64,000 bases of DNA from Desulfofundulus kuznetsovii DSM 6115. GTDB taxonomy: Bacteria > Bacillota > Desulfotomaculia > Desulfotomaculales > Desulfovirgulaceae. Made by a program: the position numbers and the translations under genes. This document shows, piece by piece, positions 1 to 64,000 of this stretch. Under the pieces are notes generated by a model that saw nothing but the letters and a program-made list of their open reading frames with translations, had not been told where the DNA came from and ran no database searches. The stretch spans positions 3,417,001 to 3,481,000 of the forward strand of contig NC_015573.1 of assembly GCF_000214705.1 (NCBI RefSeq), read 5' to 3'. Within the stretch, counting starts at the first letter, position 1. Every line of letters begins with the position of its first letter.

Positions 1-804
1 CTCCCCCTGCTTCAACTGATTGATGTGATCCTCGCCGACGGTGGCCTTGACCACCACCCGGTCGATATTGGCCATAGTAATTACGGGCATGGTGGACGCC
101 ATCTCCCCGGGATTCACGTTCCGGGCGGTAACCACGCCGGTAAAGGGCGCCCTGATGAAACTATCCTCATAGCTCGACCGGGCCAGGGCCAGCTGCGCCC
201 GGGCGCTGGACAATGCCGCCTGCTGCACTTTAACCATTGCCTGGGCCTGTTCCACCTGCGCAGGGACAGTGCCCTCCAGCGCCTGTTTGGCCTGCTTGTA
301 GGGAAGCTCGTACTGGCTTTCAAAGACGGCCTGGGGAATGGCTCCCATGGCCAGCAGTTCCCGGGCCCGCTTGTAATTGGCTTCTGCCACGGCAAAGTTG
401 TCCCGGGCGTTCTCCAGGGCTGATCGAGCCGACTTTAACCCCGCTTCCGCCTGGGCCAGAGCCGCTTCGGCCTGAGCTACAGCAGCCTGCGCCTGGGTCA
501 CCCGGTCCGCCAGGTCTTTGTTCTCCAGGGTAACCAGCACCTGCCCGGCGCTAACCCGGTCCCCAACATCCACGTGCACTCTGGCCACCTTGCCGGGCAC
601 TTTGGATACGATGCTGGCAGTTTGAACGGCCTCCAGTTTCCCGCTTACCACCACCCGGTTGTCCAGCAACCCCGTGGCTGCTTTGGCCGTACTGACCACC
701 GTGGGACCCGCGTCAGCCGGGGCGGTTGCCTGCTTTTTCCCGCATCCGGCGGCCAGCACCAGGGCCACCAGGGCAATTACCAGGGCGATTTTTCCTCTAG
801 GCAT
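1..804 (-). CDS. HlyD/RND-type efflux adaptor lipoprotein, 3' end cut by window
   Basis: Reading back from an ATG at 804, 268 codons stay open to the window edge, so the C-terminus is missing. The N-terminus is a short charged segment, a hydrophobic stretch and a lipobox (LAAGC, Cys21), so the protein is probably a lipoprotein. A biotinyl-lipoyl-like segment (GKVARVHVDVGDRV) follows, then an Ala/Gln/Glu-rich coiled-coil hairpin (about 95-185), then the return lipoyl half (APFTGVVTARNVNPGE). This is the architecture of periplasmic/membrane-fusion adaptors of efflux pumps. It lies 118 bases downstream of a MarR gene on the same strand, which probably controls it; the pump itself should lie left of the window. 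Confidence 0.85.
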   Translation of the reverse strand, partial: MPRGKIALVIALVALVLAAGCGKKQATAPADAGPTVVSTAKAATGLLDNRVVVSGKLEAVQTASIVSKVPGKVARVHVDVGDRVSAGQVLVTLENKDLADRVTQAQAAVAQAEAALAQAEAGLKSARSALENARDNFAVAEANYKRARELLAMGAIPQAVFESQYELPYKQAKQALEGTVPAQVEQAQAMVKVQQAALSSARAQLALARSSYEDSFIRAPFTGVVTARNVNPGEMASTMPVITMANIDRVVVKATVGEDHINQLKQGE

Positions 805-922
805 TCCTCTTCACTCTCCCCAGGTAAATACTCTCAACCATAGCCGGCAGTCGGGAGGCCTCCCTCTCATACGGGCATCCCCCCAACTTTCCGGGGTTGA
901 CCGTCCGTTTCTATTGCCTCAA

Positions 923-1462
923 TTATTCCGCTTGAGGAGCATTCCTGCCGCCTTCGGAAGACGCTTCCGGCCCACCCCTGCTGTGACCGGACCTTCCCCC
1001 GGCGTCCCCCGCCCCCTCACGTATCAAAATGGACAGTAATTTCTCGTAGATTCGTACCAGTTGCTCCACGTCTTCTTCCGGAAGCTGGCCCAAATATTTT
1101 TCCATCACCCGCCGCCTGACGACCAGGCACGAGCGCACAGCCTCCTCCCCTTTGGGCGTCAGCTCAAGCCACACCACTCGCCGGTCGTCCTCATCCCGAC
1201 GGCGCTCCACAAAACCCGCCCGGTGCAGTCTGTCCACCAGCGCGGTGATGGCACTCAGTGATACCCTCATATCCCCGGCCACCTCGGACACACTCATGCG
1301 CCCACGCCGGAAGATGCGCATGAGCACAATAAACTGGCTCCCGGTCAGGCCCTCCATTAGGTGGTGATCCAGCTCGGCATGAAGCCGCCTGGCCACCTGG
1401 TTGAACACCTCTTCCAGCCTGTCCAGCCAGGCGGACAGTTTTTGGTTGCTCACCTCCGTCAC
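923..1462 (-). CDS. MarR family transcriptional regulator
   Basis: 179 residues. The central winged helix is clear: MSVSEVAGDMRVSLSAITALVDRL as recognition region, then the wing ERRRDEDDRRVVWLELT with the DxR signature typical of MarR proteins. The C-terminal 35 residues are Gly/Arg/Ser rich and probably disordered. The start is GTG at 1462; a second in-frame GTG three codons later is equally possible, and the purine run between them could serve either. It is the first gene of a minus-strand unit with the adaptor gene at 1-804, so it is likely a local repressor of an efflux system. Confidence 0.85.
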   Translation of the reverse strand: MTEVSNQKLSAWLDRLEEVFNQVARRLHAELDHHLMEGLTGSQFIVLMRIFRRGRMSVSEVAGDMRVSLSAITALVDRLHRAGFVERRRDEDDRRVVWLELTPKGEEAVRSCLVVRRRVMEKYLGQLPEEDVEQLVRIYEKLLSILIREGAGDAGGRSGHSRGGPEASSEGGRNAPQAE

Positions 1463-1648
1463 CCTTTCCGTCGAAAAAATTAACGTCGCAAAAAGTTCAC
1501 CAAGTTAAGTATATGGACACAAGGAAGACCTTGTCAACAAAAAAATGATGCGGTTCACAGCCTCCAAATACTATGGAGCGCGCGATGTTTGTCATCACCA
1601 TCCCCCGGGAGAAAAATTATGTGAAATTGTACAGGAAAGCAGACCTAA

Positions 1649-1677
1649 TTGACGAAAGCCAGCTATAACATTATAAT
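1649..1677 (+). promoter_or_regulatory. Sigma-A promoter of RHH/PIN module
   Basis: TTGACG at 1649-1654 and TATAAT at 1672-1677 are separated by exactly 17 bases, close to a consensus housekeeping promoter. It lies 20 bases upstream of the antitoxin start codon at 1698, with a Shine-Dalgarno GGAGG at 1684-1688. Confidence 0.8.
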
Positions 1678-1680
1678 GTT
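1667..1680 (+). promoter_or_regulatory. Perfect palindrome over -10 box (probable antitoxin operator)
   Basis: AACATTATAATGTT is a perfect 14-base palindrome that covers the -10 hexamer. Autorepression by ribbon-helix-helix antitoxins through palindromes over their promoter is the usual pattern; assignment to this antitoxin is inferred from position. Confidence 0.6.
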
Positions 1681-1697
1681 GGTGGAGGCGATGTATC

Positions 1698-1952
1698 ATG
1701 CAGCGGACTCAAATTTATCTTCACCCCGACCAGCACCGCGCGCTCTTGAACGAAGCAAGAAGAAAGGGCATCTCGCTCGCCGAACTGATCCGGCAAATCG
1801 TTTCTGAACACCTGGAAAGGCAGGGGGAAAGGAAGGCTCCCAAAGAAGCATTCCAGCGGATTATAGGCATGGGGGCAAGCGGCAGGGAAGATATTTCGGA
1901 GCGGCACGACCACTACCTGGCGGAGGCGTTGGACCGTGGCCATAATGGTTGA
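1698..1952 (+). CDS. Ribbon-helix-helix (CopG-like) antitoxin
   Basis: 84 residues. The N-terminus MQRTQIYLHPDQ is a typical RHH beta strand, followed by two helices (HRALLNEARRKG and SLAELIRQIVSEHL). The C-terminal 35 residues (IIGMG...DISERHDHYLAEAL) form a toxin-binding tail that resembles the tail of the AbrB antitoxin at 25161-25436. The gene overlaps the PIN gene downstream by 17 bases, which implies translational coupling. A strong promoter with a palindromic operator lies just upstream. Confidence 0.88.
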   Translation: MQRTQIYLHPDQHRALLNEARRKGISLAELIRQIVSEHLERQGERKAPKEAFQRIIGMGASGREDISERHDHYLAEALDRGHNG

Positions 1953-2358
1953 TACAGGCGCCTGGTACGCGGTCTGCGACATCTCAGATCGGAACCATGA
2001 GCGGGCGAGAAACTTTTACGAAAAGGTGGCCGGCGAAGTCCCGCTTCTAACGACCATTGCCATTCTGGTGGAAACATGGGCTTTACTGGCCGCCCGCCTG
2101 GGCCGTCATGCCGCCCAGACCTTCTGGCAAATGCTGCGCGAAACCGGCACTCCTGTAATCGCCCTGGAACAGCCGGATCTAGAGGCAGCGTGGCAGATAA
2201 TGCATGCCTTCCCCGACCAGGATTTCAGTTTTACAGATTGCACCACTTTTGCCGTCATGGAGAGGCTGCGCATTGAACGGGTCTTTACCTTCGACCGTCA
2301 CTTCCTGGTCTACCGCTACGGGCCCGGCCGCAAGTCAGCCTTCATCTGCGAGCCGTGA
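1936..2358 (+). CDS. PIN domain ribonuclease toxin (VapC-like)
   Basis: 140 residues from GTG at 1936, which has GGAGG nine bases upstream; ATG 1945 would give the more usual MVDTGAW start. Conserved acidic residues of the PIN fold are visible: D in VDTGAW, E in LVETWALL, D in SFTDCTTFAV and D in FTFDRHF. The family cleaves RNA in a metal-dependent way and is held inactive by its cognate antitoxin. The sequence is clearly homologous to the PIN toxin at 25433-25828 (shared DFSFTDxTxFAVM and FTFDRHF). Confidence 0.88.
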   Translation: MAIMVDTGAWYAVCDISDRNHERARNFYEKVAGEVPLLTTIAILVETWALLAARLGRHAAQTFWQMLRETGTPVIALEQPDLEAAWQIMHAFPDQDFSFTDCTTFAVMERLRIERVFTFDRHFLVYRYGPGRKSAFICEP

Positions 2359-2822
2359 ATCTCAGAATAAAAAGGGCGGGCATTATATTGCCACCCATTG
2401 CCGTATGCGTGCTGGATATCTTGCAGGCTCCCGTTACCACGGAGGAAAAAAGAAAGACCCTTCTGCGAGCGGAGATATTTGCCGGTCTGTATTTTGAAGA
2501 GAAAATTATCGAACAAATCTTCCGGGAGGTGGAAACCATGCTGAATATCGAAGAATCGGCCGGTTATCAGCGGATTTTCAAAAAAGGTATCGAAAAGGGA
2601 ATACAGCAGGGCATTGAAATAGGTATTGAAAAAGGCATGAAAAAAGGCCGGCAGGAAACCCTCAGGGAGAGTGTTTTGAAGCTTTTGCATAAAAAGTTCA
2701 AGAAAATACCCCGCCCCTATGTGGATAAAATCAAGTCCCTCGATGAATATGCCCTGGGGCTGATCCTTGACAATATCTTTGAAATAAATAACCTGGCTGA
2801 TCTGGAGGATTACTTACTTTAG
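2355..2822 (+). pseudogene. C-terminal fragment of Rpn/PD-(D/E)XK nuclease family gene
   Basis: 155 codons are open, but only from about residue 27 on does the sequence match the intact paralogue at 16409-17317: EEKRKTLLRAEIFAGL, then REVETMLNIEESAGY, a Lys/Gly/Glu-rich IEKGI repeat and a DUF4351-like C-terminus. The whole nuclease core is absent. The first 26 codons look like non-homologous sequence fused by deletion. It overlaps the PIN stop by four bases. It may still be translated as a small C-terminal protein, but no catalytic residues remain. Confidence 0.75.
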
Positions 2823-2860
2823 AAGATAGGCATTTTATGTTTCAATTCCGCGTATAAAGA

Positions 2861-2893
2861 AAAACCATCCCCTTTTTCGGGACGGTTTTCAAG
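2861..2893 (+). terminator. Hairpin terminator after Rpn fragment
   Basis: An 11-base stem (2861-2871 with 2879-2889, one mismatch) closes a 7-base loop and ends in TTTT. It lies 39 bases after the stop of the upstream fragment. Confidence 0.55.
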
Positions 2894-2930
2894 AATCAGT
2901 TGGGCTCGCATGCTCATATTGACGGTACTG

Positions 2931-3072
2931 CCGGGCGAAGAAAAATATGGACAGGGGCAGGAAAACGCTTGTAATTAAAGGTAGGGTTGTACCACACAGG
3001 CGCAGATAGGTAGGGCAGTATTCAGTGCCCTTGACGGCAGCATGCCCTGCCCTTCCATTCTGGCCACGCTCA
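2931..3072 (-). pseudogene. Mosaic remnant of ABC-2 efflux permease gene
   Basis: Two blocks match the intact permease gene at 6445-7620 at the DNA level in the same orientation. 2931-2967 matches 6475-6511 (about 34 of 37 bases) and 2971-3072 matches about 7057-7167, whose last 50 bases are identical. The roughly 545 bases that separate them in the intact gene are missing. It is a deleted partial copy with no reading frame left. It shows that a second copy of the efflux operon, or a recombination product of it, once lay here. Confidence 0.75.
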
Positions 3073-3086
3073 ATTATTTAAAAAAG

Positions 3087-3605
3087 CTATTGGGGAAAAA
3101 TTTTATTTAAAAAATTTATCGCAGTGTTAATTTCGGCATCATTATAGTTCTGTTCCGGTTTTAATAACTTAACATACCGTGCCGCATCGCTGTCCTGGTA
3201 ATTCATGGTCTTAAGAAATCGTAGTGTTGCGATTAGTTCAAGATTACGGGCATCCCGGGAACATAATTCACTTACCAACTCCTTAAAACCTGGTCCATAA
3301 TCATGGTTATCAAACTGTTTACTTAACTCCCGGCCCGTTGGTGATAAACAATACACATATTGTTTATAGCCAAATGCGGTTGTCTCAACCTTTTCTTCTA
3401 TTATGCCTAAAAATTTCATTTCTTCAACTTCCATAGCTAATTTTTCTGAAAACGGGCCGTACCGGTGATAATCAAAATCCTCTTCAAAAGGAAAACCCCG
3501 TTCTTTTAATAAGTAAACAATCTTTTGTAACTTTTTCCTTCCATTGATTCTTTCTGCAGCATCCAAAAGCTTGATTAAAGAAAGGTACTTCTTTAGTATA
3601 TCCAT
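3087..3605 (-). CDS. YwgA-like protein, partner of HD phosphohydrolase
   Basis: 172 residues, no signal peptide or membrane segment. The start region (LIKLLDAAERINGRKKLQKIVYLL) followed by FDYHRYGPFSEKLAMEVEEM matches the pattern of YwgA/Panacea-like proteins, which look like winged-helix modules with an RxxLQKxxYLL signature. It follows the HD-domain gene by 15 bases on the same strand; ywfO and ywgA are also neighbours in Bacillus subtilis (recalled, not checked). Function is unknown. AT-rich codon use differs from the GC-rich neighbours, so the pair may be transferred. Confidence 0.65.
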   Translation of the reverse strand: MDILKKYLSLIKLLDAAERINGRKKLQKIVYLLKERGFPFEEDFDYHRYGPFSEKLAMEVEEMKFLGIIEEKVETTAFGYKQYVYCLSPTGRELSKQFDNHDYGPGFKELVSELCSRDARNLELIATLRFLKTMNYQDSDAARYVKLLKPEQNYNDAEINTAINFLNKIFPQ

Positions 3606-3620
3606 CCAACAATTCCCCTT

Positions 3621-4901
3621 TCATTTTGTGGCGTTTTCTATCAGTTTTTTTATGTCGTTTCTACAATTCTCATCTGGTACGTAAATACAAAAACCAACCT
3701 TGCGTTTACCTGCAATTGCACGAACGGGATCTGAAAGTTTCGTAATATCCTGTGGCTTACCGTTGCTGTCCCGTACTAGAATCGGCGGTTTGCTTTTGTC
3801 GTCTTCATCCTGTGATGTGTAGTAATCATAAGCTACATCGGACGCCCTGTCCCATAAGAGGTAGTACTTTGGATTATAACCATGAGTCTGTACTACTTGT
3901 TTACATTGTTCATGCAGATCGAAAGGGGGATTTTCGGGTAAACTAACTGGTTTAAATAGTTCTCTATTTAAAACGCGTCGTGATAAATCAGACAATATAT
4001 CATCACTACTAAATTGCCAACTTTTAAGTGCTTGCCATATATCAACGTCATCAATAATCAGATAGTCCTCTGGCTGCCATTTCTCCTCAAGAAAGGGTTG
4101 AAGAGTGGGGCTTACACCCCCCTGTGAGAAAAATCCGTGTTTATACAATTCTTTAGCCCTTGCCCAGAGAGTATGTAGAATCTTTTCAATACCACGTGTC
4201 GTTTTATGGAAATAAATTTGCCAATAAGCATAATAACGGGCAAAAACAAATTGCTCCGCAGCCATAAGTCCTTTATATTGGACAACTAGACTATTACGTT
4301 GCTCATTCAACTCCAATACAGACAATAGACGCGGAAGGTCAAAACGGCCATAGGTTGAACCAGTCATTATCGCATCTCGCAAGAGATAATCCATACGGTC
4401 AATATCAATTTGTGACTTTATAATATTTGTCAAGAGCTGCCATTTAGGATCCCCTTTGAGCACCTGACATATTTTTTCCGGAAGGTGAGAATCGATTATC
4501 GTCAAGGAGCAATGTATCTCAGTTGGCCCCAAAATAATTTCCTGGGTCCAATCCTCATGTTTTTTACCAGGAGTCAGGACACCTTCCAGCACATGAGACA
4601 ACGGGCCGTGACCAATATCATGTAATAGAGCGGTGCATCCACCCAGTACCTTTTCCTCATCAGAAAACTTATGACCCTTGTATTCCAGCTCAGCCACCAA
4701 TCTTTCAAACAAATGGAATACGCCCAACGAGTGGCCAAAACGAGTATGTTCAGAACCATGATAAGTAACTGATGAAAGACCCAGGTGGCGGATACGTTTG
4801 AGTCGCTGAAACTCCCGGGTATCAACCAATGGCTTCAGTACCTCGGGAAGGCGAATATACCCGTGTACAGGGTCACGAAAAAGTTTATCCGGAAATTTTA
4901 T
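3621..4901 (-). CDS. HD-domain phosphohydrolase (YwfO/SAMHD1-like), apparent ATA start
   Basis: The metal-binding HD residues are plain: H in GSEHTRFGHS, HD in LLHDIGHGPLSH, and D in QIDIDRMDYLL. Relatives are dNTP triphosphohydrolase-like enzymes. The conserved N-terminus RDPVHGYI is encoded upstream of the first canonical start (TTG 4829). Going back, the frame reaches a stop only at 4914-4916, and the sole start-like codon placed after a good Shine-Dalgarno (GAGGGGGTGG) is ATA at 4901-4899. This gives 426 residues, a normal family length. The ATA overlaps the stop of a 36-codon frame upstream. AT-rich compared with neighbours. Confidence 0.75.
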   Translation of the reverse strand: MKFPDKLFRDPVHGYIRLPEVLKPLVDTREFQRLKRIRHLGLSSVTYHGSEHTRFGHSLGVFHLFERLVAELEYKGHKFSDEEKVLGGCTALLHDIGHGPLSHVLEGVLTPGKKHEDWTQEIILGPTEIHCSLTIIDSHLPEKICQVLKGDPKWQLLTNIIKSQIDIDRMDYLLRDAIMTGSTYGRFDLPRLLSVLELNEQRNSLVVQYKGLMAAEQFVFARYYAYWQIYFHKTTRGIEKILHTLWARAKELYKHGFFSQGGVSPTLQPFLEEKWQPEDYLIIDDVDIWQALKSWQFSSDDILSDLSRRVLNRELFKPVSLPENPPFDLHEQCKQVVQTHGYNPKYYLLWDRASDVAYDYYTSQDEDDKSKPPILVRDSNGKPQDITKLSDPVRAIAGKRKVGFCIYVPDENCRNDIKKLIENATK

Positions 4902-5008
4902 AGTTCCACCCCCTCACCATCTTTAACCATATTACATCCAGCTGTATTAATGGTATTCGCGAAAGCATGTTCGATTTCCTGCTTTTCTAGAAATTTTACT
5001 TCAGACAT
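4898..5008 (-). CDS. Possible small leader ORF coupled to HD gene
   Basis: A 36-codon frame begins with ATG at 5008 (MSEVKFLEKQEIEHAF) and ends in TAA that overlaps the ATA start proposed for the HD gene. Its last codons contain the Shine-Dalgarno of that gene, so translation could deliver ribosomes to the weak start. No family is recognised and its own ribosome site is poor. It may be chance. Confidence 0.3.
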   Translation of the reverse strand: MSEVKFLEKQEIEHAFANTINTAGCNMVKDGEGVEL

Positions 5009-5164
5009 GTTAATAAGCCCTGGTAAGGCGCTTCTGAATACCCCTTGCTCTTCAGGTAAAAGCAAAACCTGTATTCAACAGCCATCTTCATGCGAGGCCT
5101 GTCAAGGTTCCAGTCTACCACTACGGGCCCGGCTGGAGGAGGTCCCCAACTCCTGAAACAATAG

Positions 5165-5196
5165 CCCCCTGCCCTTTTAAAGGACAGGGGTTTTTT
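5165..5196 (+). terminator. Hairpin with T-run
   Basis: CCCCTG(C)CCTT pairs with AAGGACAGGGG and is followed by TTTTTT on the plus strand. It lies beyond the stop of the minus-strand TolC-like gene. Only the plus direction carries the U tract, so it would stop plus-strand transcription running into the efflux operon. Confidence 0.55.
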
Positions 5197-5209
5197 CAAC
5201 ACTGCCGGG

Positions 5210-6352
5210 CTAACCCCGGGTATTCCCTGAAGCACCGCTGCCGCCTGCCCCACTACCGGCGACGGCCAGGCTGATGTAGGCCCAGGGCTTTTCAAAGGCC
5301 AGCTTGATAAAAGCGTGCTGGCAGGCCGTCTCCAGCGCCTTTTGTTTCGCCTCCGCAAGGGCCGCTTCGGCGGCCGCCACCTCGGCCTGGGTGGCCATAC
5401 CCACGTCGTATTTCACTTTCGTCACCCGCAGGTTTTCCTCGGCAGTTTTTACCCCCTCCTGCAGGGCCTGGTAGGATTCTTCCAGGCTTTTGGCATTGTA
5501 GTAGAGGGACCGGGTGACCTCTTCCAGCATCTTTTTGGCGCTGGCGGCGTCCAGCTCGGCCTGCTCCACCTCGATTTTTCTTGCCTGGTAAGGCCGGTAC
5601 TCGCCGGTGTAGAACATAAAATCCTCAAGATACTTCTTAAGGGTGACATTCTCCTTAGCCAGCCAGACGGTGGGGCTTTCGTCCACTATCCGGCCCACTT
5701 CCACATTTACATCAGGCACCTCCAGGGGGACAAAGTTCACCCCGTCCACCAGCACCGGACGGTCCTGGGGCCACAGGCCCACCAGCTGGTTGAAAGAGGC
5801 ATAGGCGTTGTCGAGATCGTTTTTCGCCGCTTCCACGGTTGCCTTAGCCCCGGCCAACTGCGCTTCCGCCGCCACCAGGGCGGCCTGCGGGATCATCCCC
5901 ACCTGGAAATTGGCCCGCGCCCTGCGCAGCTCCCAGTCGGCCTTTTTCAATCCTTCTTCCGCCGCCCGCACTTTTTCCTGCGCCTTCAGTACATCCCAGT
6001 ACTTTTTGCACGCGTCCAGGGCCACCTCGTCCTGCTCGGCGGTCAAACTTTTCTTGGACATGCGCCAGGTCAGGTCGGCGGCCAGGAGGTTGCTCCAGGC
6101 TATTTCCACCTTCGGGTTGCCCGGCGCCTTCGTGGGTACGTAGTCCAGCTGGTCGGCCCTTTCCTCGCGCCACGCATAGGTGCGGTCGATTTCCTTTTCC
6201 GCCCTCTTCACCGACTCGCTGTGGGCCAGGGCCATGGCAATAGCCTGGTTCAGGGTCAGCTCGGGCGTGGCCGGCTCTTTGGCCCAGACAGTGGATGGGA
6301 GGAGCAGACTGGCAATGAGAGTTAGCACTGTTAAAATGCGGCGCAATGGCAT
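5210..6352 (-). CDS. TolC-like outer-channel family protein
   Basis: 380 residues with a signal peptide (cleavage near VWA-KE, about residue 25). The rest is Ala/Glu-rich long helices with two copies of the TolC-type pattern: NxxxGMIPQAALVAAEAQLA near 175 and VKYDVGMATQAEVAAAEAAL near 330. TolC proteins form trimeric channels for export pumps. This one is the last gene of the TetR-adaptor-permease operon, 92 bases after the permease. A TolC-like protein in a lineage usually regarded as monoderm is unusual; it may act as an accessory helical protein and not as an outer-membrane pore. Confidence 0.75.
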   Translation of the reverse strand: MPLRRILTVLTLIASLLLPSTVWAKEPATPELTLNQAIAMALAHSESVKRAEKEIDRTYAWREERADQLDYVPTKAPGNPKVEIAWSNLLAADLTWRMSKKSLTAEQDEVALDACKKYWDVLKAQEKVRAAEEGLKKADWELRRARANFQVGMIPQAALVAAEAQLAGAKATVEAAKNDLDNAYASFNQLVGLWPQDRPVLVDGVNFVPLEVPDVNVEVGRIVDESPTVWLAKENVTLKKYLEDFMFYTGEYRPYQARKIEVEQAELDAASAKKMLEEVTRSLYYNAKSLEESYQALQEGVKTAEENLRVTKVKYDVGMATQAEVAAAEAALAEAKQKALETACQHAFIKLAFEKPWAYISLAVAGSGAGGSGASGNTRG

Positions 6353-6444
6353 ACCCCCTTCTGATCATATGAATAATTATTAAACTGTTTAACTATTACT
6401 ATGGCAAGTATACCCTGAGCAACCAGCACAAGTCAAGAAGCTTT

Positions 6445-7620
6445 TTATCCTGCCTCCCCGTATTTCGCGTATTCCCGCCCGAAGAAAAATATGGACATGG
6501 GCAGGAAAACGATGGACAAACCGGCCAGGACGGCCAGATCACGGGCCAGCACCGGCAGGCCCGCTCCCATCAGGGCAATATCCCGCAGGTTGCCGGCAAA
6601 GTAGGTCAGCGGGAGCGCCGCTGAGACGGCGCGGGCCACGGGCGGCATGGCTTCCACCGGCCAGGTGTAGCCGGAAAACAAAAACGACGGCACGGCCACC
6701 AGCATGGCCAGCTGGGTGGCTTCCAGCTCGCTGCGGCAGACCACCGAAAGGAAAATGCCCAGGGCGTGTATGCCGGCAAAGAAAAGCAGCTCCAGCAATC
6801 CCAGCAACGGCAGGTTCCCCCGGAAGGGAATCTGGAACAGGGTGAAAACCATCAGCAATACACCGTTTAAAGTGGCCAGGTTTACCGCCAGGTAGGGGAT
6901 AACCTTGCCCAGCACCACCGCCGGGGCGGAAATGCCGGCCCGTTTCAGCTCGCCAAGGGTACCCGCTTCCTTCTCCCGGCTTACGGCCACGGCCACGTAA
7001 AGCAGGGCAATTTGCTGCAAAGCAGTGGCCACCAGCCCCAGAAGCAAAAAATTGGTGTAGTTAAAGGTAGGGTTGTACCAGACCCGCAAATGTAAACTCA
7101 AAGGAAGGGCGGTATCCAGTGCCCTTGACGGCAGCATGCCCTGCCCTTCCATTCTGGCCACGCTCACCCCGGTTGAGAGGGTGCCGGTAATCTCGGAAGC
7201 GGCAGCCAGCACTGCATTGCTGTACAGCATGTTGGTACCGTTGACTATGACCAGCAGGGGAGATGCCCGCCCGCTCTTCACCTGCTGCTGGAAATCGGGC
7301 GGGATGACCAGTGCCGCTACCGCTCCGCGGGTCTCCAGCACCTGCCTCAGCTCCGCTTCACTGTGCACGTAGCCCACCAGGTGGAATTTCTGCGAGTCCC
7401 CAAAGGCCTGTATTACTTCACGGCTCATTCCCGTATTGTTCTGGTCGTAAACCACGGTGGGTATCTCCGTGATTACATGACGGCTGTATAAAATTCCGAA
7501 AAGAGTTATGTACAGGAAGGGCACTCCCACCAGAATAATCATCAACCGGCGGTTGCCCCGCATGTAGACCCATTCCCGCCGGGCTATATAAGCGATTTGG
7601 CTTAAAATACCCCTATTCAT
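6445..7620 (-). CDS. ABC-2 type efflux permease
   Basis: 391 residues with the YhhJ/YbhR-type layout. There is one N-terminal membrane helix (LMIILVGVPFLYITLFGILY), a large extracytoplasmic loop (about 50-185), then five or six C-terminal helices and a short basic tail. Conserved NFLLLGLVATALQQIALL and PVEAMPPVARAVSAALPLTYF elements are present. Its start ATG overlaps the adaptor stop by four bases (ATGA), so the two are translationally coupled. No ATP-binding subunit gene is present in this operon, so the partner ATPase must be elsewhere. A mosaic remnant of this gene lies at 2931-3072. Confidence 0.88.
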   Translation of the reverse strand: MNRGILSQIAYIARREWVYMRGNRRLMIILVGVPFLYITLFGILYSRHVITEIPTVVYDQNNTGMSREVIQAFGDSQKFHLVGYVHSEAELRQVLETRGAVAALVIPPDFQQQVKSGRASPLLVIVNGTNMLYSNAVLAAASEITGTLSTGVSVARMEGQGMLPSRALDTALPLSLHLRVWYNPTFNYTNFLLLGLVATALQQIALLYVAVAVSREKEAGTLGELKRAGISAPAVVLGKVIPYLAVNLATLNGVLLMVFTLFQIPFRGNLPLLGLLELLFFAGIHALGIFLSVVCRSELEATQLAMLVAVPSFLFSGYTWPVEAMPPVARAVSAALPLTYFAGNLRDIALMGAGLPVLARDLAVLAGLSIVFLPMSIFFFGREYAKYGEAG

Positions 7621-8738
7621 TCAAAATTCACCTCGACCATCATCCCGGGCCATAATGAGGGATTGTTTAAAGACACCTTCACGTTAAAGGCCATAATATC
7701 CTTATCGCCCCGCTCGTTGGTGGCCCGGTAGGTGGCAAAATCCGCTTTTTTATTGATGGCCGTTACTTTACCCTTGAATTTTTTCCCAGGAAAGGCTGCG
7801 CTGGTCACCGTTACCTCTTTTTTCAAGGATATTTTGCCGAGCATCGTTTCCGGCACTTTCACATCCACCCAGTTCCTGTCCCGGGCAGTAATGGTTAACA
7901 GGGGCATCCCGGTGGAAACCATCTCTCCCTGCTCCACGTTACAGGAAGTAACCGTACCCGCCATTGGCGCCCTGAGCTGCGTTTCCAAAAGGTTGGCCCG
8001 GACCTCCTGCAATTCCGCTTTGGCCCGCTGGTAAGCAGCCCGGGCCGAGTTCAGGTCGGCCTCCGCCGCCGCCCGGGCCGCCATGGCCGCAGCCAGCTCC
8101 GCCCGGTAGACATTCACCTGGTCTTTCTGCGCCTTTGCCGCCGCCAGATCGGCCCGGGCCGCCTCCAGGGCTGCGTTGGCCGCAGCCAGCTTGTTTCTGG
8201 CCTCATCCAGCTGCTGGGCGGTGGCAGCACCATTCTGGTACAAAACCTCAATGCGCTTGTAGGTCTGCCCGGCCAGGGAAGCGTCATCCCGGGCCTTTTC
8301 CAGACCGGCCTGCGCCTTGGCCAGGGCGGCGTCGGCACTCTCACTGACGGCACCCAGGGCCGCCCGGGCCCTGGCGGCAGCCGCTTCCGCCGCTTCCATG
8401 CCGGCCTTTGCCTTTTGCATGGCCGCACCGGCCGCTTCCACCGCCGCCAGCGCCGCCTTTTCCTTTGCCCTGAGATCCGTACTGTCGATTTCGGCCACCA
8501 ATTGGCCCTGGGCCACGCTATCCCCTTCGCGGACCAGCAGTTTGACCACCCGGCCGGGTATCTTGGTGGTTACATCCACCTCCGGGGCATTGACCATTCC
8601 GCTAAAGGGACCCTTCTCAAGGGCCGCTGATCCGGTACTGGCACACCCGTTTAAAAACAGGGCTACGCAAAACAAAACAAGAAATATTACGCAAACCAGA
8701 AGAAAACCAGGCTTTTGTTTTTCACTACGGGCCATCAT
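7617..8738 (-). CDS. HlyD/YbhG-like efflux adaptor lipoprotein
   Basis: 373 residues. N-terminal hydrophobic segment ends in a lipobox (FLNGC, Cys32). The lipoyl half-motif IPGRVVKLLVREGDSVAQGQ is followed by a long Ala-rich coiled-coil hairpin (about 90-240), then the second lipoyl half (APMAGTVTSCNVEQGEM) and a beta-barrel domain. It couples an inner-membrane permease to a TolC-type partner; both genes follow directly. It starts two bases after the TetR stop, so regulator and pump are one operon. Confidence 0.88.
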   Translation of the reverse strand: MMARSEKQKPGFLLVCVIFLVLFCVALFLNGCASTGSAALEKGPFSGMVNAPEVDVTTKIPGRVVKLLVREGDSVAQGQLVAEIDSTDLRAKEKAALAAVEAAGAAMQKAKAGMEAAEAAAARARAALGAVSESADAALAKAQAGLEKARDDASLAGQTYKRIEVLYQNGAATAQQLDEARNKLAAANAALEAARADLAAAKAQKDQVNVYRAELAAAMAARAAAEADLNSARAAYQRAKAELQEVRANLLETQLRAPMAGTVTSCNVEQGEMVSTGMPLLTITARDRNWVDVKVPETMLGKISLKKEVTVTSAAFPGKKFKGKVTAINKKADFATYRATNERGDKDIMAFNVKVSLNNPSLWPGMMVEVNFE

Positions 8739-8740
8739 AA

Positions 8741-9418
8741 TTAATCCTCCATTTGATCCGCTCCGGTGTGTTTTACCTCAAGGGATATCCCGGGTGACAG
8801 AATGCCGTAAAAAACCAGGTCGAGCACGTGATCCAGGTGCTCCTGCAACATTTCGGGGTGCAGTATATCCCGGGACCAGAGGAACTGAAGCATCTCGCGG
8901 CGGGAAAAATAGTTCAAGCAAAGGCCGCTGACGCTGATCACCAGCCGGCGGATGTCTACGTCTTTACGGAAAATCCCCTCCTGAATCCCCTGCCTCAATA
9001 CGCTTTCCAGATCTTCCAGACCGGCACTGAGTATGTCCGGCAAAACCCGGCGGGCATATTGGCCGCCCTGGAGGGTTTCCCAGCCCATTAACCTGACCAC
9101 ATCCGGGTTTTCAGCGAGAAAATAAAAATACTGGGTTATGACCGCCCTCGCCCGGGACAGGACATCCCCATCCCCCGCCAGCACCTCCCGGTTTAAAGAA
9201 AAAATGCGGCTGAAACTGTCCCTTAAAACCGCCAGATAAAGGCCTTCCTTGCTGCCGTAGTAATGATATACCATGCGCTTGTTCACCCGGGCCAGCGCCA
9301 CAATTTCATCCACCCGGGCGGCATTGTAACCTTTAGCCGCAAAAACGCCCCGGGCGGTTTCCAGGATCCGGGCTTTTGTGGCCTCCGCGTCCCTGGTGCG
9401 ATTAACACGCGAATCCAT
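8741..9418 (-). CDS. TetR/AcrR family repressor of efflux operon
   Basis: 225 residues from ATG 9418, preceded by AGGGTGG at good distance; an upstream GTG at 9427 is less likely. The N-terminal TetR helix-turn-helix is clear (ILETARGVFAAKGYNAARVDEIVALARVNKRMVYHYYGSKEGL). The C-terminal ligand domain resembles the YbiH/CecR group. It is the first gene of the operon with adaptor, permease and TolC-like genes, and a near-palindrome 15 bases upstream is a likely autoregulatory operator. Confidence 0.88.
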   Translation of the reverse strand: MDSRVNRTRDAEATKARILETARGVFAAKGYNAARVDEIVALARVNKRMVYHYYGSKEGLYLAVLRDSFSRIFSLNREVLAGDGDVLSRARAVITQYFYFLAENPDVVRLMGWETLQGGQYARRVLPDILSAGLEDLESVLRQGIQEGIFRKDVDIRRLVISVSGLCLNYFSRREMLQFLWSRDILHPEMLQEHLDHVLDLVFYGILSPGISLEVKHTGADQMED

Positions 9419-9432
9419 GATCACCACCCTTG

Positions 9433-9448
9433 GTAACTAATTGGTTAC
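9433..9448 (-). promoter_or_regulatory. Near-palindromic operator upstream of TetR
   Basis: GTAACTAATTGGTTAC is a 16-base inverted repeat with one mismatched pair (14 of 16 positions symmetric), 15 bases before the start codon. The size and place fit a TetR dimer site; binding is inferred. Confidence 0.6.
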
Positions 9449-9477
9449 TTGCCACTTTCGTTTTACCAGAACTCAGG

Positions 9478-9577
9478 CAGCCTGTCAAGCGGGGAAGGCG
9501 GTTAGTTCGTATTAAGATTCAGCAGGCAACTCTGTACTCGCCCGCCGTTCTATCCGCTGTTAATGGCGCCGAATGCG
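9478..9577. repeat. Copy of dispersed sequence, empty of the 196-bp insertion found at 31.6 kb
   Basis: This stretch aligns with 31489-31561 joined to 31766-31790. Shared blocks are CCTGTCAA, AAGAT-CAG, AACTCT-TACTCGCC-GCCGTT and ATCCGCTGTTA. The copy at 31.6 kb carries about 200 extra bases at the GCCGTTTT position, so this one looks like an unoccupied site. Confidence 0.55.
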
Positions 9578-9676
9578 TCGTGGGCGCCTACTTAAATTTT
9601 ACACGGCCCCGGCACATCTATATGTTGCCATCCCGCACCGGCTCTGTTAAGATCAAAGTGGTGATGGTAATGGCAG

Positions 9677-10261
9677 ATGTGTGAGCGGGAAATGGCTATG
9701 GCTGACGGCCTGGAATACAGTTTCGGTCCGCAAAACCACCTGGATTACCGGTACAGGACCGTTGACCTGGGAAGCATTGCCCTGGAAGAGATCAAAAATT
9801 CAGGTAACACCTGCCTGTATGCACTTTTACCGCTCACCGACCGGAAAAAAAGAAAACAAAAAAAAGAAGAGTTTTTGAGGGAGTGCGTGGAGACCATTGT
9901 CCACGCCCCGTTAAACATCGAGGAGAAGCGCCAATCCCTGCTCAGGGCGGAAATTTTCGCTGGACTTGTCTTTGATAAACCGGTCATTGAACAAACCTTC
10001 CGGGAGGTGGAAACCATGCTGAACATCGAAGAGTCGGCCGGCTACAGGAGAATTTTTGAAAAAGGTATGGAGAAGGGTATGGAGAAGGGGAGGCAGGACA
10101 CCCTCAGGGAAAATGTGTTAAAGCTCCTGCATAAAAAGTTTAAGAAAATACCCCGCCCCTATGTGGATAAAATTAAGTCCCTCGATGAATATGCCCTGGG
10201 GCTGATTTTGGATAACATCTTTGAAATAAACACTCTCTCCGACCTGGAGGAGTACCTCTAA
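9677..10261 (+). pseudogene. N-terminally truncated Rpn/PD-(D/E)XK nuclease family gene
   Basis: 194 codons. From MADGLEYSFGPQNHLDYRYR on it matches residues 113-302 of the intact paralogue at 16409-17317, including LYALLPLTDRKKRKQK and the DUF4351-like tail. The first roughly 110 residues, which hold the nuclease motifs, are missing. Start codon and ribosome site are poor. DNA identity with the fragment at 2355-2822 is very high over the last 130 bases, which suggests recent duplication or gene conversion. Confidence 0.75.
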
Positions 10262-10522
10262 ACCGTCACCTTCATTCCGTAATTATCCCGTACCCTCCCC
10301 GGCCGGCGCCCTTTACACGTACCCGGTCCATCCCCTGCACCCGCTTTTCGCCGTGCCCGCTGCATCTTACCGCCGCGGGTGTCCCTTAACGTGTTTAAGC
10401 CGACCACCGCCATCCCTGCCGTTTTCAGTACCCACTGGGTTATGAAAAGGGCGAAGGAAAAGGGAATAATCGTGGTTCAGAGCTTCGAATGGTTGTAGCC
10501 GACAAGTAAAAATCAGCAAAAG
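10262..10522 (+). other. Gene-poor stretch with a 39-codon frame
   Basis: No recognisable gene. A frame from GTG 10379 to TAG 10498 ends in MKRAKEKGIIVVQSFEWL, which has protein-like composition and may be the tail of a decayed gene. No family is recognised. Confidence 0.2.
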
Positions 10523-10563
10523 AAAAAACCGGGCCGGAATCATCAGGGGTTCCAGCCCGGTTT
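10523..10563 (-). terminator. Terminator of S-layer-like gene
   Basis: On the minus strand AAACCGGGCTGGAA pairs with TTCCGGCCCGGTTT around a 10-base loop and continues into a T tract. It lies 12 bases after the stop codon at 10575. Confidence 0.85.
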
Positions 10564-10574
10564 GCTTTAGAAGC

Positions 10575-12896
10575 TTACAGGGTCATGGTGACGGTCTGCT
10601 CGGTGGGATCCCAGTTGACCTGGGCACCCAGGGCCTGGGCGACGTAGCGGAAGGGCAGCATGGTCCGGCCATTGGTGATCTCGGCTTTAACGTCCATGGT
10701 TACAGCCACGCCGTTGATCAGCATGACGTTGCTGCCGATGGTGAACTGGACCACCTTGTCGCCCTTGATCAGGGTCACCTTGCCGCCGCTGTAGAGAATG
10801 TTCTCAGCAGCCACACCCACGGCCTGGGCGGAGTACCGTACGGGGACGTAGGTCCGGCCGTTCTTCACGTACGGAGCCACATCCATGGTCTGCTCCACGC
10901 CGTTCAGGGTGAACTTGGTGTCGCCGACCTTGAAGACCACGGTGGCCTTCTGTTCACCGGGGGCGGGGGTGACGACTACAGCGTTGAAAGTGCTCGCTGC
11001 AGTAGAGGTTTGCGGGAACAGGCCATCTTTGTTGATATCGTACTCGTACCCTTCAATCTCAACCTTGCTATCAACGGTGTAATTCGTGCCCCAATAATCA
11101 TTCATAGAATTATCATCGTTCACATCTACCAATGCAGTGCCTTTAACTTTTACTTTAATGTCACCCTCGGCCACAGTACGGTCAACGGTGTACTTGATGC
11201 CGCTAACCTTGATGGTGCTGGCCTTGGTGCTGGAGCTTTTCACAGGGATGTAGAGTTCGTTATCGTTGTTCTGCAACTTGACACCGGCCTCATCGATATC
11301 AAGATCCCCCTCGGTCACTTCTACCTTAGGAGTGCCGCTGAACTTGACGCCGTCAGGCAGGTCAAGCAGGATATAATCGTCCTTATCATCATTAATGGCA
11401 CCGGCTTTAACTTCGGTAATGATAATGTCGCCTGCAGGCTGTCCTGCAGCACCAATTTTTACCTCAGGCTTTGCAGACGCAGTGACCTGCACCGGAAGTT
11501 CAATCTTGGCCACAGTGATCTTTCCGCTTACACCTGCAGTACCGCTGACCTCGATCTCAAGATCGCCGGTCACTCCGGGCTCCAGGCATACCTCCATATC
11601 CTTAAGGACTAATTCGGCCGGATTCTTGGAGGATGGATCGGTTACCTTATACTTGATAGTCTTACCATCGCTGCCTGGGAAGCCGACAAACTCGATTTTA
11701 GCACTGTTGTTGCTGGCATCCTTGTCAACCTTACCCCACTTGGCATTAGAGGGCAAAGTGAGAATAATGGTGCGATCCTTGATTAAACTTCCGACAACAT
11801 TTTCTTTAATGACGATGTCACCGATCTTTTGCTCCAGTTTGCCAGCATACACAACAGGTGCGTCCTTGGCGCTTACGGTAGTACCGTGCTCACCGTACTT
11901 GGCAATTACCAGCTCGGAAACGTCGACATCAGATTCACCGCTGACGCTAATTGCCACATCGCCCACTTTGGCCTTAGACTCGTCGCTCACCTGGATCTTG
12001 GCCAAAAACTCAACAAAGGCAGGGGAATCCTTGGACTCACCAGTCACTTCAATTTCCATTGTTTCTTTGTCGACTTTGCCCGTGCCAAACTTCAAGTTTG
12101 TAGAGTCTCCCCAAATAACCTTGTATCCGAGCCAATCATTAATTTTGGTATAGCCAGTGCCAGTAAAATCTACCTTTGCCCACTCAAAGCCACTGGGCAA
12201 CTTAAACTTCAAGCTCTTGCTGTCTTCTTCCAGAGAGCCAGTGGTGGTTTCTTTCGCACGGATCTTTACAGCAATTTCATCACTGAAGCTCTTGACATCA
12301 ATTGCGCTGAGCTCAACCTTCCCACCCGGAACACGAGCGATTACTACTTTGCCGGTGGGGAAGCCGGAACCGGAGGGAGCGTCAGCAATAAGCTCGATGT
12401 CACCGGAAAAACCGTCAGCCACATAAACCCGCGGGAAAGCTATCATGATAAATGCTTTCTCCCCGGAATAGGTGACACTGCTGACAGAAACCTTAAATTC
12501 ATTGTTATCCAAAATGTCAATTGAGTAGTCGCTGTTTGTTAGGGCGTTCTTGTCTCCAGCATAAGTCGAAGGTGCATCGAACGTAACCGAAGGCTTAGAA
12601 GCGCCAACAGCACCGTCATAAATAATCTTTCCGGTCTTGTCTACTTTAAGATTATCTTCATCATCGGCCAACTTAAAGTCCTCCGGAAGCCTAAAGGTAA
12701 CGCTATCGCCAACCCCTAGTGCTCCAGCCGAAACCTCAACCAGGACAGTCCCCAACTTGTACCAGTCGTCATCGCTTACGTTAGGAACTTGCAATGCGGT
12801 ATAACCGCTCGCCGCAAATGCTGTACCCACTGGCAGCATGGTTACCAACAAAGCTAGTACAGCCAGGATGGCGATCAGTTTCCTGGATTTACGCAT
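10575..12896 (-). CDS. Probable S-layer/surface protein with copper-amine-oxidase-N-like stalk domain
   Basis: 773 residues. A strong signal peptide (MRKSRKLIAILAVLALLVTM, cleaved after AFA) precedes about 600 residues of repetitive beta-rich Ig-like sequence, rich in Asp, Lys, Thr and Val and poor in Cys. The last 110 residues form a tandem stalk domain of the copper-amine-oxidase N-terminal type (NGVEQTMDVAPYVKNGRTYVP and NGVAVTMDVKAEITNGRTMLP). Such proteins are common surface proteins in Desulfotomaculum-like bacteria. The AAGGAGGT ribosome site, long structured leader and strong terminator suggest high expression. It is monocistronic. Confidence 0.75.
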   Translation of the reverse strand: MRKSRKLIAILAVLALLVTMLPVGTAFAASGYTALQVPNVSDDDWYKLGTVLVEVSAGALGVGDSVTFRLPEDFKLADDEDNLKVDKTGKIIYDGAVGASKPSVTFDAPSTYAGDKNALTNSDYSIDILDNNEFKVSVSSVTYSGEKAFIMIAFPRVYVADGFSGDIELIADAPSGSGFPTGKVVIARVPGGKVELSAIDVKSFSDEIAVKIRAKETTTGSLEEDSKSLKFKLPSGFEWAKVDFTGTGYTKINDWLGYKVIWGDSTNLKFGTGKVDKETMEIEVTGESKDSPAFVEFLAKIQVSDESKAKVGDVAISVSGESDVDVSELVIAKYGEHGTTVSAKDAPVVYAGKLEQKIGDIVIKENVVGSLIKDRTIILTLPSNAKWGKVDKDASNNSAKIEFVGFPGSDGKTIKYKVTDPSSKNPAELVLKDMEVCLEPGVTGDLEIEVSGTAGVSGKITVAKIELPVQVTASAKPEVKIGAAGQPAGDIIITEVKAGAINDDKDDYILLDLPDGVKFSGTPKVEVTEGDLDIDEAGVKLQNNDNELYIPVKSSSTKASTIKVSGIKYTVDRTVAEGDIKVKVKGTALVDVNDDNSMNDYWGTNYTVDSKVEIEGYEYDINKDGLFPQTSTAASTFNAVVVTPAPGEQKATVVFKVGDTKFTLNGVEQTMDVAPYVKNGRTYVPVRYSAQAVGVAAENILYSGGKVTLIKGDKVVQFTIGSNVMLINGVAVTMDVKAEITNGRTMLPFRYVAQALGAQVNWDPTEQTVTMTL

Positions 12897-13331
12897 CCAG
12901 TTTTAACCTCCTTGTAAAAAGTTTTCTTCCTGATTTGTTTTCAAACGTCTTACCTGGCAAGGGCTTTTCCTGCCGTCCATCCCCCCTTTTCCGTTTTCTC
13001 CCGTTTCCTGGTTCGTCCGGGCTGCGATTAGAGCTGCCGTTTTGTTCCTCCGGGTGCAGTGGGCACCCTCATTAACCAGTGAGTCACCGAGGAAGGTATA
13101 TTCTACATCCCCGCCCAGAATTCCTCCTCGCCTGGACGGGCTTTCCTCGGTTACCTGGTTAGTTAGACAACTGGAAGGGCGAAAAAGTTCCACCCGGCAG
13201 AAAAATTTTTTTTGGGGGCCACCGGCACATGTTGTAATGCAAACAGCGATTGCCAAATGGTCTACGTCAAGGGGCATGTTATTATAGCTCGTCGCAGCAA
13301 CACTCTGTTTGATGTATAATCAGAGCAGGAG
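12897..13331 (-). promoter_or_regulatory. Long leader/upstream region of S-layer-like gene with large hairpin
   Basis: 435 bases without a gene. 13075-13159 can fold on itself: ACCAG with CTGGT, CCGAGGAA with TTCCTCGG, and CCCGCCCAG with CTGGACGGG in one nested imperfect stem. A smaller hairpin (GGGTGC/GCACCC) is at 13052-13068. Long leaders that stabilise mRNA are known for S-layer genes; whether this one acts so is inferred. It does not match a riboswitch class I can recognise. Confidence 0.4.
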
Positions 13332-13340
13332 GTGGTTTTC

Positions 13341-13631
13341 ATGACCCGTGAAGTCCTTGTAGATGAGCTACTCAAGCTCCCGCCCGGTGAGCTGAAGCAG
13401 GTCCTGGATGTGCTTGTCGAAAAGCTTGTTGTCAGGCAGGATCTGGAACTGGCCAGGGAGATCATTGAGCAGTACAGGCCGGCTCTGGAGGAGCTGGCTT
13501 CCAGTCAACAGTTCAGTGCGTCGCAAAAAATTCCTGCCGTCCGGCAACAGTTTGCCGGAGGAACTACCGCTGAGGAAGCATACCGGCGCTCCAGGGAGGA
13601 ACTGGTAAACGGTGCGGGAAATAGTAATTGA
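13341..13631 (+). CDS. Putative antitoxin of a PIN module
   Basis: 96 residues from ATG 13341, with AGGAGGTG eight bases upstream and TATAAT at 13315-13320. The protein is highly charged and helical (VDELLKLPPGELKQVLDVLVEKL, then a C-terminal TTAEEAYRRSREELVNG). No DNA-binding fold is recognised. Position directly ahead of, and overlapping, a PIN-domain remnant indicates the antitoxin role. The partner toxin is broken. Confidence 0.6.
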   Translation: MTREVLVDELLKLPPGELKQVLDVLVEKLVVRQDLELAREIIEQYRPALEELASSQQFSASQKIPAVRQQFAGGTTAEEAYRRSREELVNGAGNSN

Positions 13632-14000
13632 CGCCAGCGTAGCGGCAAAGTGGTGGAGGTTGCCAATGCCCTGCTGGTGGCCTCCCGGCGCGAGCGGATT
13701 TCAGAGGAGACGTACCGCCAGGCTGTAGGTTCGTTGTTTGAACTGGCCCTAACCATCCAGCCCCTCGAACAATACTGGGAACTGGCCTTGAAGATGGCGG
13801 TGGACTACCAGCGCAGTATTTATGACGCCGCTTACCTCGCTCTGGCCGCATCCAGAAACGTAAAGCTGGTCACGGGCGACCGCCGCCTGTTCAACGCAGT
13901 CGGTGCGCATCTTCCCTGGATCGTCTGGATTGAAGAAACCATTTCGAAGATCTGCCGTGCCGCATTCTTCCCACTTCAGTGGGGAGTTAGGCACGGCTAA
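13612..14000 (+). pseudogene. Broken PIN toxin: internal deletion and frameshift
   Basis: GTG 13612 overlaps the antitoxin end and encodes REIVIDASVAAKW, the standard PIN N-terminus with the first catalytic Asp. The frame then shifts, and a second frame from 13650 carries VEVANALLVASRRER and later SIYDAAYLALAA and LVTGDRRLF, the middle and end of the same domain. About 40-50 residues expected between the two parts are missing. The 3' end runs into the left end of the IS200/IS605 element. No active toxin can be made without repair. Confidence 0.75.
13953..13998 (+). repeat. Left-end hairpin of IS200/IS605 element
   Basis: GCCGTGCC at 13953-13960 pairs with GGCACGGC at 13991-13998, enclosing an inner hairpin TTCCCAC/GTGGGGA. 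TTTTT follows shortly after, so it may also terminate transcription entering from the left. Confidence 0.65.
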
Positions 14001-14080
14001 ATTTTTCCTCGGTTATCGTTGCTTACCAATTACGCATATGTTACAATAGAAGAAACATTTAATAATGAGGAATATTTACC

Positions 14081-14482
14081 ATGGAACTCCAACGTAACCG
14101 CAACAGTGTATTCCAGATCGGCTACCATTTCGTTTGGTGTGTCAAGTACCGGAAACCTGTTCTGACCGGTCAAATAGCGGAAGACCTCAAGGAGTTGTTT
14201 TTACACATTGCCAGCGACAACAATTTTACTATCGAGCAAATGGAAGTTATGCCCGACCACGTGCACTTATTTGTGACCGCCACGCCCAACCACCTGATTG
14301 CCGACATGGTCAAAGCCCTCAAGGGCGTTTCGGCCAGATTCCTGTTCAAAAAGCACCCGGAGCTGAAAAAGCAACTCTGGGGCGGGCACCTCTGGAATCC
14401 TTCTTACTATGTGGGTACCGTCGGGCACATCTCCGAAGAGACAGTCAAGAAGTACATCGAAAACCAAAAGGCAGGCGATTAA
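14081..14482 (+). CDS. tnpA: Y1 (HUH) transposase TnpA
   Basis: 133 residues, full length for the IS200/IS605 family. The HUH motif is DHVHLFV (about residues 58-64), and the nucleophilic Tyr lies in VKKYIENQ near the C-terminus. Also typical are FHFVWCVKYRKPVL-like and WGGHLWNPSYYVGTVG. It cuts and rejoins single-stranded DNA at the element ends. All catalytic residues are intact, so it is probably functional. tnpB follows two bases later. Confidence 0.93.
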   Translation: MELQRNRNSVFQIGYHFVWCVKYRKPVLTGQIAEDLKELFLHIASDNNFTIEQMEVMPDHVHLFVTATPNHLIADMVKALKGVSARFLFKKHPELKKQLWGGHLWNPSYYVGTVGHISEETVKKYIENQKAGD

Positions 14483-14484
14483 AA

Positions 14485-15810
14485 ATGCCGCACCTGCGCG
14501 GGTTCATAAAAACATTCCGGTACAACCTGCTTATGCCGGCCAGTGCAGAGGAACAGGCCGCCTGTACCATTATGCAGTACCGGCAGGTGGTTTCTTATTA
14601 TCTTCAGGTGTTTCAGGAACACCAGGAGATAATCGGACACAGCCAGTGGCTCAAGATGGCGGAGAATCTGACGCACAGGACGGAGGACAACCCGAATGCG
14701 GAGTATCCTTTCGACGAAGAATTTCCCAATTTCCCCTCCGGCTTGCGGAGGAACGCCATCGCCGAGGCCCACGGCAAGGCCCTGGCATGGAGAACCAGCT
14801 ACGAAAAGTGGGAGGAGAGAAAGCGCAAGCACGAAGAGAGGAATGCCAGGCGCATCGCCGCAGGCAAGAAACCCATTGAGTTTACGAAGCGTCCGCCGCA
14901 ATATCCGGAGGGCGACAACTGCTGGTTGTCCTACTACGGCACCGAGTACAAGTGGGAAGATTCCCACCATATAATGCTCAAAATGTTCACCGGCAGGTCT
15001 TACACTTACCGGAAAATTGCGCTTTTGCAGCCGTTTGTCGTCCCTCCGGGTTACGCCGCAGGTTCTCCCATGCTGGTGAAAAAACCGACCGGCTGGGAGC
15101 TGCACGTACCTATTGTGCGGGTGGCAAAATTAAACCTGAAAAAGATTGAGAAACTCGTTAAGGACCCCTCTCTTAAAATCTGTCTGGTCGATCTGGGCAT
15201 GAAGCGCCACGCGGTGATGACCATCCAGGATACCAAAGGCAGGGTCTACGCGGCGAAGTTCATCTCCGGCGCGAAGGACAACCACCTTAGGAAGCGGTAC
15301 CTGGAGAAGATAGTCAACCTGCAAATGCAGACCGGGGTTATTCCCAAAGGTGAGCGGTTTGCCAAAGATTTATGGAACAAAGTATCCAACCTGAACGACG
15401 ACATAGCTCACCGGGTATCCCGGGAAATCGTGGATTTTGCTGAACATCACGGAGCCAAAATTATTGTTTTCGAGTATTTAGATGATTTAAAGCCGGAGAA
15501 GGGTACCAAATCTCACTACCTGAACCAGAAGTTTAACTATTGGGTAAAAGGCCGGATATTCCGGTACACGCGCTACAAGGCACTGCACGAAGGCATAGTC
15601 ACCTGCCGGGTGCCGGCTAAAAACACTTCTGCCCGGTGTCCTTACTGCGGGATGTTAACCATCCGGCGGTACAACAAGGGCCGGGACGGGAAGGAAGTAA
15701 AAGGTGTCGACCTGGCGAAGTGTACTAATTGCGGAGTGCGCGACATAAATTCCGACTTTGTGGGCAGTTTGGGTATCGGGACTGCGTTCCGGCTCAAGTA
15801 CTGCTTATAA
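14485..15810 (+). CDS. tnpB: TnpB RNA-guided nuclease of IS200/IS605 element
   Basis: 441 residues from ATG 14485. RuvC-like motifs are intact: D in VDLGMKRHAVM, E in IIVFEYLDDL, D in RDINSDFVGSLGI. A zinc ribbon is formed by CPYC and CTNC. TnpB proteins are RNA-guided DNA endonucleases, ancestors of Cas12, that use an RNA made from the 3' end of their own gene and the element's right end. The N-terminal 160 residues are longer and more divergent than in compact TnpBs. A candidate guide RNA follows directly. Confidence 0.9.
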   Translation: MPHLRGFIKTFRYNLLMPASAEEQAACTIMQYRQVVSYYLQVFQEHQEIIGHSQWLKMAENLTHRTEDNPNAEYPFDEEFPNFPSGLRRNAIAEAHGKALAWRTSYEKWEERKRKHEERNARRIAAGKKPIEFTKRPPQYPEGDNCWLSYYGTEYKWEDSHHIMLKMFTGRSYTYRKIALLQPFVVPPGYAAGSPMLVKKPTGWELHVPIVRVAKLNLKKIEKLVKDPSLKICLVDLGMKRHAVMTIQDTKGRVYAAKFISGAKDNHLRKRYLEKIVNLQMQTGVIPKGERFAKDLWNKVSNLNDDIAHRVSREIVDFAEHHGAKIIVFEYLDDLKPEKGTKSHYLNQKFNYWVKGRIFRYTRYKALHEGIVTCRVPAKNTSARCPYCGMLTIRRYNKGRDGKEVKGVDLAKCTNCGVRDINSDFVGSLGIGTAFRLKYCL

Positions 15811-16158
15811 AAGTTTTATCTCGTGCCGGGCGGGTTCCAAACCCGACCGGAAGACCTCTCCGGCGACGGAGGGGCGTCCATGCCACCTACACTATGCTCT
15901 ACCCAGGAGTTTTGATGTATCGGATCAATGGACGCAGTTTAGTGGAGGATAATTGCGTGGTGGTATTGTGGATGAGGCACGAACCCGCTGGCTGCTTGCA
16001 CCCGGTAAGATACGGCGTAATCCGTCACGGCAGGTCCATCTCCCGCCGGTATGCAGTCGGGCCTACGGCCCAGAGACTTCTACGACCGCGTACCCGGGGC
16101 AGGCACGAAGTTCACGGGAAGTAAAACCCGGAATCCTCCCACTTTAGTGGGGGGAGGT
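15811..16158 (+). ncRNA. Candidate omega RNA (reRNA) scaffold of TnpB
   Basis: About 350 non-coding, GC-rich bases lie between the tnpB stop and the right-end hairpin. They end in a CCTCCCAC/GTGGGGGGAGG stem followed by TTCAAA, which matches the usual 3' end of IS605 omega RNAs. The guide would begin just after, in the Uma2 remnant sequence. Inferred from family knowledge; expression unknown. Confidence 0.55.
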
Positions 16159-16159
16159 T

Positions 16160-16352
16160 CAAACACGGCGTGAAGGAGTACTGGGTGGTGGATCCTTTCG
16201 ACCAGACCGTGGAAATATTCAGTGCGGGGGAAAAGGGGTGGCTTCTGGCCGGCGCGTACGGCCCGGAAGATACACTTAGCTCTCCCCTTCTTCCCGGTTT
16301 CTCCGCCAACGGGGAAAAAATATTCCGCCTGCCTGAAGGGCTGGTGCTGTAA
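16160..16352 (+). pseudogene. C-terminal remnant of Uma2-family endonuclease gene
   Basis: The frame joins the IS right end and reads KHGVKEYWVVDPFDQTVEIF, the conserved C-terminal half of Uma2/DUF820 proteins (compare YGVPYYWVVDP in the intact gene at 30864-31427), through to LPEGLVL. The N-terminal half with the PD-(D/E)XK residues is absent. ATG does not occur at a sensible start; GTG 16170 is only nominal. Confidence 0.75.
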
Positions 16353-16408
16353 TCCCCGGGGCTTTTTTCTTGACCTGTAATAATGATGCGATTTTACGCA
16401 GGTGCCCT

Positions 16409-17317
16409 TTACAGGTATTCCTCCAGCTCGGAAAGGCTGTTGATTTCAAAGATGTTGTCCAGAATCATGCCCAGGGCATATTCATCCAGCGTCCTTATTT
16501 TTTCTACATACGGAGCGGGGAGTTTTTTAAACTTCCGGTAGAGAAGCCTTAAAACATTCTCCCTGAGCGTTTCCCGCCTCCCCTTTTCCATGCCTTTTTC
16601 TATGCCTTTTTCTATGCCCTTGTTAAAAATCCTGCGGTAACCGGCAGACTGTTCCAGATCGAGCATGTTTTCCACCTCCCGGAAAATCATTTCGATTACC
16701 TGCTCTTCATACAGCAGCCCGGCGAATATTTCCGCCCGCAGCAGGGCTTTTTGCTTCTCTTCAAAACTCAAGGGGGTCCGGGCTATCTCTTCAGCGCATT
16801 CTTTTAAAAAGCTTTCCCCTTTTTGTTTCCTCTTCTTCCTATCGGTTAAGGGCAGTAGGGCATATAAGGTATAGTTGCCGGTTTTTTTGATCTCTTCGAC
16901 CGTGATGCCGCCCAGGTCTACCGCCCGGAATCGGTAATCCAGGTAATTTTGAGCGTTAAAATGAAAGGATAAACCGTCCGCCATGTTAATTTCCCGGTCT
17001 CCGAAATAAATGAGGACCTGATATACCGGCAGGTTGTATTTTTGCTTTAAATCGGTAGCGTAACGGAGCATGCGAAAGGGAATGTCACTATCATTGGTAC
17101 TTTGAAATTCCATGTGCACTGCAGCGGGTCCCTTTTCTGTCCGGCATTCCAGGATCAAATCGCTTCTCTTTTTCTCCACCAGGGGAAATTCGATATTCAA
17201 TTGCCGGATCACCTGCATTTCTATCTGGCAGAAAAAGCGGATCAAGTCCTCTTCGCTGTCTGTAAAGAGTTCCTTCATAGTGGTGTCATATTTATCCTTT
17301 GGCATGTCGCCGGTCAT
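16409..17317 (-). CDS. Rpn/PD-(D/E)XK nuclease family protein with DUF4351-like tail
   Basis: 302 residues, the only complete copy of three in the window. The N-terminal part (KYDTTMKELFTDSEEDLIRFF, then RSDLILECR and AAVHMEFQSTND) has the D...ExQ pattern of the Rpn/transposase_31 PD-(D/E)XK nucleases, which act in recombination-linked DNA cleavage or phage defence. The middle has LYALLPLTDRKKRKQK and a basic GIEKGIEKGMEKG repeat. The C-terminus resembles DUF4351. A hairpin with a T-run lies behind its start, shielding it from upstream transcription. Confidence 0.75.
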   Translation of the reverse strand: MTGDMPKDKYDTTMKELFTDSEEDLIRFFCQIEMQVIRQLNIEFPLVEKKRSDLILECRTEKGPAAVHMEFQSTNDSDIPFRMLRYATDLKQKYNLPVYQVLIYFGDREINMADGLSFHFNAQNYLDYRFRAVDLGGITVEEIKKTGNYTLYALLPLTDRKKRKQKGESFLKECAEEIARTPLSFEEKQKALLRAEIFAGLLYEEQVIEMIFREVENMLDLEQSAGYRRIFNKGIEKGIEKGMEKGRRETLRENVLRLLYRKFKKLPAPYVEKIRTLDEYALGMILDNIFEINSLSELEEYL

Positions 17318-17362
17318 CTATATCACCATCTTCATTTTACCAGGTAGTGGTCCGGGAAGCAA

Positions 17363-17410
17363 TTAAAAAGGCCGTAAATCCAATCCCGGTACTGATACCG
17401 GTTAACGGCC
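17363..17410 (-). terminator. Nested hairpin between Rpn and HEPN genes
   Basis: GGCCGT at 17370-17375 pairs with ACGGCC at 17405-17410, and an inner perfect CCGGTA/TACCGG stem fills the loop. On the minus strand it is followed by a T tract, so it works as a minus-direction terminator. It may also be an operator for the divergent HEPN module. Confidence 0.5.
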
Positions 17411-17451
17411 CGGAGCGATTGGTGATATAATATTGTTTCAAGAGGTGTTTT

Positions 17452-17973
17452 ATGGTGACTGCCGAACTCCTTGTACTGGAATCCCGCATCCGCCTGGAGT
17501 TACAGCAACTGGAACGGCTGAGCGAGGAACTGCAAAAGACGCTAAAGCCCTATAAAAACAGGCCGGTAAAAAACACCATCATCCTGCGCGCCCTCGGCTC
17601 TATTCTGCACGATTTTTATTCCGGGTGCGAAAAGATTTTTTTGCATATCGCCAAGGAAATAGACAGGACCGCTCCCAAAAGTGAAAGCTGGCACAGGCTG
17701 CTGTTGGAGCAAATGACCCTGCCTTTGAAGGGGATTCGCCCCCCGGTAATAACCAGCGAACTGGCCGGTGAGCTGGCCCCTTTTTTGAGCTTCCGCCACC
17801 GTTTTCGCCACCGTTACGGTTTTGATCTGGAGTGGGAGCGCATGGAATCCCTGGTTAAAGCCATGCCGGATACGGTGGAACATTTTCAGCGGACAATCAA
17901 TTCCTTTTTGGATATGCTGGCGGAGGCGGACGACAGGGAACAAAACGGTGGTGATCACCATGGCCTACAGTGA
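17452..17973 (+). CDS. HepT-like HEPN ribonuclease toxin
   Basis: 173 residues, all-helical prediction. The HEPN active site RX4HXY is exact in RHRFRHRY (about residues 114-121). The long N-terminal coiled region and ILHDFYSGCEKIFLHIAKEID helix match the HepT-like group with LxDFYxxxExI. HEPN toxins are RNases or are kept silent by adenylylation by the MNT partner. ATG 17452 follows TTTCAAGAGGTG, and TATAAT lies at 17426-17431. The gene overlaps the nucleotidyltransferase gene by 14 bases. Confidence 0.82.
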   Translation: MVTAELLVLESRIRLELQQLERLSEELQKTLKPYKNRPVKNTIILRALGSILHDFYSGCEKIFLHIAKEIDRTAPKSESWHRLLLEQMTLPLKGIRPPVITSELAGELAPFLSFRHRFRHRYGFDLEWERMESLVKAMPDTVEHFQRTINSFLDMLAEADDREQNGGDHHGLQ

Positions 17974-18328
17974 GCAGGATCTGGCTGAAATGCGGGCCGG
18001 GCTTTTAAAAAGGCGGGAGCAGCGTAAAAAGGAACTGGCTCAAAGAAAAGAGCTGGCCCTGGCCGCCGCCAAACGGGCCGCCGGTGTAGTCCGCCGGCAT
18101 GGCGGCTGCCGGGTCTGGCTTTTCGGTTCCCTGGCCGGAGGCGGCCGGTTTGACGAGCATTCGGACATCGACCTGGCTGTGGCGGGCCTGCCCCGGGAGG
18201 CGGATTTCTGGCGGCTCTATGCCGATGTACTGGCGGCAGCGGAACCTTTTTCCGTGGACCTGGTGTTGATGGAAGCGGCCGGGCCGGAACTGAGGGAAAA
18301 CATCCGCCGGCATGGCGTGGAAATTTAG
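17960..18328 (+). CDS. MntA-like nucleotidyltransferase antitoxin
   Basis: 122 residues from ATG 17960. The minimal nucleotidyltransferase motif is WLFGSLAGGGRF followed by HSDIDLAV, i.e. GS and DxD with 11 residues between them; 10 is the more usual spacing. A second acidic residue is in FSVDLVLME. The N-terminal 35 residues are a basic coiled coil. In type VII systems such enzymes AMPylate a Tyr of the HEPN toxin, here probably Y121 in the RX4HXY motif. Confidence 0.85.
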   Translation: MAYSEQDLAEMRAGLLKRREQRKKELAQRKELALAAAKRAAGVVRRHGGCRVWLFGSLAGGGRFDEHSDIDLAVAGLPREADFWRLYADVLAAAEPFSVDLVLMEAAGPELRENIRRHGVEI

Positions 18329-18513
18329 CTGCCCGGCTGCCTTTTCGATGATGCCAGCGCGCTGAGCTTTTTAGCCACCGTACTCAAAGGCAACACATCC
18401 TTTCAAGGGGGGTGCCTCCATTAAATTAAAGTTGCCCGCACTGTTATAATTTAATCTTATCATGAGAGAACACCTGCCACAACCACCGGAACACAGTAAT
18501 ATAGAAATTTTTG

Positions 18514-18536
18514 GGGGCGGAGAAACCGCCCCTTTT
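18514..18536 (+). terminator. Hairpin terminator after HEPN/MNT module
   Basis: GGGGCGG-AGAAA-CCGCCCC followed by TTTT. It lies at the 3' side of the convergent protease gene too, but only the plus direction carries the T run. Confidence 0.7.
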
Positions 18537-18538
18537 CC

Positions 18539-21500
18539 TTACAGTTCGGTTGATTCGGCGTTGATCACCCGCAGGACCGGTCCGCGCATGTAGATGTTGG
18601 GTCCCGGGACGAGGTAACCCTTCACCCGTATATTCCGGCCCAGGTGGGCATCGAGCCACAGGGAGAGGGCCTGATCCGAACGGTCTGCGATCAACACGTA
18701 GTTCCTGTCTCCCACGAGCAGCTCGTAGTGCGGCCGCTCGACGGTGCTCATCACGAGCCTGCCTTCCAGGGTGACGGCTTCCTCGAAGAGTCCCAGCCGG
18801 TCTGCCAGGCGGGCCAGAAGCGTTGCACACTGCGCCCTGGTTACCATGGACCCGGGTGCAAACAACCGGTCGTCCACGCCCCGCATCAGACCGCGGGCAT
18901 AAGCGGTGGCCACTGCCTGCCGCGCCCAGGGGGCTATTTCTTTCTCATCGGCAAAGTTTGCCGCAGGAGCACTGCCGGACAACCCGGACAGGCGCACCAC
19001 TACGGCGGCCATTTCCTGCCGGGTGAGGGTGGCGTCCGGCCGGAAGTTGCGCCCGTCACCCGCAAGCAGCCCGACCCGGGCCGCCGCTTCCACCGTCCCG
19101 TAGTACCAGGCGGACGGTTCAACGTCGGTAAAGGTGGGAGATTCCGGCCGCACTTCGGAGAGACCCAGGAGTTTCACCAGCAGCGCGGCCAGCTCGGCCC
19201 GGCTCACCGGTTTCTCGGGCCGGAAAGTGCCGTCCTCATAGCCGCCAATGATCCCCCGGGCGGCCATGAGCTCGATGTCCTTCTGCGCCCAGTGGGCGCC
19301 AGCGTCATTAAAGGTCTTTTTGAGAGCAAAGATGGCGTAGCTGGAGAAGTGGGTCAGTTCCACCACCACGGTGCCCTTCTCCCGGTTAAGCCTGCCGCCC
19401 ACCGCCACCCAGGTTCCGTCGTCGTTCTGCCGGAAAACCTGAAGCGTCCGCGGGTCAAGGCTTCCCAGCCTGGATGCATCGTACTTGATGCCGACCTTCA
19501 CCGGTCTGGCCAGGGGCGCGGAAGTTTGGAAGCTCAGCACCGGGCTTGCCGCTATAGCTCCGACAGGGGCACCGGCCGGAGTTTCCGCGGCCACCGCAAC
19601 GGTGAGGCTGGCATCTTTGTGCAGTGCACCGGCGGGAATGTCGATGGACACCAGGCCGTTTAAAACTTCCGCCTTTTGGGCTTCACCCGTGGCTTTCAGT
19701 TCCGCGGTTCCCGGAGCAGGTTCGACCTTCGGCTGCGGGGCCGGAGCACCGCCGCCGCCACCGCCGCCTCCTCCGCCACCATTATCACCAGCAGACGAAG
19801 GCAGGGTGTTAACGTGGGCAAGGACCTTCTCCAGGTTCAGCGTGCCGCCGGAGGAGACTTTATCTTTCAGATTGTCCAGGCGAGTAACATTTTGTTTCAA
19901 TATACTAATTAACTGGCCGGGAGGAAGTGCTACACCCAGGGCAAGGGCCCGCGAAAGGGCCAGCGCCGCCCCGCCGGAAACAAAAGGCGCGGCCATGGAG
20001 GTGCCGTCCCAGGAAGCGTAAGGCTGCGGGCGCAAGGCAATTTTCGCTGCAGGTGAATCCACCAGGAAAAGGGAGAAATATGCGGGAAGAGCAAAGTCAT
20101 AAGAAACCCCCTTGTACGGTTCCGCCAGGCCCTCGGCGGCCAGCAGGTTGTACGATTGACCGGTCATTTGAGCATGAAGATAATCATTCACAAAATCCCC
20201 GGCACCGGCAGCTGCAGCCCACCCGCTTAAGAAAAGCCTGCCCCCGTTTTCCAGGTAGCCAGCCAGGTAGACCTGGTCGTTCACCGTCAGGTTCGGGCTG
20301 TCAACAACCAACCCCGGACCATCTTCCCAGTGCCAGGCGCTCCCCGGCGCCTGGCCGGTGAACCAGAGCACGCCCGCATAGGCCGCCGCATCCACCGGAG
20401 GACAATCTCCACCGTAAGATACCTGGCAGGTTGTGTAAACGTAGCCTGCCGTGGAGAGAGCGTTAAGATATAAGTTGCTTACATCGGGTAGAGTTAAAGA
20501 CCCGTATGGTGTACCTATTTCTTCACCCGACTGGTCGTCGTCCACCACCAGCAGGGGCCTGTCCATTGTTTCCTCAGGGGTTATGCCCAGGAAGTTGTAT
20601 ACAGCCCGCACCACACTGTCATAAACCGCACCGGCTGTACTCAGTGCCTCCGCGCCGAAGCCCCATAACATCACCCTGTCTCCATAGACTTCGCCGTAAA
20701 CCGCCAGGGCCACTCCGGCGTCACCAAAAGTGGGCACGGTGCTTAAAATGCCTTCCCCCGGGGCGGCTAAAGCAACGGACTTCAAGCCGTAGTTCGAGAA
20801 GCTAGCAAGGGCCCCTCTATTGGGACCGACCGGATCTGCCAGCGCCGCCACGCCGGTGATGTTGGGCAGGGCCGGATATGTAACGCCGTCTATCACATTA
20901 TCCATACAGAAGCCGGCGGGATAATACGGGCTGGTATCGTTATCCTGCCTTTCGTTTCCGGCAGCAGCAACAAAAAGTATGCCCGGGTGATCTTTGATGG
21001 CATTGTACATGAGCAGGTCAAATTCAGGAGTCTCAAAGCTCATATTTACCACCCTGGCCCCATTTTTTGCGGCATAATCGATAGCCGCCACAATGGCCCC
21101 CGTGGTAAGAACACCGCTGTCATCCGCCGCCTTGAGGGCCATGATTTTCACCCCCGGAGCCACTCCGGCAATGCCCTGGACATTGCCGGCCACGGCAGCG
21201 ATGATCCCGGCCACATGGGTACCGTGGCCGAAATGATCCATGGGATCGTTATCGGGTTTGGAATTTAAATGGTCACTGCCGATGAAATCATATCCTGCCG
21301 TATCATCAACGTAACCGTTGCCGTCGTCGTCCGTGCCGTTATTAGCCTTTTCCCCGGTATTGCGCCAGATGTTATCCTTTAAATCAGGATGGTTATAGTC
21401 AACCCCGGTGTCAATAACGGCCACAATGATACCCTCTCCTGCAGCATCATTCCACGCCCGTGGAGCCTTTGTGCCATAGACTTCATCCACCAGGCCCCAT

Positions 21501-21907
21501 TGCAAGTTGTAGAGAGGGTCGTTTACATTCACCTCACAAACGCGGTAGATATAGTTCGGCTGTATATATTCCACCCGGGGGTCTTTTTTCAGTGCTTCTA
21601 TTGCCTTTTCCACGTCCTCATCCGTTTTAAAAAGCGAAGCGCCATCCGGCAGGGCCTTCTTTTCTGCCAGACCCAGCCCCCGGTGGGCGGCAAACAGCCG
21701 GCTTTTGGCTTCTGCCGTCTTAACCCCCGGCTTGAACTTGACGATTACCTCACCCGGCACATAGGGCGCCGGTGCCGCATTCTTCCCGCCCTTAGCACCG
21801 GGTAGAAAGGGCAGAGGGCTCGCGAACGCCGGTCCTGCTACCGCAGCCGCCAGCAGCACGGCGGTCAACATGGTCGCCATGGCCTTGCGAAACTTCAACA
21901 CATTCAT
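18539..21907 (-). CDS. Subtilisin-like S8 protease with SLH anchor
   Basis: 1122 residues from ATG 21907; AAGGAG directly abuts it, so GTG or TTG one or two codons later could be used. Signal peptide ends near AFA (29). An I9-like propeptide lies at 50-120. The catalytic triad is Asp166 (VIDTGVD), His231 (GHGTHVAG) and Ser637 (GTSMAAP), with the oxyanion Asn318 (AAGN). About 230 residues are inserted between APGEGILS (388) and the Ser motif. After a poly-Gly linker (about 690) come a ZU5-like beta domain, three SLH repeats and a 70-residue tail. It is secreted and held to the cell wall. Confidence 0.9.
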   Translation of the reverse strand: MNVLKFRKAMATMLTAVLLAAAVAGPAFASPLPFLPGAKGGKNAAPAPYVPGEVIVKFKPGVKTAEAKSRLFAAHRGLGLAEKKALPDGASLFKTDEDVEKAIEALKKDPRVEYIQPNYIYRVCEVNVNDPLYNLQWGLVDEVYGTKAPRAWNDAAGEGIIVAVIDTGVDYNHPDLKDNIWRNTGEKANNGTDDDGNGYVDDTAGYDFIGSDHLNSKPDNDPMDHFGHGTHVAGIIAAVAGNVQGIAGVAPGVKIMALKAADDSGVLTTGAIVAAIDYAAKNGARVVNMSFETPEFDLLMYNAIKDHPGILFVAAAGNERQDNDTSPYYPAGFCMDNVIDGVTYPALPNITGVAALADPVGPNRGALASFSNYGLKSVALAAPGEGILSTVPTFGDAGVALAVYGEVYGDRVMLWGFGAEALSTAGAVYDSVVRAVYNFLGITPEETMDRPLLVVDDDQSGEEIGTPYGSLTLPDVSNLYLNALSTAGYVYTTCQVSYGGDCPPVDAAAYAGVLWFTGQAPGSAWHWEDGPGLVVDSPNLTVNDQVYLAGYLENGGRLFLSGWAAAAGAGDFVNDYLHAQMTGQSYNLLAAEGLAEPYKGVSYDFALPAYFSLFLVDSPAAKIALRPQPYASWDGTSMAAPFVSGGAALALSRALALGVALPPGQLISILKQNVTRLDNLKDKVSSGGTLNLEKVLAHVNTLPSSAGDNGGGGGGGGGGGAPAPQPKVEPAPGTAELKATGEAQKAEVLNGLVSIDIPAGALHKDASLTVAVAAETPAGAPVGAIAASPVLSFQTSAPLARPVKVGIKYDASRLGSLDPRTLQVFRQNDDGTWVAVGGRLNREKGTVVVELTHFSSYAIFALKKTFNDAGAHWAQKDIELMAARGIIGGYEDGTFRPEKPVSRAELAALLVKLLGLSEVRPESPTFTDVEPSAWYYGTVEAAARVGLLAGDGRNFRPDATLTRQEMAAVVVRLSGLSGSAPAANFADEKEIAPWARQAVATAYARGLMRGVDDRLFAPGSMVTRAQCATLLARLADRLGLFEEAVTLEGRLVMSTVERPHYELLVGDRNYVLIADRSDQALSLWLDAHLGRNIRVKGYLVPGPNIYMRGPVLRVINAESTEL

Positions 21908-22024
21908 CTCCTTCCCCCATAATAGTTGCTGAAAAAAGCATTTTCGATGTTTTCTATGATTTTCCTCCAATTTAATCCGGACAATTTTGTGGATAAACGC
22001 AGTAATACGCAGGGTAAAAGGCCA

Positions 22025-22062
22025 AGGCAACGTTGCCTCTGCCCTACCTGGTATGATATGAT
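22025..22062 (+). promoter_or_regulatory. Promoter and palindromic operator of AbrB/PIN module
   Basis: TTGCCT (22033-22038) and TATGAT (22057-22062) are 18 bases apart. A perfect 14-base palindrome, AGGCAACGTTGCCT at 22025-22038, covers the -35 box. Autoregulation by the downstream AbrB-type antitoxin is the natural reading. Confidence 0.6.
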
Positions 22063-22101
22063 GATAAAAGTAAAGCAAGGTAAAGGAGTGCAGTCGTATT
22101 T

Positions 22102-22383
22102 ATGGAAACACATGTGTCATCCAAGGGACAAATCACATTACCTGTAATGGCTAGAAAAAAACTGGGCCTGAAAACAGGTGACGTCCTGCATGTAAGTCTT
22201 GTCGGGGAAGATAAGGTGGTTTTGGAAAAGAGGGCCGGGGCAAAGGTGAATTCCCAAAAGGCCCTGGAAATTATACGCGAAACGGCCGGGGCCTGGAAAG
22301 AAATGCAGGAAACCGGGGAAGCCTTCACGCGAAGGCTGAGAAAAGAAGATCAAAAGCGTTTGGAGGCGCTCGGTCTTGAGTAA
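22102..22383 (+). CDS. AbrB/SpoVT-type antitoxin
   Basis: 93 residues. The swapped-hairpin DNA-binding domain is at the N-terminus: VSSKGQITLPVMARKKLGLKTGDVL, then a strand VVLEKR. The C-terminal half is helical (ALEIIRETAGAWKEM...FTRRLRKEDQKRLEAL) and should wrap the toxin. The gene overlaps the PIN gene by eight bases. Promoter and operator lie upstream. Confidence 0.88.
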   Translation: METHVSSKGQITLPVMARKKLGLKTGDVLHVSLVGEDKVVLEKRAGAKVNSQKALEIIRETAGAWKEMQETGEAFTRRLRKEDQKRLEALGLE

Positions 22384-22777
22384 ATTAATGCTTGATACCA
22401 GTGTGTTGATTGATCACTTGCGCAATTACAAACCGGCAACCGAATTCCTGGAAACCGTATTTGGCAGTGGCATCCCGGCCATTATTTCCGCGGTAACTGA
22501 AATGGAATTATATGCCGGGAAAAGCCTCCAGAACAGGACGGCAGAAGATGCCGTACAAAAGCTGCTGGAGCTGCTTGATGCTGTACCGGTAACCTCCGGC
22601 ATCGCCCGGCAGGCGGGAATATTGCTGCGGCAATATCGTCCAAAGGGCTTAACACCCGTTGATGCTATTATCGCCAGCACGGCAATGGAGCAAAAAGCCA
22701 CTCTAATAACACGGAACACCAGGCACTTCCGTATGATTGACGGGCTGCTGGTTTTCGACCTGCCAGCCGGACAATAA
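22376..22777 (+). CDS. PIN domain ribonuclease toxin (VapC-like)
   Basis: 133 residues from TTG 22376. Conserved residues: D in MLDTSVLID, E in VTEMELYAG, D in LTPVDAIIAS, and N/R/H in TRNTRHFRMIDGL. This is the common VapC type, only distantly related to the other PIN toxins of the window. The overlap with the antitoxin favours coupled synthesis. Confidence 0.88.
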   Translation: MSKLMLDTSVLIDHLRNYKPATEFLETVFGSGIPAIISAVTEMELYAGKSLQNRTAEDAVQKLLELLDAVPVTSGIARQAGILLRQYRPKGLTPVDAIIASTAMEQKATLITRNTRHFRMIDGLLVFDLPAGQ

Positions 22778-23050
22778 ATTAGCCGTGCCATTACCGCAGG
22801 GATGGCCCGGCCCGTTTTTCATAGTGTTTCATAATTTCTCCATAGTTAATCATATTTATTGTTTCAATGGTTAACCAATTGCCCCATAAGAGGGAACATG
22901 GTATTATATATGAAATAAAACCGTATGATGCCCGGTTTGGAGGTAATTTCCTCATTCTGCTAAGCAATGGCGGGAAAGTTACCTCTAAAAATAATCCGGC
23001 ATCGCGTACAGAAATAATGAAAAATTTTTTGCCCCAACCCTTTGCCGGTT
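22778..23050 (+). other. Gene-free stretch before ECF sigma gene
   Basis: About 270 AT-rich bases follow the PIN stop. Only short frames without family features are present. The ECF-type promoter lies at its right end. Confidence 0.4.
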
Positions 23051-23079
23051 GGAACTTTTGTCCGCAAAAAGGTGTCTAA
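23051..23079 (+). promoter_or_regulatory. Putative ECF sigma autoregulatory promoter
   Basis: GGAACTT at 23051-23057 and TCTAA at 23075-23079 with a 17-base spacer match the general ECF pattern (GGAACTT, then TCTRA). It stands 45 bases ahead of the sigma gene, so autoregulation is likely. Confidence 0.55.
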
Positions 23080-23123
23080 CAGGTAAGACGAGGTTTGGGG
23101 CATCTGGCAGGAGTGGCTTCCCA

Positions 23124-23780
23124 TTGGATGCCGTCAAACACCTGATACAGCGTTCCCAGGAACAGGATCTGGTGGCTTTCGAGCAGCTGGTGCAGATGTA
23201 CCAGCAAAGGGTATACAGCCTGAGCTACCAGTTAACCGGCAATCATGCCGATGCCCAGGATCTGGCCCAGGAGGTTTTTATCCGGGCATTCCGCTCACTG
23301 GACGGCTTCCGTTTTGAGGCGGATTTCGGCACCTGGTTGCACCGCATTACCGTCAACCTGTGGCTGAATATCAAACGGCGGCGCGGTAATGTGACCCTAA
23401 TTTCACTGGACGAACCGGTACATACCTCTGACGGGGAAGTTACCCGGGAGGTGGCGGCCGCTGCCGGCGACCCGGAGGAGGAACTGGAGGAAAAGGAATT
23501 CCGGGGCCTGGTGGGCAGAGCCTTGAAGGAACTGCCCGGCGAACAGCGGGCCGTGCTCATCCTGCGTGAAGTGGAAGGCTACAGCTACGATGAAATTGCC
23601 CGGATGCTTGATCTTTCCCTGGGCACGGTAAAATCCCGGCTGAACCGGGCGCGGGACGCCCTGAAGAAAAGAGTATCCGCCCTGGCGGAAGAAGCGGGAA
23701 TGGCGTTACCGGGCGGGAAAAGCAAGCACGGGCGGGCGGTAGTCTTAAAAGAAGGGACCGGCGCAAGCCGGACCAGGTGA
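23124..23780 (+). CDS. ECF-type RNA polymerase sigma factor
   Basis: 218 residues from TTG 23124, which follows CAGGAG by ten bases. Region 2 is clear (YQLTGNHADAQDLAQEVFIRAF, then FGTWLHRITVNLWLN), and region 4 is ALKELPGEQRAVLILREVEGYSYDEIARML followed by GTVKSRLNRARDAL. The C-terminal 35 residues are an extra basic tail. It pairs with the zinc-finger anti-sigma gene that follows after 47 bases. An ECF-like promoter lies upstream. Confidence 0.9.
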   Translation: MDAVKHLIQRSQEQDLVAFEQLVQMYQQRVYSLSYQLTGNHADAQDLAQEVFIRAFRSLDGFRFEADFGTWLHRITVNLWLNIKRRRGNVTLISLDEPVHTSDGEVTREVAAAAGDPEEELEEKEFRGLVGRALKELPGEQRAVLILREVEGYSYDEIARMLDLSLGTVKSRLNRARDALKKRVSALAEEAGMALPGGKSKHGRAVVLKEGTGASRTR

Positions 23781-23827
23781 GTTGCCTTATCAAAGGTGTG
23801 TGGATGTGCAACAAGAAGGTGAACACC

Positions 23828-25045
23828 ATGAAATGCCGGGAAGCGAGACAACTTTTTTACCCCTGGCTGGACGGGGAAGTGGCTGAAGAAGAAGCCCGCC
23901 GGCTCCAGGAACACCTGCGGGAGTGTCCCGCCTGTGCCGGGGAACTGGCAGACTGGCAGGCCATAACCCTGGCGTTAAGGGGCATGTCCAAACCGGTGGC
24001 GCCGCCGGAAGGGTTTAGTGCGCAGGTAATGTCCCGGCTGAAGGAATCTGCCGTCCCGTTGCCCGGAGCCGGACGGAGAAAGGATACCACCCGGAGGGTA
24101 TGGACGCCCGGGAGCTGGTGGCAGGGGCTTTCCGGCACCTGGCGCAAAGGAGTGGCGGCAGCGGCCGCCGTGGTCATATTGCTGGCGGGTTCCGCCAGCT
24201 TTGCCGCCCGCTACTGGTGGCCTCCGGCGGGGCTGAACGGTTTGCCCGTGGTGGTGGATAACTCCGGGCAAAGTGAACAGACCCCGGGCAGCGGTAGTAC
24301 AATAGTAAAGACGGATAAGCCGGGCGGGGATGTGCCGGCAGGTTTAAACAACGGGTCCCGGGATACTCAAGCCACCGGCGAACGGGAAAATGCGCCCCCC
24401 GGGGTCCGTGACAAGGTCGATAAGGCAAATAAGGAAGGCGGTCGTTCCAATGAGCCGGCTGCTCCCGGCCGGGCTGCAAACGGGGGAGGACAAAAGAGCC
24501 GGCCTGAACAGCCCCGGCAAAGTGACAGTAAACAGGGCGTCGCCATCGCGGCAAACACCGGACAATCCGTAAGCAGCAAGGCGGGCAGCGGCGGCGCCGT
24601 TGAACCGCGGGTATTCCTGAACCAGACCCGCACCATTGAAAGCACGCTGTTAAAGGTGCAGGTGGCCGACCTGCAGGCGGCGAAAAAGACACTGCTGGCC
24701 GCAGCGGGGGATAGCAGCTGCCAGAGCTTCGGCCGGCAGCGGGTGGATGGGCATACGGTGGAAATCCTGCGCTTTGTGGTTCCGGTGGAGCGGGCCACGT
24801 CCTTCACCGCCACGGCCTCCGGCCTGGGGCGGGTGATGGACCGGCAGCAGCAGAGCCAGGACATTTCTCAGCAGTTCGCCTCCACCCTGGACCGCTACCG
24901 GGCACTCATAGCCAAACGCAACCAAATGACCGAAGAAGCTGATATCGCCGCCCTGGACCGGGAGATCAAGTCCCTGGAACAGCAGCTGGCCGCGTGGGAT
25001 CAGGAAGCCGGCCAGCAGGTAGTGGTGGTATGGCTGCAGGAGTAG
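23828..25045 (+). CDS. Transmembrane anti-sigma factor with zf-HC2 and DUF4349-like domains
   Basis: 405 residues from ATG 23828 (AGAAGGTGA at good distance). The N-terminal ZAS motif HLRECPAC (Hx3Cx2C) binds zinc and the sigma factor inside the cell. One membrane helix (GVAAAAAVVILLAGSASFAA) is near 115-135. A 140-residue Gly/Ser/Pro/Lys disordered linker precedes an outer domain (STLLKVQVADLQAAKKTL...DISQQFASTLDRYRAL) resembling DUF4349, with a coiled coil. The protein probably senses an envelope signal and releases the sigma factor made just upstream. A strong terminator follows. Confidence 0.85.
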   Translation: MKCREARQLFYPWLDGEVAEEEARRLQEHLRECPACAGELADWQAITLALRGMSKPVAPPEGFSAQVMSRLKESAVPLPGAGRRKDTTRRVWTPGSWWQGLSGTWRKGVAAAAAVVILLAGSASFAARYWWPPAGLNGLPVVVDNSGQSEQTPGSGSTIVKTDKPGGDVPAGLNNGSRDTQATGERENAPPGVRDKVDKANKEGGRSNEPAAPGRAANGGGQKSRPEQPRQSDSKQGVAIAANTGQSVSSKAGSGGAVEPRVFLNQTRTIESTLLKVQVADLQAAKKTLLAAAGDSSCQSFGRQRVDGHTVEILRFVVPVERATSFTATASGLGRVMDRQQQSQDISQQFASTLDRYRALIAKRNQMTEEADIAALDREIKSLEQQLAAWDQEAGQQVVVVWLQE

Positions 25046-25056
25046 CAGGGAATTTT

Positions 25057-25092
25057 AAACCGGGTTCAGCTTAATGTTGAACCCGGTTTTTT
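25057..25092 (+). terminator. Terminator of sigma/anti-sigma operon
   Basis: AAACCGGGTTCA pairs with TGAACCCGGTTT over a 9-base loop, followed by TTT, 11 bases after the stop. Confidence 0.9.
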
Positions 25093-25093
25093 G

Positions 25094-25123
25094 TTGACTT
25101 TCAAAGCTGGAGAAGTTTAAAAT
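25094..25123 (+). promoter_or_regulatory. Promoter of second AbrB/PIN module
   Basis: TTGACT at 25094-25099 and TAAAAT at 25118-25123 with an 18-base spacer, immediately after the previous terminator. Confidence 0.6.
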
Positions 25124-25160
25124 ATACGTAAGGAAATCTTACCATGAAAGGAGTGTGTCC

Positions 25161-25436
25161 ATGTCCGAACATTTTGAAGTGGTTAAAGTAACTTCAAAGG
25201 GACAGATGACAATTCCAGTACGGGCCAGAAAATTAATAGGAATAAAGGAAGGTGATCACCTGGCCGTTTATATCAACGGTAACGAAATTATCATGCGCAA
25301 GTTTACACCATTCAAGCAGGCATCTGCCAGGGATGCCATTTTTAAACTGATTGGTAAGGGTACGGGACCGGTAGACCTGGCCGAAAAACATGACCAATAC
25401 CTGACAGAGGCCAAAGAAAGGAAAATGAAAGAATGA
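25161..25436 (+). CDS. AbrB-type antitoxin with RHH-antitoxin-like tail
   Basis: 91 residues from ATG 25161, AAGGAG seven bases upstream. The AbrB DNA-binding domain is KVTSKGQMTIPVRARKLIGIKEGDHL. The C-terminal 30 residues (FKLIGKGTGPVDLAEKHDQYLTEA) match the tail of the RHH antitoxin at 1698-1952, although the DNA-binding heads are unrelated. Stop and PIN start overlap as ATGA. Confidence 0.88.
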   Translation: MSEHFEVVKVTSKGQMTIPVRARKLIGIKEGDHLAVYINGNEIIMRKFTPFKQASARDAIFKLIGKGTGPVDLAEKHDQYLTEAKERKMKE

Positions 25437-25828
25437 CCCTGCTGGTAGATTCCAGCGCTGTGCTGGCCCTTCTCAATAACCGCGACCAGTGGCATCAAAC
25501 GGCAATTACAGTCTTGCACCACCTGGTAAACAACAACTCCGCCCTTGTAATGACCAATTTTCTCATAGCGGAAACTCACACTCTTCTGCTAACACGGCTG
25601 GGTCATGATATAGCCAGGGAATGGCTTTTAACTTTCGACTGGAACGTTGTGCGTGTGTCCCCGGAAGACGAACAGACAGCCAGGGAAATAATTAAAAAAT
25701 ACCGGGATAAAGATTTTTCTTTTACTGATGCAACCAGTTTTGCAGTGATGTACAGATACGGCATCAATCTGGCTTTTACGTTTGACCGGCATTTCAAACA
25801 GTACGGTTTTGAAACTGTGGGCATCTAA
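25433..25828 (+). CDS. PIN domain ribonuclease toxin (VapC-like)
   Basis: 131 residues, four-base overlap with the antitoxin. Acidic residues: D in LLVDSSAVLAL, E in LIAETHTLLL, D in FSFTDATSFAV, D in FTFDRHFK. It is homologous along its whole length to the PIN toxin at 1936-2358, and both antitoxins share the same tail, so these are sister modules. Confidence 0.88.
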   Translation: MTLLVDSSAVLALLNNRDQWHQTAITVLHHLVNNNSALVMTNFLIAETHTLLLTRLGHDIAREWLLTFDWNVVRVSPEDEQTAREIIKKYRDKDFSFTDATSFAVMYRYGINLAFTFDRHFKQYGFETVGI

Positions 25829-25837
25829 TCTTTAAGC

Positions 25838-25865
25838 AAAAAAAGAAAAGCCTCAGCTGGAGGCT
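25838..25865 (-). terminator. Terminator overlapping end of large protease gene
   Basis: On the minus strand AGCCTC-CAGCT-GAGGCT is followed by TTTTCTTTTTTT. The stem covers the last codons and stop (25853-25855). Confidence 0.8.
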
Positions 25866-28800
25866 GTTATCAGTGCACGCAAACGCCAGGCAATGACCGC
25901 CGCCTGAGCGCGGGTGAGTGGTTGGGCCGGGCCGAAGCGCCCGCCGGGATACCCAACCATCAGCCGCGCTTCCGTCACCAGGGCTACGGCAGTGCGCGCC
26001 CAGCCCGGGACGGCGTTCCAGTCCCGGTAAGAAGGCGAGGAGCCCGTCTTTGCCGAAACCGGGGTACTCGAACCGCCCGGTGCGGCCGGGGACCGCGGCT
26101 GAACACCGGAAGCTGCATCTCCCGTCCCTCCGGGAGAACCACCGTGGGCATCAGAGGTACTTGTGTTTTGTGTATAGTGACCTACCCCGGTGCTACCGGC
26201 TTCCCCGTCCTCTCCAACCAGGCCGGTCACCTGCAGCACCCGGGCCAGGATGGCCGCCGCTTCCGCCCGGTTGACCGGCCGGTCCGGTTTAAAGGTTCCA
26301 TCCGGGTACCCGGAAACGATACCCCGGAGGATAGCTTCCCGGATTCCTTTTTCAGCCCAGGACGGGAGGTCGGAGGGTATGGAAACCCCGGACCCCTCCC
26401 GGGCGCCGGAATCCGGGCTTTTTCCGGGAACGTCACCCCCGGAGGCCGGAACCGCCGGTCCCCTGCCGCCGCTGCCGTCCCATCCCAGCACCCGCACCAG
26501 CATCAGGGTGAACTCCGCCCGGGTGACCATCTTTTCCGGGTGGAATTTACCGCCGGGATAACCGCCGATCAGGCCCAGCTGAGCCAGTTCCCCGATTTCC
26601 TTCCCGGCCCAGTGACCCTGCAGGTCGCTGAACAGGGCCTCCAGGGGCACGGTCAGGTATTCACCCGTTACGCCCCCGCTTCGCGAGTCAACCGCCACCA
26701 GCTGCAGGGTATCGCCGGTATTCCGGGGCAGATTGATTTCAAAGTAGCCCCGGGCGGGCGTTACCGGCAGGCGATCACCCTCCTGCGTATATAGATAAAT
26801 CTTTGTGGCCGAGGTTCTGCCTTTTACTATAAAACCATCACCTGCCGGCCGGCAGGCGGCCTGCAGGGAGGGAGCCGGCACTCCATCGCGGGAACGGGCC
26901 TTGATGGCTGCCACCACCCCCGTTTTCCCCTGGAGGCCGGCCAGGATGGTGAATTCCACCTCTTCCCCGGGCAGGAGATCTTCGGCACCCACGGGATAGC
27001 CGTTTTTGGTGAACAGGGTACGGGAGGAAAGGCGCCCTTCCTGATCCCCGGAGAAATTAACCGTTCCCCGGACCGGGTCCAGCCCGTCCAGCCGGGCGTT
27101 ACCGCCGGCGGCCACTTCGGCCACATCCACCCGCAGGGCGCTCTTTGCGCCCCCGGACAGGGTTACCCGCACCCATTCTCCGGGCAGCAACGAGGAAGGT
27201 TCATTGGGCCGGCCCCACCGGAAAAAGAGGGTGCCGGGGGTAATGGTCAGGGAGCGCATTTTATTCCGGCTGTCCACCAGAAGAAGGGACTTGCTTTCTT
27301 CCTTATAAAAGATCACCTGGCCGTAGATCACCTGCCGGTGGGCGTCTATGGATATGGCCTGGTCGCCCGCCAAAAGCAGGCAAACATGGTCTCCCGGGGC
27401 GATATCACCGGGGGAGGCGGGCTCCCCGTCCAGGGTTGCCGGAAGGCCGGGCATGAGCCGGTAACGCCCCGCCCCCTGCAGCTTCAACCAGCTCCGGCCG
27501 GGGTCCATTTCCTCCACCGTGCCCACGGCCAGGGTGCGCTGTACCGCCAGGTAGACCACTTCGTCCTGGCCCGGGGAAAGCATCAGCCTTACTTTCATCC
27601 CCGGGGCCAGTTGAGACGGGTCCCCGGTTACCGGGTAACCGTAGGGCAAATCCTCCGGGCTGGCGGAAGCCAGCCGGTCGTCAAAGGCGCAGACGGCGCC
27701 GGCGGCCAGCCGGTAGGGCTTCTGCCGCCCCAGCAGGTAAACTTGCCCGTGCTCCAGATCCACCCGGTCAATAATTCCCTCCTCTTCCCGGAACCAGACC
27801 CATACCCGCCAGGCCATCTGGGTGGTGGGATTTATGGAAGCCCACAGCCGCACACCGGGAGGAATATCCCGCACACCGGCCGGGCTGTCGTTGACCCACA
27901 GGGGGCTTTCCGCCCGCCGGTCCAGGTAAAAGCCCCCTTCCCGCGCCCGGGGGTTGGCTTCCTGGAGCAGGGTGCCCGCCGCCAGGGGCAGCAGTTCCAC
28001 CGCGTTTTGCCGCCAGACGCTGCCTACTATGTAAAGAATGCGGTTCCCCTCATCCACATAGGCCTCCGCCCCGGGCAGGGCGTGATCCATGGTCCAGGGC
28101 GGGGTTTTGCTGCCCAGGGCGATGTGCCCCTGCCCGGGGAAGGAAGCCGTAACGCCGTCGGTGAAGCGCACCTGGCGGCTTTTTTCATCCGCAGCGGCAA
28201 TAACTTTTTTGGCCAGGGGCTGGCCGTAAACCAGGGCGAAATCCTGTCCGGGCGGTGAGGCGGGTTTGGGACCCCGGCGCACGTCCGTACCCCGCACTAT
28301 AACCGTATATGTTCCCCTGGCGGGGTGTGGTACCAGCACCTGTTCCACATTGTTGCGGTCGTCCCGCCCGCCCCCGCCCTTATCGTTGCCCAGGTATTCC
28401 CTGCCGTCCGGGCCGACCACCACCAGGTCCAGGTCGTTGACCAGCGCCCGGTCCGCTCCCGGCTCGGCGGGAGGGTCGGTCCAGGCCAGGGTGGCTTTGA
28501 AGGGGCGGGAGGTATCTTCCACCGTGAACCGGTAGGTCTTACTGTCCCCGGCGGCCAGGGGAACGGATTCATCGGCATAAAGGAAGGTCTTTTCCGCGAG
28601 CCCCAGCACTGTGGCGGTTAGATCCAGGCGGCCGAACCCCGCCCCTTCCCCGTCCACAGGGGCGGCTCCGTTGATCAGGGCCGCTTTGAGCAGGGCCGCC
28701 GAAGGCGCTTTTAATCCCTCCTGCTGGAAGTACTGCCGCAAAAGGGCGGCCGCCCCGCCGGTGACGGCCGCCGCCATGCTGGTTCCCTGTAAACGGGTGT

Positions 28801-30280
28801 ACTGCGGGTTGGCCGGGAAATTCCCCTTTACCAGGGGGGAACGGGCCGAAACAATACCCGTCCCCGGGGCCACCAGGTCGGGGCGGATACGCCCGTCTTT
28901 GGCCGGCCCCCGGCTGGAAAAGGAGGCCACTTCCCCCGCATTGTCGCTGGCGGGCCCGAAGGAGGGACGCACACTTTCGCTGGCCCCCACCACCAGGGCG
29001 TTTTTACTGTTGGCTTCGGCGGTGAGGGTCCCGGCGCCCGGCCCGGAGTTGCCCGCACCGAAGATGACCAGAAAGTCCGGGTTTTGCCGCACAAAGCTGT
29101 CCGTCTGGGCGGCACTGCTCAGGTAGGCGTTCACGGGAATGCCCCAGCCGTCCACGTGAATGCGGGCGGCTGCCGCGTAGGCCGGGCGGAACAGGGCCGT
29201 CAGGTCCGCCGGGGGATCGATCTTCCCCTCTTTATTGAGGATGCCCTCAAAATAAAGGCTGGCCCCCGGGGCCATCCCGGCAAACTGCCCCCCGGAAGCG
29301 GCACCGGTGCCTGCTATGGTGGCCGCCATGTGGGTGCCGTGCCCCACCGGGTCATCGGCCCTGACACGGCCGGACCAGGACTTGAGCATGATTACCTTTG
29401 GTTTTTGCCCCGGTGTATCTTTTAAGTCGGGGTGCAGGTTCTCCAGGTCCCCGCTTCCCAGCCCGCTGTCGGCCAGGGCCACCACCTGACCGGCCCCGTT
29501 TAAGCCGGCGGGAGCGACAAACCCCGGGGCCTGCAGGGGTCTTGCCCCCACAATGCCGGCCGCCCGGTCGTTCAGGAAACGCGGGGCGGTGTATGGTTCG
29601 ATACGCAGCACCAGGGGCGAGGAAGCCAGCCCGGGCAGTTCCTTTCGGGGCAGGCGCGCCCGCAGCACGACTCCCTCTTCATCCAGCCCCCGCAATACTT
29701 CTCCCCCGCTGGCTTTCACCAACAGGGCCAGATCATCCTTGTCCCGGGAGTGAAAGACCACCAGGTTGACGGTAATCCCCTCGTCCCCGGAAGCACCGTC
29801 CGGTGCGGGAGCGACCCCTGGAGGTTTCGCCGCATCTTTAGCGGGGGTTTCTGCAGGTTCCTTTTCCGTAGCGAACAAACCGGCCTGCACCAGGGTTTTC
29901 AACTTTTCCTCCGGTGCGTAGGGCTTTACTTCCCTTATAAAAGGTAGCGTCGCCAGGTCCTTCACCCGGTTTGGAGCACAGCGAACAACGAGCGTTTCCC
30001 CGCCGGTGAAATCGCCCACTTCGGCCAGCCGGCACAATTGCTCCAGCTCCGCCGGCCGCGGGCGCCGGGAAAGGTGTAGAGCATACAGGCCCCTACTTTC
30101 CGGGCCGGCGTCGATGACCTGTTTATCCCTGCCGCCGGGAGGGGTGCCGGGCGCTCCGGCATCGGCCCGGTTCCTGGCCTTTTCCAGGCCCGGCAGGGCA
30201 CAGGCAAAAAGCAAACCGATTACCGCTGCCAGGAAAAGCAAAACCGCCGGCAGACGGTAGCACTTAAGCCATTTACGCAT
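25853..30280 (-). CDS. Large subtilisin-like S8 protease with three SLH domains
   Basis: 1475 residues. N-terminal membrane/signal segment (about 9-28) with Cys27. Two propeptide-like domains (about 70-125 and 170-235) precede the S8 domain with Asp in ALADSGLG, His in GHGTHMAA and Ser in GTSMAAAV. A P-domain-like beta sandwich with NDLDLVVVGPDG follows. A long beta-rich region leads to three SLH repeats (FSDLQGHWAGKEI, SDLPSWAEKGI, WNAVPGWARTAV). The linker between the last two is Gly/Ser/Thr-rich. Secreted and anchored to the cell wall. Monocistronic, with the terminator at its stop. Not a duplicate of the protease at 18.5-21.9 kb. Confidence 0.9.
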   Translation of the reverse strand: MRKWLKCYRLPAVLLFLAAVIGLLFACALPGLEKARNRADAGAPGTPPGGRDKQVIDAGPESRGLYALHLSRRPRPAELEQLCRLAEVGDFTGGETLVVRCAPNRVKDLATLPFIREVKPYAPEEKLKTLVQAGLFATEKEPAETPAKDAAKPPGVAPAPDGASGDEGITVNLVVFHSRDKDDLALLVKASGGEVLRGLDEEGVVLRARLPRKELPGLASSPLVLRIEPYTAPRFLNDRAAGIVGARPLQAPGFVAPAGLNGAGQVVALADSGLGSGDLENLHPDLKDTPGQKPKVIMLKSWSGRVRADDPVGHGTHMAATIAGTGAASGGQFAGMAPGASLYFEGILNKEGKIDPPADLTALFRPAYAAAARIHVDGWGIPVNAYLSSAAQTDSFVRQNPDFLVIFGAGNSGPGAGTLTAEANSKNALVVGASESVRPSFGPASDNAGEVASFSSRGPAKDGRIRPDLVAPGTGIVSARSPLVKGNFPANPQYTRLQGTSMAAAVTGGAAALLRQYFQQEGLKAPSAALLKAALINGAAPVDGEGAGFGRLDLTATVLGLAEKTFLYADESVPLAAGDSKTYRFTVEDTSRPFKATLAWTDPPAEPGADRALVNDLDLVVVGPDGREYLGNDKGGGGRDDRNNVEQVLVPHPARGTYTVIVRGTDVRRGPKPASPPGQDFALVYGQPLAKKVIAAADEKSRQVRFTDGVTASFPGQGHIALGSKTPPWTMDHALPGAEAYVDEGNRILYIVGSVWRQNAVELLPLAAGTLLQEANPRAREGGFYLDRRAESPLWVNDSPAGVRDIPPGVRLWASINPTTQMAWRVWVWFREEEGIIDRVDLEHGQVYLLGRQKPYRLAAGAVCAFDDRLASASPEDLPYGYPVTGDPSQLAPGMKVRLMLSPGQDEVVYLAVQRTLAVGTVEEMDPGRSWLKLQGAGRYRLMPGLPATLDGEPASPGDIAPGDHVCLLLAGDQAISIDAHRQVIYGQVIFYKEESKSLLLVDSRNKMRSLTITPGTLFFRWGRPNEPSSLLPGEWVRVTLSGGAKSALRVDVAEVAAGGNARLDGLDPVRGTVNFSGDQEGRLSSRTLFTKNGYPVGAEDLLPGEEVEFTILAGLQGKTGVVAAIKARSRDGVPAPSLQAACRPAGDGFIVKGRTSATKIYLYTQEGDRLPVTPARGYFEINLPRNTGDTLQLVAVDSRSGGVTGEYLTVPLEALFSDLQGHWAGKEIGELAQLGLIGGYPGGKFHPEKMVTRAEFTLMLVRVLGWDGSGGRGPAVPASGGDVPGKSPDSGAREGSGVSIPSDLPSWAEKGIREAILRGIVSGYPDGTFKPDRPVNRAEAAAILARVLQVTGLVGEDGEAGSTGVGHYTQNTSTSDAHGGSPGGTGDAASGVQPRSPAAPGGSSTPVSAKTGSSPSYRDWNAVPGWARTAVALVTEARLMVGYPGGRFGPAQPLTRAQAAVIAWRLRALITASS

Positions 30281-30568
30281 AATCCGGTCTCCTTAAAAAG
30301 AGCAGGGCTTATTTCCTGTTCCTGACTGAAATGAAAATTCGACACAAAAATTGGACTTTCCTGCCGGTAAGATAAAATACTTAAGTTTTTTAATTATCAA
30401 CCACCCTTCCCCTTTCTTCTGGCTTCCACCATTAAGACGTTTTTTTGGGATAAAAAGTTTCAGCGGGAAGGGTTGGGAGCAAAAAAATTTTTTACACATG
30501 GTTCTTCACTGATAAGAAAGGTCATGATATCCTACAAGCAAGAATGTATTACCAAGGGGATGATTATT

Positions 30569-30919
30569 ATGAACGAACTTTACATCGCCCGGATAACCAC
30601 AAAAGGACAGGTAACCCTTCCCCTGGAGTTGAGGAAGTTCCTGAACATCAAAAAAGGGGACTACATTCTTTTTGAGAAGAAGGGTTCCCGCGTGGAAATA
30701 AAGAAAATGGTGCCGCCCCATGATTTCGATGATTTTGCCAGACCGATCAGGGAAAGATTTAAAAGGGAAGGTATAACCCCCGATGATGTCGAGGCGGCCA
30801 TCAAATGGGCGCGAGGCGTCACAGAAAACCATAGGCCGTCATTTTCCGTGGAAAATGACGGCCTTATGCCCAGACCTTCTCCAGTTCCACCACCAGGCCG
30901 GGAAACAGCTCCGGGGTAA
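30569..30919 (+). CDS. Orphan AbrB-type antitoxin
   Basis: 116 residues from ATG 30569, nine bases after AAGGGG. AbrB fold: RITTKGQVTLPLELRKFLNIKKGDYILF. The tail FARPIRERFKREGITPDDVEAAIKWARG is of the VapB/MazE kind. The last 33 residues are Pro-rich and read through a hairpin and 56 bases of the convergent Uma2 gene, so the natural 3' end and the partner toxin seem lost. Confidence 0.7.
   Translation: MNELYIARITTKGQVTLPLELRKFLNIKKGDYILFEKKGSRVEIKKMVPPHDFDDFARPIRERFKREGITPDDVEAAIKWARGVTENHRPSFSVENDGLMPRPSPVPPPGRETAPG
30834..30863. terminator. Perfect inverted repeat at Uma2 3' end
   Basis: GGCCGTCATTTTCC and GGAAAATGACGGCC are perfect arms around GT. It abuts the Uma2 stop at 30864 and lies inside the AbrB frame. 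No long T run on either side; a bidirectional attenuator is possible. Confidence 0.45.
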
Positions 30920-31427
30920 AATGAGCGTTTTGCTCCCAGCGGCGCACCGGCATGTAAATTCCCCGCTCCAGGCGAAATTCGTCTACCGTTTTTCCCTCCG
31001 GATCCACCACCCAGTAGTAGGGTACGCCGTAGCGCGCGTAAACCTGGGCCTTCGTGACCTGATCAACGCCTGATGTGGATGGGGAGAGAATCTCCACTAC
31101 CAGATCGGGGGCGCCGGCAATATTTTTTTCAGTGATCACATTTTGCCTTTCCCGGGAAACATAAAGGAGATCGGGCTGGGTGACGCTGATGTTGCTGAAA
31201 ACCACGTCCAGCGGGGCGAAAAAAACCTCTCCCAGGTTATTTTCCGTAACATGGGCATGTAAAATGAAATGCAGGTTGCGGGAGACCCGCTGGTGGCGGG
31301 TGGTGAGCGAGGGCGTCACATGCAGCACCCCTTCCAGGATCTCGTAGCGTTTCCCGTCGTCGGGCAACTGCAGGTAATCATCGTAAGTGAGGATTATCTC
31401 CCCCGCCGGAGGTACGGACAGGCTCAC
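30864..31427 (-). CDS. Uma2 family (DUF820) PD-(D/E)XK endonuclease
   Basis: 187 residues, full family length. Start MSLSVPPAGEIILTYDDYLQLPDDGKRYEILEG is typical. Nuclease-fold residues are in QPDLLYVSRE and LVVEILSPST, and the C-terminus has YARYGVPYYWVVDP. The biological role of the family is poorly known; many copies per genome are common in such bacteria. A headless relative is at 16160-16352. Confidence 0.85.
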   Translation of the reverse strand: MSLSVPPAGEIILTYDDYLQLPDDGKRYEILEGVLHVTPSLTTRHQRVSRNLHFILHAHVTENNLGEVFFAPLDVVFSNISVTQPDLLYVSRERQNVITEKNIAGAPDLVVEILSPSTSGVDQVTKAQVYARYGVPYYWVVDPEGKTVDEFRLERGIYMPVRRWEQNAHFTPELFPGLVVELEKVWA

Positions 31428-31561
31428 GGCGATCCCCCCTTCCGGCAGCCGTTTATTTTTATTTATGATATTTTACGATCATCCACCAAGCCTGTCAAAC
31501 CAACTCCCTTGCGGGTTCTATCAAGATACAGTTAGGTAACTCTTTACTCGCCTGCCGTTTT

Positions 31562-31757
31562 GCACGCGCTCGCTCCGTTTGCCTCGCAGGCCAAACTATC
31601 GCTCGACCTCGGGCTCCGGCGGGGTTCCCGGCCCATTCGGCATCCAGCCTCAGGGGCCGGCCTCGGGCATCCATGCCCTCGGCCCCGCCTTCGCCCTCGG
31701 TCTCGCTAAGTTTGGCACCTGCTCGGCTCAAAGTCGCTCGCTTCGTGCAAAACGGCG
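31562..31757. repeat. 196-bp insertion with inverted ends and apparent 8-bp target duplication
   Basis: GCCGTTTTGCACG (31554-31566) is the exact reverse complement of 31744-31756. The insert is flanked by GCCGTTTT and GCCATTTT. Inside, GCCAAACT and AGTTTGGC are inverted, and GGGGCCG pairs with CGGCCCC in the middle, so it can fold along most of its length. Comparison with 9478-9577 shows that site lacking the insert. The core CGCTCGCTCC...CTCGCGGGCCAAACTA recurs at 33414-33486. No protein is coded. Confidence 0.6.
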
Positions 31758-31842
31758 GCCATTTTATCCGCTGTTAGTGACGTTGAACGCACGGTCCCCC
31801 TCCGGCGGGTCAACCACCAGCTTTCCGGCCGGCGGCTGCCAC

Positions 31843-32886
31843 TTACCCGATCTTCTTCAAATTTAGCAGCCGCTTTTTGCGTTGAGAGTTGGCGCTGAGG
31901 ACGTTTAACATAGAGAGCGCCCGGCCCGTTCCCAGGGCCACACAGGAGAGGGGGTCTTCGGCTATATGTACCGGCACGCCCGTCTCCCGGCTTAACAGGG
32001 TGTCGATACCGTGGAGCAGCGCCCCGCCCCCCGTGAGGACGATGCCCTTGTCCACTATATCCGCAGCCAGTTCCGGCGGAGTGTGCTCCAGCACTTCCTT
32101 AACCGCGCCCACCACCGCCTCCAGGCTTTCCGAGATTGCTTCGTGAACCTGGTGGGTGTTGATGACTACCGCCCGGGGCAGGCCTGATACCAGGTCCCGC
32201 CCGCGGATTTCCATTTCCCGCCGGGGTGCATTCCCGGGATCGGCACTGCCGATATTGATCTTGATCTCCTCGCCGCTGCGCTCCCCAATGGCCAGGTTGA
32301 ACACCCGGCGCACGTAGCGCACAATGGCCTCGTCAAACCTGTCCCCACCCAGCCGCAGGGACCGGCTGCATACCACCCCGCCCAGCGAAAGGACGGCCAC
32401 ATCGGTGGTGCCGCCGCCGATATCCACCACCATGGTCCCGGTAGGTTCAGAAATGTCCAGCCCCGCTCCTAGAGCCGCTGCCAGCGGCTCCTCGATAACG
32501 TAAGCCTGCCGGGCACCGGCCTGGATGGCCGCCTGGCGTACGGCCCGTTCCTCCACACTGGTCACGCCGGAGGGGATGCAGACCATTACCCGGGGGCGGA
32601 AAAGGCCTCTTTTTCCGCCGGCCCGGCTGATAAAGTAGCGCAGCATTTTTTCCGTCACGTCATAATCGGCAATGACGCCGTCCCGTAAAGGTCGCGTGGC
32701 CACAATGTTGCCGGGGGTACGGCCCAGCATGCGCCGGGCCTCGGAACCCACCGCGATGACTCGGTCATTTTCTTTGTTAATGGCCACCACCGAGGGTTCC
32801 CGCAGGACAATGCCCTTTCCCTTTACGTAAACCAGTACGTTGGCGGTACCCAGATCGATGCCGATGTCGTTGTTTAAGCCGAGCAT
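31843..32886 (-). CDS. mbl: Rod shape-determining actin homologue Mbl/MreB
   Basis: 347 residues, full length. Actin-fold ATP sites: [14 protein letters not shown] (phosphate 1), [15 protein letters not shown] (phosphate 2) and [12 protein letters not shown] (adenosine). It forms membrane-bound filaments that guide lateral wall synthesis. It follows spoIIID on the same strand, the usual spoIIID-mbl order in spore formers, which supports mbl over mreB. AAAGGAG lies 8 bases before the ATG. Confidence 0.92.
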
Positions 32887-33053
32887 GGGGTGGTCTCCTT
32901 TCTTACTTCAACCACATAGTTGGCTAAAAAGGGGCCTGCCCGGCCTGTCCCCCTCGCAATGCGGGCCGGGGATAGGGTCTTTATTTCCGGCAGGCACGTT
33001 TGGTAGGTTTCTACATATTCAGCCAAATTCCTCTAAGCCCGGCTTTAAAATTT

Positions 33054-33302
33054 TTACGCTTCCTTATATTTTTTCCGCGTTGCTTCTCCTCCCCTCAAAT
33101 GCCGCTCGGCTTTATTCTGTTCCAGAATGGCCCTTACTTCCTGGGCCAGCTTTTTATTCAAAGAAGGCAGCCTTTCGGTCATGTCCTTGTGCACAGTGCT
33201 TTTGCTTACCTGAAACACCTGCGCTGCCTGGCGTACGGTGGCCCTGGTCTCCAGGATATAGGCGCAAATGTCCAGCACCCTTTTCTGGATGTATTCCTGC
33301 AT
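33054..33302 (-). CDS. spoIIID: Sporulation transcription factor SpoIIID
   Basis: 82 residues from ATG 33302, with GGGAGGTAG at good distance. MQEYIQKRVLDICAYILETRATVRQAAQVF followed by VSKSTVHKDMTERL is the SpoIIID helix-turn-helix, and the basic tail is typical. It acts in the mother cell as both activator and repressor of sigma-E genes. Confidence 0.95.
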   Translation of the reverse strand: MQEYIQKRVLDICAYILETRATVRQAAQVFQVSKSTVHKDMTERLPSLNKKLAQEVRAILEQNKAERHLRGGEATRKKYKEA

Positions 33303-33413
33303 TGCCCTACCTCCCCGGCTTGGTACCTGATAGAATATATATGCGCCGGGAGCAGGTAAATTGCCAAAAACCACGCGCCGGGCAGGACCGCAAGTGGTGC
33401 TACACAGATTCAG

Positions 33414-33486
33414 CCCCACTTTCCAACCTGGCCTGTTTTGGCTCCCGCTCGCTCCAGTGGTCCTCGCGGGCCAAACTAATGCTCAG
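33414..33486. repeat. Intergenic repeat, family B copy
   Basis: 33414-33465 matches 51837-51888 with about 86% identity (CCCCACTTTCCAACC, GGCCTGTT, CGCTCGCTCC). The right part, CCTCGCGGGCCAAACTA, matches 31583-31600. It abuts the 3' end of the spoIIQ-like gene. Confidence 0.6.
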
Positions 33487-33493
33487 CTTAAAG

Positions 33494-34225
33494 CTACCAG
33501 CGAATGTTTTCCACCAGGTACCCGGCCGGGTCCCGGGCAGCACCGTCTTTAAGCAGGGCAAATTCCAGCACTTTCCCCGACGGGGGCAGGGTGCCCAGGG
33601 GAGCCCGGGCGCTCAGGTGCTGCCCGGCCTTTACCTGGACTTCCCCCAAACCCCTGTAGACGGTCTGCCAGCCGTAACCGTGATCTATGGTGACTGTATA
33701 GCTCAGGGGAACCGGGCTGCTTGAAGTTTCCTCAACATTTTTTTTGCTAAACTCCCGGACGGCCGCCCCCGGCTGCACCGCCCTGACTGTCCCGGGGGCC
33801 GCCGCTTTTACCAGGGCTCCGGCACCGGCGCCAAAGGCCACCGACTGGTTGAATCTAAAGTCACCGTAGATTTCGGAGTAGCCCCTGCCGTAGGCCTGGA
33901 GAATCGGGCCGTCCACCGGGGCGTAAATCTTAAACCGGCCGCTGTCATCCCCGACCAGCTCTTTTCCGTCAGCTGGTTGAGTTGCTTTTAAAGGCTGGGA
34001 GTGCATCAACTGCACCCCCCGGTCTTTACCCGGAGCCGGTACGGGAACCGAACCTGTGGGCTGCCAGGTGTTCAGCATAGCCCAGATCAAAATCATCACC
34101 AGGGTAATAACGACGGTGCTTACCACCGCATAGCGCAGCCAGTTGCCCAGCAGCCACCGGCGCAGCCACCGGCGGTACTTTTCCACCGGATCCTGCTCGG
34201 AAAGGCGTTTACCAAACGGCCACAA
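33494..34225 (-). CDS. SpoIIQ-like degenerate M23 (LytM) protein
   Basis: 243 residues from TTG 34225, which has GGAG eight bases upstream; an in-frame TTG at 34243 gives six more. One membrane helix (AVVSTVVITLVMILIWAMLN) is near 35. The LytM-like domain (about 110-240) has VTIDHGYGWQTVYRGL, but the zinc ligands are altered: FNQSVAF stands where HxGxD is expected and LEFALL where HLHFE is expected. SpoIIQ is also a non-enzymatic LytM protein that bridges the forespore and mother cell with SpoIIIAH. Neighbours spoIID and spoIIID support this role. Confidence 0.8.
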   Translation of the reverse strand: MWPFGKRLSEQDPVEKYRRWLRRWLLGNWLRYAVVSTVVITLVMILIWAMLNTWQPTGSVPVPAPGKDRGVQLMHSQPLKATQPADGKELVGDDSGRFKIYAPVDGPILQAYGRGYSEIYGDFRFNQSVAFGAGAGALVKAAAPGTVRAVQPGAAVREFSKKNVEETSSSPVPLSYTVTIDHGYGWQTVYRGLGEVQVKAGQHLSARAPLGTLPPSGKVLEFALLKDGAARDPAGYLVENIRW

Positions 34226-34275
34226 CTTAATCACTCCTGCCAAAAGCTTTTAGGAGTATTGTGGCCATTTGGTCA

Positions 34276-35250
34276 TCAATTTATTCGGATGATCTCCACG
34301 CCGGTGTAGTAATGCTTCAGTATCCGGTCAAAAGTGTAACCGTGTTCGGCCAGACCCTTCGCCCCGTACTGGCACATGCCTACGGCATGGCCGTATCCCC
34401 GGGTGGTAATCTCCATCCGGTCTCCTTTTAAGGTCATGGTAAAATCGGTGGAACGCAGGCCCAGGCGGTCCCGTACCAGCGCAGCCGCCATCTTCTTTTC
34501 TCCAATGCGTACGGTTTTGGGACGGCCGGCGGGAGTCCGTTCCAGGACCTCCAGGGGGCTTTTTACTCCATCACCGGCACGGCCGCCGGCTGCTACCGGC
34601 AGCGCCTCCAGGCTCACGCCCAGAGCATGGTCCACCTGGGCCAGGGGCAGGCTTACCGTGCGCACGGGTTCAGGGTCGGCATCGTGGGGGCAGGGCACCC
34701 CCACCAGGTAGGGCAGGTCCGCCGACCATACTGCGGAGGCGCTTTCCGTGCCCCGCCCGCCGCAGGAGGCATGGTAGGCGGCGTCGATGAGCTGCCCTTC
34801 ATAGGTGAGAACCATGCCCCGGGTTTCATCGACCGCCTTTTTAATCTTGTAGTAGTACTCGTAATAACGGAGGGTGCCCCAGCGCCGGCGCATCTCCTCC
34901 CGGGAAATCCAGGCCTGCCCGTGGGTATGGTCATCGCAGACGTCGGCCCCGGGGTGATCGTTATTTATTACCCCGCCGGCAGTCAGCCGGCGCACGATAT
35001 AGGTGCGGGCGGCCACCGCCTGGGCCTTCAGGGCCTCTACGGGGAAGGCGGCCGGCATTTCGGCGGCCACCACCCCGGTGACGTATTCTTCCAGGGGGAT
35101 TTCCTCGATCCGTCCGGTGCTGTGGACGTAAAGGCGTACCCGGGTCTCCCTTTCCTGGATCCGGACCGGCGAAAGGTAGTTCACCAGCACGGGCAGGCCC
35201 ATGGTGAGGGACAACACCACGCAGATGAAGCCAAGCAGCAGCCTGCGCAC
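34276..35250 (-). CDS. spoIID: Stage II sporulation protein D (SpoIID), lytic transglycosylase
   Basis: 324 residues from GTG 35250, seven bases after GGGGAGG; GTG 35259 is also in frame. N-terminal membrane anchor (LLLGFICVVLSLTMGLPVLV). The catalytic region has LEEYVTGVVAAEMPAAFPVEALKAQAVAARTY, with Glu of the AAEMP motif, and later YHASCGGRGTESASAVW and RGYGHAVGMCQYGAKGLAEHG. It degrades septal peptidoglycan during engulfment. The gene follows atpC and precedes the spoIIQ-like gene. Confidence 0.95.
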   Translation of the reverse strand: MRRLLLGFICVVLSLTMGLPVLVNYLSPVRIQERETRVRLYVHSTGRIEEIPLEEYVTGVVAAEMPAAFPVEALKAQAVAARTYIVRRLTAGGVINNDHPGADVCDDHTHGQAWISREEMRRRWGTLRYYEYYYKIKKAVDETRGMVLTYEGQLIDAAYHASCGGRGTESASAVWSADLPYLVGVPCPHDADPEPVRTVSLPLAQVDHALGVSLEALPVAAGGRAGDGVKSPLEVLERTPAGRPKTVRIGEKKMAAALVRDRLGLRSTDFTMTLKGDRMEITTRGYGHAVGMCQYGAKGLAEHGYTFDRILKHYYTGVEIIRIN

Positions 35251-35377
35251 CGTCTCCACCTCCCCTGTCCACCTGTTGAAATTTATATGCTCCGGGCGCG
35301 GCGGACATGCCTTCGGGATCCGGACCGTACTTATCCCCCATTGTTGCCCAAAAATTTCCTGTTCATACCGGGCGGGC

Positions 35378-35434
35378 GTAATTATTCAGTAAAACTGTTA
35401 CCAACGGCACCATAGCAGGCCACTAAACATTTAC
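35378..35434. repeat. 57-bp relic of repeat family A
   Basis: Left arm GTAATTATTCAGTAAAACTG and right arm CACTAAACATTTAC are degenerate copies of the outer inverted repeats of the elements at 48535 and 59719. The GC-rich interior is almost gone. Confidence 0.45.
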
Positions 35435-35442
35435 AGGCGGGC

Positions 35443-35479
35443 AAAAACTAAAAGGTGGCAGAACTAACTGCCACCTTAA
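35443..35479 (-). terminator. Terminator of ATP synthase operon
   Basis: On the minus strand AAGGTGGCAG-TTAGTT-CTGCCACCTT is followed by TTAGTTTTT, 13 bases after the atpC stop. Confidence 0.85.
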
Positions 35480-35491
35480 ATTACCCCTCAA

Positions 35492-35893
35492 TTACGATAC
35501 CGCCTTCAACCGGGCCAGGGCGCGCTTCAAGGCCAGTTCGGCCCTGACCACGTCAATGTCCGGCGTTCTGGCAGCCAGCCGCTGTTCGGCCCTGGCTTTG
35601 GCCGCTTCGGCCCGCTCCCGGTCGATTTCGTCGTCCCGCTCTGCGGTACGGGCCAGGACGGTGACCCGGCTGTTCCGCACCTCGACAAACCCCCCGCTTA
35701 TCGCCACCTTGAAGGTCCTGCTATCCTCCTGGACCTTCATCACGCCGATCTTGAGGGCGCTGACCAGGGGAGCGTGGTCCGGCAGGAAGCCCAGTTCGCC
35801 TTCCACGCCCGGAACCACCACAAAGCGGACATCGCCGCTGTATACCTTGCGCTCGGGAGTGACAATTTCCAGGCGTTGGGTTTTTTCCGCCAT
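35492..35893 (-). CDS. atpC: ATP synthase epsilon subunit
   Basis: 133 residues from ATG 35893, two bases after the atpD stop, with GGGAAG upstream. Beta-sandwich domain: EIVTPERKVYSGDVRFVVVPGVEGELGFLPDHAPLV. C-terminal helical hairpin: DEIDRERAEAAKARAEQRL...ALKRALARLKAV. It is part of the central stalk of F1 and can inhibit ATP hydrolysis. Last gene of the operon. Confidence 0.95.
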   Translation of the reverse strand: MAEKTQRLEIVTPERKVYSGDVRFVVVPGVEGELGFLPDHAPLVSALKIGVMKVQEDSRTFKVAISGGFVEVRNSRVTVLARTAERDDEIDRERAEAAKARAEQRLAARTPDIDVVRAELALKRALARLKAVS

Positions 35894-35894
35894 T

Positions 35895-37301
<1,407 letters not shown>

Positions 37302-37355
37302 CTACTCCGTACCTCCTTCGCGCGAAGCTTGAGTTAGCCCGGGGAACGGTCACGG

Positions 37356-38222
37356 TTACTCCAGGGCCGCTGCTCCGCCGACAATTTCGGAAATTTCCTT
37401 GGTAATGGCGGCCTGGCGGGCCCGGTTCATGGACAGGGTCAGCCTGTCGATCATATCGCCAGCGTTCTTGGTGGCGTTGTCCATGGCGGTCATGCGGGCG
37501 CTGTGCTCGCTGGCCTTGGATTCCAGAAGGCCGTGAAAGACCATGTTCTCCACATACATGGGCAACAGCTCGGACAGCACCGCTTCGGCCGAAGGTTCAA
37601 ATATATACTCCACCCTGCCGGGCTTTCCTTCGCCGTTTTCCTGCCCCTCGGGAGGTTCCACGGGGAGGAGTTTGACCACCCTGGGCCGCTGCACCAGCAC
37701 GTTGACAAACTCGCTGTAGATGAGGTAGACGGCATCAAATTCCCCCGCCGCATATTTATCCATAACGTAGCGGGCAACCTCCTGGGCGTGGCTCAATTTA
37801 ATGGTTTCGCCCAGGCCCACGTACTGCTGGGCGATATTGTAACCCCGGCGGCGGAAGTAGTCGCGGCCTTTGCGCCCAACGCAGATCAGGCTCAGTTCCG
37901 CGCTGATGTTTTTTGTCTCCTGAACGGTCCTGCGGATCAGGTTGGCATTAAAACCGCCGCACAACCCCCTGTCGGCCGTGATGAGGACGTAGGCCACCCT
38001 TTTGGGCTCCCGTACCTCCAAAAGGGGGTGCTTAACCCCGGCCGCGGCGGTGGCCACCCGTCCCAGCACGTCTTTCATCCGGCGGGCGTAGGGCCTGGCC
38101 GACAGAACCTGCTCCTGGGCCCGGCGCATCTTGGCGGCGGAAACCGCCTTCATGGCCTTGGTGATCTGCTGGGTGCTCTTGATACTTTTAATACGCCGCC
38201 GCAAGTCCCGTAAACTTGGCAC
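37356..38222 (-). CDS. atpG: ATP synthase gamma subunit
   Basis: 288 residues from GTG 38222. N- and C-terminal helices of the rotor are typical ([36 protein letters not shown] and [38 protein letters not shown], each partly quoted). It joins beta subunits to the c-ring. Gap of 57 bases to atpD and 50 to atpA. Confidence 0.96.
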
Positions 38223-38272
38223 TCTTTTTCACCACCTCGCGTCGCTACTACCGGAAGACCGGGAAGCGTTGA

Positions 38273-39832
<1,560 letters not shown>

Positions 39833-40375
39833 TTAACTTATTTGCCTGAGGTGCTCTCTCAATGCTGCCAGCCGGGTACGCAGGCTGCCGTCGATAACCC
39901 GGTCGCCAATGCGCACCACCACCCCGCCAATTAGCGCGGGGTCCACGCTGTATGCGGTCTGCACTTTCTTGCGGGTTATTTTGTTCAAAACTTCCCCCAG
40001 TTTTTTCTTTTCTTCTTTAGTCAGTTCGATGGCACTGGTTACTGCAGCTTTCACGATATTGCGGGCCCGGTCGGCCAGGCTGGAATAATGGGCCACAATA
40101 TCGCTTAAGAAGGCCTCCCGCTGCCTGTCTACCAGTAAAAAGAGGAAATTCTCGGTAACGGGGGAAATTTTGCCGGAAAAGATATTTTTCAGCACATCTT
40201 TCTTTTCCTGTGCAGTAATGCGGGGATGATAGAGCACCTTTTGGAATTCACGGGAATCGGCTATGACCTGTTCTACCGCCCTTAGCTCCTGCTCCACCTG
40301 ATCCACCAGGCCTTGCGCTTCCGCCAGGTCATAAAGGGCCTGGGCATAACGCTGCGCTACGGCCCCCTTTAACAT
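39833..40375 (-). CDS. atpH: ATP synthase delta subunit
   Basis: 180 residues. N-terminal helical domain ([17 protein letters not shown]) and C-terminal part ([36 protein letters not shown]) are typical for the peripheral-stalk OSCP/delta family. Start overlaps the atpF end by seven bases. Confidence 0.96.
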
Positions 40376-40863
40376 GGCAGATCCCCCGTTTCTTTAATGA
40401 ATTCCTGGACCAGGCTGTGTTGAATTTCGGGGGTGATGGTCTGGTTGATGATCTTTTGGGCCACCAGGATGGACAGTGACGCCACCTGGTCGCGCAATTC
40501 TGCAACCGCCTTCTCCTTCTCCCGGGCAATTTCCTCAAGGGCGCTCTCCTTGATCCGTTGCGCCTCGGCCCTGGCTGCCTCAACAATCTCCTGGGCCTTT
40601 TCTTCACCGGCCTTGGTGGCCTGCTGGATGATGGCCTGGGCCTCTTCCCTCGCTTTTTGCATCTCAGCCAGGTATTGCTGGCGCAATGCCTCGGCCTGTT
40701 TCCGCTCTTCTTCGGCGGCGGCCACGTTATTGGCTATATATTGCTGGCGTTGTTCCAGAATATTGACGATGGGCTTGTAGACAACCAAACGAAGGAATAT
40801 GAGCAAAATGACAAAGTTAATGATCTGGGCCAGCAGGGTATGATTAATTCCCAGCGCTTCCAC
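40369..40863 (-). CDS. atpF: ATP synthase b subunit
   Basis: 164 residues from GTG 40863, well placed after AAGGAGGGG; an in-frame TTG at 40902 would add 13 residues that include the ribosome site and is unlikely. One membrane helix ([21 protein letters not shown]) is followed by a long charged coiled coil. Forms the peripheral stalk. Confidence 0.95.
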
Positions 40864-40965
40864 CGGTTCCCCTCCTTCCTTACTACCCGTTGCCGTGGAC
40901 AAAAGGAAGGCAATAGCAGGTAATGCAAAACCCGCTATGCCACCTTTTACCCACCGTTACCTGCG

Positions 40966-41253
<288 letters not shown>

Positions 41254-41275
41254 CTATATATGAGATGGGAAAAAC

Positions 41276-42016
41276 TTAATGTTCATGTTCCTTAACTACC
41301 TGAGAAATGTAGGCAATGGTGAGCATGGTAAAGATAAAGGCCTGGATAAACCCTACAAAGATACTGAAGGCCAGCCACACCACCGAAGGGATAAACCCGC
41401 CGAAGATAAAGGTGTTCAGTCCCAAAAGCCCCAGGAGAACCGCAATGAGAACCTCGCCGCCGTAGATGTTCCCGTATAGACGGAAGGCCAGGGTTACCGG
41501 TTTAGCCAGTTCTTCGACAATGGTAAGCGGCAGGAAGAAGGGAAATGGTTCCAGGAAGTGCTTGAAATGCCCGGCCCCTTTATAGCGGATCCCCATGAAC
41601 TGGACGAGGAAGAAAACCATTATGGCCATTCCGGCGGTGGTGTTCACGTCGGCGGTGGGCGACATCATGGTGGGAACCAGGCCCCAGAGGTTACTGAAGA
41701 GAAGGAAGATGAAGAGTGTAAAGATCAGGGACATCAGGCCCGCACCCTTCTTGGGGTCCATATTTTCGTAAACCAGGCCCCGTAAAAACTGGAAGATTTC
41801 CTCCACCATCAACTGGAGTTTACCCGGCCGTTTCATATTCATATTGCGGGTGGCCGAAACGGTGAAGAGGATCACCAGCAGCATGACGATCCAGGTCATC
41901 ACCAGTGTCTTGGGATTGAGGACAATATGGGTGTTGCCCAGGGTAAATTCCCATGGATGGTGGGGGAAACCCCAAACGTTTAATTCCTCGTGGACTTGTT
42001 CCAGGCTTTTCACCAA
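41276..42016 (-). CDS. atpB: ATP synthase a subunit
   Basis: 246 residues with five to six membrane helices. The essential Arg is in TLAFRLYGNIYGGE. Other conserved parts are LFSNLWGLVP and PLTIVEELAKP. It forms the ion path beside the c-ring. Confidence 0.97.
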   Translation of the reverse strand: MVKSLEQVHEELNVWGFPHHPWEFTLGNTHIVLNPKTLVMTWIVMLLVILFTVSATRNMNMKRPGKLQLMVEEIFQFLRGLVYENMDPKKGAGLMSLIFTLFIFLLFSNLWGLVPTMMSPTADVNTTAGMAIMVFFLVQFMGIRYKGAGHFKHFLEPFPFFLPLTIVEELAKPVTLAFRLYGNIYGGEVLIAVLLGLLGLNTFIFGGFIPSVVWLAFSIFVGFIQAFIFTMLTIAYISQVVKEHEH

Positions 42017-42019
42017 TTA

Positions 42020-42451
42020 TCACCTCCCTTCTTCTATCTTGGAAAACACTCCTCCCTCAGACCGGCTCAGGCGCGCCGCTCTGATGGCCGCGTCCACAGC
42101 GGTAATACAGGGGACGGCCAGAAGGCCCGCCCCCAGCCAGTATACATTTACATGGGCTACCCGGCCGGCCAGCAAAACCACCACCGCCACCAGCGCCAGG
42201 CGCATGATCAAACCCTGGCGCATGTAGCTGCGGGCGTCGCTCCTGTCCTGTAAGCCCAGGCGCTTGATCCGCAGGGCCAGGGAAATGGTGTTGTACAGCC
42301 CGGTGGCCAGGCCGAGAAAAAGGCCCCAGGCCAGGGAATCTCCCGGGTTGGCCGCAATGGCCAGGACCACCAGAGCCATCAACCCCCCGGTGATGCGGGT
42401 CGTGCGCTTTAACTGGTTATCCAGTTCGGGAACGGGTGGCAAGGAAGGCAC
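42020..42451 (-). CDS. atpI: ATP synthase subunit I (AtpI)
   Basis: 143 residues from GTG 42451 with four predicted membrane helices (GGLMALVVLAIAANP, WGLFLGLATGLYNTISL, LIMRLALVAVVVLLAG, WLGAGLLAVPCITAVDA). Matches ATP-synt_I proteins, which help c-ring assembly or Mg2+ supply. Three bases separate it from atpB. Confidence 0.85.
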   Translation of the reverse strand: MPSLPPVPELDNQLKRTTRITGGLMALVVLAIAANPGDSLAWGLFLGLATGLYNTISLALRIKRLGLQDRSDARSYMRQGLIMRLALVAVVVLLAGRVAHVNVYWLGAGLLAVPCITAVDAAIRAARLSRSEGGVFSKIEEGR

Positions 42452-42457
42452 AGGGCT

Positions 42458-42688
42458 CTACCCCCAGTTTTTGAAAAAACGTGACACGGTTTGGATGACC
42501 CCCCAGATGCCCGCGGCTACCCCCAAAAGGATGCCCGCCGTCATCAGCCAGGGCCCGGTATGTAACTGGTGATCCAGCCACCGGCCGGTGTAAAACCCGG
42601 TGGTAACCATGATGGCCATTTCCATGCCGATGGTGGTGGTAAGGGCCAGGGCCGCCAGGACACGGCCTCCCACCCGGCGCTCGCCCAT
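42458..42688 (-). CDS. AtpZ/AtpI-like small membrane protein
   Basis: 76 residues with two membrane helices (VLAALALTTTIGMEMAIMVT and MTAGILLGVAAGIWGVI) and a short GRWLDHQLHTGPWL loop, the AtpZ/AtpQ-type signature. First gene of the ATP synthase operon, with AAAGGTGA before the ATG. AtpZ and AtpI together have been proposed to act as a Mg2+/Ca2+ channel for the enzyme. Confidence 0.8.
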   Translation of the reverse strand: MGERRVGGRVLAALALTTTIGMEMAIMVTTGFYTGRWLDHQLHTGPWLMTAGILLGVAAGIWGVIQTVSRFFKNWG

Positions 42689-42844
42689 GGTATGTCACCT
42701 TTCCTGGTGCGGATGCGGCAACCTGTCACTTTTTGTCAGAAAAAATGTCGGCTGCGTTACACCCGTCACAAAGTTATTGTTCTACATAAAGTCGTTTATT
42801 CCTTCACCGCCTGAAGACTTTTTTCATGAGAAATAGTCCTGCAT

Positions 42845-43990
42845 TTACTCAAAAGGCTCCGGCGGTTCGTCACTCAGGCCGAAGTGGTACAGAATGGCCT
42901 GGCAGATGCGCCGGGAAGCCCGGCCGTCCCCGTAGGGGTTCACCGCTTCGGCCATCTGCCGGTAGCGGGCCGCGTCCTCCAGCAGGAGCCGGGTTTCGTT
43001 GAAAACCGCCTCCCGGGTTGTACCCACCAGGCGCACGGTACCGGCCCGGATGGCTTCGGGACGTTCGGTGGTGTTCCGCAGCACCAGTACCGGCTTGCCC
43101 AGGGCCGGGGCCTCTTCCTGCAAACCGCCCGAATCCGTAAGCACCAGGTAGCACCGGTTCATCAAATTAACGAAGGGCTGGTAGGAAAGGGGTTCGATGA
43201 GGTGCACCCGGGGCAGCTCCCCCAGCACCTCCTGCACCATCCCCCGCACCGCCGGGTTTTTGTGCACGGGAAAAACTACCTCCACATCGGGATAAAGGGC
43301 AACGATATCCCGCAGGGCCAGGTAAATTTCCCGCATGGGTTCGCCCAGGTTCTCCCGGCGGTGGGTGGTCACCAGCAGCACCCGCCGGCGCCGGTAGTCT
43401 ATGCCGGCCAGTCCGGGATCAATGAACCGGTAATCCGGGTCCACGGTGGCCAGCAGGGCGTCGATGACGGTATTTCCCGTGACAAAGATCTTTTCCGGGG
43501 CCACCCCTTCCCGCAGCAGGTTATCCCGGGCGGTGGCGGTAGGAGCAAAGTGCAGGTCCGTCACCACCGCCGTGAGGTGGCGGTTGATTTCCTCGGGAAA
43601 GGGGGAATACTTATCCCCCGTGCGCAGGCCCGCCTCCACGTGGCCCACCGGTATTTGAAAGTAGAAGGCGGCTAGAGCAGCCACAAAGGTGGTGGTGGTA
43701 TCGCCGTGCACCAGCACCAGGTCCGGCTTTTCTCTTGCCATGACCTGCTCCAGGCCATCCAGTGCCCGGCGGGTGATGTCGAAGAGGCTCTGGCCGGGCC
43801 TCATGATGCCCAGGTCGTGGTCGGGAGCAATCTGAAAAAGATGCAGCACCTGATCCAGCATTTCCCTGTGCTGGGCGGTGACGGCCACCCGGCAGAGGAG
43901 CCGGTCCGGGTGCCGCTGCAGTTCCTTGATCAGGGGGGCCATCTTGATGGCCTCCGGCCGGGTGCCGAAAACAGTGAGAACCTTGAGCAT
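42845..43990 (-). CDS. wecB: UDP-N-acetylglucosamine 2-epimerase (non-hydrolysing)
   Basis: 381 residues. Starts with VLTVFGTRPEAIKMAPLIKEL; also VHGDTTTTFVAALAAFY, VGHVEAGLRTGDKYSPFPEE, LTDSGGLQEEAPALGKPVLVLRNTTERPEA (quoted in part). These hold the UDP-sugar site and catalytic acids. It makes UDP-ManNAc for wall teichoic or surface polysaccharide. Lies upstream of atpZ, as mnaA does before atpI in Bacillus subtilis. No clear promoter was found in the 156 bases before atpZ. Confidence 0.95.
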   Translation of the reverse strand: MLKVLTVFGTRPEAIKMAPLIKELQRHPDRLLCRVAVTAQHREMLDQVLHLFQIAPDHDLGIMRPGQSLFDITRRALDGLEQVMAREKPDLVLVHGDTTTTFVAALAAFYFQIPVGHVEAGLRTGDKYSPFPEEINRHLTAVVTDLHFAPTATARDNLLREGVAPEKIFVTGNTVIDALLATVDPDYRFIDPGLAGIDYRRRRVLLVTTHRRENLGEPMREIYLALRDIVALYPDVEVVFPVHKNPAVRGMVQEVLGELPRVHLIEPLSYQPFVNLMNRCYLVLTDSGGLQEEAPALGKPVLVLRNTTERPEAIRAGTVRLVGTTREAVFNETRLLLEDAARYRQMAEAVNPYGDGRASRRICQAILYHFGLSDEPPEPFE

Positions 43991-44086
43991 AGTTTGTCTC
44001 CTTGGACTGGTAATTAAACGACAAATCCCCGCGGTTTAACTATATGCAGCTTATCCTTGAAATATAAGGGAGTAAATTCCATCCCC

Positions 44087-44695
44087 TCATCCCTTGCGGA
44101 AGTGCCCCCGGGGACCACCCACATTGTGAAAGGCGGAATTAAAGTTGCGGTACAGGGATTTATACTCCGCAATGCGGTGCCACTTTTTGATGAAACCCGG
44201 GGGCAGGTCCTCCCGCAAAACCACCTGGGACCAGCCACCGGGCAGGGGATAGGCGTAATAGGGCTTGTCCTTCGGCACGCCCCGGATGAAGATTACCTGG
44301 GGAACGATCCATTCCAGGCGGGCCAGGTAGACCCGGTGCATGCCGTCGCAGATGATGTTGAATACCGACCCGTCGGCCTCCACCGATTCCTCGATGACCG
44401 GCGGCAGGAGGTCCACCGGCTCGTCGTAACCGGCCAGGTAAAGGGTGACATACCCGTCGAGATGGAAAAGGTCGCACCCGTGGCGGGCCAGTTCCCACTT
44501 AAGCTCCCGCACCTTTTGCAGTTCGCCGGTGAGCACATATGATTGGGCCGGCGCCAGGTAATTGGTGTGAATTTTTTCCAGGGAGATGAAGACGTCCCGG
44601 TAGATGTAACAGTCCGGGTCGGTGAGCATGGTAACCCGGCGCAGTTTGTCCACAAGTTCCCCGGGTGTATGGCGTACCACTTTGGTTATTTCCAT
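44087..44695 (-). CDS. Unknown protein with ParB-like DGMHR motif
   Basis: 202 residues from ATG 44695, eight bases after AGAGGT. No signal or membrane segments. The central ESVEADGSVFNIICDGMHRVYLARLE resembles the DGxHRxxAA element of ParB/Srx-fold proteins, here with Met in place of the usual His or Asn. The rest (PPGFIKKWHRIAEYKSLYRNF) is not recognised. It may be a nucleotide-binding ParB-fold enzyme. It lies between wecB and the IS607 element, so it could be an old part of a polysaccharide locus or cargo. Confidence 0.5.
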   Translation of the reverse strand: MEITKVVRHTPGELVDKLRRVTMLTDPDCYIYRDVFISLEKIHTNYLAPAQSYVLTGELQKVRELKWELARHGCDLFHLDGYVTLYLAGYDEPVDLLPPVIEESVEADGSVFNIICDGMHRVYLARLEWIVPQVIFIRGVPKDKPYYAYPLPGGWSQVVLREDLPPGFIKKWHRIAEYKSLYRNFNSAFHNVGGPRGHFRKG

Positions 44696-44794
44696 GTACA
44701 AGTACCTCTGTTTCATTTTTGTTATCAACTTCTATCAAGTAGCGATAAAAGCGACAGCAAAAGCAGTTCACGCTCTCCGAGAGGCCGGGTATCC

Positions 44795-45176
44795 CCACCT
44801 GCCCGGCTGACGGGGCAGGTGGACCACGGGCTTCTGGAGTCCCGCCCGAAACAGTCACCGCCAAACCGGTACGTCATCCGGCAGACCCACAGACCCACCG
44901 TCTTTATCCAGCCTGACGGCTTCCAAACGGCGGGGTGGTTTTATCGCCCGAAGGCTCCCACCTGGAGGACAGGAACGGTTTGGCCGACCGGAATGCCGTT
45001 TCCCGTACATCCCAGTGCAGGCTACCCGGCAGTGCTCCGCTTTCCGTGTGATTAGCGTCATCGTTAAAGCCGCCCTCGCGTGCGGCCAAAAGCCAGCCGG
45101 CCGCACGTTCCAGCGGTCTTTCTCCCACCGGGCCAGCCCCTGCCCTTTCCCAGGAACATCCCGGGAGAATAAAGGA
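44795..45176 (-). ncRNA. Candidate omega RNA of IS607 TnpB
   Basis: About 380 GC-rich bases follow the tnpB stop without a coding frame. Paired segments include GTGCGGCCGGC with GCCGCAC and a final CCACCTGCCC/GGGCAGGTGG hairpin. By analogy with other TnpB loci this is the scaffold RNA. Expression is not known. Confidence 0.4.
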
Positions 45177-46610
45177 TTAATTGGCTTGCTGTTTCTGATA
45201 ATAACGCTGAAGCAAAAGCTCCTTCACCTTTTTATAGGGCATGTAACGGGTTATCTTTTCGTCGTGCAGTCTCAACTTAAGGTTCAGCGCGGCTACGTTG
45301 TCCGCATCGGCTTCAAAATTACATTTCCGGCACTTAAAAACGTCCCCGCAGCGATTCTTCGTGTCCACCCACCCGCACACGGGGCACGTCTGGCTGGAGT
45401 ATGCCGCATTCACCGGACCGGGGTCGGTGACGGAGTAAATGTAATTTTTGTATCCCAGCCGCTCTTTAATGATGCTGCGCTGCCAGCCGCTCACCTTGCG
45501 GGAGAGACCCCTGCTCCCGGCCTTCCCGCGCAGATGGGCAAGGTCTTCGTAGGCAATTATCTTCGGCCGGCGTTCTTTGTAGAATTCGTTAAACGCCCGG
45601 TTGATTTCGTTCTCGCACCTGGTTCGGTATTTTTTGTTCCTCTTGGTTTGCTTGATAAGGCCCAGGTTGTGTTTTAAGATGCGCCGGGCCTTGTTTGGGT
45701 CCTGCTCGAGGAACTTCCGGCGCAGTGCCCGGAGCTTGCCGCGCTTCCGGCTCTTGTCCAGGATGTGGTCGGACATTTCCTGCAGGGCCTCACCATATTC
45801 GGGCCGGTATTTTCTGCCCGTGTCGTCGGTGAACACTTCCGTTACGCCCAGGTCGATGCCCGCTTCTCCCTCACCGGGCGGGTAAGTCCGCGGTTCCCTG
45901 GTCAGGTGGATTTCTACCGCCCGCTCGTCAGGCAACAGTATCACCCGCAGGTTGCCTTCTATGGCATGTACCCCGGCCAGCGGGATGACCACCCTCTCGC
46001 CGGGGGTTAAAGTAGCCACGGCAATGTACTGCCGCTTTTCGGTAGCAAACACCCGGTACATCTGCTGATCGACGGCGAAACTGCGGGCTTTTTTAACGCG
46101 GGGCTTTCTGCCCAGGACGCGCCGAAAAACGCGCTTTAAGTACTTTCTCACCCTGGCGCGGCCTTCCGCGTCCAGGTTTATCTCTTCGCTGACGATATCT
46201 TCACCGGTGAAGACCGCCTGGATGCGTTTCCAGTTGCGGCTGTGCTTCTCGTACCTGTACAGCAACCAGAAGGCGTAGTGCTTTTCTTCATCGGTCAGTT
46301 CTTCGTGGCGGTAAAGGCGTTCTTTGACTTCGACAACGGCGACCTCCCACTGCCTCTCCAGGGTGTAAAGAGCATCTTCCAGCGCCAGCTTCCACTGCCG
46401 GGCCTGCAGGCCAAAGGGACTGACAAAACCGGCGGAAACCAGTTCGTCCCGCAGCTTGCGCTTTTCGCCCAGATAGTGCAGGTATTTTACATGCCCGTAC
46501 TCCACCAGGAAGGCGTCCTTCTGCCGGGCATATGCTTCGGCAGTTTCAGTTATCTTGGCCCACTTCTCATTGTTCAGCGGCAGGCTCTTCTGTCTTACCG
46601 TCTGCTGCAT
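45177..46610 (-). CDS. tnpB: TnpB RNA-guided nuclease of IS607 element
   Basis: 477 residues, intact. RuvC motifs: D in AGIDLGVTEV, E in KIIAYEDLAHL, D in EADADNVAALNL. Zinc ribbon CPVC...CRKC. The N-terminal 200 residues are long and charged. It overlaps the recombinase gene by 44 bases. Only distantly related to the TnpB at 14485-15810. Confidence 0.9.
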   Translation of the reverse strand: MQQTVRQKSLPLNNEKWAKITETAEAYARQKDAFLVEYGHVKYLHYLGEKRKLRDELVSAGFVSPFGLQARQWKLALEDALYTLERQWEVAVVEVKERLYRHEELTDEEKHYAFWLLYRYEKHSRNWKRIQAVFTGEDIVSEEINLDAEGRARVRKYLKRVFRRVLGRKPRVKKARSFAVDQQMYRVFATEKRQYIAVATLTPGERVVIPLAGVHAIEGNLRVILLPDERAVEIHLTREPRTYPPGEGEAGIDLGVTEVFTDDTGRKYRPEYGEALQEMSDHILDKSRKRGKLRALRRKFLEQDPNKARRILKHNLGLIKQTKRNKKYRTRCENEINRAFNEFYKERRPKIIAYEDLAHLRGKAGSRGLSRKVSGWQRSIIKERLGYKNYIYSVTDPGPVNAAYSSQTCPVCGWVDTKNRCGDVFKCRKCNFEADADNVAALNLKLRLHDEKITRYMPYKKVKELLLQRYYQKQQAN

Positions 46611-47222
46611 CTTTCAGCGCCTCCCGGACGGTTCTGGTGAGCTTTCGCGCCTTATATGTCCTCTGGCCGTACAACCTGGCCGCGAAGTGCTGGACGATGC
46701 TGATCAGGTCTTCCGTCAGCTCCCGGACCGGGGACATGTCTTCGGCTTTGTTGACCACCAGTATTTCGCAGCCGAATTTGGCAAACAGGTCTTCAAAAAT
46801 TCAAAGCCGAACTGCACCAGACGGTCCTTGTGAGCAACAATAACAGTCTTGATTTCTCCCCGGGTGACCATACCGCACAGCTTCAGGAAATTCTTGCGCT
46901 TATAATTGAGGGCGGAGCCGACGTCGGCAAGTATTTCGTCCACGGTCAGCCCCCTGCCGGCGGCAAAATCCTTCAGGTACTCAAGCTGGTTTTCCAGGTC
47001 CGGTTTCTGGCCGGCTGATGACACCCGGGCGTATAAAACGATTTTCTTTGGCTCCTGGCGATTCTTTATGCCCAGTGCCCGGTAGAGCATCTCTTCAGTA
47101 TACCTTCGCTTGTTGGTTGGTGTACGTAAAGCAACCAGTTTACCTTCTTTATCCCAAGCGCGAAGCGTTGATACACTGACACCAAGTTTTTCGGCAAACT
47201 CGCTTATTGTGTAAAGTTTCAT
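46567..47222 (-). pseudogene. IS607 serine recombinase TnpA with -1 frameshift
   Basis: N-terminal MerR-like helix-turn-helix (YTISEFAEKLGVSVSTLRAWDKEG) and serine-recombinase core (VLYARVSSAGQKPDLENQL) with the catalytic Ser are intact. The frame breaks at about 46800 in a run of five T. One more T would continue into EDLFAKFGCEILVVNKAEDM...RTYKARKLTRTVREAL, the normal C-terminus, which ends at 46567. So it is a one-base deletion, a slippage-controlled gene or an assembly error. Confidence 0.75.
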
Positions 47223-47224
47223 AA

Positions 47225-47260
47225 AACACCACCTGATATTAATTTATATCAGATGGTGTT
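47225..47260. repeat. Inverted repeat at IS607 right end / tnpA promoter
   Basis: AACACCACCTGATAT (47225-47239) pairs with ATATCAGATGGTGTT (47246-47260), one mismatch. It sits directly upstream of tnpA, so it is a candidate binding site for the MerR-like domain. Confidence 0.6.
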
Positions 47261-47310
47261 GGTTGGCAATACCTATTTGGGATAATTATTAAAAGGGAAG
47301 AAGCTGTTTT

Positions 47311-48006
47311 CTACCTCCTCTTTTGTTCAAGTTCGTCCAGGGCCCGGGCAAGCCGGCTCGTATCCGGCACAATGATATCCGGCCGGGGCCACTCACCCCA
47401 TAACACCCGGGCCATGGCCGGGTACTCCCGCTCGGGGCGGGAAAGGACCCAGATGGTGGCCAGCCCCAAATTTTTAGCCGGCAGAATATCCTTTTCATAG
47501 GTGTCCCCGATCATGACGGAACGCCGGGGGTCGGCATCCAGGGCCTCCAGGGCGGCCCGGTAGAGCTCTTCCGCGGGCTTTTTCCTGCCCAGGCGAAAAC
47601 TCAAAGCAGCGTAATCCACCAGGGGGGCGATATCCGGGCAGGCACGCAAAAAAGCCTGGTAGTAGGGAACCCAGATGTCCGAAACCAGGCCCACAGCAAA
47701 GCCCAACTCCCGGGCCCGCGTTACCGCCCGGGCCGCGCCCGGTATTTCCACCGCGGCCATCTCCTGGTCGGCCCAGAGGCGCGAGAGGGCCTCCTCATGC
47801 TGCCGGTTCAGGGAGGCCACTTCAGCCAGGGCGGCGCAGACTTCCCGGGGGCCGGCAAACTCCCGGCACATAATTACATCCCCCACCAGCCGGTCCTGCT
47901 CCGGGGGCAGTCCCAGCAGCCGGGCAATTTGTTTGGTTGGAGACACTTCCGGTCCGGTGATCAGGGTGGCTCCGATATCGAAAAGGGCTGCCTTTCGTCT
48001 GGCGAT
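47311..48006 (-). CDS. HAD-superfamily hydrolase, apparent ATC start
   Basis: 231 residues if begun at ATC 48006. HAD motif I (LFDIGATL, nucleophile Asp) is encoded before the first canonical start in frame (GTG 47946). Upstream the frame is closed by the comEB stop seven bases earlier, leaving ATC, nine bases after GGGAG, as the only start-like codon. Motif II is VGLVSDIW, motif III Lys in LGRKKPAEELY, and motif IV MIGDTYEKDILPAKNLG. Likely a small-molecule phosphatase; substrate unknown. Probably cotranscribed with comEB. Confidence 0.75.
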   Translation of the reverse strand: MARRKAALFDIGATLITGPEVSPTKQIARLLGLPPEQDRLVGDVIMCREFAGPREVCAALAEVASLNRQHEEALSRLWADQEMAAVEIPGAARAVTRARELGFAVGLVSDIWVPYYQAFLRACPDIAPLVDYAALSFRLGRKKPAEELYRAALEALDADPRRSVMIGDTYEKDILPAKNLGLATIWVLSRPEREYPAMARVLWGEWPRPDIIVPDTSRLARALDELEQKRR

Positions 48007-48012
48007 GGCCGG

Positions 48013-48450
48013 TCACTCCCACAGGTCCACCTGCACGCCGTGGCGGCGAAGGAACTCTATGCCCTCCTCGGTGCCCCGGTAATCCCGGCGCACCACCACC
48101 CGGGACAGGGCGCAGGAGACAATGAGCTTGGCGCAGGTCAGGCAGATGTCGGCGTTCACGTACATGGTGCCGCCGCCCACGGCCAGGCCGCGTTTGGCAC
48201 AGAGGCAGATGGCGTTCTGCTCGGCGTGAACGCAGGGCTTGTAGTCTTCCCGGCCGGCCAGATCCTTCAGGCACCGGCCGGTATCAATGCAGTGCTCCGC
48301 TCCGCTGACCACCCCGTTGTAGCCGTGGGAAATAATGCGCCGGTCCACCACAATGACGGCCCCCACCTTTTTGCGCAGGCAGGTGGAGCGCCGGGCAATA
48401 ACGTCGACCACTTCCATATAAATTTCATCAAAGGAAGGTCTTTTAACCAG
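48013..48450 (-). CDS. comEB: dCMP deaminase (ComEB-like), apparent CTG start
   Basis: 145 residues from CTG 48450, nine bases after GGAGGTGA. This restores the conserved VKRPSFDEIYMEVVDVIARRS N-terminus, which an ATG at 48417 would cut. The zinc site is HAE in VHAEQNAICLC and CLTC in NADICLTCAKLI. It deaminates dCMP to dUMP for thymidylate synthesis. Stop lies seven bases before the HAD gene. Confidence 0.88.
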   Translation of the reverse strand: MVKRPSFDEIYMEVVDVIARRSTCLRKKVGAVIVVDRRIISHGYNGVVSGAEHCIDTGRCLKDLAGREDYKPCVHAEQNAICLCAKRGLAVGGGTMYVNADICLTCAKLIVSCALSRVVVRRDYRGTEEGIEFLRRHGVQVDLWE

Positions 48451-48534
48451 GGCCGCTCACCTCCGGTCTTCGGGAACGGCGGTGCGCCGGTCTCTTGCTC
48501 TCTTAGCACCCCGACACCAGGCAATAGTTTCGCT

Positions 48535-48803
48535 GTAAATATTCAGTGAACCCGGTTGGATGCGGTGCTGTCCGGAGCGAACGACTTGCAAAGCGCCGGT
48601 AACAGCACCCGGTGAACCCAGCACTCACCGGCAATGATGTTCTTTCTAAGCCTGCTGTAACAAGATAGTAAGTGCAGAGCTTTCCAGTATAACTTTTTCA
48701 GTGAGTGCTGGGCGGCCCGAAGCGAACCGTGGTGCGCATCTTACGCGAAGCACTGGAGTGAGCGAGGACAGCACCGCATCCTTGTTCTTATTACTGACGT
48801 TTA
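48535..48803. repeat. Repeat family A, copy 1 (MITE-like)
   Basis: GGATGCGGTGCTGTCC (48558-48573) and its exact reverse complement (48766-48781) bound a 224-bp core. Inside, CCCAGCACTCAC (48617-48628) and GTGAGTGCTGGG (48701-48712) form a second perfect pair. An outer arm GTAAATATTCAGTGAACCCG starts at 48535; its partner on the right is decayed. The copy at 59719-60026 is nearly identical in both arms and inverted. No coding capacity. It fills the comEB-glyA gap. Confidence 0.75.
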
Positions 48804-48815
48804 TTTGCGTTTCGC

Positions 48816-50057
48816 CTAATACAGCGGGTACCGGCGGCACAGCCCGGCCACCATTTCACGAACCTGGTTCAAGCGGTCCGGGTCATTCCGGAAGCTCAAA
48901 GCCAGGTGGATGATTTCGGCCACCGCCTCCATATCCGCTTCCTTCAGGCCCCGGGTGGTCACAGCCGGCGTGCCGATGCGTATTCCGCTGGACACGGCCG
49001 GGGGCTGCGGGTCATAGGGGATGGCATTTTTGTTTACCGTCACGCCGACGGAATCCAGGACGGCTTCCGCCTCGCGGCCGGTAACCCCCTTGTTGCGCAA
49101 ATCCACCAGCATCAGATGGTTATCGGTGCCACCGCTGACCAGTTCAAAGCCCCGGTCCATCAGGAACCGGGCCAGAGCGCGGGCGTTCCTGACGATCTGC
49201 CGCTGGTATTCCTTGAATTCCGGCTGCTGCGCCTCTTTGAGAGCTACGGCCTTGGCGGCAATGACGTGCATCAGGGGCCCGCCCTGGATACCCGGGAAGA
49301 CCGCCTTGTCAATAGCCGGGGCATATTTGGCCCGGCATAAAATCATGCCGCCCCGGGGGCCGCGCAGGGTTTTATGGGTGGTGGTGGTCACCACATCGGC
49401 GTAGGGCACCGGGTTCATGTGCTCACCGGCGGCCACCAGCCCGGCAATGTGGGCCATGTCCACCATCAGGTAGGCCCCCACTTCATCGGCTATTTCCTTA
49501 AACTTATAAAAGTCAATGGCCCGGGGGTAGGCGCTGGCCCCGGCCACGATGATCTTCGGCTTATGTTCAAAGGCGGCGGCAAAAACCTTCTCGTAGTTGA
49601 TCAGGCCCGTCTCCTTTTCCACCCCGTAAAAGGCCACCCGAAAATATTTTCCGGACATATTCAAGGGGCTGCCGTGGGTGAGGTGGCCGCCGTGGGCCAG
49701 GTTCATACCCAGGATGGTGTCTCCCGGTTCCAGCAGGGCGAAATAAACCGCCATGTTGGCCTGGGCACCGGAGTGGGGCTGCACATTGACATGCTCGGCG
49801 CCAAACAGCTCCTTGGCCCTGCTAATGGCCAGTTCCTCTGCAATATCCACGAACTGGCAGCCGCCGTAATAACGCCGCCCGGGATAACCTTCGGCGTACT
49901 TGTTGGTCAGCACCGAACCCTGGGCCTCCATTACCGCCCGGCTGGCGGCATTTTCGGAGGCAATCAGTTCCAGGGTATCGCGCTGGCGGCCCAGCTCCAG
50001 CTCAATTGCCCGGGCAATTTCAGGATCCACTGCAGCTAGAGGTCTGTTCATGTCCAT
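48816..50057 (-). CDS. glyA: Serine hydroxymethyltransferase
   Basis: 413 residues. PLP lysine in [14 protein letters not shown]; other typical parts are [37 protein letters not shown] and [15 protein letters not shown]. Converts serine and tetrahydrofolate to glycine and methylene-THF. ATG 50057 has GGAGGAA ten bases upstream. Normal length. Gap to rpiB is 35 bases, so they are probably cotranscribed. Confidence 0.97.
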
Positions 50058-50092
50058 TATGCTGGTTCCTCCCCCACGACATGCTTTTGCGG

Positions 50093-50560
50093 CTAACGGC
50101 CGTTGCCACCGCCGTATTTCTTTTCAATTTCGGTGATCTTGGCCACCCGCCGGGCGTGGCGCCCGCCGGCAAATTCAGAAGCCAGCCACACCCGGACAAT
50201 CTCCCGGGCCAGCCCGGGGCCGATTACCCGCTGGCCCATGGTCAGGATGTTGGCATCGTTGTGCTCCCGGGAGGCCCGGGCGGAAAAGGTATCATGGCAT
50301 AGGGCGGCCCGGATGCCGGGCACCTTGTTGGCCGCAATGGCCACCCCGATGCCCGTACCGCAGCAAAGGATGCCCAGCTGGTATTCCCCGCTGCGCACGG
50401 CCTCAGCCACCAGGAGGGCAAAATCGGGGTAATCCACGGCTTCTTCCGAATAGGTGCCGAAATCATGGTAGGCAATTCCGTTCTCCTGCAAAAAAGAAAT
50501 AACCTCTTCCTTTAAGCGAAAGCCACCGTGGTCGGCGGCCAGGGCAATCCGCACGGACAT
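50093..50560 (-). CDS. rpiB: Ribose-5-phosphate isomerase B
   Basis: 155 residues. [15 protein letters not shown], then [29 protein letters not shown] (partly quoted) with catalytic Cys, and [10 protein letters not shown]. RpiB/LacAB family of the non-oxidative pentose phosphate pathway. Same neighbour order (ywlE-rpiB-glyA) as in Bacillus subtilis. Confidence 0.95.
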
Positions 50561-50659
50561 ACTTCACCCCTTATCCCCAAAAAAGAAATACAACCAGTTA
50601 TCTTCTACAAAAAACGCCATTTTCCTGCTTCAATTTATGCAAGGCCCCGGCTGCCCGGG

Positions 50660-51232
50660 TCATGCCTTTCGACCATTGCCTGGCGGAGCCGCTCCCGGCT
50701 CGCTACCTGCTTCCCCCTGGTCGCCGGAAGGCGCGGCCGCCCCGGCGCCCGGGCTTGCTTGTGCCGGTCCGGCTTTTTCGGCGGCCAGCCTGTCCAGGGC
50801 CAGGGAGATGAGATAACGCAGCTCGCCGGCGCACTGGCGGTAGACATCCACCGGCCCACCGAAGGGATCGGGGACATCGCCGCCCCTGCCGGCGTATTCA
50901 GCCAGGGTGAAAATTTTTTCTTCCTGATCCGGTAACTGTTCCTGGATCAATTTTTTATGGCTTTGAGTCATGGTCAGCACCAGGTCGGCCTCTTCCACAT
51001 CCCGGCGGGTAAGCAGGGTGGCCCGGTGGGACTTCAAATCCAGGCCCATTTCCTCCATCACCGCTACAGCCTGCGGCGATGCCTCACTGCCGGGCAGGGC
51101 GGCTATACCCGCGGAAACGACCTCAACCTCCCCCTGCAAACCCTTTCTGGCCAGCATGTCCCTGGCCAGAGCCTCTGCCATACTGCTCCTGCAGGTGTTG
51201 CCGGTGCAAACAAAGAGAACTTTCTTTGCCAT
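50660..51232 (-). CDS. Low-molecular-weight phosphatase, YwlE-like
   Basis: 190 residues. P-loop VCTGNTCRSSMAE with the Thr seen in YwlE-type protein-arginine phosphatases, and the Asp loop DVPDPFGGPVDVYRQC. Conserved position between mntP/tsaC and rpiB supports the YwlE assignment. The last 40 residues are Ala/Gly/Pro/Glu-rich and not found in the core family, a disordered tail. Starts with ATG 51232. Confidence 0.88.
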   Translation of the reverse strand: MAKKVLFVCTGNTCRSSMAEALARDMLARKGLQGEVEVVSAGIAALPGSEASPQAVAVMEEMGLDLKSHRATLLTRRDVEEADLVLTMTQSHKKLIQEQLPDQEEKIFTLAEYAGRGGDVPDPFGGPVDVYRQCAGELRYLISLALDRLAAEKAGPAQASPGAGAAAPSGDQGEAGSEPGAAPPGNGRKA

Positions 51233-51263
51233 AAATCATGCCTCCCGGTAATGCCGTGAACGC

Positions 51264-51797
51264 TCACAAAAAGAGCTTGACCCCGATACCCACCAGGATC
51301 AGCCCGCCCAAAAGCCGCGCCCGTTCCCCCACCACATGCCCCAGGTAGCGGCCCAGCACCAGCCCGGAAAAGGTCATCAGGCCGGCCACCAGCCCGAAGG
51401 TGATTACGGTAAAAAGCAGCTGCGTCCGCAGGGTACCCAGGGTAAAACCTACGCTCAAAGCATCCATGCTTACGCTGGCCCCCAGAAGAAACAACCCCCA
51501 GTTGTTTAGAAGAACAACGCGCGGTTCTTCCTCGCTAAAGGCTTCCCTGATCATGCGCAGCCCCAGGTAAAGGAGCAGCACTGCTCCCGCTATGGTGGCC
51601 GCGCGACCCAGGAGGCCCCCCACCAGTTCCCCCATTTGAAAGCCCACAAGGGGCATGGCAATATGAAAAAGAAGCACGGTCAAAGTAATGAGCAATATTT
51701 GCAGGCGTTTGACCCCGGTCATCCCAATGCCCAGGCACAGGGAAAAGGCGTCGGTGCCCAGGGCCCCCGCCAGCAAAAGCAAGGTTGGAATACTCAC
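51264..51797 (-). CDS. mntP: MntP-like manganese efflux pump
   Basis: 177 residues from GTG 51797 (GGAGG eight bases upstream). Six membrane helices. The two DA-type motifs, LGTDAFSLCLGIG and VSMDALSVGFTLG, hold the membrane Asp residues typical of MntP. A Glu-rich cytoplasmic loop (REAFSEEEPRVV) lies between. Position next to tsaC and ywlE matches ywlD in Bacillus subtilis. No manganese riboswitch recognised upstream. Confidence 0.85.
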   Translation of the reverse strand: MSIPTLLLLAGALGTDAFSLCLGIGMTGVKRLQILLITLTVLLFHIAMPLVGFQMGELVGGLLGRAATIAGAVLLLYLGLRMIREAFSEEEPRVVLLNNWGLFLLGASVSMDALSVGFTLGTLRTQLLFTVITFGLVAGLMTFSGLVLGRYLGHVVGERARLLGGLILVGIGVKLFL

Positions 51798-51836
51798 CGC
51801 TGTAGCCTCCAGAAAACACCTTCTATGCTGAGTTAT

Positions 51837-51888
51837 CCCCACTTTCCAACCGGGCCTGTTCTGGCTCTCGCTCGCTCCGGTGAGCCTC
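51837..51888. repeat. Intergenic repeat, family B copy
   Basis: About 86% identical over 51 bases to 33414-33465. It ends on the tsaC stop codon and fills the gap to mntP. Confidence 0.6.
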
Positions 51889-52945
51889 ACACCCGCTCAA
51901 TGCGGTTGCCCGCGGCCCGACGCAGGCGGTTCATTACGGCCAGTCCCAAACCCCGGGGCTCAATACCCTCGGCTAGAATGACATCCACCCCCAGCTCATC
52001 AAGCTGCCGCAGGGCGGCAAAAAGACGGGAAGCAATGGCGGCAGGGTCCTGCCGCGGGCCGGCCACCACCACCCGGCTCCCGTTGTATTCCCCGGCCGTC
52101 TCGGCGGTAGCCAGGACCCCCACCCGCAGACCCCGGGACCGGTAAATTCCGGCCAGTTCCTTCAAGCGAGCCGCCACCCGTTCCGGTTCCCCCTCCACCA
52201 GCACCAGGGGAACCCGGGGGGCGTAATGCCGGTACTTCATCCCCGGCGAACGGGGGCGGAACTCTCCGCCGGGCCGTCCATCAACGCCCGGGTCTGCCCG
52301 CACTTCACCAATAACCTTTTCCAGTTCCTCGCGAGTTATACCCCCTGGACGGAGAATCACGGGTACATCCCCGGTAAGATCCAGCACTGTCGACTCAAGA
52401 CCCACCCCCGCTGGTCCGGCGTCCAGGACGACTTCAATGCGACCGTTTAGATCTTGTAGAACGTGCCCGGCGGTAGTGGGGCTGGGGCGACCGGAAAGGT
52501 TGGCGCTGGGCGCCGCCACCGGCACGCCCGCAGCCGCAATCAGAGCCAGGGCCACTTGGTGATCGGGCATGCGTATGCCCACGCTGTCCAGCCCCGCCGT
52601 AACCTGGCGGGGAACAACAGGTGCCGCGGGCAGCACCAGGGTGAGGGGCCCCGGCCAGAAGGCGTCCATCAGCTTGCCCGCACCGGCGGGCACCCTGCAT
52701 ACCAGCCGGCACGCCGTTTCCCGGTCGGCCACGTGGACAATCAGGGGATTGTCCTGGGGGCGCCCTTTGACTTCAAAGATGCGGGCTACGGCGAGGCCAT
52801 CCAGGGCATTGGCTCCCAGGCCGTAAACCGTTTCGGTGGGAAAGGCCACGAGTCCTCCCTGACGCAAAATTAACCCGGCCCGGGCCATGATCCGGGGATC
52901 GGGTTTGATCGGATCCACCCGCCAGTACGCTGTCCGCTGCTCCAT
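51887..52945 (-). CDS. tsaC: L-threonylcarbamoyladenylate synthase (Sua5-type)
   Basis: 352 residues from ATG 52945 with GAAGGTG upstream. N-terminal YrdC domain: GLVAFPTETVYGLGANALD, KGRPQDNPLIVHV, WPGPLTLVL, VAAPSANLSGRPSPT. A Sua5 C-terminal domain (about 220-352, SPGMKYRHYAPRVPL) follows, so it is the two-domain Sua5 form. It makes the threonylcarbamoyl-AMP used for t6A37 of tRNAs. Confidence 0.95.
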   Translation of the reverse strand: MEQRTAYWRVDPIKPDPRIMARAGLILRQGGLVAFPTETVYGLGANALDGLAVARIFEVKGRPQDNPLIVHVADRETACRLVCRVPAGAGKLMDAFWPGPLTLVLPAAPVVPRQVTAGLDSVGIRMPDHQVALALIAAAGVPVAAPSANLSGRPSPTTAGHVLQDLNGRIEVVLDAGPAGVGLESTVLDLTGDVPVILRPGGITREELEKVIGEVRADPGVDGRPGGEFRPRSPGMKYRHYAPRVPLVLVEGEPERVAARLKELAGIYRSRGLRVGVLATAETAGEYNGSRVVVAGPRQDPAAIASRLFAALRQLDELGVDVILAEGIEPRGLGLAVMNRLRRAAGNRIERV

Positions 52946-53114
52946 GGTAACACCTTCGACTTGTAAACTTTGCCTGTTAGTATACCACAAAAAGTATACC
53001 ACAAAATGGCGCCAAAAAGATACAGGTGGTAGGAACGGTGTTTTTATATTAAAATTGAGTCAAGCAAACACCAGACTTAATTTTTTAAAACCAGCATTTT
53101 CCGGAGAGACAAGG

Positions 53115-54080
53115 ATGGATGTCATAGTTGCCGAAAAGCTAACCAAGGAATATAACGGTAAAGTGGCGGTACGCGGCATCGATTTTCGCGTGCGCCACCG
53201 GGAATGCTTCGGATTTCTCGGCCCTAACGGGGCGGGAAAAACCACCACCGTGAATATGATCTACTGCCTGTCCCCCGTCACTTCCGGGAGGCTCACCGTC
53301 CTGGGCATGGACGTACAAAAAAAGCCCCGGGAAATAAAAAGCCGCCTGGGAGTGGTGCCCCAGGAAAACAACCTGGACCCGGATTTAAAGGTGCTGCAAA
53401 ACCTGCTGGTCTACGCCAATTATTTCCGCATCCCGGCCGCCACCGCCCGCACCCGGGCCATGGAGCTGCTGGAGTTCTTCGACCTGGCTGACCGGGCCAA
53501 CGACAGGGTGGACCGCCTTTCCGGGGGCATGAGACGCCGCCTGACCATTGCCCGGGCGCTGATCAACAACCCCGACCTGGTGATCCTGGACGAGCCCACC
53601 ACGGGGCTCGACCCCCAGGCGCGCCACCTGGTCTGGCAGCGCCTGCGCCGCCTGAAAGAGCGGGGGGTGACCCTGCTGCTGACCACCCATTACCTGGAAG
53701 AGGCCAGCCAGCTCTGCGACCGGCTGGTGATCATGGATAGGGGCGAAATTCTGGAGGAGGGCGATCCCCAGGGGCTGGTGGCCAAACACATCGGCCGGGA
53801 AGTGGTGGAGGTGGGCCTGGGCCGGATGGAGTGCGCCGAACAGTTCCAGCCGGCGGTCAACTGCGATGATACGGCGGCAATGATTGTGGGGCGAACAAAT
53901 CACCTGCTCCGGGGACACCTGGCGGTAGGGGACAGCCTCTTCCTTTTCCCCCGGGATAACGGCCAGGCCGTCCTCCAGGCCCTGCAGGACATGCCCGTGC
54001 GTTTCTCCCACCTGCTGCTGCGCCCCGCCACCCTGGAGGACGTGTTCTTAAAGCTCACCGGAAGGGGGTTGCGGGCATGA
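53115..54080 (+). CDS. ABC transporter ATPase (NodI/DrrA-like)
   Basis: 321 residues from ATG 53115. Walker A GPNGAGKTTT, signature LSGGMRRRL, Walker B LVILDEPTTGLDP and H-loop LLTTHYLEEA. C-terminal extension of about 90 residues typical of the DrrA/NodI group. Its stop overlaps the permease start (ATGA). The pair exports an unknown substrate. It is the only plus-strand pair in this stretch and breaks the core gene order. Confidence 0.92.
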   Translation: MDVIVAEKLTKEYNGKVAVRGIDFRVRHRECFGFLGPNGAGKTTTVNMIYCLSPVTSGRLTVLGMDVQKKPREIKSRLGVVPQENNLDPDLKVLQNLLVYANYFRIPAATARTRAMELLEFFDLADRANDRVDRLSGGMRRRLTIARALINNPDLVILDEPTTGLDPQARHLVWQRLRRLKERGVTLLLTTHYLEEASQLCDRLVIMDRGEILEEGDPQGLVAKHIGREVVEVGLGRMECAEQFQPAVNCDDTAAMIVGRTNHLLRGHLAVGDSLFLFPRDNGQAVLQALQDMPVRFSHLLLRPATLEDVFLKLTGRGLRA

Positions 54081-54847
54081 GAGCCCCCGACGTTTCCCCG
54101 CTGGTATGGCAGGTGCTGCGCCGCCACCTGATCGTCTTCAGCCGCAACTGGAAAACCAACCTTTCCTTTAATTTTTTCGAGCCCCTCCTGTACATTGCAG
54201 CGCTGGGAATGGGCCTGGGTGCCTACGTGCAACCCATGGAAGGGTTGCCCTACCTGAACTACCTGGCTCCCGGACTGGTGGCTTCGTCGGCCATGTTCGC
54301 CACCAGTTACGAATGCACCTACGGCACTTTCGTGCGCATGGAATACCAGAAAACCTTCCATGCCATGGTGGCCACCCCGGTGAGCATGGACGACATAATT
54401 GTGGCTGAAATACTTTTCGGCACCTTCAAGAGCATCCTGTACGGCTCGGTAATCCTGGCGGTCATCCTGGCCCTGGGCCTGGTGGCCTCGCCCTGGGCGC
54501 TGCTGGTGCCCCCGGTGCTGGCCGTGGGGGGGTTCTTGTTTGCCGTTCTTTCCATGATCTGGACGGGGCTCGTGCCCAACATAGAAAATTTCAATTATTT
54601 CTTCTCCCTGATCATGACGCCCCTTTTTCTCTTTTCCGGCGTCTTCTTCCCTTTAAGCGGCCTGCCCCAGATCATGCAAAAGCTGGCCTGGGCCAGCCCC
54701 CTTTATCACGTGGTCAACCTGGTGCGCGGCCTGGTGCTGGGCCAGGTGCATCCCGGTTTAATCTGGGATTTCATCTGGCTTGCGGCCCTGGCTATCGCGC
54801 TGTTCCCCCTGCCCCTTTACCTGGTACGCCGGCTGGTAATCAAATAG
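54077..54847 (+). CDS. ABC-2 permease (NodJ/DrrB-like)
   Basis: 256 residues with six membrane helices. NFFEPLLYIAALGMGLGAYV and the FSLIMTPLFLFSGVFFPLSGLP region match the NodJ family. Coupled by overlap to the ATPase gene. Its last 31 bases overlap the 3' end of the convergent zinc permease gene. Confidence 0.9.
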   Translation: MRAPDVSPLVWQVLRRHLIVFSRNWKTNLSFNFFEPLLYIAALGMGLGAYVQPMEGLPYLNYLAPGLVASSAMFATSYECTYGTFVRMEYQKTFHAMVATPVSMDDIIVAEILFGTFKSILYGSVILAVILALGLVASPWALLVPPVLAVGGFLFAVLSMIWTGLVPNIENFNYFFSLIMTPLFLFSGVFFPLSGLPQIMQKLAWASPLYHVVNLVRGLVLGQVHPGLIWDFIWLAALAIALFPLPLYLVRRLVIK

Positions 54848-55695
54848 CCCTTTCCCTCTTCTGCACCATTGACCAGGCGGCGGCGCTGCCAGACACGCCA
54901 GGCGGCCGTACCGAGCTGGACCAGCATGAAAACCGCCGCCGCCAGCAGGACGATGGAGCCGCCGGGAGCCGTGCCCAGATGGTAGGAAAGGAGCAGACCC
55001 CAGAAGCACACCGTTACACCCAGGACCAGGGAAAGCCAGAAGAGGCGCCGGAAGCTGCCGGAGAACAACTGGGCGGTAAGCACCGGGATGACCATCAGGG
55101 CGCTGACCAGCAAAATCCCCACCACCCTGGTGGCTATAGTTACGGTCAGGGCCACCAGCAGGATGAAGAGCATATTCAGGCGGTCCACCGGCAAACCGGC
55201 CACACGGGCGCATTCCTCATCAAAGGAGATAAAAAACAGCTCTTTGTAGAAAAAGGACAGCAACGCCAGGGCTACAGCCCCCACCGCCAGGATCAGGAGC
55301 AGGTCTGCGGGACCGACGGTGAGAATGCTGCCGAACAGGTAGCCCATAATGTCCACGTTAAAACCCCGGGCCAGGCTGATCAGGACCACGGCCAGGGCCA
55401 GGCCGGTGCTCAACATCAGAGCCAGGACGGCCTCCCCGTGCAGCCGGCCGGTGGCCCGCAGGCGCTCGACGCCCACCGCCGCCGCCAGGGTCACCCCCAG
55501 GGTGGTCAGGGATGGGAAAACGCCCAGGATCATGCCCAGAGCCACCCCGGCCAGGGAGACGTGGGCCAGGGTGTCGGCCATGAAGGCGTAGCGGCGCATA
55601 ACCAGAAACACGCCTACCGCCGGGCAGAGCAAACCAATCACCAGCCCCGCCAGCAGTGCCCGGACCATAAAATCATACGAGAAAATTTCCCCCAT
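54817..55695 (-). CDS. znuB: Zinc ABC transporter permease (ZnuB/AdcB-like)
   Basis: 292 residues, eight to nine membrane helices. RYAFMADTLAHVSLAGVALG and the FISFDEECARVAGLPV loop are typical of the ABC-3 family. The basic C-terminal tail ends in overlap with the convergent exporter gene. Last gene of the minus-strand uptake unit. Confidence 0.9.
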   Translation of the reverse strand: MGEIFSYDFMVRALLAGLVIGLLCPAVGVFLVMRRYAFMADTLAHVSLAGVALGMILGVFPSLTTLGVTLAAAVGVERLRATGRLHGEAVLALMLSTGLALAVVLISLARGFNVDIMGYLFGSILTVGPADLLLILAVGAVALALLSFFYKELFFISFDEECARVAGLPVDRLNMLFILLVALTVTIATRVVGILLVSALMVIPVLTAQLFSGSFRRLFWLSLVLGVTVCFWGLLLSYHLGTAPGGSIVLLAAAVFMLVQLGTAAWRVWQRRRLVNGAEEGKGYLITSRRTR

Positions 55696-55761
55696 AATGA
55701 GTTCCCTCTTTGATAGAAAATCGCCCCTGAAAACCCCCGTTTGTGGTGTGGGATGTATAGT

Positions 55762-56508
55762 CTAGTGACTGTGTACCACCCGCCGGACCGGCGCCCCGTA
55801 GAGGCGGGCCAGGTTGGCGGCGGTCAGCACCTGGGACGGGGTGCCGTGGCAAATCAAGCGCTTGTTGATGCAGGCCACCCTGCCCACCCGCCGGGCCACG
55901 GTGCCGGTGTCATGGGTTACGGTGATCAGGGTAATACCCATATCCCTGTTCAGGTGCTCCAGCAAGGAATAAAAGGAATCAAGCGCCCGGCTGTCCAAAC
56001 CCACCACCGGCTCGTCCAGCACCAGCAGTTCGGGCTTGCCCACCAGCGCCCGGGCAATAAACACCCGCTGTTGCTGTCCGCCGGAAAGGCGGCCGATGAT
56101 TCGGTGGCCTGCGCCGCCCATTCCTACCAGTTCCAGGGCTTCCTCCACTGCCCGGCGGTCCTCCCTCCCCGGCCGGCGCCCCGGACCCAGGAGGCCGAAA
56201 CGACCGGACAGGACCACCTCCTCCACCGTGGCTGGAAAACGGACATCAAAACTGGTGGCCTTCTGGGGCACATAGCCAACCCGGTGCCACTGGTGAAAAC
56301 GCTGTACCGGAACGCCAAACAACCTTACCTCTCCGGAAAGGGGTTTCAAAAGACCCAGGATCAATTTGATCAGAGTTGTCTTGCCCGAACCGTTGGGCCC
56401 TATCAGGGCCAGGAAATCCCCTCTGGCCACGGTGAGGTTAATCCGCTCCAGAGCCATTTCCTCACCGTAGCTAAAGAATAAATCCCGTACTTCTACTACC
56501 GGATTCAT
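55762..56508 (-). CDS. znuC: Zinc ABC transporter ATPase (ZnuC/AdcC-like)
   Basis: 248 residues. Walker A GPNGSGKTTLI, signature LSGGQQQRV, Walker B LLVLDEPVVGLD, H-loop VTHDTG. YVPQKATSFDVRFPATVEEVV is characteristic of the metal-chelate branch. Start overlaps the znuA stop (ATGA). Confidence 0.92.
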   Translation of the reverse strand: MNPVVEVRDLFFSYGEEMALERINLTVARGDFLALIGPNGSGKTTLIKLILGLLKPLSGEVRLFGVPVQRFHQWHRVGYVPQKATSFDVRFPATVEEVVLSGRFGLLGPGRRPGREDRRAVEEALELVGMGGAGHRIIGRLSGGQQQRVFIARALVGKPELLVLDEPVVGLDSRALDSFYSLLEHLNRDMGITLITVTHDTGTVARRVGRVACINKRLICHGTPSQVLTAANLARLYGAPVRRVVHSH

Positions 56509-57440
56509 GATTTATCCCCCAGGGCAATCTTCAGGTTGACCAGGTTGTGCCTCATGATGGAGAGATAATTCTCCCCCCGGCTTTCCTCCTCCGGAGTTAT
56601 GTTCCCCATGGGGTTGAGCACCAGTGTTTGGGCCCCCACTTCCCGGGCCAGGGCCTGGGATATTTTGGGGCTGACGAGGGTTTCAAAGAAAATATACTTG
56701 ACATTGTGCTTCCGACAAAAGGCCACAATCTCGCGCATACGGGCCGGATCGGGTTCACTCTCGGGGGAAAGGCCCATTACCGCCACCTGGCGCAGCCCGT
56801 AACGCCGGGCCAGGTAGCCAAAGGCCGCGTGGGAGGTAACGATCTCCCGCCTCTTGAAGCTTTGCACGGCTTCCCGGTACTCCCGGTCAAGGTCCTGGAG
56901 CCCGGCTATGTACTCTTCGGCCCGGGATTTGTAGTAGGATGCGTGGTCCGGATCCACAGCCATAAAGGCATCCCGGATATTCTTTACCATTTCCTGCGCC
57001 AGCACTGGGTCCAGCCAGACATGAGGGTCCACCTCTCCCTCGTGGCGTTCATGGCGGTGTTCCGGGCTAGCGGTAATAAGATCCAGGCCCCGGCTGGCCT
57101 CGACCACTTTTACCCCCTTTTCTTCAAGCATGCCCAACTGCCGCCGGACCCAGGGTTCCATACCGGCGCCGTTATAGATGAAGACCTTTGCTCGGGTAAG
57201 AGCAGCCATATCTCTGGGCGTCGGTTCCCAGGTGTGGGGCTCCGCGCCGGCAGGCAAGAGCCTGGTCACCTCCACCCTGTCTCCCCCCACCTGGCGGGCA
57301 AAATCGTAAAGGGGATAGATGGTGGCCACCACCGCTATTTTCTCCTTCCCCGGCGGGGCGGAGGTGGGGGCGTCGCTGCATCCGGGCAACCAAATCAACA
57401 ACAGGCCGATCAAGAGCAAAAAAAATCCCCGCGGTTTCAA
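56505..57440 (-). CDS. znuA: Zinc-binding lipoprotein (ZnuA/AdcA-like)
   Basis: 311 residues. Lipobox LPGC (Cys21). Metal site residues: His in EPHTWEPTPRDM, His in VDPHVWLDPV, His in TSHAAFGYLA, and a C-terminal Asp/Glu. A short His-rich loop (EHRHERHEGE, about 132-141) favours zinc over manganese. First gene of the transporter operon, downstream of the Fur-type regulator. Confidence 0.92.
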   Translation of the reverse strand: MKPRGFFLLLIGLLLIWLPGCSDAPTSAPPGKEKIAVVATIYPLYDFARQVGGDRVEVTRLLPAGAEPHTWEPTPRDMAALTRAKVFIYNGAGMEPWVRRQLGMLEEKGVKVVEASRGLDLITASPEHRHERHEGEVDPHVWLDPVLAQEMVKNIRDAFMAVDPDHASYYKSRAEEYIAGLQDLDREYREAVQSFKRREIVTSHAAFGYLARRYGLRQVAVMGLSPESEPDPARMREIVAFCRKHNVKYIFFETLVSPKISQALAREVGAQTLVLNPMGNITPEEESRGENYLSIMRHNLVNLKIALGDKS

Positions 57441-57517
57441 ATCTTAAGACCCCCCGCATCAAATTATTAGGGTACCTGCAAATCCCTTCCGGCCTGGCAG
57501 TGAAGTCCGGTTAGTGC

Positions 57518-57943
57518 TTACTGACATCTTTGGCAATATCCGTAGATTTTAAACGCGTGGCCGGTAATTTTGAACCCCGGCTTCTCAACCTGCACCCGGG
57601 CCAGGCAGTCCTCGGGGCAAAAGGCGAGTTCCTCAGCCCGACCGCACTTCAGGCAAACCAGGTGGTGGTGGTGCCCATTACCGGCAAACTCGAAACGCCG
57701 GCAGCCGTCGGAGAAATCCAGTTCGCTGGCCAGACCGCAACGGATCAAAAGGTGTAAGGTGCGGTAAATGGTATCAAAACTGACGCTGGCGTAGCGTTTC
57801 TGGACCAGGCGCCAGATTTCCTCGGCGCTGAGGTGCTCCTCCCCATCCGCCTCTTCGATCAAAATGCGCAGCACTTCCTGACGCTGCGGCGTCAGGCGCA
57901 CACCCTGCGCTTTTAGCTTGCGCAGCGCCTCCTCCAGTTTCAT
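57518..57943 (-). CDS. Fur family metal regulator (probable Zur)
   Basis: 141 residues from ATG 57943 with AGGAGG seven bases upstream. DNA-binding part: GVRLTPQRQEVLRIL and FDTIYRTLHLLIRCGL. Metal part: GNGHHHHLVCLKCGRAEEL and a final GYCQRCQ, which give the two CxxC structural zinc pairs. Placement beside znuACB indicates zinc-responsive repression, though PerR or Fur activity cannot be excluded from sequence. An AT-rich imperfect palindrome (AAGAATTATT, around 57961-57970) precedes the gene. Confidence 0.85.
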   Translation of the reverse strand: MKLEEALRKLKAQGVRLTPQRQEVLRILIEEADGEEHLSAEEIWRLVQKRYASVSFDTIYRTLHLLIRCGLASELDFSDGCRRFEFAGNGHHHHLVCLKCGRAEELAFCPEDCLARVQVEKPGFKITGHAFKIYGYCQRCQ

Positions 57944-58114
57944 AGGTATGCCTCCTAGATAAGAATTATTCCAATGTACCAACATTTATTATTTAATCAA
58001 ATAACCCATCTTTTGTCAAGAACCGCCGTTCTAAAAAATGGTACCGGGATAATATGCTGTAGTGTCCTGTTCAGTCGTACTGGCAGTATAAACGGGGGAA
58101 TTTTTGCGGTCGGG

Positions 58115-58795
58115 GTGAGGGGTTTGATTTTCGGCGTTACCCATTTATCGGCCTTTGGCCTGGGCCTCCTGCATGCCCTGGAACCGGGACACGGTAAGAG
58201 CATTATGGGGGCCTACCTGGTTCTTTCCCGGGGACGGGCTGTAGATGCGCTGCTATTGGGGCTGATCACGGCGGCCACCCATACCCTGGTGGTGCTGATC
58301 CTGGCCATGGGCGCCCGCTGGGTCACCTGGCTCACCGTGGCGGCGGCGGGAGTGCCCCGGCAGGAACTGGAAGTGTGGCTGCAGCTGATCTCGGGCGTGC
58401 TCATTGCTTTTATCGGCCTGCGGCTGCTTTTTATGGGGGGTGGCTGCTGCCCCCGCTGCGGGCGGCCGGGATACCTGCCGGTGGAAGCCGGAGTACGCCG
58501 GGACCGCTGGGGGCTGTTACTGGTGGGAGTCACAAACGGTCTGGTCCCCTGTCCGGGGGCTTTGACGGTAATGCTGCTCTCCATCGGCAGCGGTACACCC
58601 CTGGTGGGCCTGAGCCTTGTGCTGGCCTTTGGCCTGGGAGGGGCGCTGGCCCTGGTGGGGGTGGGGCTGCTTTTCGTGAGGCTTTCCCACCTGGCCCAGA
58701 ACATGCTGGGTCAGCGCAGCTGGCGCTGGCTCACGGTGACCAGCGGCCTCTTAATTTTTTTCACCGGTGTACTCACCGCATGGTCGGCTTTTTAG
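58115..58795 (+). CDS. NicO/RcnA-type metal exporter
   Basis: 226 residues from GTG 58115; the frame is open back to 57974, but the upstream part has no family likeness and no start has a convincing ribosome site. Six membrane helices. The signature HALEPGHGKSIMGAYLV and a second PCPGALTVMLLSIG motif place it in the NicO family (nickel/cobalt). A Cys pair (GGCCPRCGRPG) in the central loop may bind metal. It is divergent from the Fur-type gene. The last 45 bases overlap prmC. Confidence 0.8.
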   Translation: MRGLIFGVTHLSAFGLGLLHALEPGHGKSIMGAYLVLSRGRAVDALLLGLITAATHTLVVLILAMGARWVTWLTVAAAGVPRQELEVWLQLISGVLIAFIGLRLLFMGGGCCPRCGRPGYLPVEAGVRRDRWGLLLVGVTNGLVPCPGALTVMLLSIGSGTPLVGLSLVLAFGLGGALALVGVGLLFVRLSHLAQNMLGQRSWRWLTVTSGLLIFFTGVLTAWSAF

Positions 58796-59701
58796 TACAT
58801 CACCCCGGAAGGGTTTCCCCGGGGGAGAAGAAACCATAAGCTGTGCCACCACCAACCGCTCCCGGCCGGCCAGGTCCCGCCGCACCCGGTAGCGCCAGAT
58901 ACCTTCCGGAAGCAGCCGGGCCATGAGAGGGGCCTGGGAAGGATCGATCTCCATGAGCAGGTACCCGCCCGGCGCCAGCAACTCCCTGGCCTGGGGAATC
59001 AGGCGCCGGTAGAGCTCCAGGCCGTCACAGCCGCCGTCCAGAGCCAGGTGCGGCTCATAGCGGGTCACATCCGGCATCAACTGGCCAACGGCAGCCGACG
59101 GTATGTAGGGCAGGTTGGCGGCCACCAGGGACAGGCTGCCGGGTGGAAGAACTTTTTGCAGCGGGGACAGCAAGTCCCCGGCTAAAAAAATAATACGACC
59201 GGCCACCCCGTGCCGCCGGGCGTTTTCGGCGGCCACCGCCAGGGCCGCCGGAGAAATGTCGGTGGCATAGATGGTGCCCCTGCCCAGGTAGCGGGCCAGG
59301 CTGACGGCAATGGCCCCGCTGCCCGTGCCCACATCGGCCAGGAAAAGCCGCTCTTCACCCGGCACCGTCCCCCCGGTGAAAAGCTCCAGGGCCGCCTCCA
59401 CCAAAAGCTCCGTTTCCGGGCGGGGAATGAGTACATCCCGGGTGACCCGGAAGGTAAGCCCCATAAACTCCCGGCAACCCGTCAGGTAGGCCACCGGTTC
59501 CCCGGCGGCGCGTCTTTGCAGCAACTCCTGGAATTTTTCCTCTTCCTCCAGGCTGAGGGGGCGGTTGGCCTCCCGGTATAAACCCACCCGGTCCGTGCCG
59601 GTAACATGCGCCAGGAGCACCTCCGCCTCCAGGGGGGCGGCGTCAATGCCCTTTTGGTGCAGGAAAGCCCTGGCCCGGGCCAGGGCGGCAGCGATATCCA
59701 T
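58751..59701 (-). CDS. prmC: Release factor glutamine methyltransferase
   Basis: 316 residues. N-terminal helical domain and SAM-binding DVGTGSGAIAVSLA. The substrate motif, normally NPPY, reads ANLPYIPS here. YRREFMGLTFRV-type region appears as TGCREFMGLTFRVTRDVLIPRPETE. It methylates the GGQ Gln of release factors; prfA lies upstream in the same direction. The C-terminal 30 residues are extra and overlap the convergent nicO gene. Confidence 0.93.
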   Translation of the reverse strand: MDIAAALARARAFLHQKGIDAAPLEAEVLLAHVTGTDRVGLYREANRPLSLEEEEKFQELLQRRAAGEPVAYLTGCREFMGLTFRVTRDVLIPRPETELLVEAALELFTGGTVPGEERLFLADVGTGSGAIAVSLARYLGRGTIYATDISPAALAVAAENARRHGVAGRIIFLAGDLLSPLQKVLPPGSLSLVAANLPYIPSAAVGQLMPDVTRYEPHLALDGGCDGLELYRRLIPQARELLAPGGYLLMEIDPSQAPLMARLLPEGIWRYRVRRDLAGRERLVVAQLMVSSPPGKPFRGDVLKSRPCGEYTGEKN

Positions 59702-59718
59702 AAAATAACTCCCCTCGA

Positions 59719-60026
59719 GTAAATATTCAGTAAAACCGTTATAACGAGGATGCGGCGCTGTCCCCGCTCACTCCAGTGCTTCGCGCCGACAGCACCGCGG
59801 CTCGCTTCGGGCCGGCTCTGGCTCTCTGCGGATTGCCCGCCACTAATCATTCTTCAGTTGTTACCCCTTGAAACAATATGCCTTAAAAGGTCTTCTTCCG
59901 GGTAGTTCATCATGCGTCCTCGAGAGCCGAGCCGGCAACCTCGCTTCACCGGGTGCTGTTACCGGCGCTTCGCAAGTCGTTCGCTCCGGACAGCGCCGCA
60001 TCCAACCGGGTTCACTGAATATTTAC
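59719..60026. repeat. Repeat family A, copy 2 (complete)
   Basis: 308 bp. Outer arms GTAAATATTCAGT-AAnCCG at 59719-59738 and 60007-60026 match 18 of 20. Inner arms GGATGCGGCGCTGTCC (59748-59763) and the exact complement (59988-60003). It is the inverted counterpart of 48535-48803, with about 80 bases at each end nearly identical and a diverged centre. It fills the prmC-prfA gap and has no coding frame of note. Confidence 0.78.
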
Positions 60027-60035
60027 CTCCTCGAT

Positions 60036-61109
60036 TTATGCGTTATCCACCTGTTGCAGGCGCCGGGCCTGATCCGTGGTGACCAGGGCGTCGATAATTT
60101 CATCCAGCTCGCCCATGAGCACTTCCTCAAGGCGGTGGATGGTTAAACCGATGCGGTGGTCGGTGACGCGGTTTTGCGGAAAGTTATAAGTGCGGATCCG
60201 CTCGCTGCGGTCCCCGGTACCGACCATGGACCGGCGGGCGGAGGCAATTTTTTGCTGTTGCTCCTCCTGCAGCCGGTCCAGCAAACGGGCCCGCAGGACC
60301 CGCATGGCCTTTTCCTTGTTTTTGTGCTGGCTTTTTTCATCCTGGCAGGAGACCACGATTCCCGTGGGCAGGTGGGTAATGCGCACCGCGGACTGGGTTG
60401 TGTTCACCGACTGGCCGCCCGGCCCGGTGGAACAAAAGACATCTATGCGCAGGTCGTTGGGGTTAATCTCCACATCCACTTCCTCGGCTTCCGGCAGGAC
60501 GGCCACCGTCGCGGCAGAAGTATGGATGCGCCCCCCCGATTCGGTGGTGGGCACCCGCTGCACCCGGTGCACGCCGCTTTCAAACTTCAACTTGCTGTAT
60601 GCCCCCCTGCCCTCGATGAGAAAAATGACTTCCTTGATACCGCCCAGATCGGTGTAGCTGGTATTCATCAAATCAATTTTCCAGCCCTGGCGCTCGGCAT
60701 ACCGGGTGTACATGCGAAACAGGTCGGCGGCAAAAAGGGCCGCCTCTTCCCCGCCGGTACCGGCACGTATTTCCATAATGACGTTCTTCTCATCATTGGG
60801 GTCCCTGGGCAGCAAAAGCACTTTTAATTTGTGCTCCAGTTCCCCTTTCTTCTCCTCCTGCGCCTCAAGTTCCGTCTCCACCAGTTCCCGGAAATCCGGC
60901 TCCAGCTTTTCCCGCAAGAGTTCCTTTGCCTCCCGGATGTCCCGGCACACCTTTTTATACTCCCGGTACACTTCGACGATCTCTTCCAGTTCCGCGTGGG
61001 CCTTGACATATTGCTGCCAGCGCGACCGGTCGTTAATTACTTCCGGGTCGGCAATAAGGTTGCTCAATTCCTCATAGCGCTGCTCCAGGCTGTCCAGTTT
61101 GTCCAGCAT
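60036..61109 (-). CDS. prfA: Peptide chain release factor 1
   Basis: 357 residues from ATG 61109, after AGGAGG. GGQ loop in [21 protein letters not shown]. Tripeptide anticodon region with [21 protein letters not shown]. Full length. The start overlaps the DUF1385 gene end by 38 bases. Confidence 0.97.
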
Positions 61110-61977
61110 GCCTTGCCTCACCTCCTAGCACCGCTCCCAGGGCTGAGATGGCCACTTCCACCTGGTCGTGGTCGGGCTCCCGGGTGGTCAGGCCCTGCAA
61201 CCACCGGCCGGGAACGATGAAAAGCCGGCACAGGAAGAAGTTGGGATACCTGGCCGAAAGCTTTAACAGTTCATAGGAAACTCCCGCCAGCACGGGCAGC
61301 AACAAAATGCGGGAAGTTATCCGCCACCAGAGCACCTGCTCACCCAGCAGGGAGAAAAGAAAAATGCTTACCACCAGCACAATGAGAATGAAACTGGTGC
61401 CGCAACGGGGGTGAAAGGTGGAGTGGCGCTGTACATTGGGCACGGTAAGCTCCTCGCCGGCCTCGTAGGCATTGATCACCTTGTGTTCAGCCCCGTGGTA
61501 CTGAAAGACCCGCCGGATATCGGGCAGCATCCCAATGGAGGCCACATAAAGGAGAAAGACGCCCAAACGAACGACTCCTTCGACAAAACTCTGGACCAGA
61601 GCCCCCCGCATAAAGCCGGCCAGGAAATGAGCGAGACCGACGGGCAGGATCACGAACAAAAATATCCCCAGGGCCAGAGCCACGGCCAGGGTTAAAACAA
61701 TGTCCCGGGTGCTCAGTTCCTCCTCCTCCCCCACCGCCTGGCTGGCCGAAAAGGAGAGGGCCTCCAGACCCATGACCAGGGATTCAATTAATACCACCAC
61801 TCCCCTGACGAGGGGCCATTTCAGCACGGGGAAGCGGGCAGGCAGGGAACCCACGGGCCTGGTATCCAGAACCACGGTGGCATCGGGCCGCCGCACCGCC
61901 ACAGCCCTTAATGCCGGTCCCCGCATCATTACCCCCTCGATGACGGCCTGCCCGCCGTATTGAAAATCGCCCATCAT
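61072..61977 (-). CDS. DUF1385 family membrane protein
   Basis: 301 residues. N-terminal [14 protein letters not shown] is the family mark. Four to five membrane helices, with [15 protein letters not shown] and [20 protein letters not shown] in the middle, also conserved. Function unknown; the gene is regularly found beside prfA and rpmE in Firmicutes. GGGGAGAG precedes the ATG. Confidence 0.92.
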
Positions 61978-62034
61978 ACTCTCCCCTTATACTCACTGGA
62001 GGCGAAACCGCCCGGGCGTTGCTTACCCGCCGCG

Positions 62035-62061
62035 AAAAAAGTAAAGCGATCTTCGCTTTTA
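62035..62061 (-). terminator. Terminator after rpmE
   Basis: On the minus strand GTAAAAGCG-AAGAT-CGCTTTAC is followed by TTTTTT. A second hairpin, AGCAGAG/CTCTGCT, is at 62085-62104. Confidence 0.7.
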
Positions 62062-62106
62062 CGGGCGGCATCTCCAAGCAAATAGCAGAGCCCCCGCTCT
62101 GCTACC

Positions 62107-62307
62107 CTACTTCAAGCCGTATTTTTTGCGGAACCGGTCCGCCCTTCCCCTGGTCTCCACAGTCCGCTGGGAACCGGTAAAGAAGGGGTGGCATTTGGAA
62201 CAAATTTCTACCCTGAGCTCCTTTTTGGTCGAACCGGTTTCAAAGGTGTTGCCGCAGACGCAAATCACCCTCGCCGGCCCGTATTTGGGGTGGATGCCTT
62301 CCTTCAC
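62107..62307 (-). CDS. rpmE: Ribosomal protein L31 (zinc-binding form)
   Basis: 66 residues from GTG 62307. [20 protein letters not shown] followed by [14 protein letters not shown] gives the CxC...CxxC zinc ligands of the C+ type of L31. Its zinc content links to the znu locus nearby only by function. Promoter and terminator both lie close. Confidence 0.97.
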
Positions 62308-62359
62308 TGGAAAATCACCTCACTTAAAACCTCACTGCATCTTAATTGCATACTTTACT

Positions 62360-62388
62360 ATTATAACATAGGGTATAATAAGGAGCAA
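62360..62388 (-). promoter_or_regulatory. Sigma-A promoter of rpmE
   Basis: Minus strand TTGCTC (62388-62383) and TATAAT (62365-62360) with a 17-base spacer, 53 bases before the rpmE start. Confidence 0.7.
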
Positions 62389-62501
62389 GACTTGTCACTC
62401 TTGAATTGAGCGAAATTTCATGATAAGGTAATAATGTAGTATTCTGGTTGTTGTTTCGCATCACCGAACTTATATTCCTCGTTAACAGGAGGTTTTTTTA
62501 T

Positions 62502-63818
62502 TTGACAGGCCCCGTTTTTCACCCGCTGGTATTGTTGTTGTCCGGCAGCCGCGAAACCATCACGGCCGTGGCTTCACAGCTGGATTACGAGCTGTTCAAT
62601 TTGCTCATCACCACCCGGGAAGAGGAGGCCATTGAGGCCATTCGCCGGGGCTGGTCCGACGTGCTCATCTTTGAGCCTCCAGACCTGCAGGATCATTCCG
62701 GTTGTCTCTCCACTTTTTTACAGGAGCAGGGGGACGCCCTGCCGGTGATTCTCATCACCAGTCCCCAGGACATCTTCCCCGAATGCCCGTGGTTACGGGT
62801 GTACGAGGTATTGCACAAGCCCATTAGCAGGCCGGAATTATCCGCCCGGTTAAAATCGGTGGTTACCCTGCGCCAGCTGGAAAAGCAACTTGCCGACCAC
62901 CCCCTGGCACCCGGAGGGGCGGCCCGGGTGCTCCTGGTGGAGGACAGCCCCCTGCAGCGTAAGATCCTGGCCGGGTACCTGACCGGGGAAGGCATCGAAG
63001 TAATTACCGCCGCCGACGGCGCGGAAGCGTTGCGTATAGCCGAACAACAAAGACCCGACATGATTCTCCTGGACGTCGTCCTGCCCGGCATGGATGGTTT
63101 TGAAGTCTGCCGGCACCTGAAGGAGAACCCCAGCCTGAAGGACACCCCGGTGGTGTTCATCACTTCCCGCCAGGGACGGGAGGAAAAAATCCGCGGCCTG
63201 GAATGCGGGGCGGACGATTTCCTGATCAAACCGGTGGATAAAAGGGAATTGTTAATTCGCACCCATTCCCTGATCCGGCGCAAGCAGTTGATGGATACCC
63301 TGGTAAACCAGGCCAGCCGGGACCCCCTGACCGGCCTGTATAACCGGCGCCAGCTGGCCCTTGACCTGCAGCGGGAGCTTTCCCGGGCCAAACGTTACTC
63401 CACCCCCCTGGCCTTAATTATGGCCGACGTGGATTTTTTTAAAAACTATAACGATACCAACGGGCACCTGGCCGGGGACGAAATCCTGCGGCAGCTGGCC
63501 GGCTTGTTTGTTTCCAACACCCGGGACATGGATACCGTCTACCGCTATGGCGGGGAGGAATTTATCATCCTGCTGCCCCAGACGGACCTGGCCGGGGCGG
63601 TTGCCGTAGCGGAAAAACTGCGCCAGAAGGTGGAAAAACACTCCTTCCCCCACGGCGAAAAGCAGACGGGGGGACGGCTGACCATCAGCCTGGGGGTGGC
63701 GGTTTACCCGGATCACGGCCGGGACGCCGAAGGTCTGATCCTGGCCGCCGACCAGGCCATGTACCGGGCCAAAAAAGAAGGCCGAAACCGGTACGCCACG
63801 GCTACACCTCCCGGCTGA
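62502..63818 (+). CDS. Response regulator diguanylate cyclase (pseudo-REC, REC, GGDEF)
   Basis: 438 residues from TTG 62502, nine bases after AGGAGG. Domain 1 (about 1-125) is a receiver-like fold whose phospho-Asp is replaced (VLIFEPPD). Domain 2 (about 140-260) is a full receiver: VEDSPLQ, MILLDVVLPGMDG, ITS, LIKPVD. The GGDEF domain (about 275-435) has YRYGGEEFIIL and an RDMD I-site five residues earlier, so product inhibition is expected. It makes c-di-GMP; no kinase lies nearby. Confidence 0.92.
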   Translation: MTGPVFHPLVLLLSGSRETITAVASQLDYELFNLLITTREEEAIEAIRRGWSDVLIFEPPDLQDHSGCLSTFLQEQGDALPVILITSPQDIFPECPWLRVYEVLHKPISRPELSARLKSVVTLRQLEKQLADHPLAPGGAARVLLVEDSPLQRKILAGYLTGEGIEVITAADGAEALRIAEQQRPDMILLDVVLPGMDGFEVCRHLKENPSLKDTPVVFITSRQGREEKIRGLECGADDFLIKPVDKRELLIRTHSLIRRKQLMDTLVNQASRDPLTGLYNRRQLALDLQRELSRAKRYSTPLALIMADVDFFKNYNDTNGHLAGDEILRQLAGLFVSNTRDMDTVYRYGGEEFIILLPQTDLAGAVAVAEKLRQKVEKHSFPHGEKQTGGRLTISLGVAVYPDHGRDAEGLILAADQAMYRAKKEGRNRYATATPPG

Positions 63819-64000
63819 AATTCCCCACCAGAAGACCCGGCACTTTCTTTAACCGGTTAATAAACTCTCCAATACCGGTCATTTCTCCCCGGGCCGGGGG
63901 CAGGCGGCCGAAGAGGTAGTCCGGGTCGATGTTCAAATTGCGCAATTGTACCATCTGAACTCCGGTCTCCTGGATAAAGGCCAGGAGGCTTTTAATCTCT
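63802..64000 (-). CDS. C-terminus of radical-SAM-like protein, cut by window
   Basis: 65 codons run from the window edge to TAG 63802-63804. The sequence contains QMVQLRNLNIDPDYLF and MTGIGEFINRLKKVPGLLVGNF. The LRNLNIDP segment is typical of the C-terminal part of a group of radical SAM proteins. The catalytic Cx3Cx2C lies outside the window. Its last 17 bases overlap the convergent cyclase gene. Confidence 0.5.
   Translation of the reverse strand, partial: EIKSLLAFIQETGVQMVQLRNLNIDPDYLFGRLPPARGEMTGIGEFINRLKKVPGLLVGNFSREV

Follow-up and report, generated by a model that had tools for sequence, protein, structure and literature searches.

Analysis of a 64-kb stretch of the Desulfofundulus kuznetsovii genome (hereafter the window; the genome comprises 3,601,386 bases in one contig) indicates that two adjacent genes, comEB of the dCMP-deaminase family and a gene of the HAD family, are very probably translated from the non-canonical start codons CUG and AUC, respectively, with the ordinary initiator tRNA placed there by a Shine-Dalgarno (SD) site. 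The first-pass annotation of this DNA had proposed these starts, and the sequence is as it described: each codon lies downstream of an in-frame stop with no canonical codon in between, and each has an SD at nine bases. The proposal itself is very probably right, considering the agreement of six genomes of the genus, the pattern of selection and the alignments with outgroup sequences. The features discussed below are collected in Table 1.

Table 1. Features of the comEB-HAD region and of a third candidate gene, numbered from the first nucleotide of the window
Feature	Position	Strand	Remark
comEB (dCMP-deaminase-family gene)	48013..48450	minus	145 aa counted from the CTG start
Putative CTG start codon of comEB	48448..48450	minus	CTG in 6/6 genus genomes
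First canonical codon of comEB (ATG)	48415..48417	minus	codon 12, probably internal Met
SD of comEB, GGAGGTGA	48457..48464	minus	6 nt before CTG (GGAGG 9 nt before)
Predicted N-terminus of comEB with CTG start			(M)VKRPSFDEIYMEVVDVIAR
HAD-family gene	47311..48006	minus	231 aa counted from the ATC start
Putative ATC start codon of HAD	48004..48006	minus	ATC in 6/6 genus genomes; aligned ATG in G008
First canonical codon of HAD (GTG)	47944..47946	minus	codon 21, probably internal
SD of HAD, GGGAGTGA	48013..48020	minus	6 nt before ATC; overlaps comEB stop codon
Predicted HAD sequence upstream of GTG 47946			includes AALFDIGATLITGPE
Predicted N-terminal peptides of HAD with ATC start			AALFDIGATLITGPEVSPTK; N-terminal (M)AR
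HD-domain gene, possible ATA start at 4901	3621..4901	minus	PF01966 32.8 bits, PF19276 39.0 bits, above cut-off

The comEB frame runs from a TGA (48459-48457) through GCG and GCC to the CTG (48450-48448), and then through V-K-R-P-S-F-D-E-I-Y to the first canonical codon, ATG 48417; on the minus strand its start region reads TGA-GCG-GCC-CTG-GTT-AAA-AGA-CCT-TCC-TTT-GAT-GAA. The HAD frame is delimited by a TGA (48015-48013) that is also the stop codon of comEB, followed by CCG, GCC, the ATC (48006-48004), ARRKAALFDIGATLITGPE and GTG 47946; the start region, read as a continuation of the comEB frame, is TGA-CCG-GCC-ATC-GCC-AGA-CGA-AAG-GCA-GCC-CTT-TTC-GAT-ATC-GGA. In the window, neither gene has an ATG, GTG or TTG between the in-frame stop and the conserved N-terminus, and the arrangement downstream of the stop is GGAGG-9 nt-CTG for comEB and GGGAG-9 nt-ATC for HAD. 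In each frame of the window, the segment that begins after the upstream stop and ends at the first canonical codon holds no near-cognate codon with a properly spaced SD other than the CTG and the ATC, respectively.

The protein encoded from the CTG matches the PF00383 family with 65.4 bits (cut-off 25 bits), and the alignment with the deoxycytidylate deaminase of known structure (PDB 2hvv) begins at its residue 3. Its score against the TIGR02571 ComEB model (108.8 bits) is below the curated cut-off of 219.45, so the name ComEB is a loose one and "dCMP-deaminase family" is the safer designation. The HAD protein matches PF13242 (52.4 bits), PF00702 (51.4 bits) and PF13419 (40.9 bits), each above the respective cut-off. 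In an alignment of 15 HAD homologs, residues F9, D10, G12, T14 and L15 are invariant, and all of them are encoded upstream of the GTG. In the predicted structural model (mean pLDDT 95.4, with an average of 89 for residues 1-10), the first strand comprises residues 6-9, just ahead of D10, and the top matches among PDB structures are HAD proteins aligned over almost the full length. Judging from the alignment and the model, initiation at the GTG would strip the protein of motif I, of the first core strand and of the catalytic Asp that serves as the nucleophile; the GTG is probably an internal codon, since it lies downstream of the invariant residues and of the first strand. HAD phosphatases usually possess a second acidic residue two places after the nucleophile, where the protein studied here has a Gly. 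The motif reads DIGAT, DLGAT or DIGST in this protein and its relatives of the order, as opposed to the usual second Asp of the phosphatases, and the function may be other than that of a phosphatase. We also observed that the HAD gene adjoins the deaminase gene in several genera.

Comparison of the window's genome with five relatives from the same genus (six genomes in total, from different species) reveals that both the CTG of comEB and the ATC of HAD are kept in all of them. Outside the genus, the codon aligned with the CTG is TTG in three genomes that represent other genera of the family (G006, G007 and G008) and GTG in G017, in each case followed by two residues and then R-P, as in the window, while in nine more relatives an ATG is found one codon earlier (G021, G027, G032, G037, G041, G045, G049, G053 and G057). 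The codon aligned with the HAD ATC is ATG in G008; in G006 the HAD gene seems to start with a GTG that overlaps the end of comEB, and a TTG start appears to be used in G017, G027, G037, G045 and G053. The alignments thus assign to both genes canonical, often weak, starts outside the genus. Within the genus, G004 is the exception to the rule that no canonical start precedes the conserved N-terminus, as it has an in-frame GTG that overlaps the comEB SD, 9 nt upstream of the CTG. In G001, comEB is two codons longer and separated from HAD by 62 nt, as compared to the 6 nt between the comEB stop and the HAD ATC in the other five genomes; the HAD frame of G001 contains TAA, TAG and TGA ahead of the gene, yet AGGAGTGA-6 nt-ATC is kept. 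A rearrangement that retains both the SD and the ATC argues for a real initiation site and against readthrough.

CTG and ATC are ordinary codons for Leu and Ile, and other columns are invariant too (in comEB 2 of 9 conserved Leu columns, in HAD 6 of 11 conserved Ile columns), hence the invariance of the codon by itself is weak evidence for initiation. The substitutions in the codons that precede the first canonical starts were summed over the 15 pairs of the six genus genomes. Codons 2-11 of comEB exhibit 44 synonymous and no nonsynonymous differences. Codons 2-20 of HAD exhibit 39 synonymous and 24 nonsynonymous differences (pS 0.164, pN 0.039), a ratio similar to that in the rest of the gene (pS 0.290, pN 0.067). 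The constraint is weak in codons 2-7 (14 synonymous, 24 nonsynonymous), and codons 8-20 have, by subtraction, 25 synonymous and no nonsynonymous differences. The same 15 pairs show both genes to be under purifying selection along their length, and the counts point to purifying selection also between the putative start and the first canonical codon, acting weakly in the case of HAD codons 2-7. Owing to this weak constraint, the exact placement of the HAD start relies on the alignment, the SD and the ATG of G008.

The SD duplex energies were calculated with an assumed anti-SD sequence, as searches of the genome turned up no 16S gene. The comEB site has -15.4 kcal/mol, a value reached or surpassed by 3% of the sampled starts and identical in all six genus genomes (with a spacer one nucleotide shorter in G004), while the sites of the four relatives with TTG or GTG have -11.1 to -14.3; this difference fits a stronger SD compensating for a poorer codon, but is not a proof of it. 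The HAD site has -8.8 kcal/mol, which is average: 66% of the sampled starts, and 7.9% of 6314 internal background positions, are at least as strong. The comEB site is thus among the strongest sampled, and the HAD site is properly spaced but of ordinary strength. The GGAGTGA-6 nt arrangement ahead of the HAD ATC is kept in all six genomes, including G001. Prediction of mRNA folding, which had no control set and was given no weight here, pairs part of the region at both starts.

A gene caller limited to ATG, GTG and TTG reports ATG 48417 and GTG 47946, and it would truncate both genes. We consider it very unlikely that these codons are the real starts and that the similarity upstream of them is incidental: they have no SD above the background (-1.9 kcal/mol for the ATG and -3.2 for the GTG, against a background median of -3.8), the codons ahead of them bear the signature of purifying selection and are conserved in other genera, the solved deaminase aligns from residue 3 of the longer comEB product, and the shorter HAD product would lack motif I and the first strand. 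The conserved N-termini could alternatively be reached from another frame, either by initiation at a GTG that overlaps the SD followed by a +1 frameshift, or by readthrough of UGA that yields a comEB-HAD fusion. Such a GTG is indeed found, one out of frame, inside each SD, HAD continues in the comEB frame beyond the comEB TGA, and the genome encodes a prfB-like gene that apparently requires a +1 shift. The frame of the comEB GTG, however, ends after five codons (GTG AGC GGC CCT GGT TAA) with no slippery site recognised in it, while the HAD residues that precede LFDIG can be aligned with other genera in the frame of HAD, the only one scored. Readthrough is excluded in G001 by the 62 nt and three in-frame stops between the genes, and related genera have a plain start codon at the same place. 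We regard a route through another frame as very improbable, and initiation at CUG and AUC as the preferred reading.

In order to determine how common such starts are, we analyzed 300 kb (~8% of the genome) containing 139 non-overlapping genes with homologs in outgroup stretches, 49 of them within the window. Similarity to the outgroup sequences ahead of the first canonical codon was detected for 23 of the 139. It extended over 8-11 residues in all eight outgroup rows for comEB and over 15-21 residues in all five for HAD, and only these two genes (2/139) appear to be convincing cases in which the conserved N-terminus has no canonical start codon. Among the other candidates, the atpH-like ORF 2230 was flagged in 6 of 7 rows, but its six residues correspond to the SD region before a conserved ATG. 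Sixteen further genes were flagged on one outgroup row, one on two of seven rows, and two on two of three rows; setting aside 20 of the flagged genes was a judgement by eye on the alignments. The prfB-like ORF 1974 was flagged too, but a +1 frameshift is expected in it: this release factor 2 gene lies upstream of the window (about -59238 to -58198 in window coordinates), and a +1 shift at TTT-TGA-C seems to be required for its N-terminus, in line with the usual programmed frameshift. For 10 of the 139 genes an automatic start picker failed to place a canonical start close to the N-terminus; on reading, these proved to be HAD, the prfB-like gene and eight genes with a canonical start beyond the search range; comEB was counted among the 129 genes with assigned starts, as its internal ATG is within range. 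An earlier survey confined to the genus had flagged at least 95 of 203 genes and was replaced by the outgroup comparison, as sequences ahead of the starts differ too little among the genus genomes. The search for start switching among the same number of genes within the genus (203) yielded 16 rows from 12 ORFs, none of them convincing: four of these ORFs lie wholly inside longer genes on the opposite strand, and the remaining eight represent, as judged by eye, upstream non-coding sequence.

These numbers bear on the suggestion that start-codon selection is generally relaxed in this organism, due to an altered IF3, tRNA or ribosome, with three examples in the window. Two neighboring cases within 64 kb, with perhaps a third, would fit this suggestion, as would the frequent use of TTG (31 of the 129 assigned starts), but two cases among the 139 testable genes of the 300-kb sample and no convincing switch among 203 genes do not indicate a genome-wide property, and we give it only a slim chance. 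Inspection of IF3, which had been recommended as a check, revealed nothing unusual by eye in an alignment that includes an E. coli row. The infC gene of this genome starts with ATT in the arrangement AGGAGG-9 nt-ATT, the same layout as in comEB and HAD; across the order we found 17 ATT and one ATC (in G024) among 18 located infC starts (20 loci), so that a non-canonical infC start is the rule, as it is in other bacteria.

The possible third example is the HD-domain gene with an ATA at 4901, for which the sequence is as the first-pass annotation described. A strong G-rich site precedes the ATA (SD duplex -15.3 kcal/mol with the assumed anti-SD), and the motif R-D-P-V-H-G, which in many homologs is located near the N-terminus, lies upstream of the first canonical codon. 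Only one of the five other genus genomes, G005, has a close copy, with an identical start region and a 7-nt insertion downstream, which renders it frameshifted and short. Of 113 genomes of the class, three have a match to the gene at an E-value of 1e-60: its own, G005 with the frameshifted copy, and G018 at 41%. These comparisons suggest that it may be either a third non-canonical start or a decaying gene. Just ahead of it, on the minus strand, is a 36-codon frame (5008-4898) whose stop overlaps the ATA and which is kept in frame in G005 via two compensating indels. Decay is plausible for the HD gene, given the insertion and the shortness of the G005 copy. For comEB and HAD, sequence errors (named in the first-pass annotation as a possible refutation) or decay are exceedingly unlikely, as six genomes of different species agree and both genes are under purifying selection throughout.

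The genomic neighborhood of comEB contains also a repeat element of ~224 bp (48558-48781), located between glyA and comEB and delimited by perfect 16-nt inverted ends. It belongs to a repeat family present throughout the genus, with 87 matches in the window's genome and 23 to 74 in the five relatives from the genus; outside the genus there are none in G009 and G010, and four in G011. Many of the matches are partial. A search against Rfam returned no match in the window. The element looks like a MITE or a similar small mobile repeat.

The evolutionary and mechanistic scenario that we favor is the following. By parsimony, on the branch leading to this genus the deaminase start would have changed to CTG (from the TTG that the family relatives G006, G007 and G008 have) and that of HAD to ATC. 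The ordinary initiator tRNA would initiate at CUG and AUC, positioned by the SD. Judging from other bacteria, the weak codons would lower initiation several-fold, IF3 would discriminate against both of them as it does at infC, and at comEB the very strong GGAGGUGA helix would partly offset the weak codon. Re-initiation by ribosomes that terminate on comEB probably helps the HAD start in five of the six species, because in these the AUC follows the comEB stop by 6 nt.

We found no published report that names these genes in the genus, in a literature search that covered titles and the openings of abstracts, and few subscription papers. The best reading is that comEB and HAD add members to a known kind, i.e. 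weak non-canonical starts placed by an SD. In Staphylococcus aureus, such starts are reported for ccpN (AUA), cvfC1 (AUU), citZ (AUA) and infC (AUA), and the combination of profiling and reporters indicates ~10% of the AUG level at these sites, with ccpN reaching as much as 30% in rich medium (PMC13009471). The likeness extends to the SD, predicted to have extended complementarity in infC, cvfC1 and ccpN, and to the conservation of the start together with its site, among staphylococci for cvfC1 and between S. aureus and B. subtilis for ccpN (PMC13009471). Our cases differ from these in the codons (CUG and AUC), in the products (a deaminase and a HAD protein), in the lineage, in the SD of HAD, which is not unusually strong, and in that initiation is known here from comparison alone. 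In Streptomyces, the start of sigR is GTC in 32 of 34 genomes and GTT in two, and it is repressed by IF3, with no evidence for the GTC in the other genera examined by that paper (PMC5472188). The likeness of sigR to comEB and HAD lies in a non-canonical start that is preserved genus-wide and in the ribosome-binding site, an extensive AGGAGGTG in sigR. There, a regulatory ratio depends on the codon and repression by IF3 was shown (PMC5472188), while comEB and HAD are not known to have a regulatory role. The infC gene itself, an autoregulatory target of IF3 that in Streptomyces has an ATC start (PMC5472188), shares the SD-to-start layout with comEB and HAD, and of the three it alone has a known link to IF3. 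A parallel to the expected truncation of HAD is pncA of Borrelia burgdorferi, which starts with AUU and whose annotated form lacks the catalytic N-terminal Asp; unlike the start of HAD, that of pncA is backed by earlier genetics, biochemistry and a crystal structure (PMC13398362).

We think it unlikely that the paired CUG and AUC starts constitute a kept regulatory device, which places both genes, one of them for deoxycytidylate deamination, under the control of IF3 or of the ribosome state throughout the genus. If true, both genes would rise when the stringency of initiation falls, e.g. in slow growth or upon spore entry. The first position of CUG pairs poorly in E. coli complexes that contain a variant initiator tRNA (PMC11497404). 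A reconstruction in 36 genome triplets reports changes that add up to four to CUG and two to AUU among 68,906 ancestral AUG, GUG and UUG starts (PMC5622118); the sums are ours, and as the reconstruction used called starts they are probably undercounts. Switches to such starts are thus rare, and the window presents two adjacent, genus-wide cases for which the ancestral starts can be inferred. The comEB and HAD genes provide a useful test set for how the strength of the SD offsets a poor start codon, and annotation that places the start at the first canonical codon would cut the conserved N-termini of both proteins, including the catalytic Asp of HAD.
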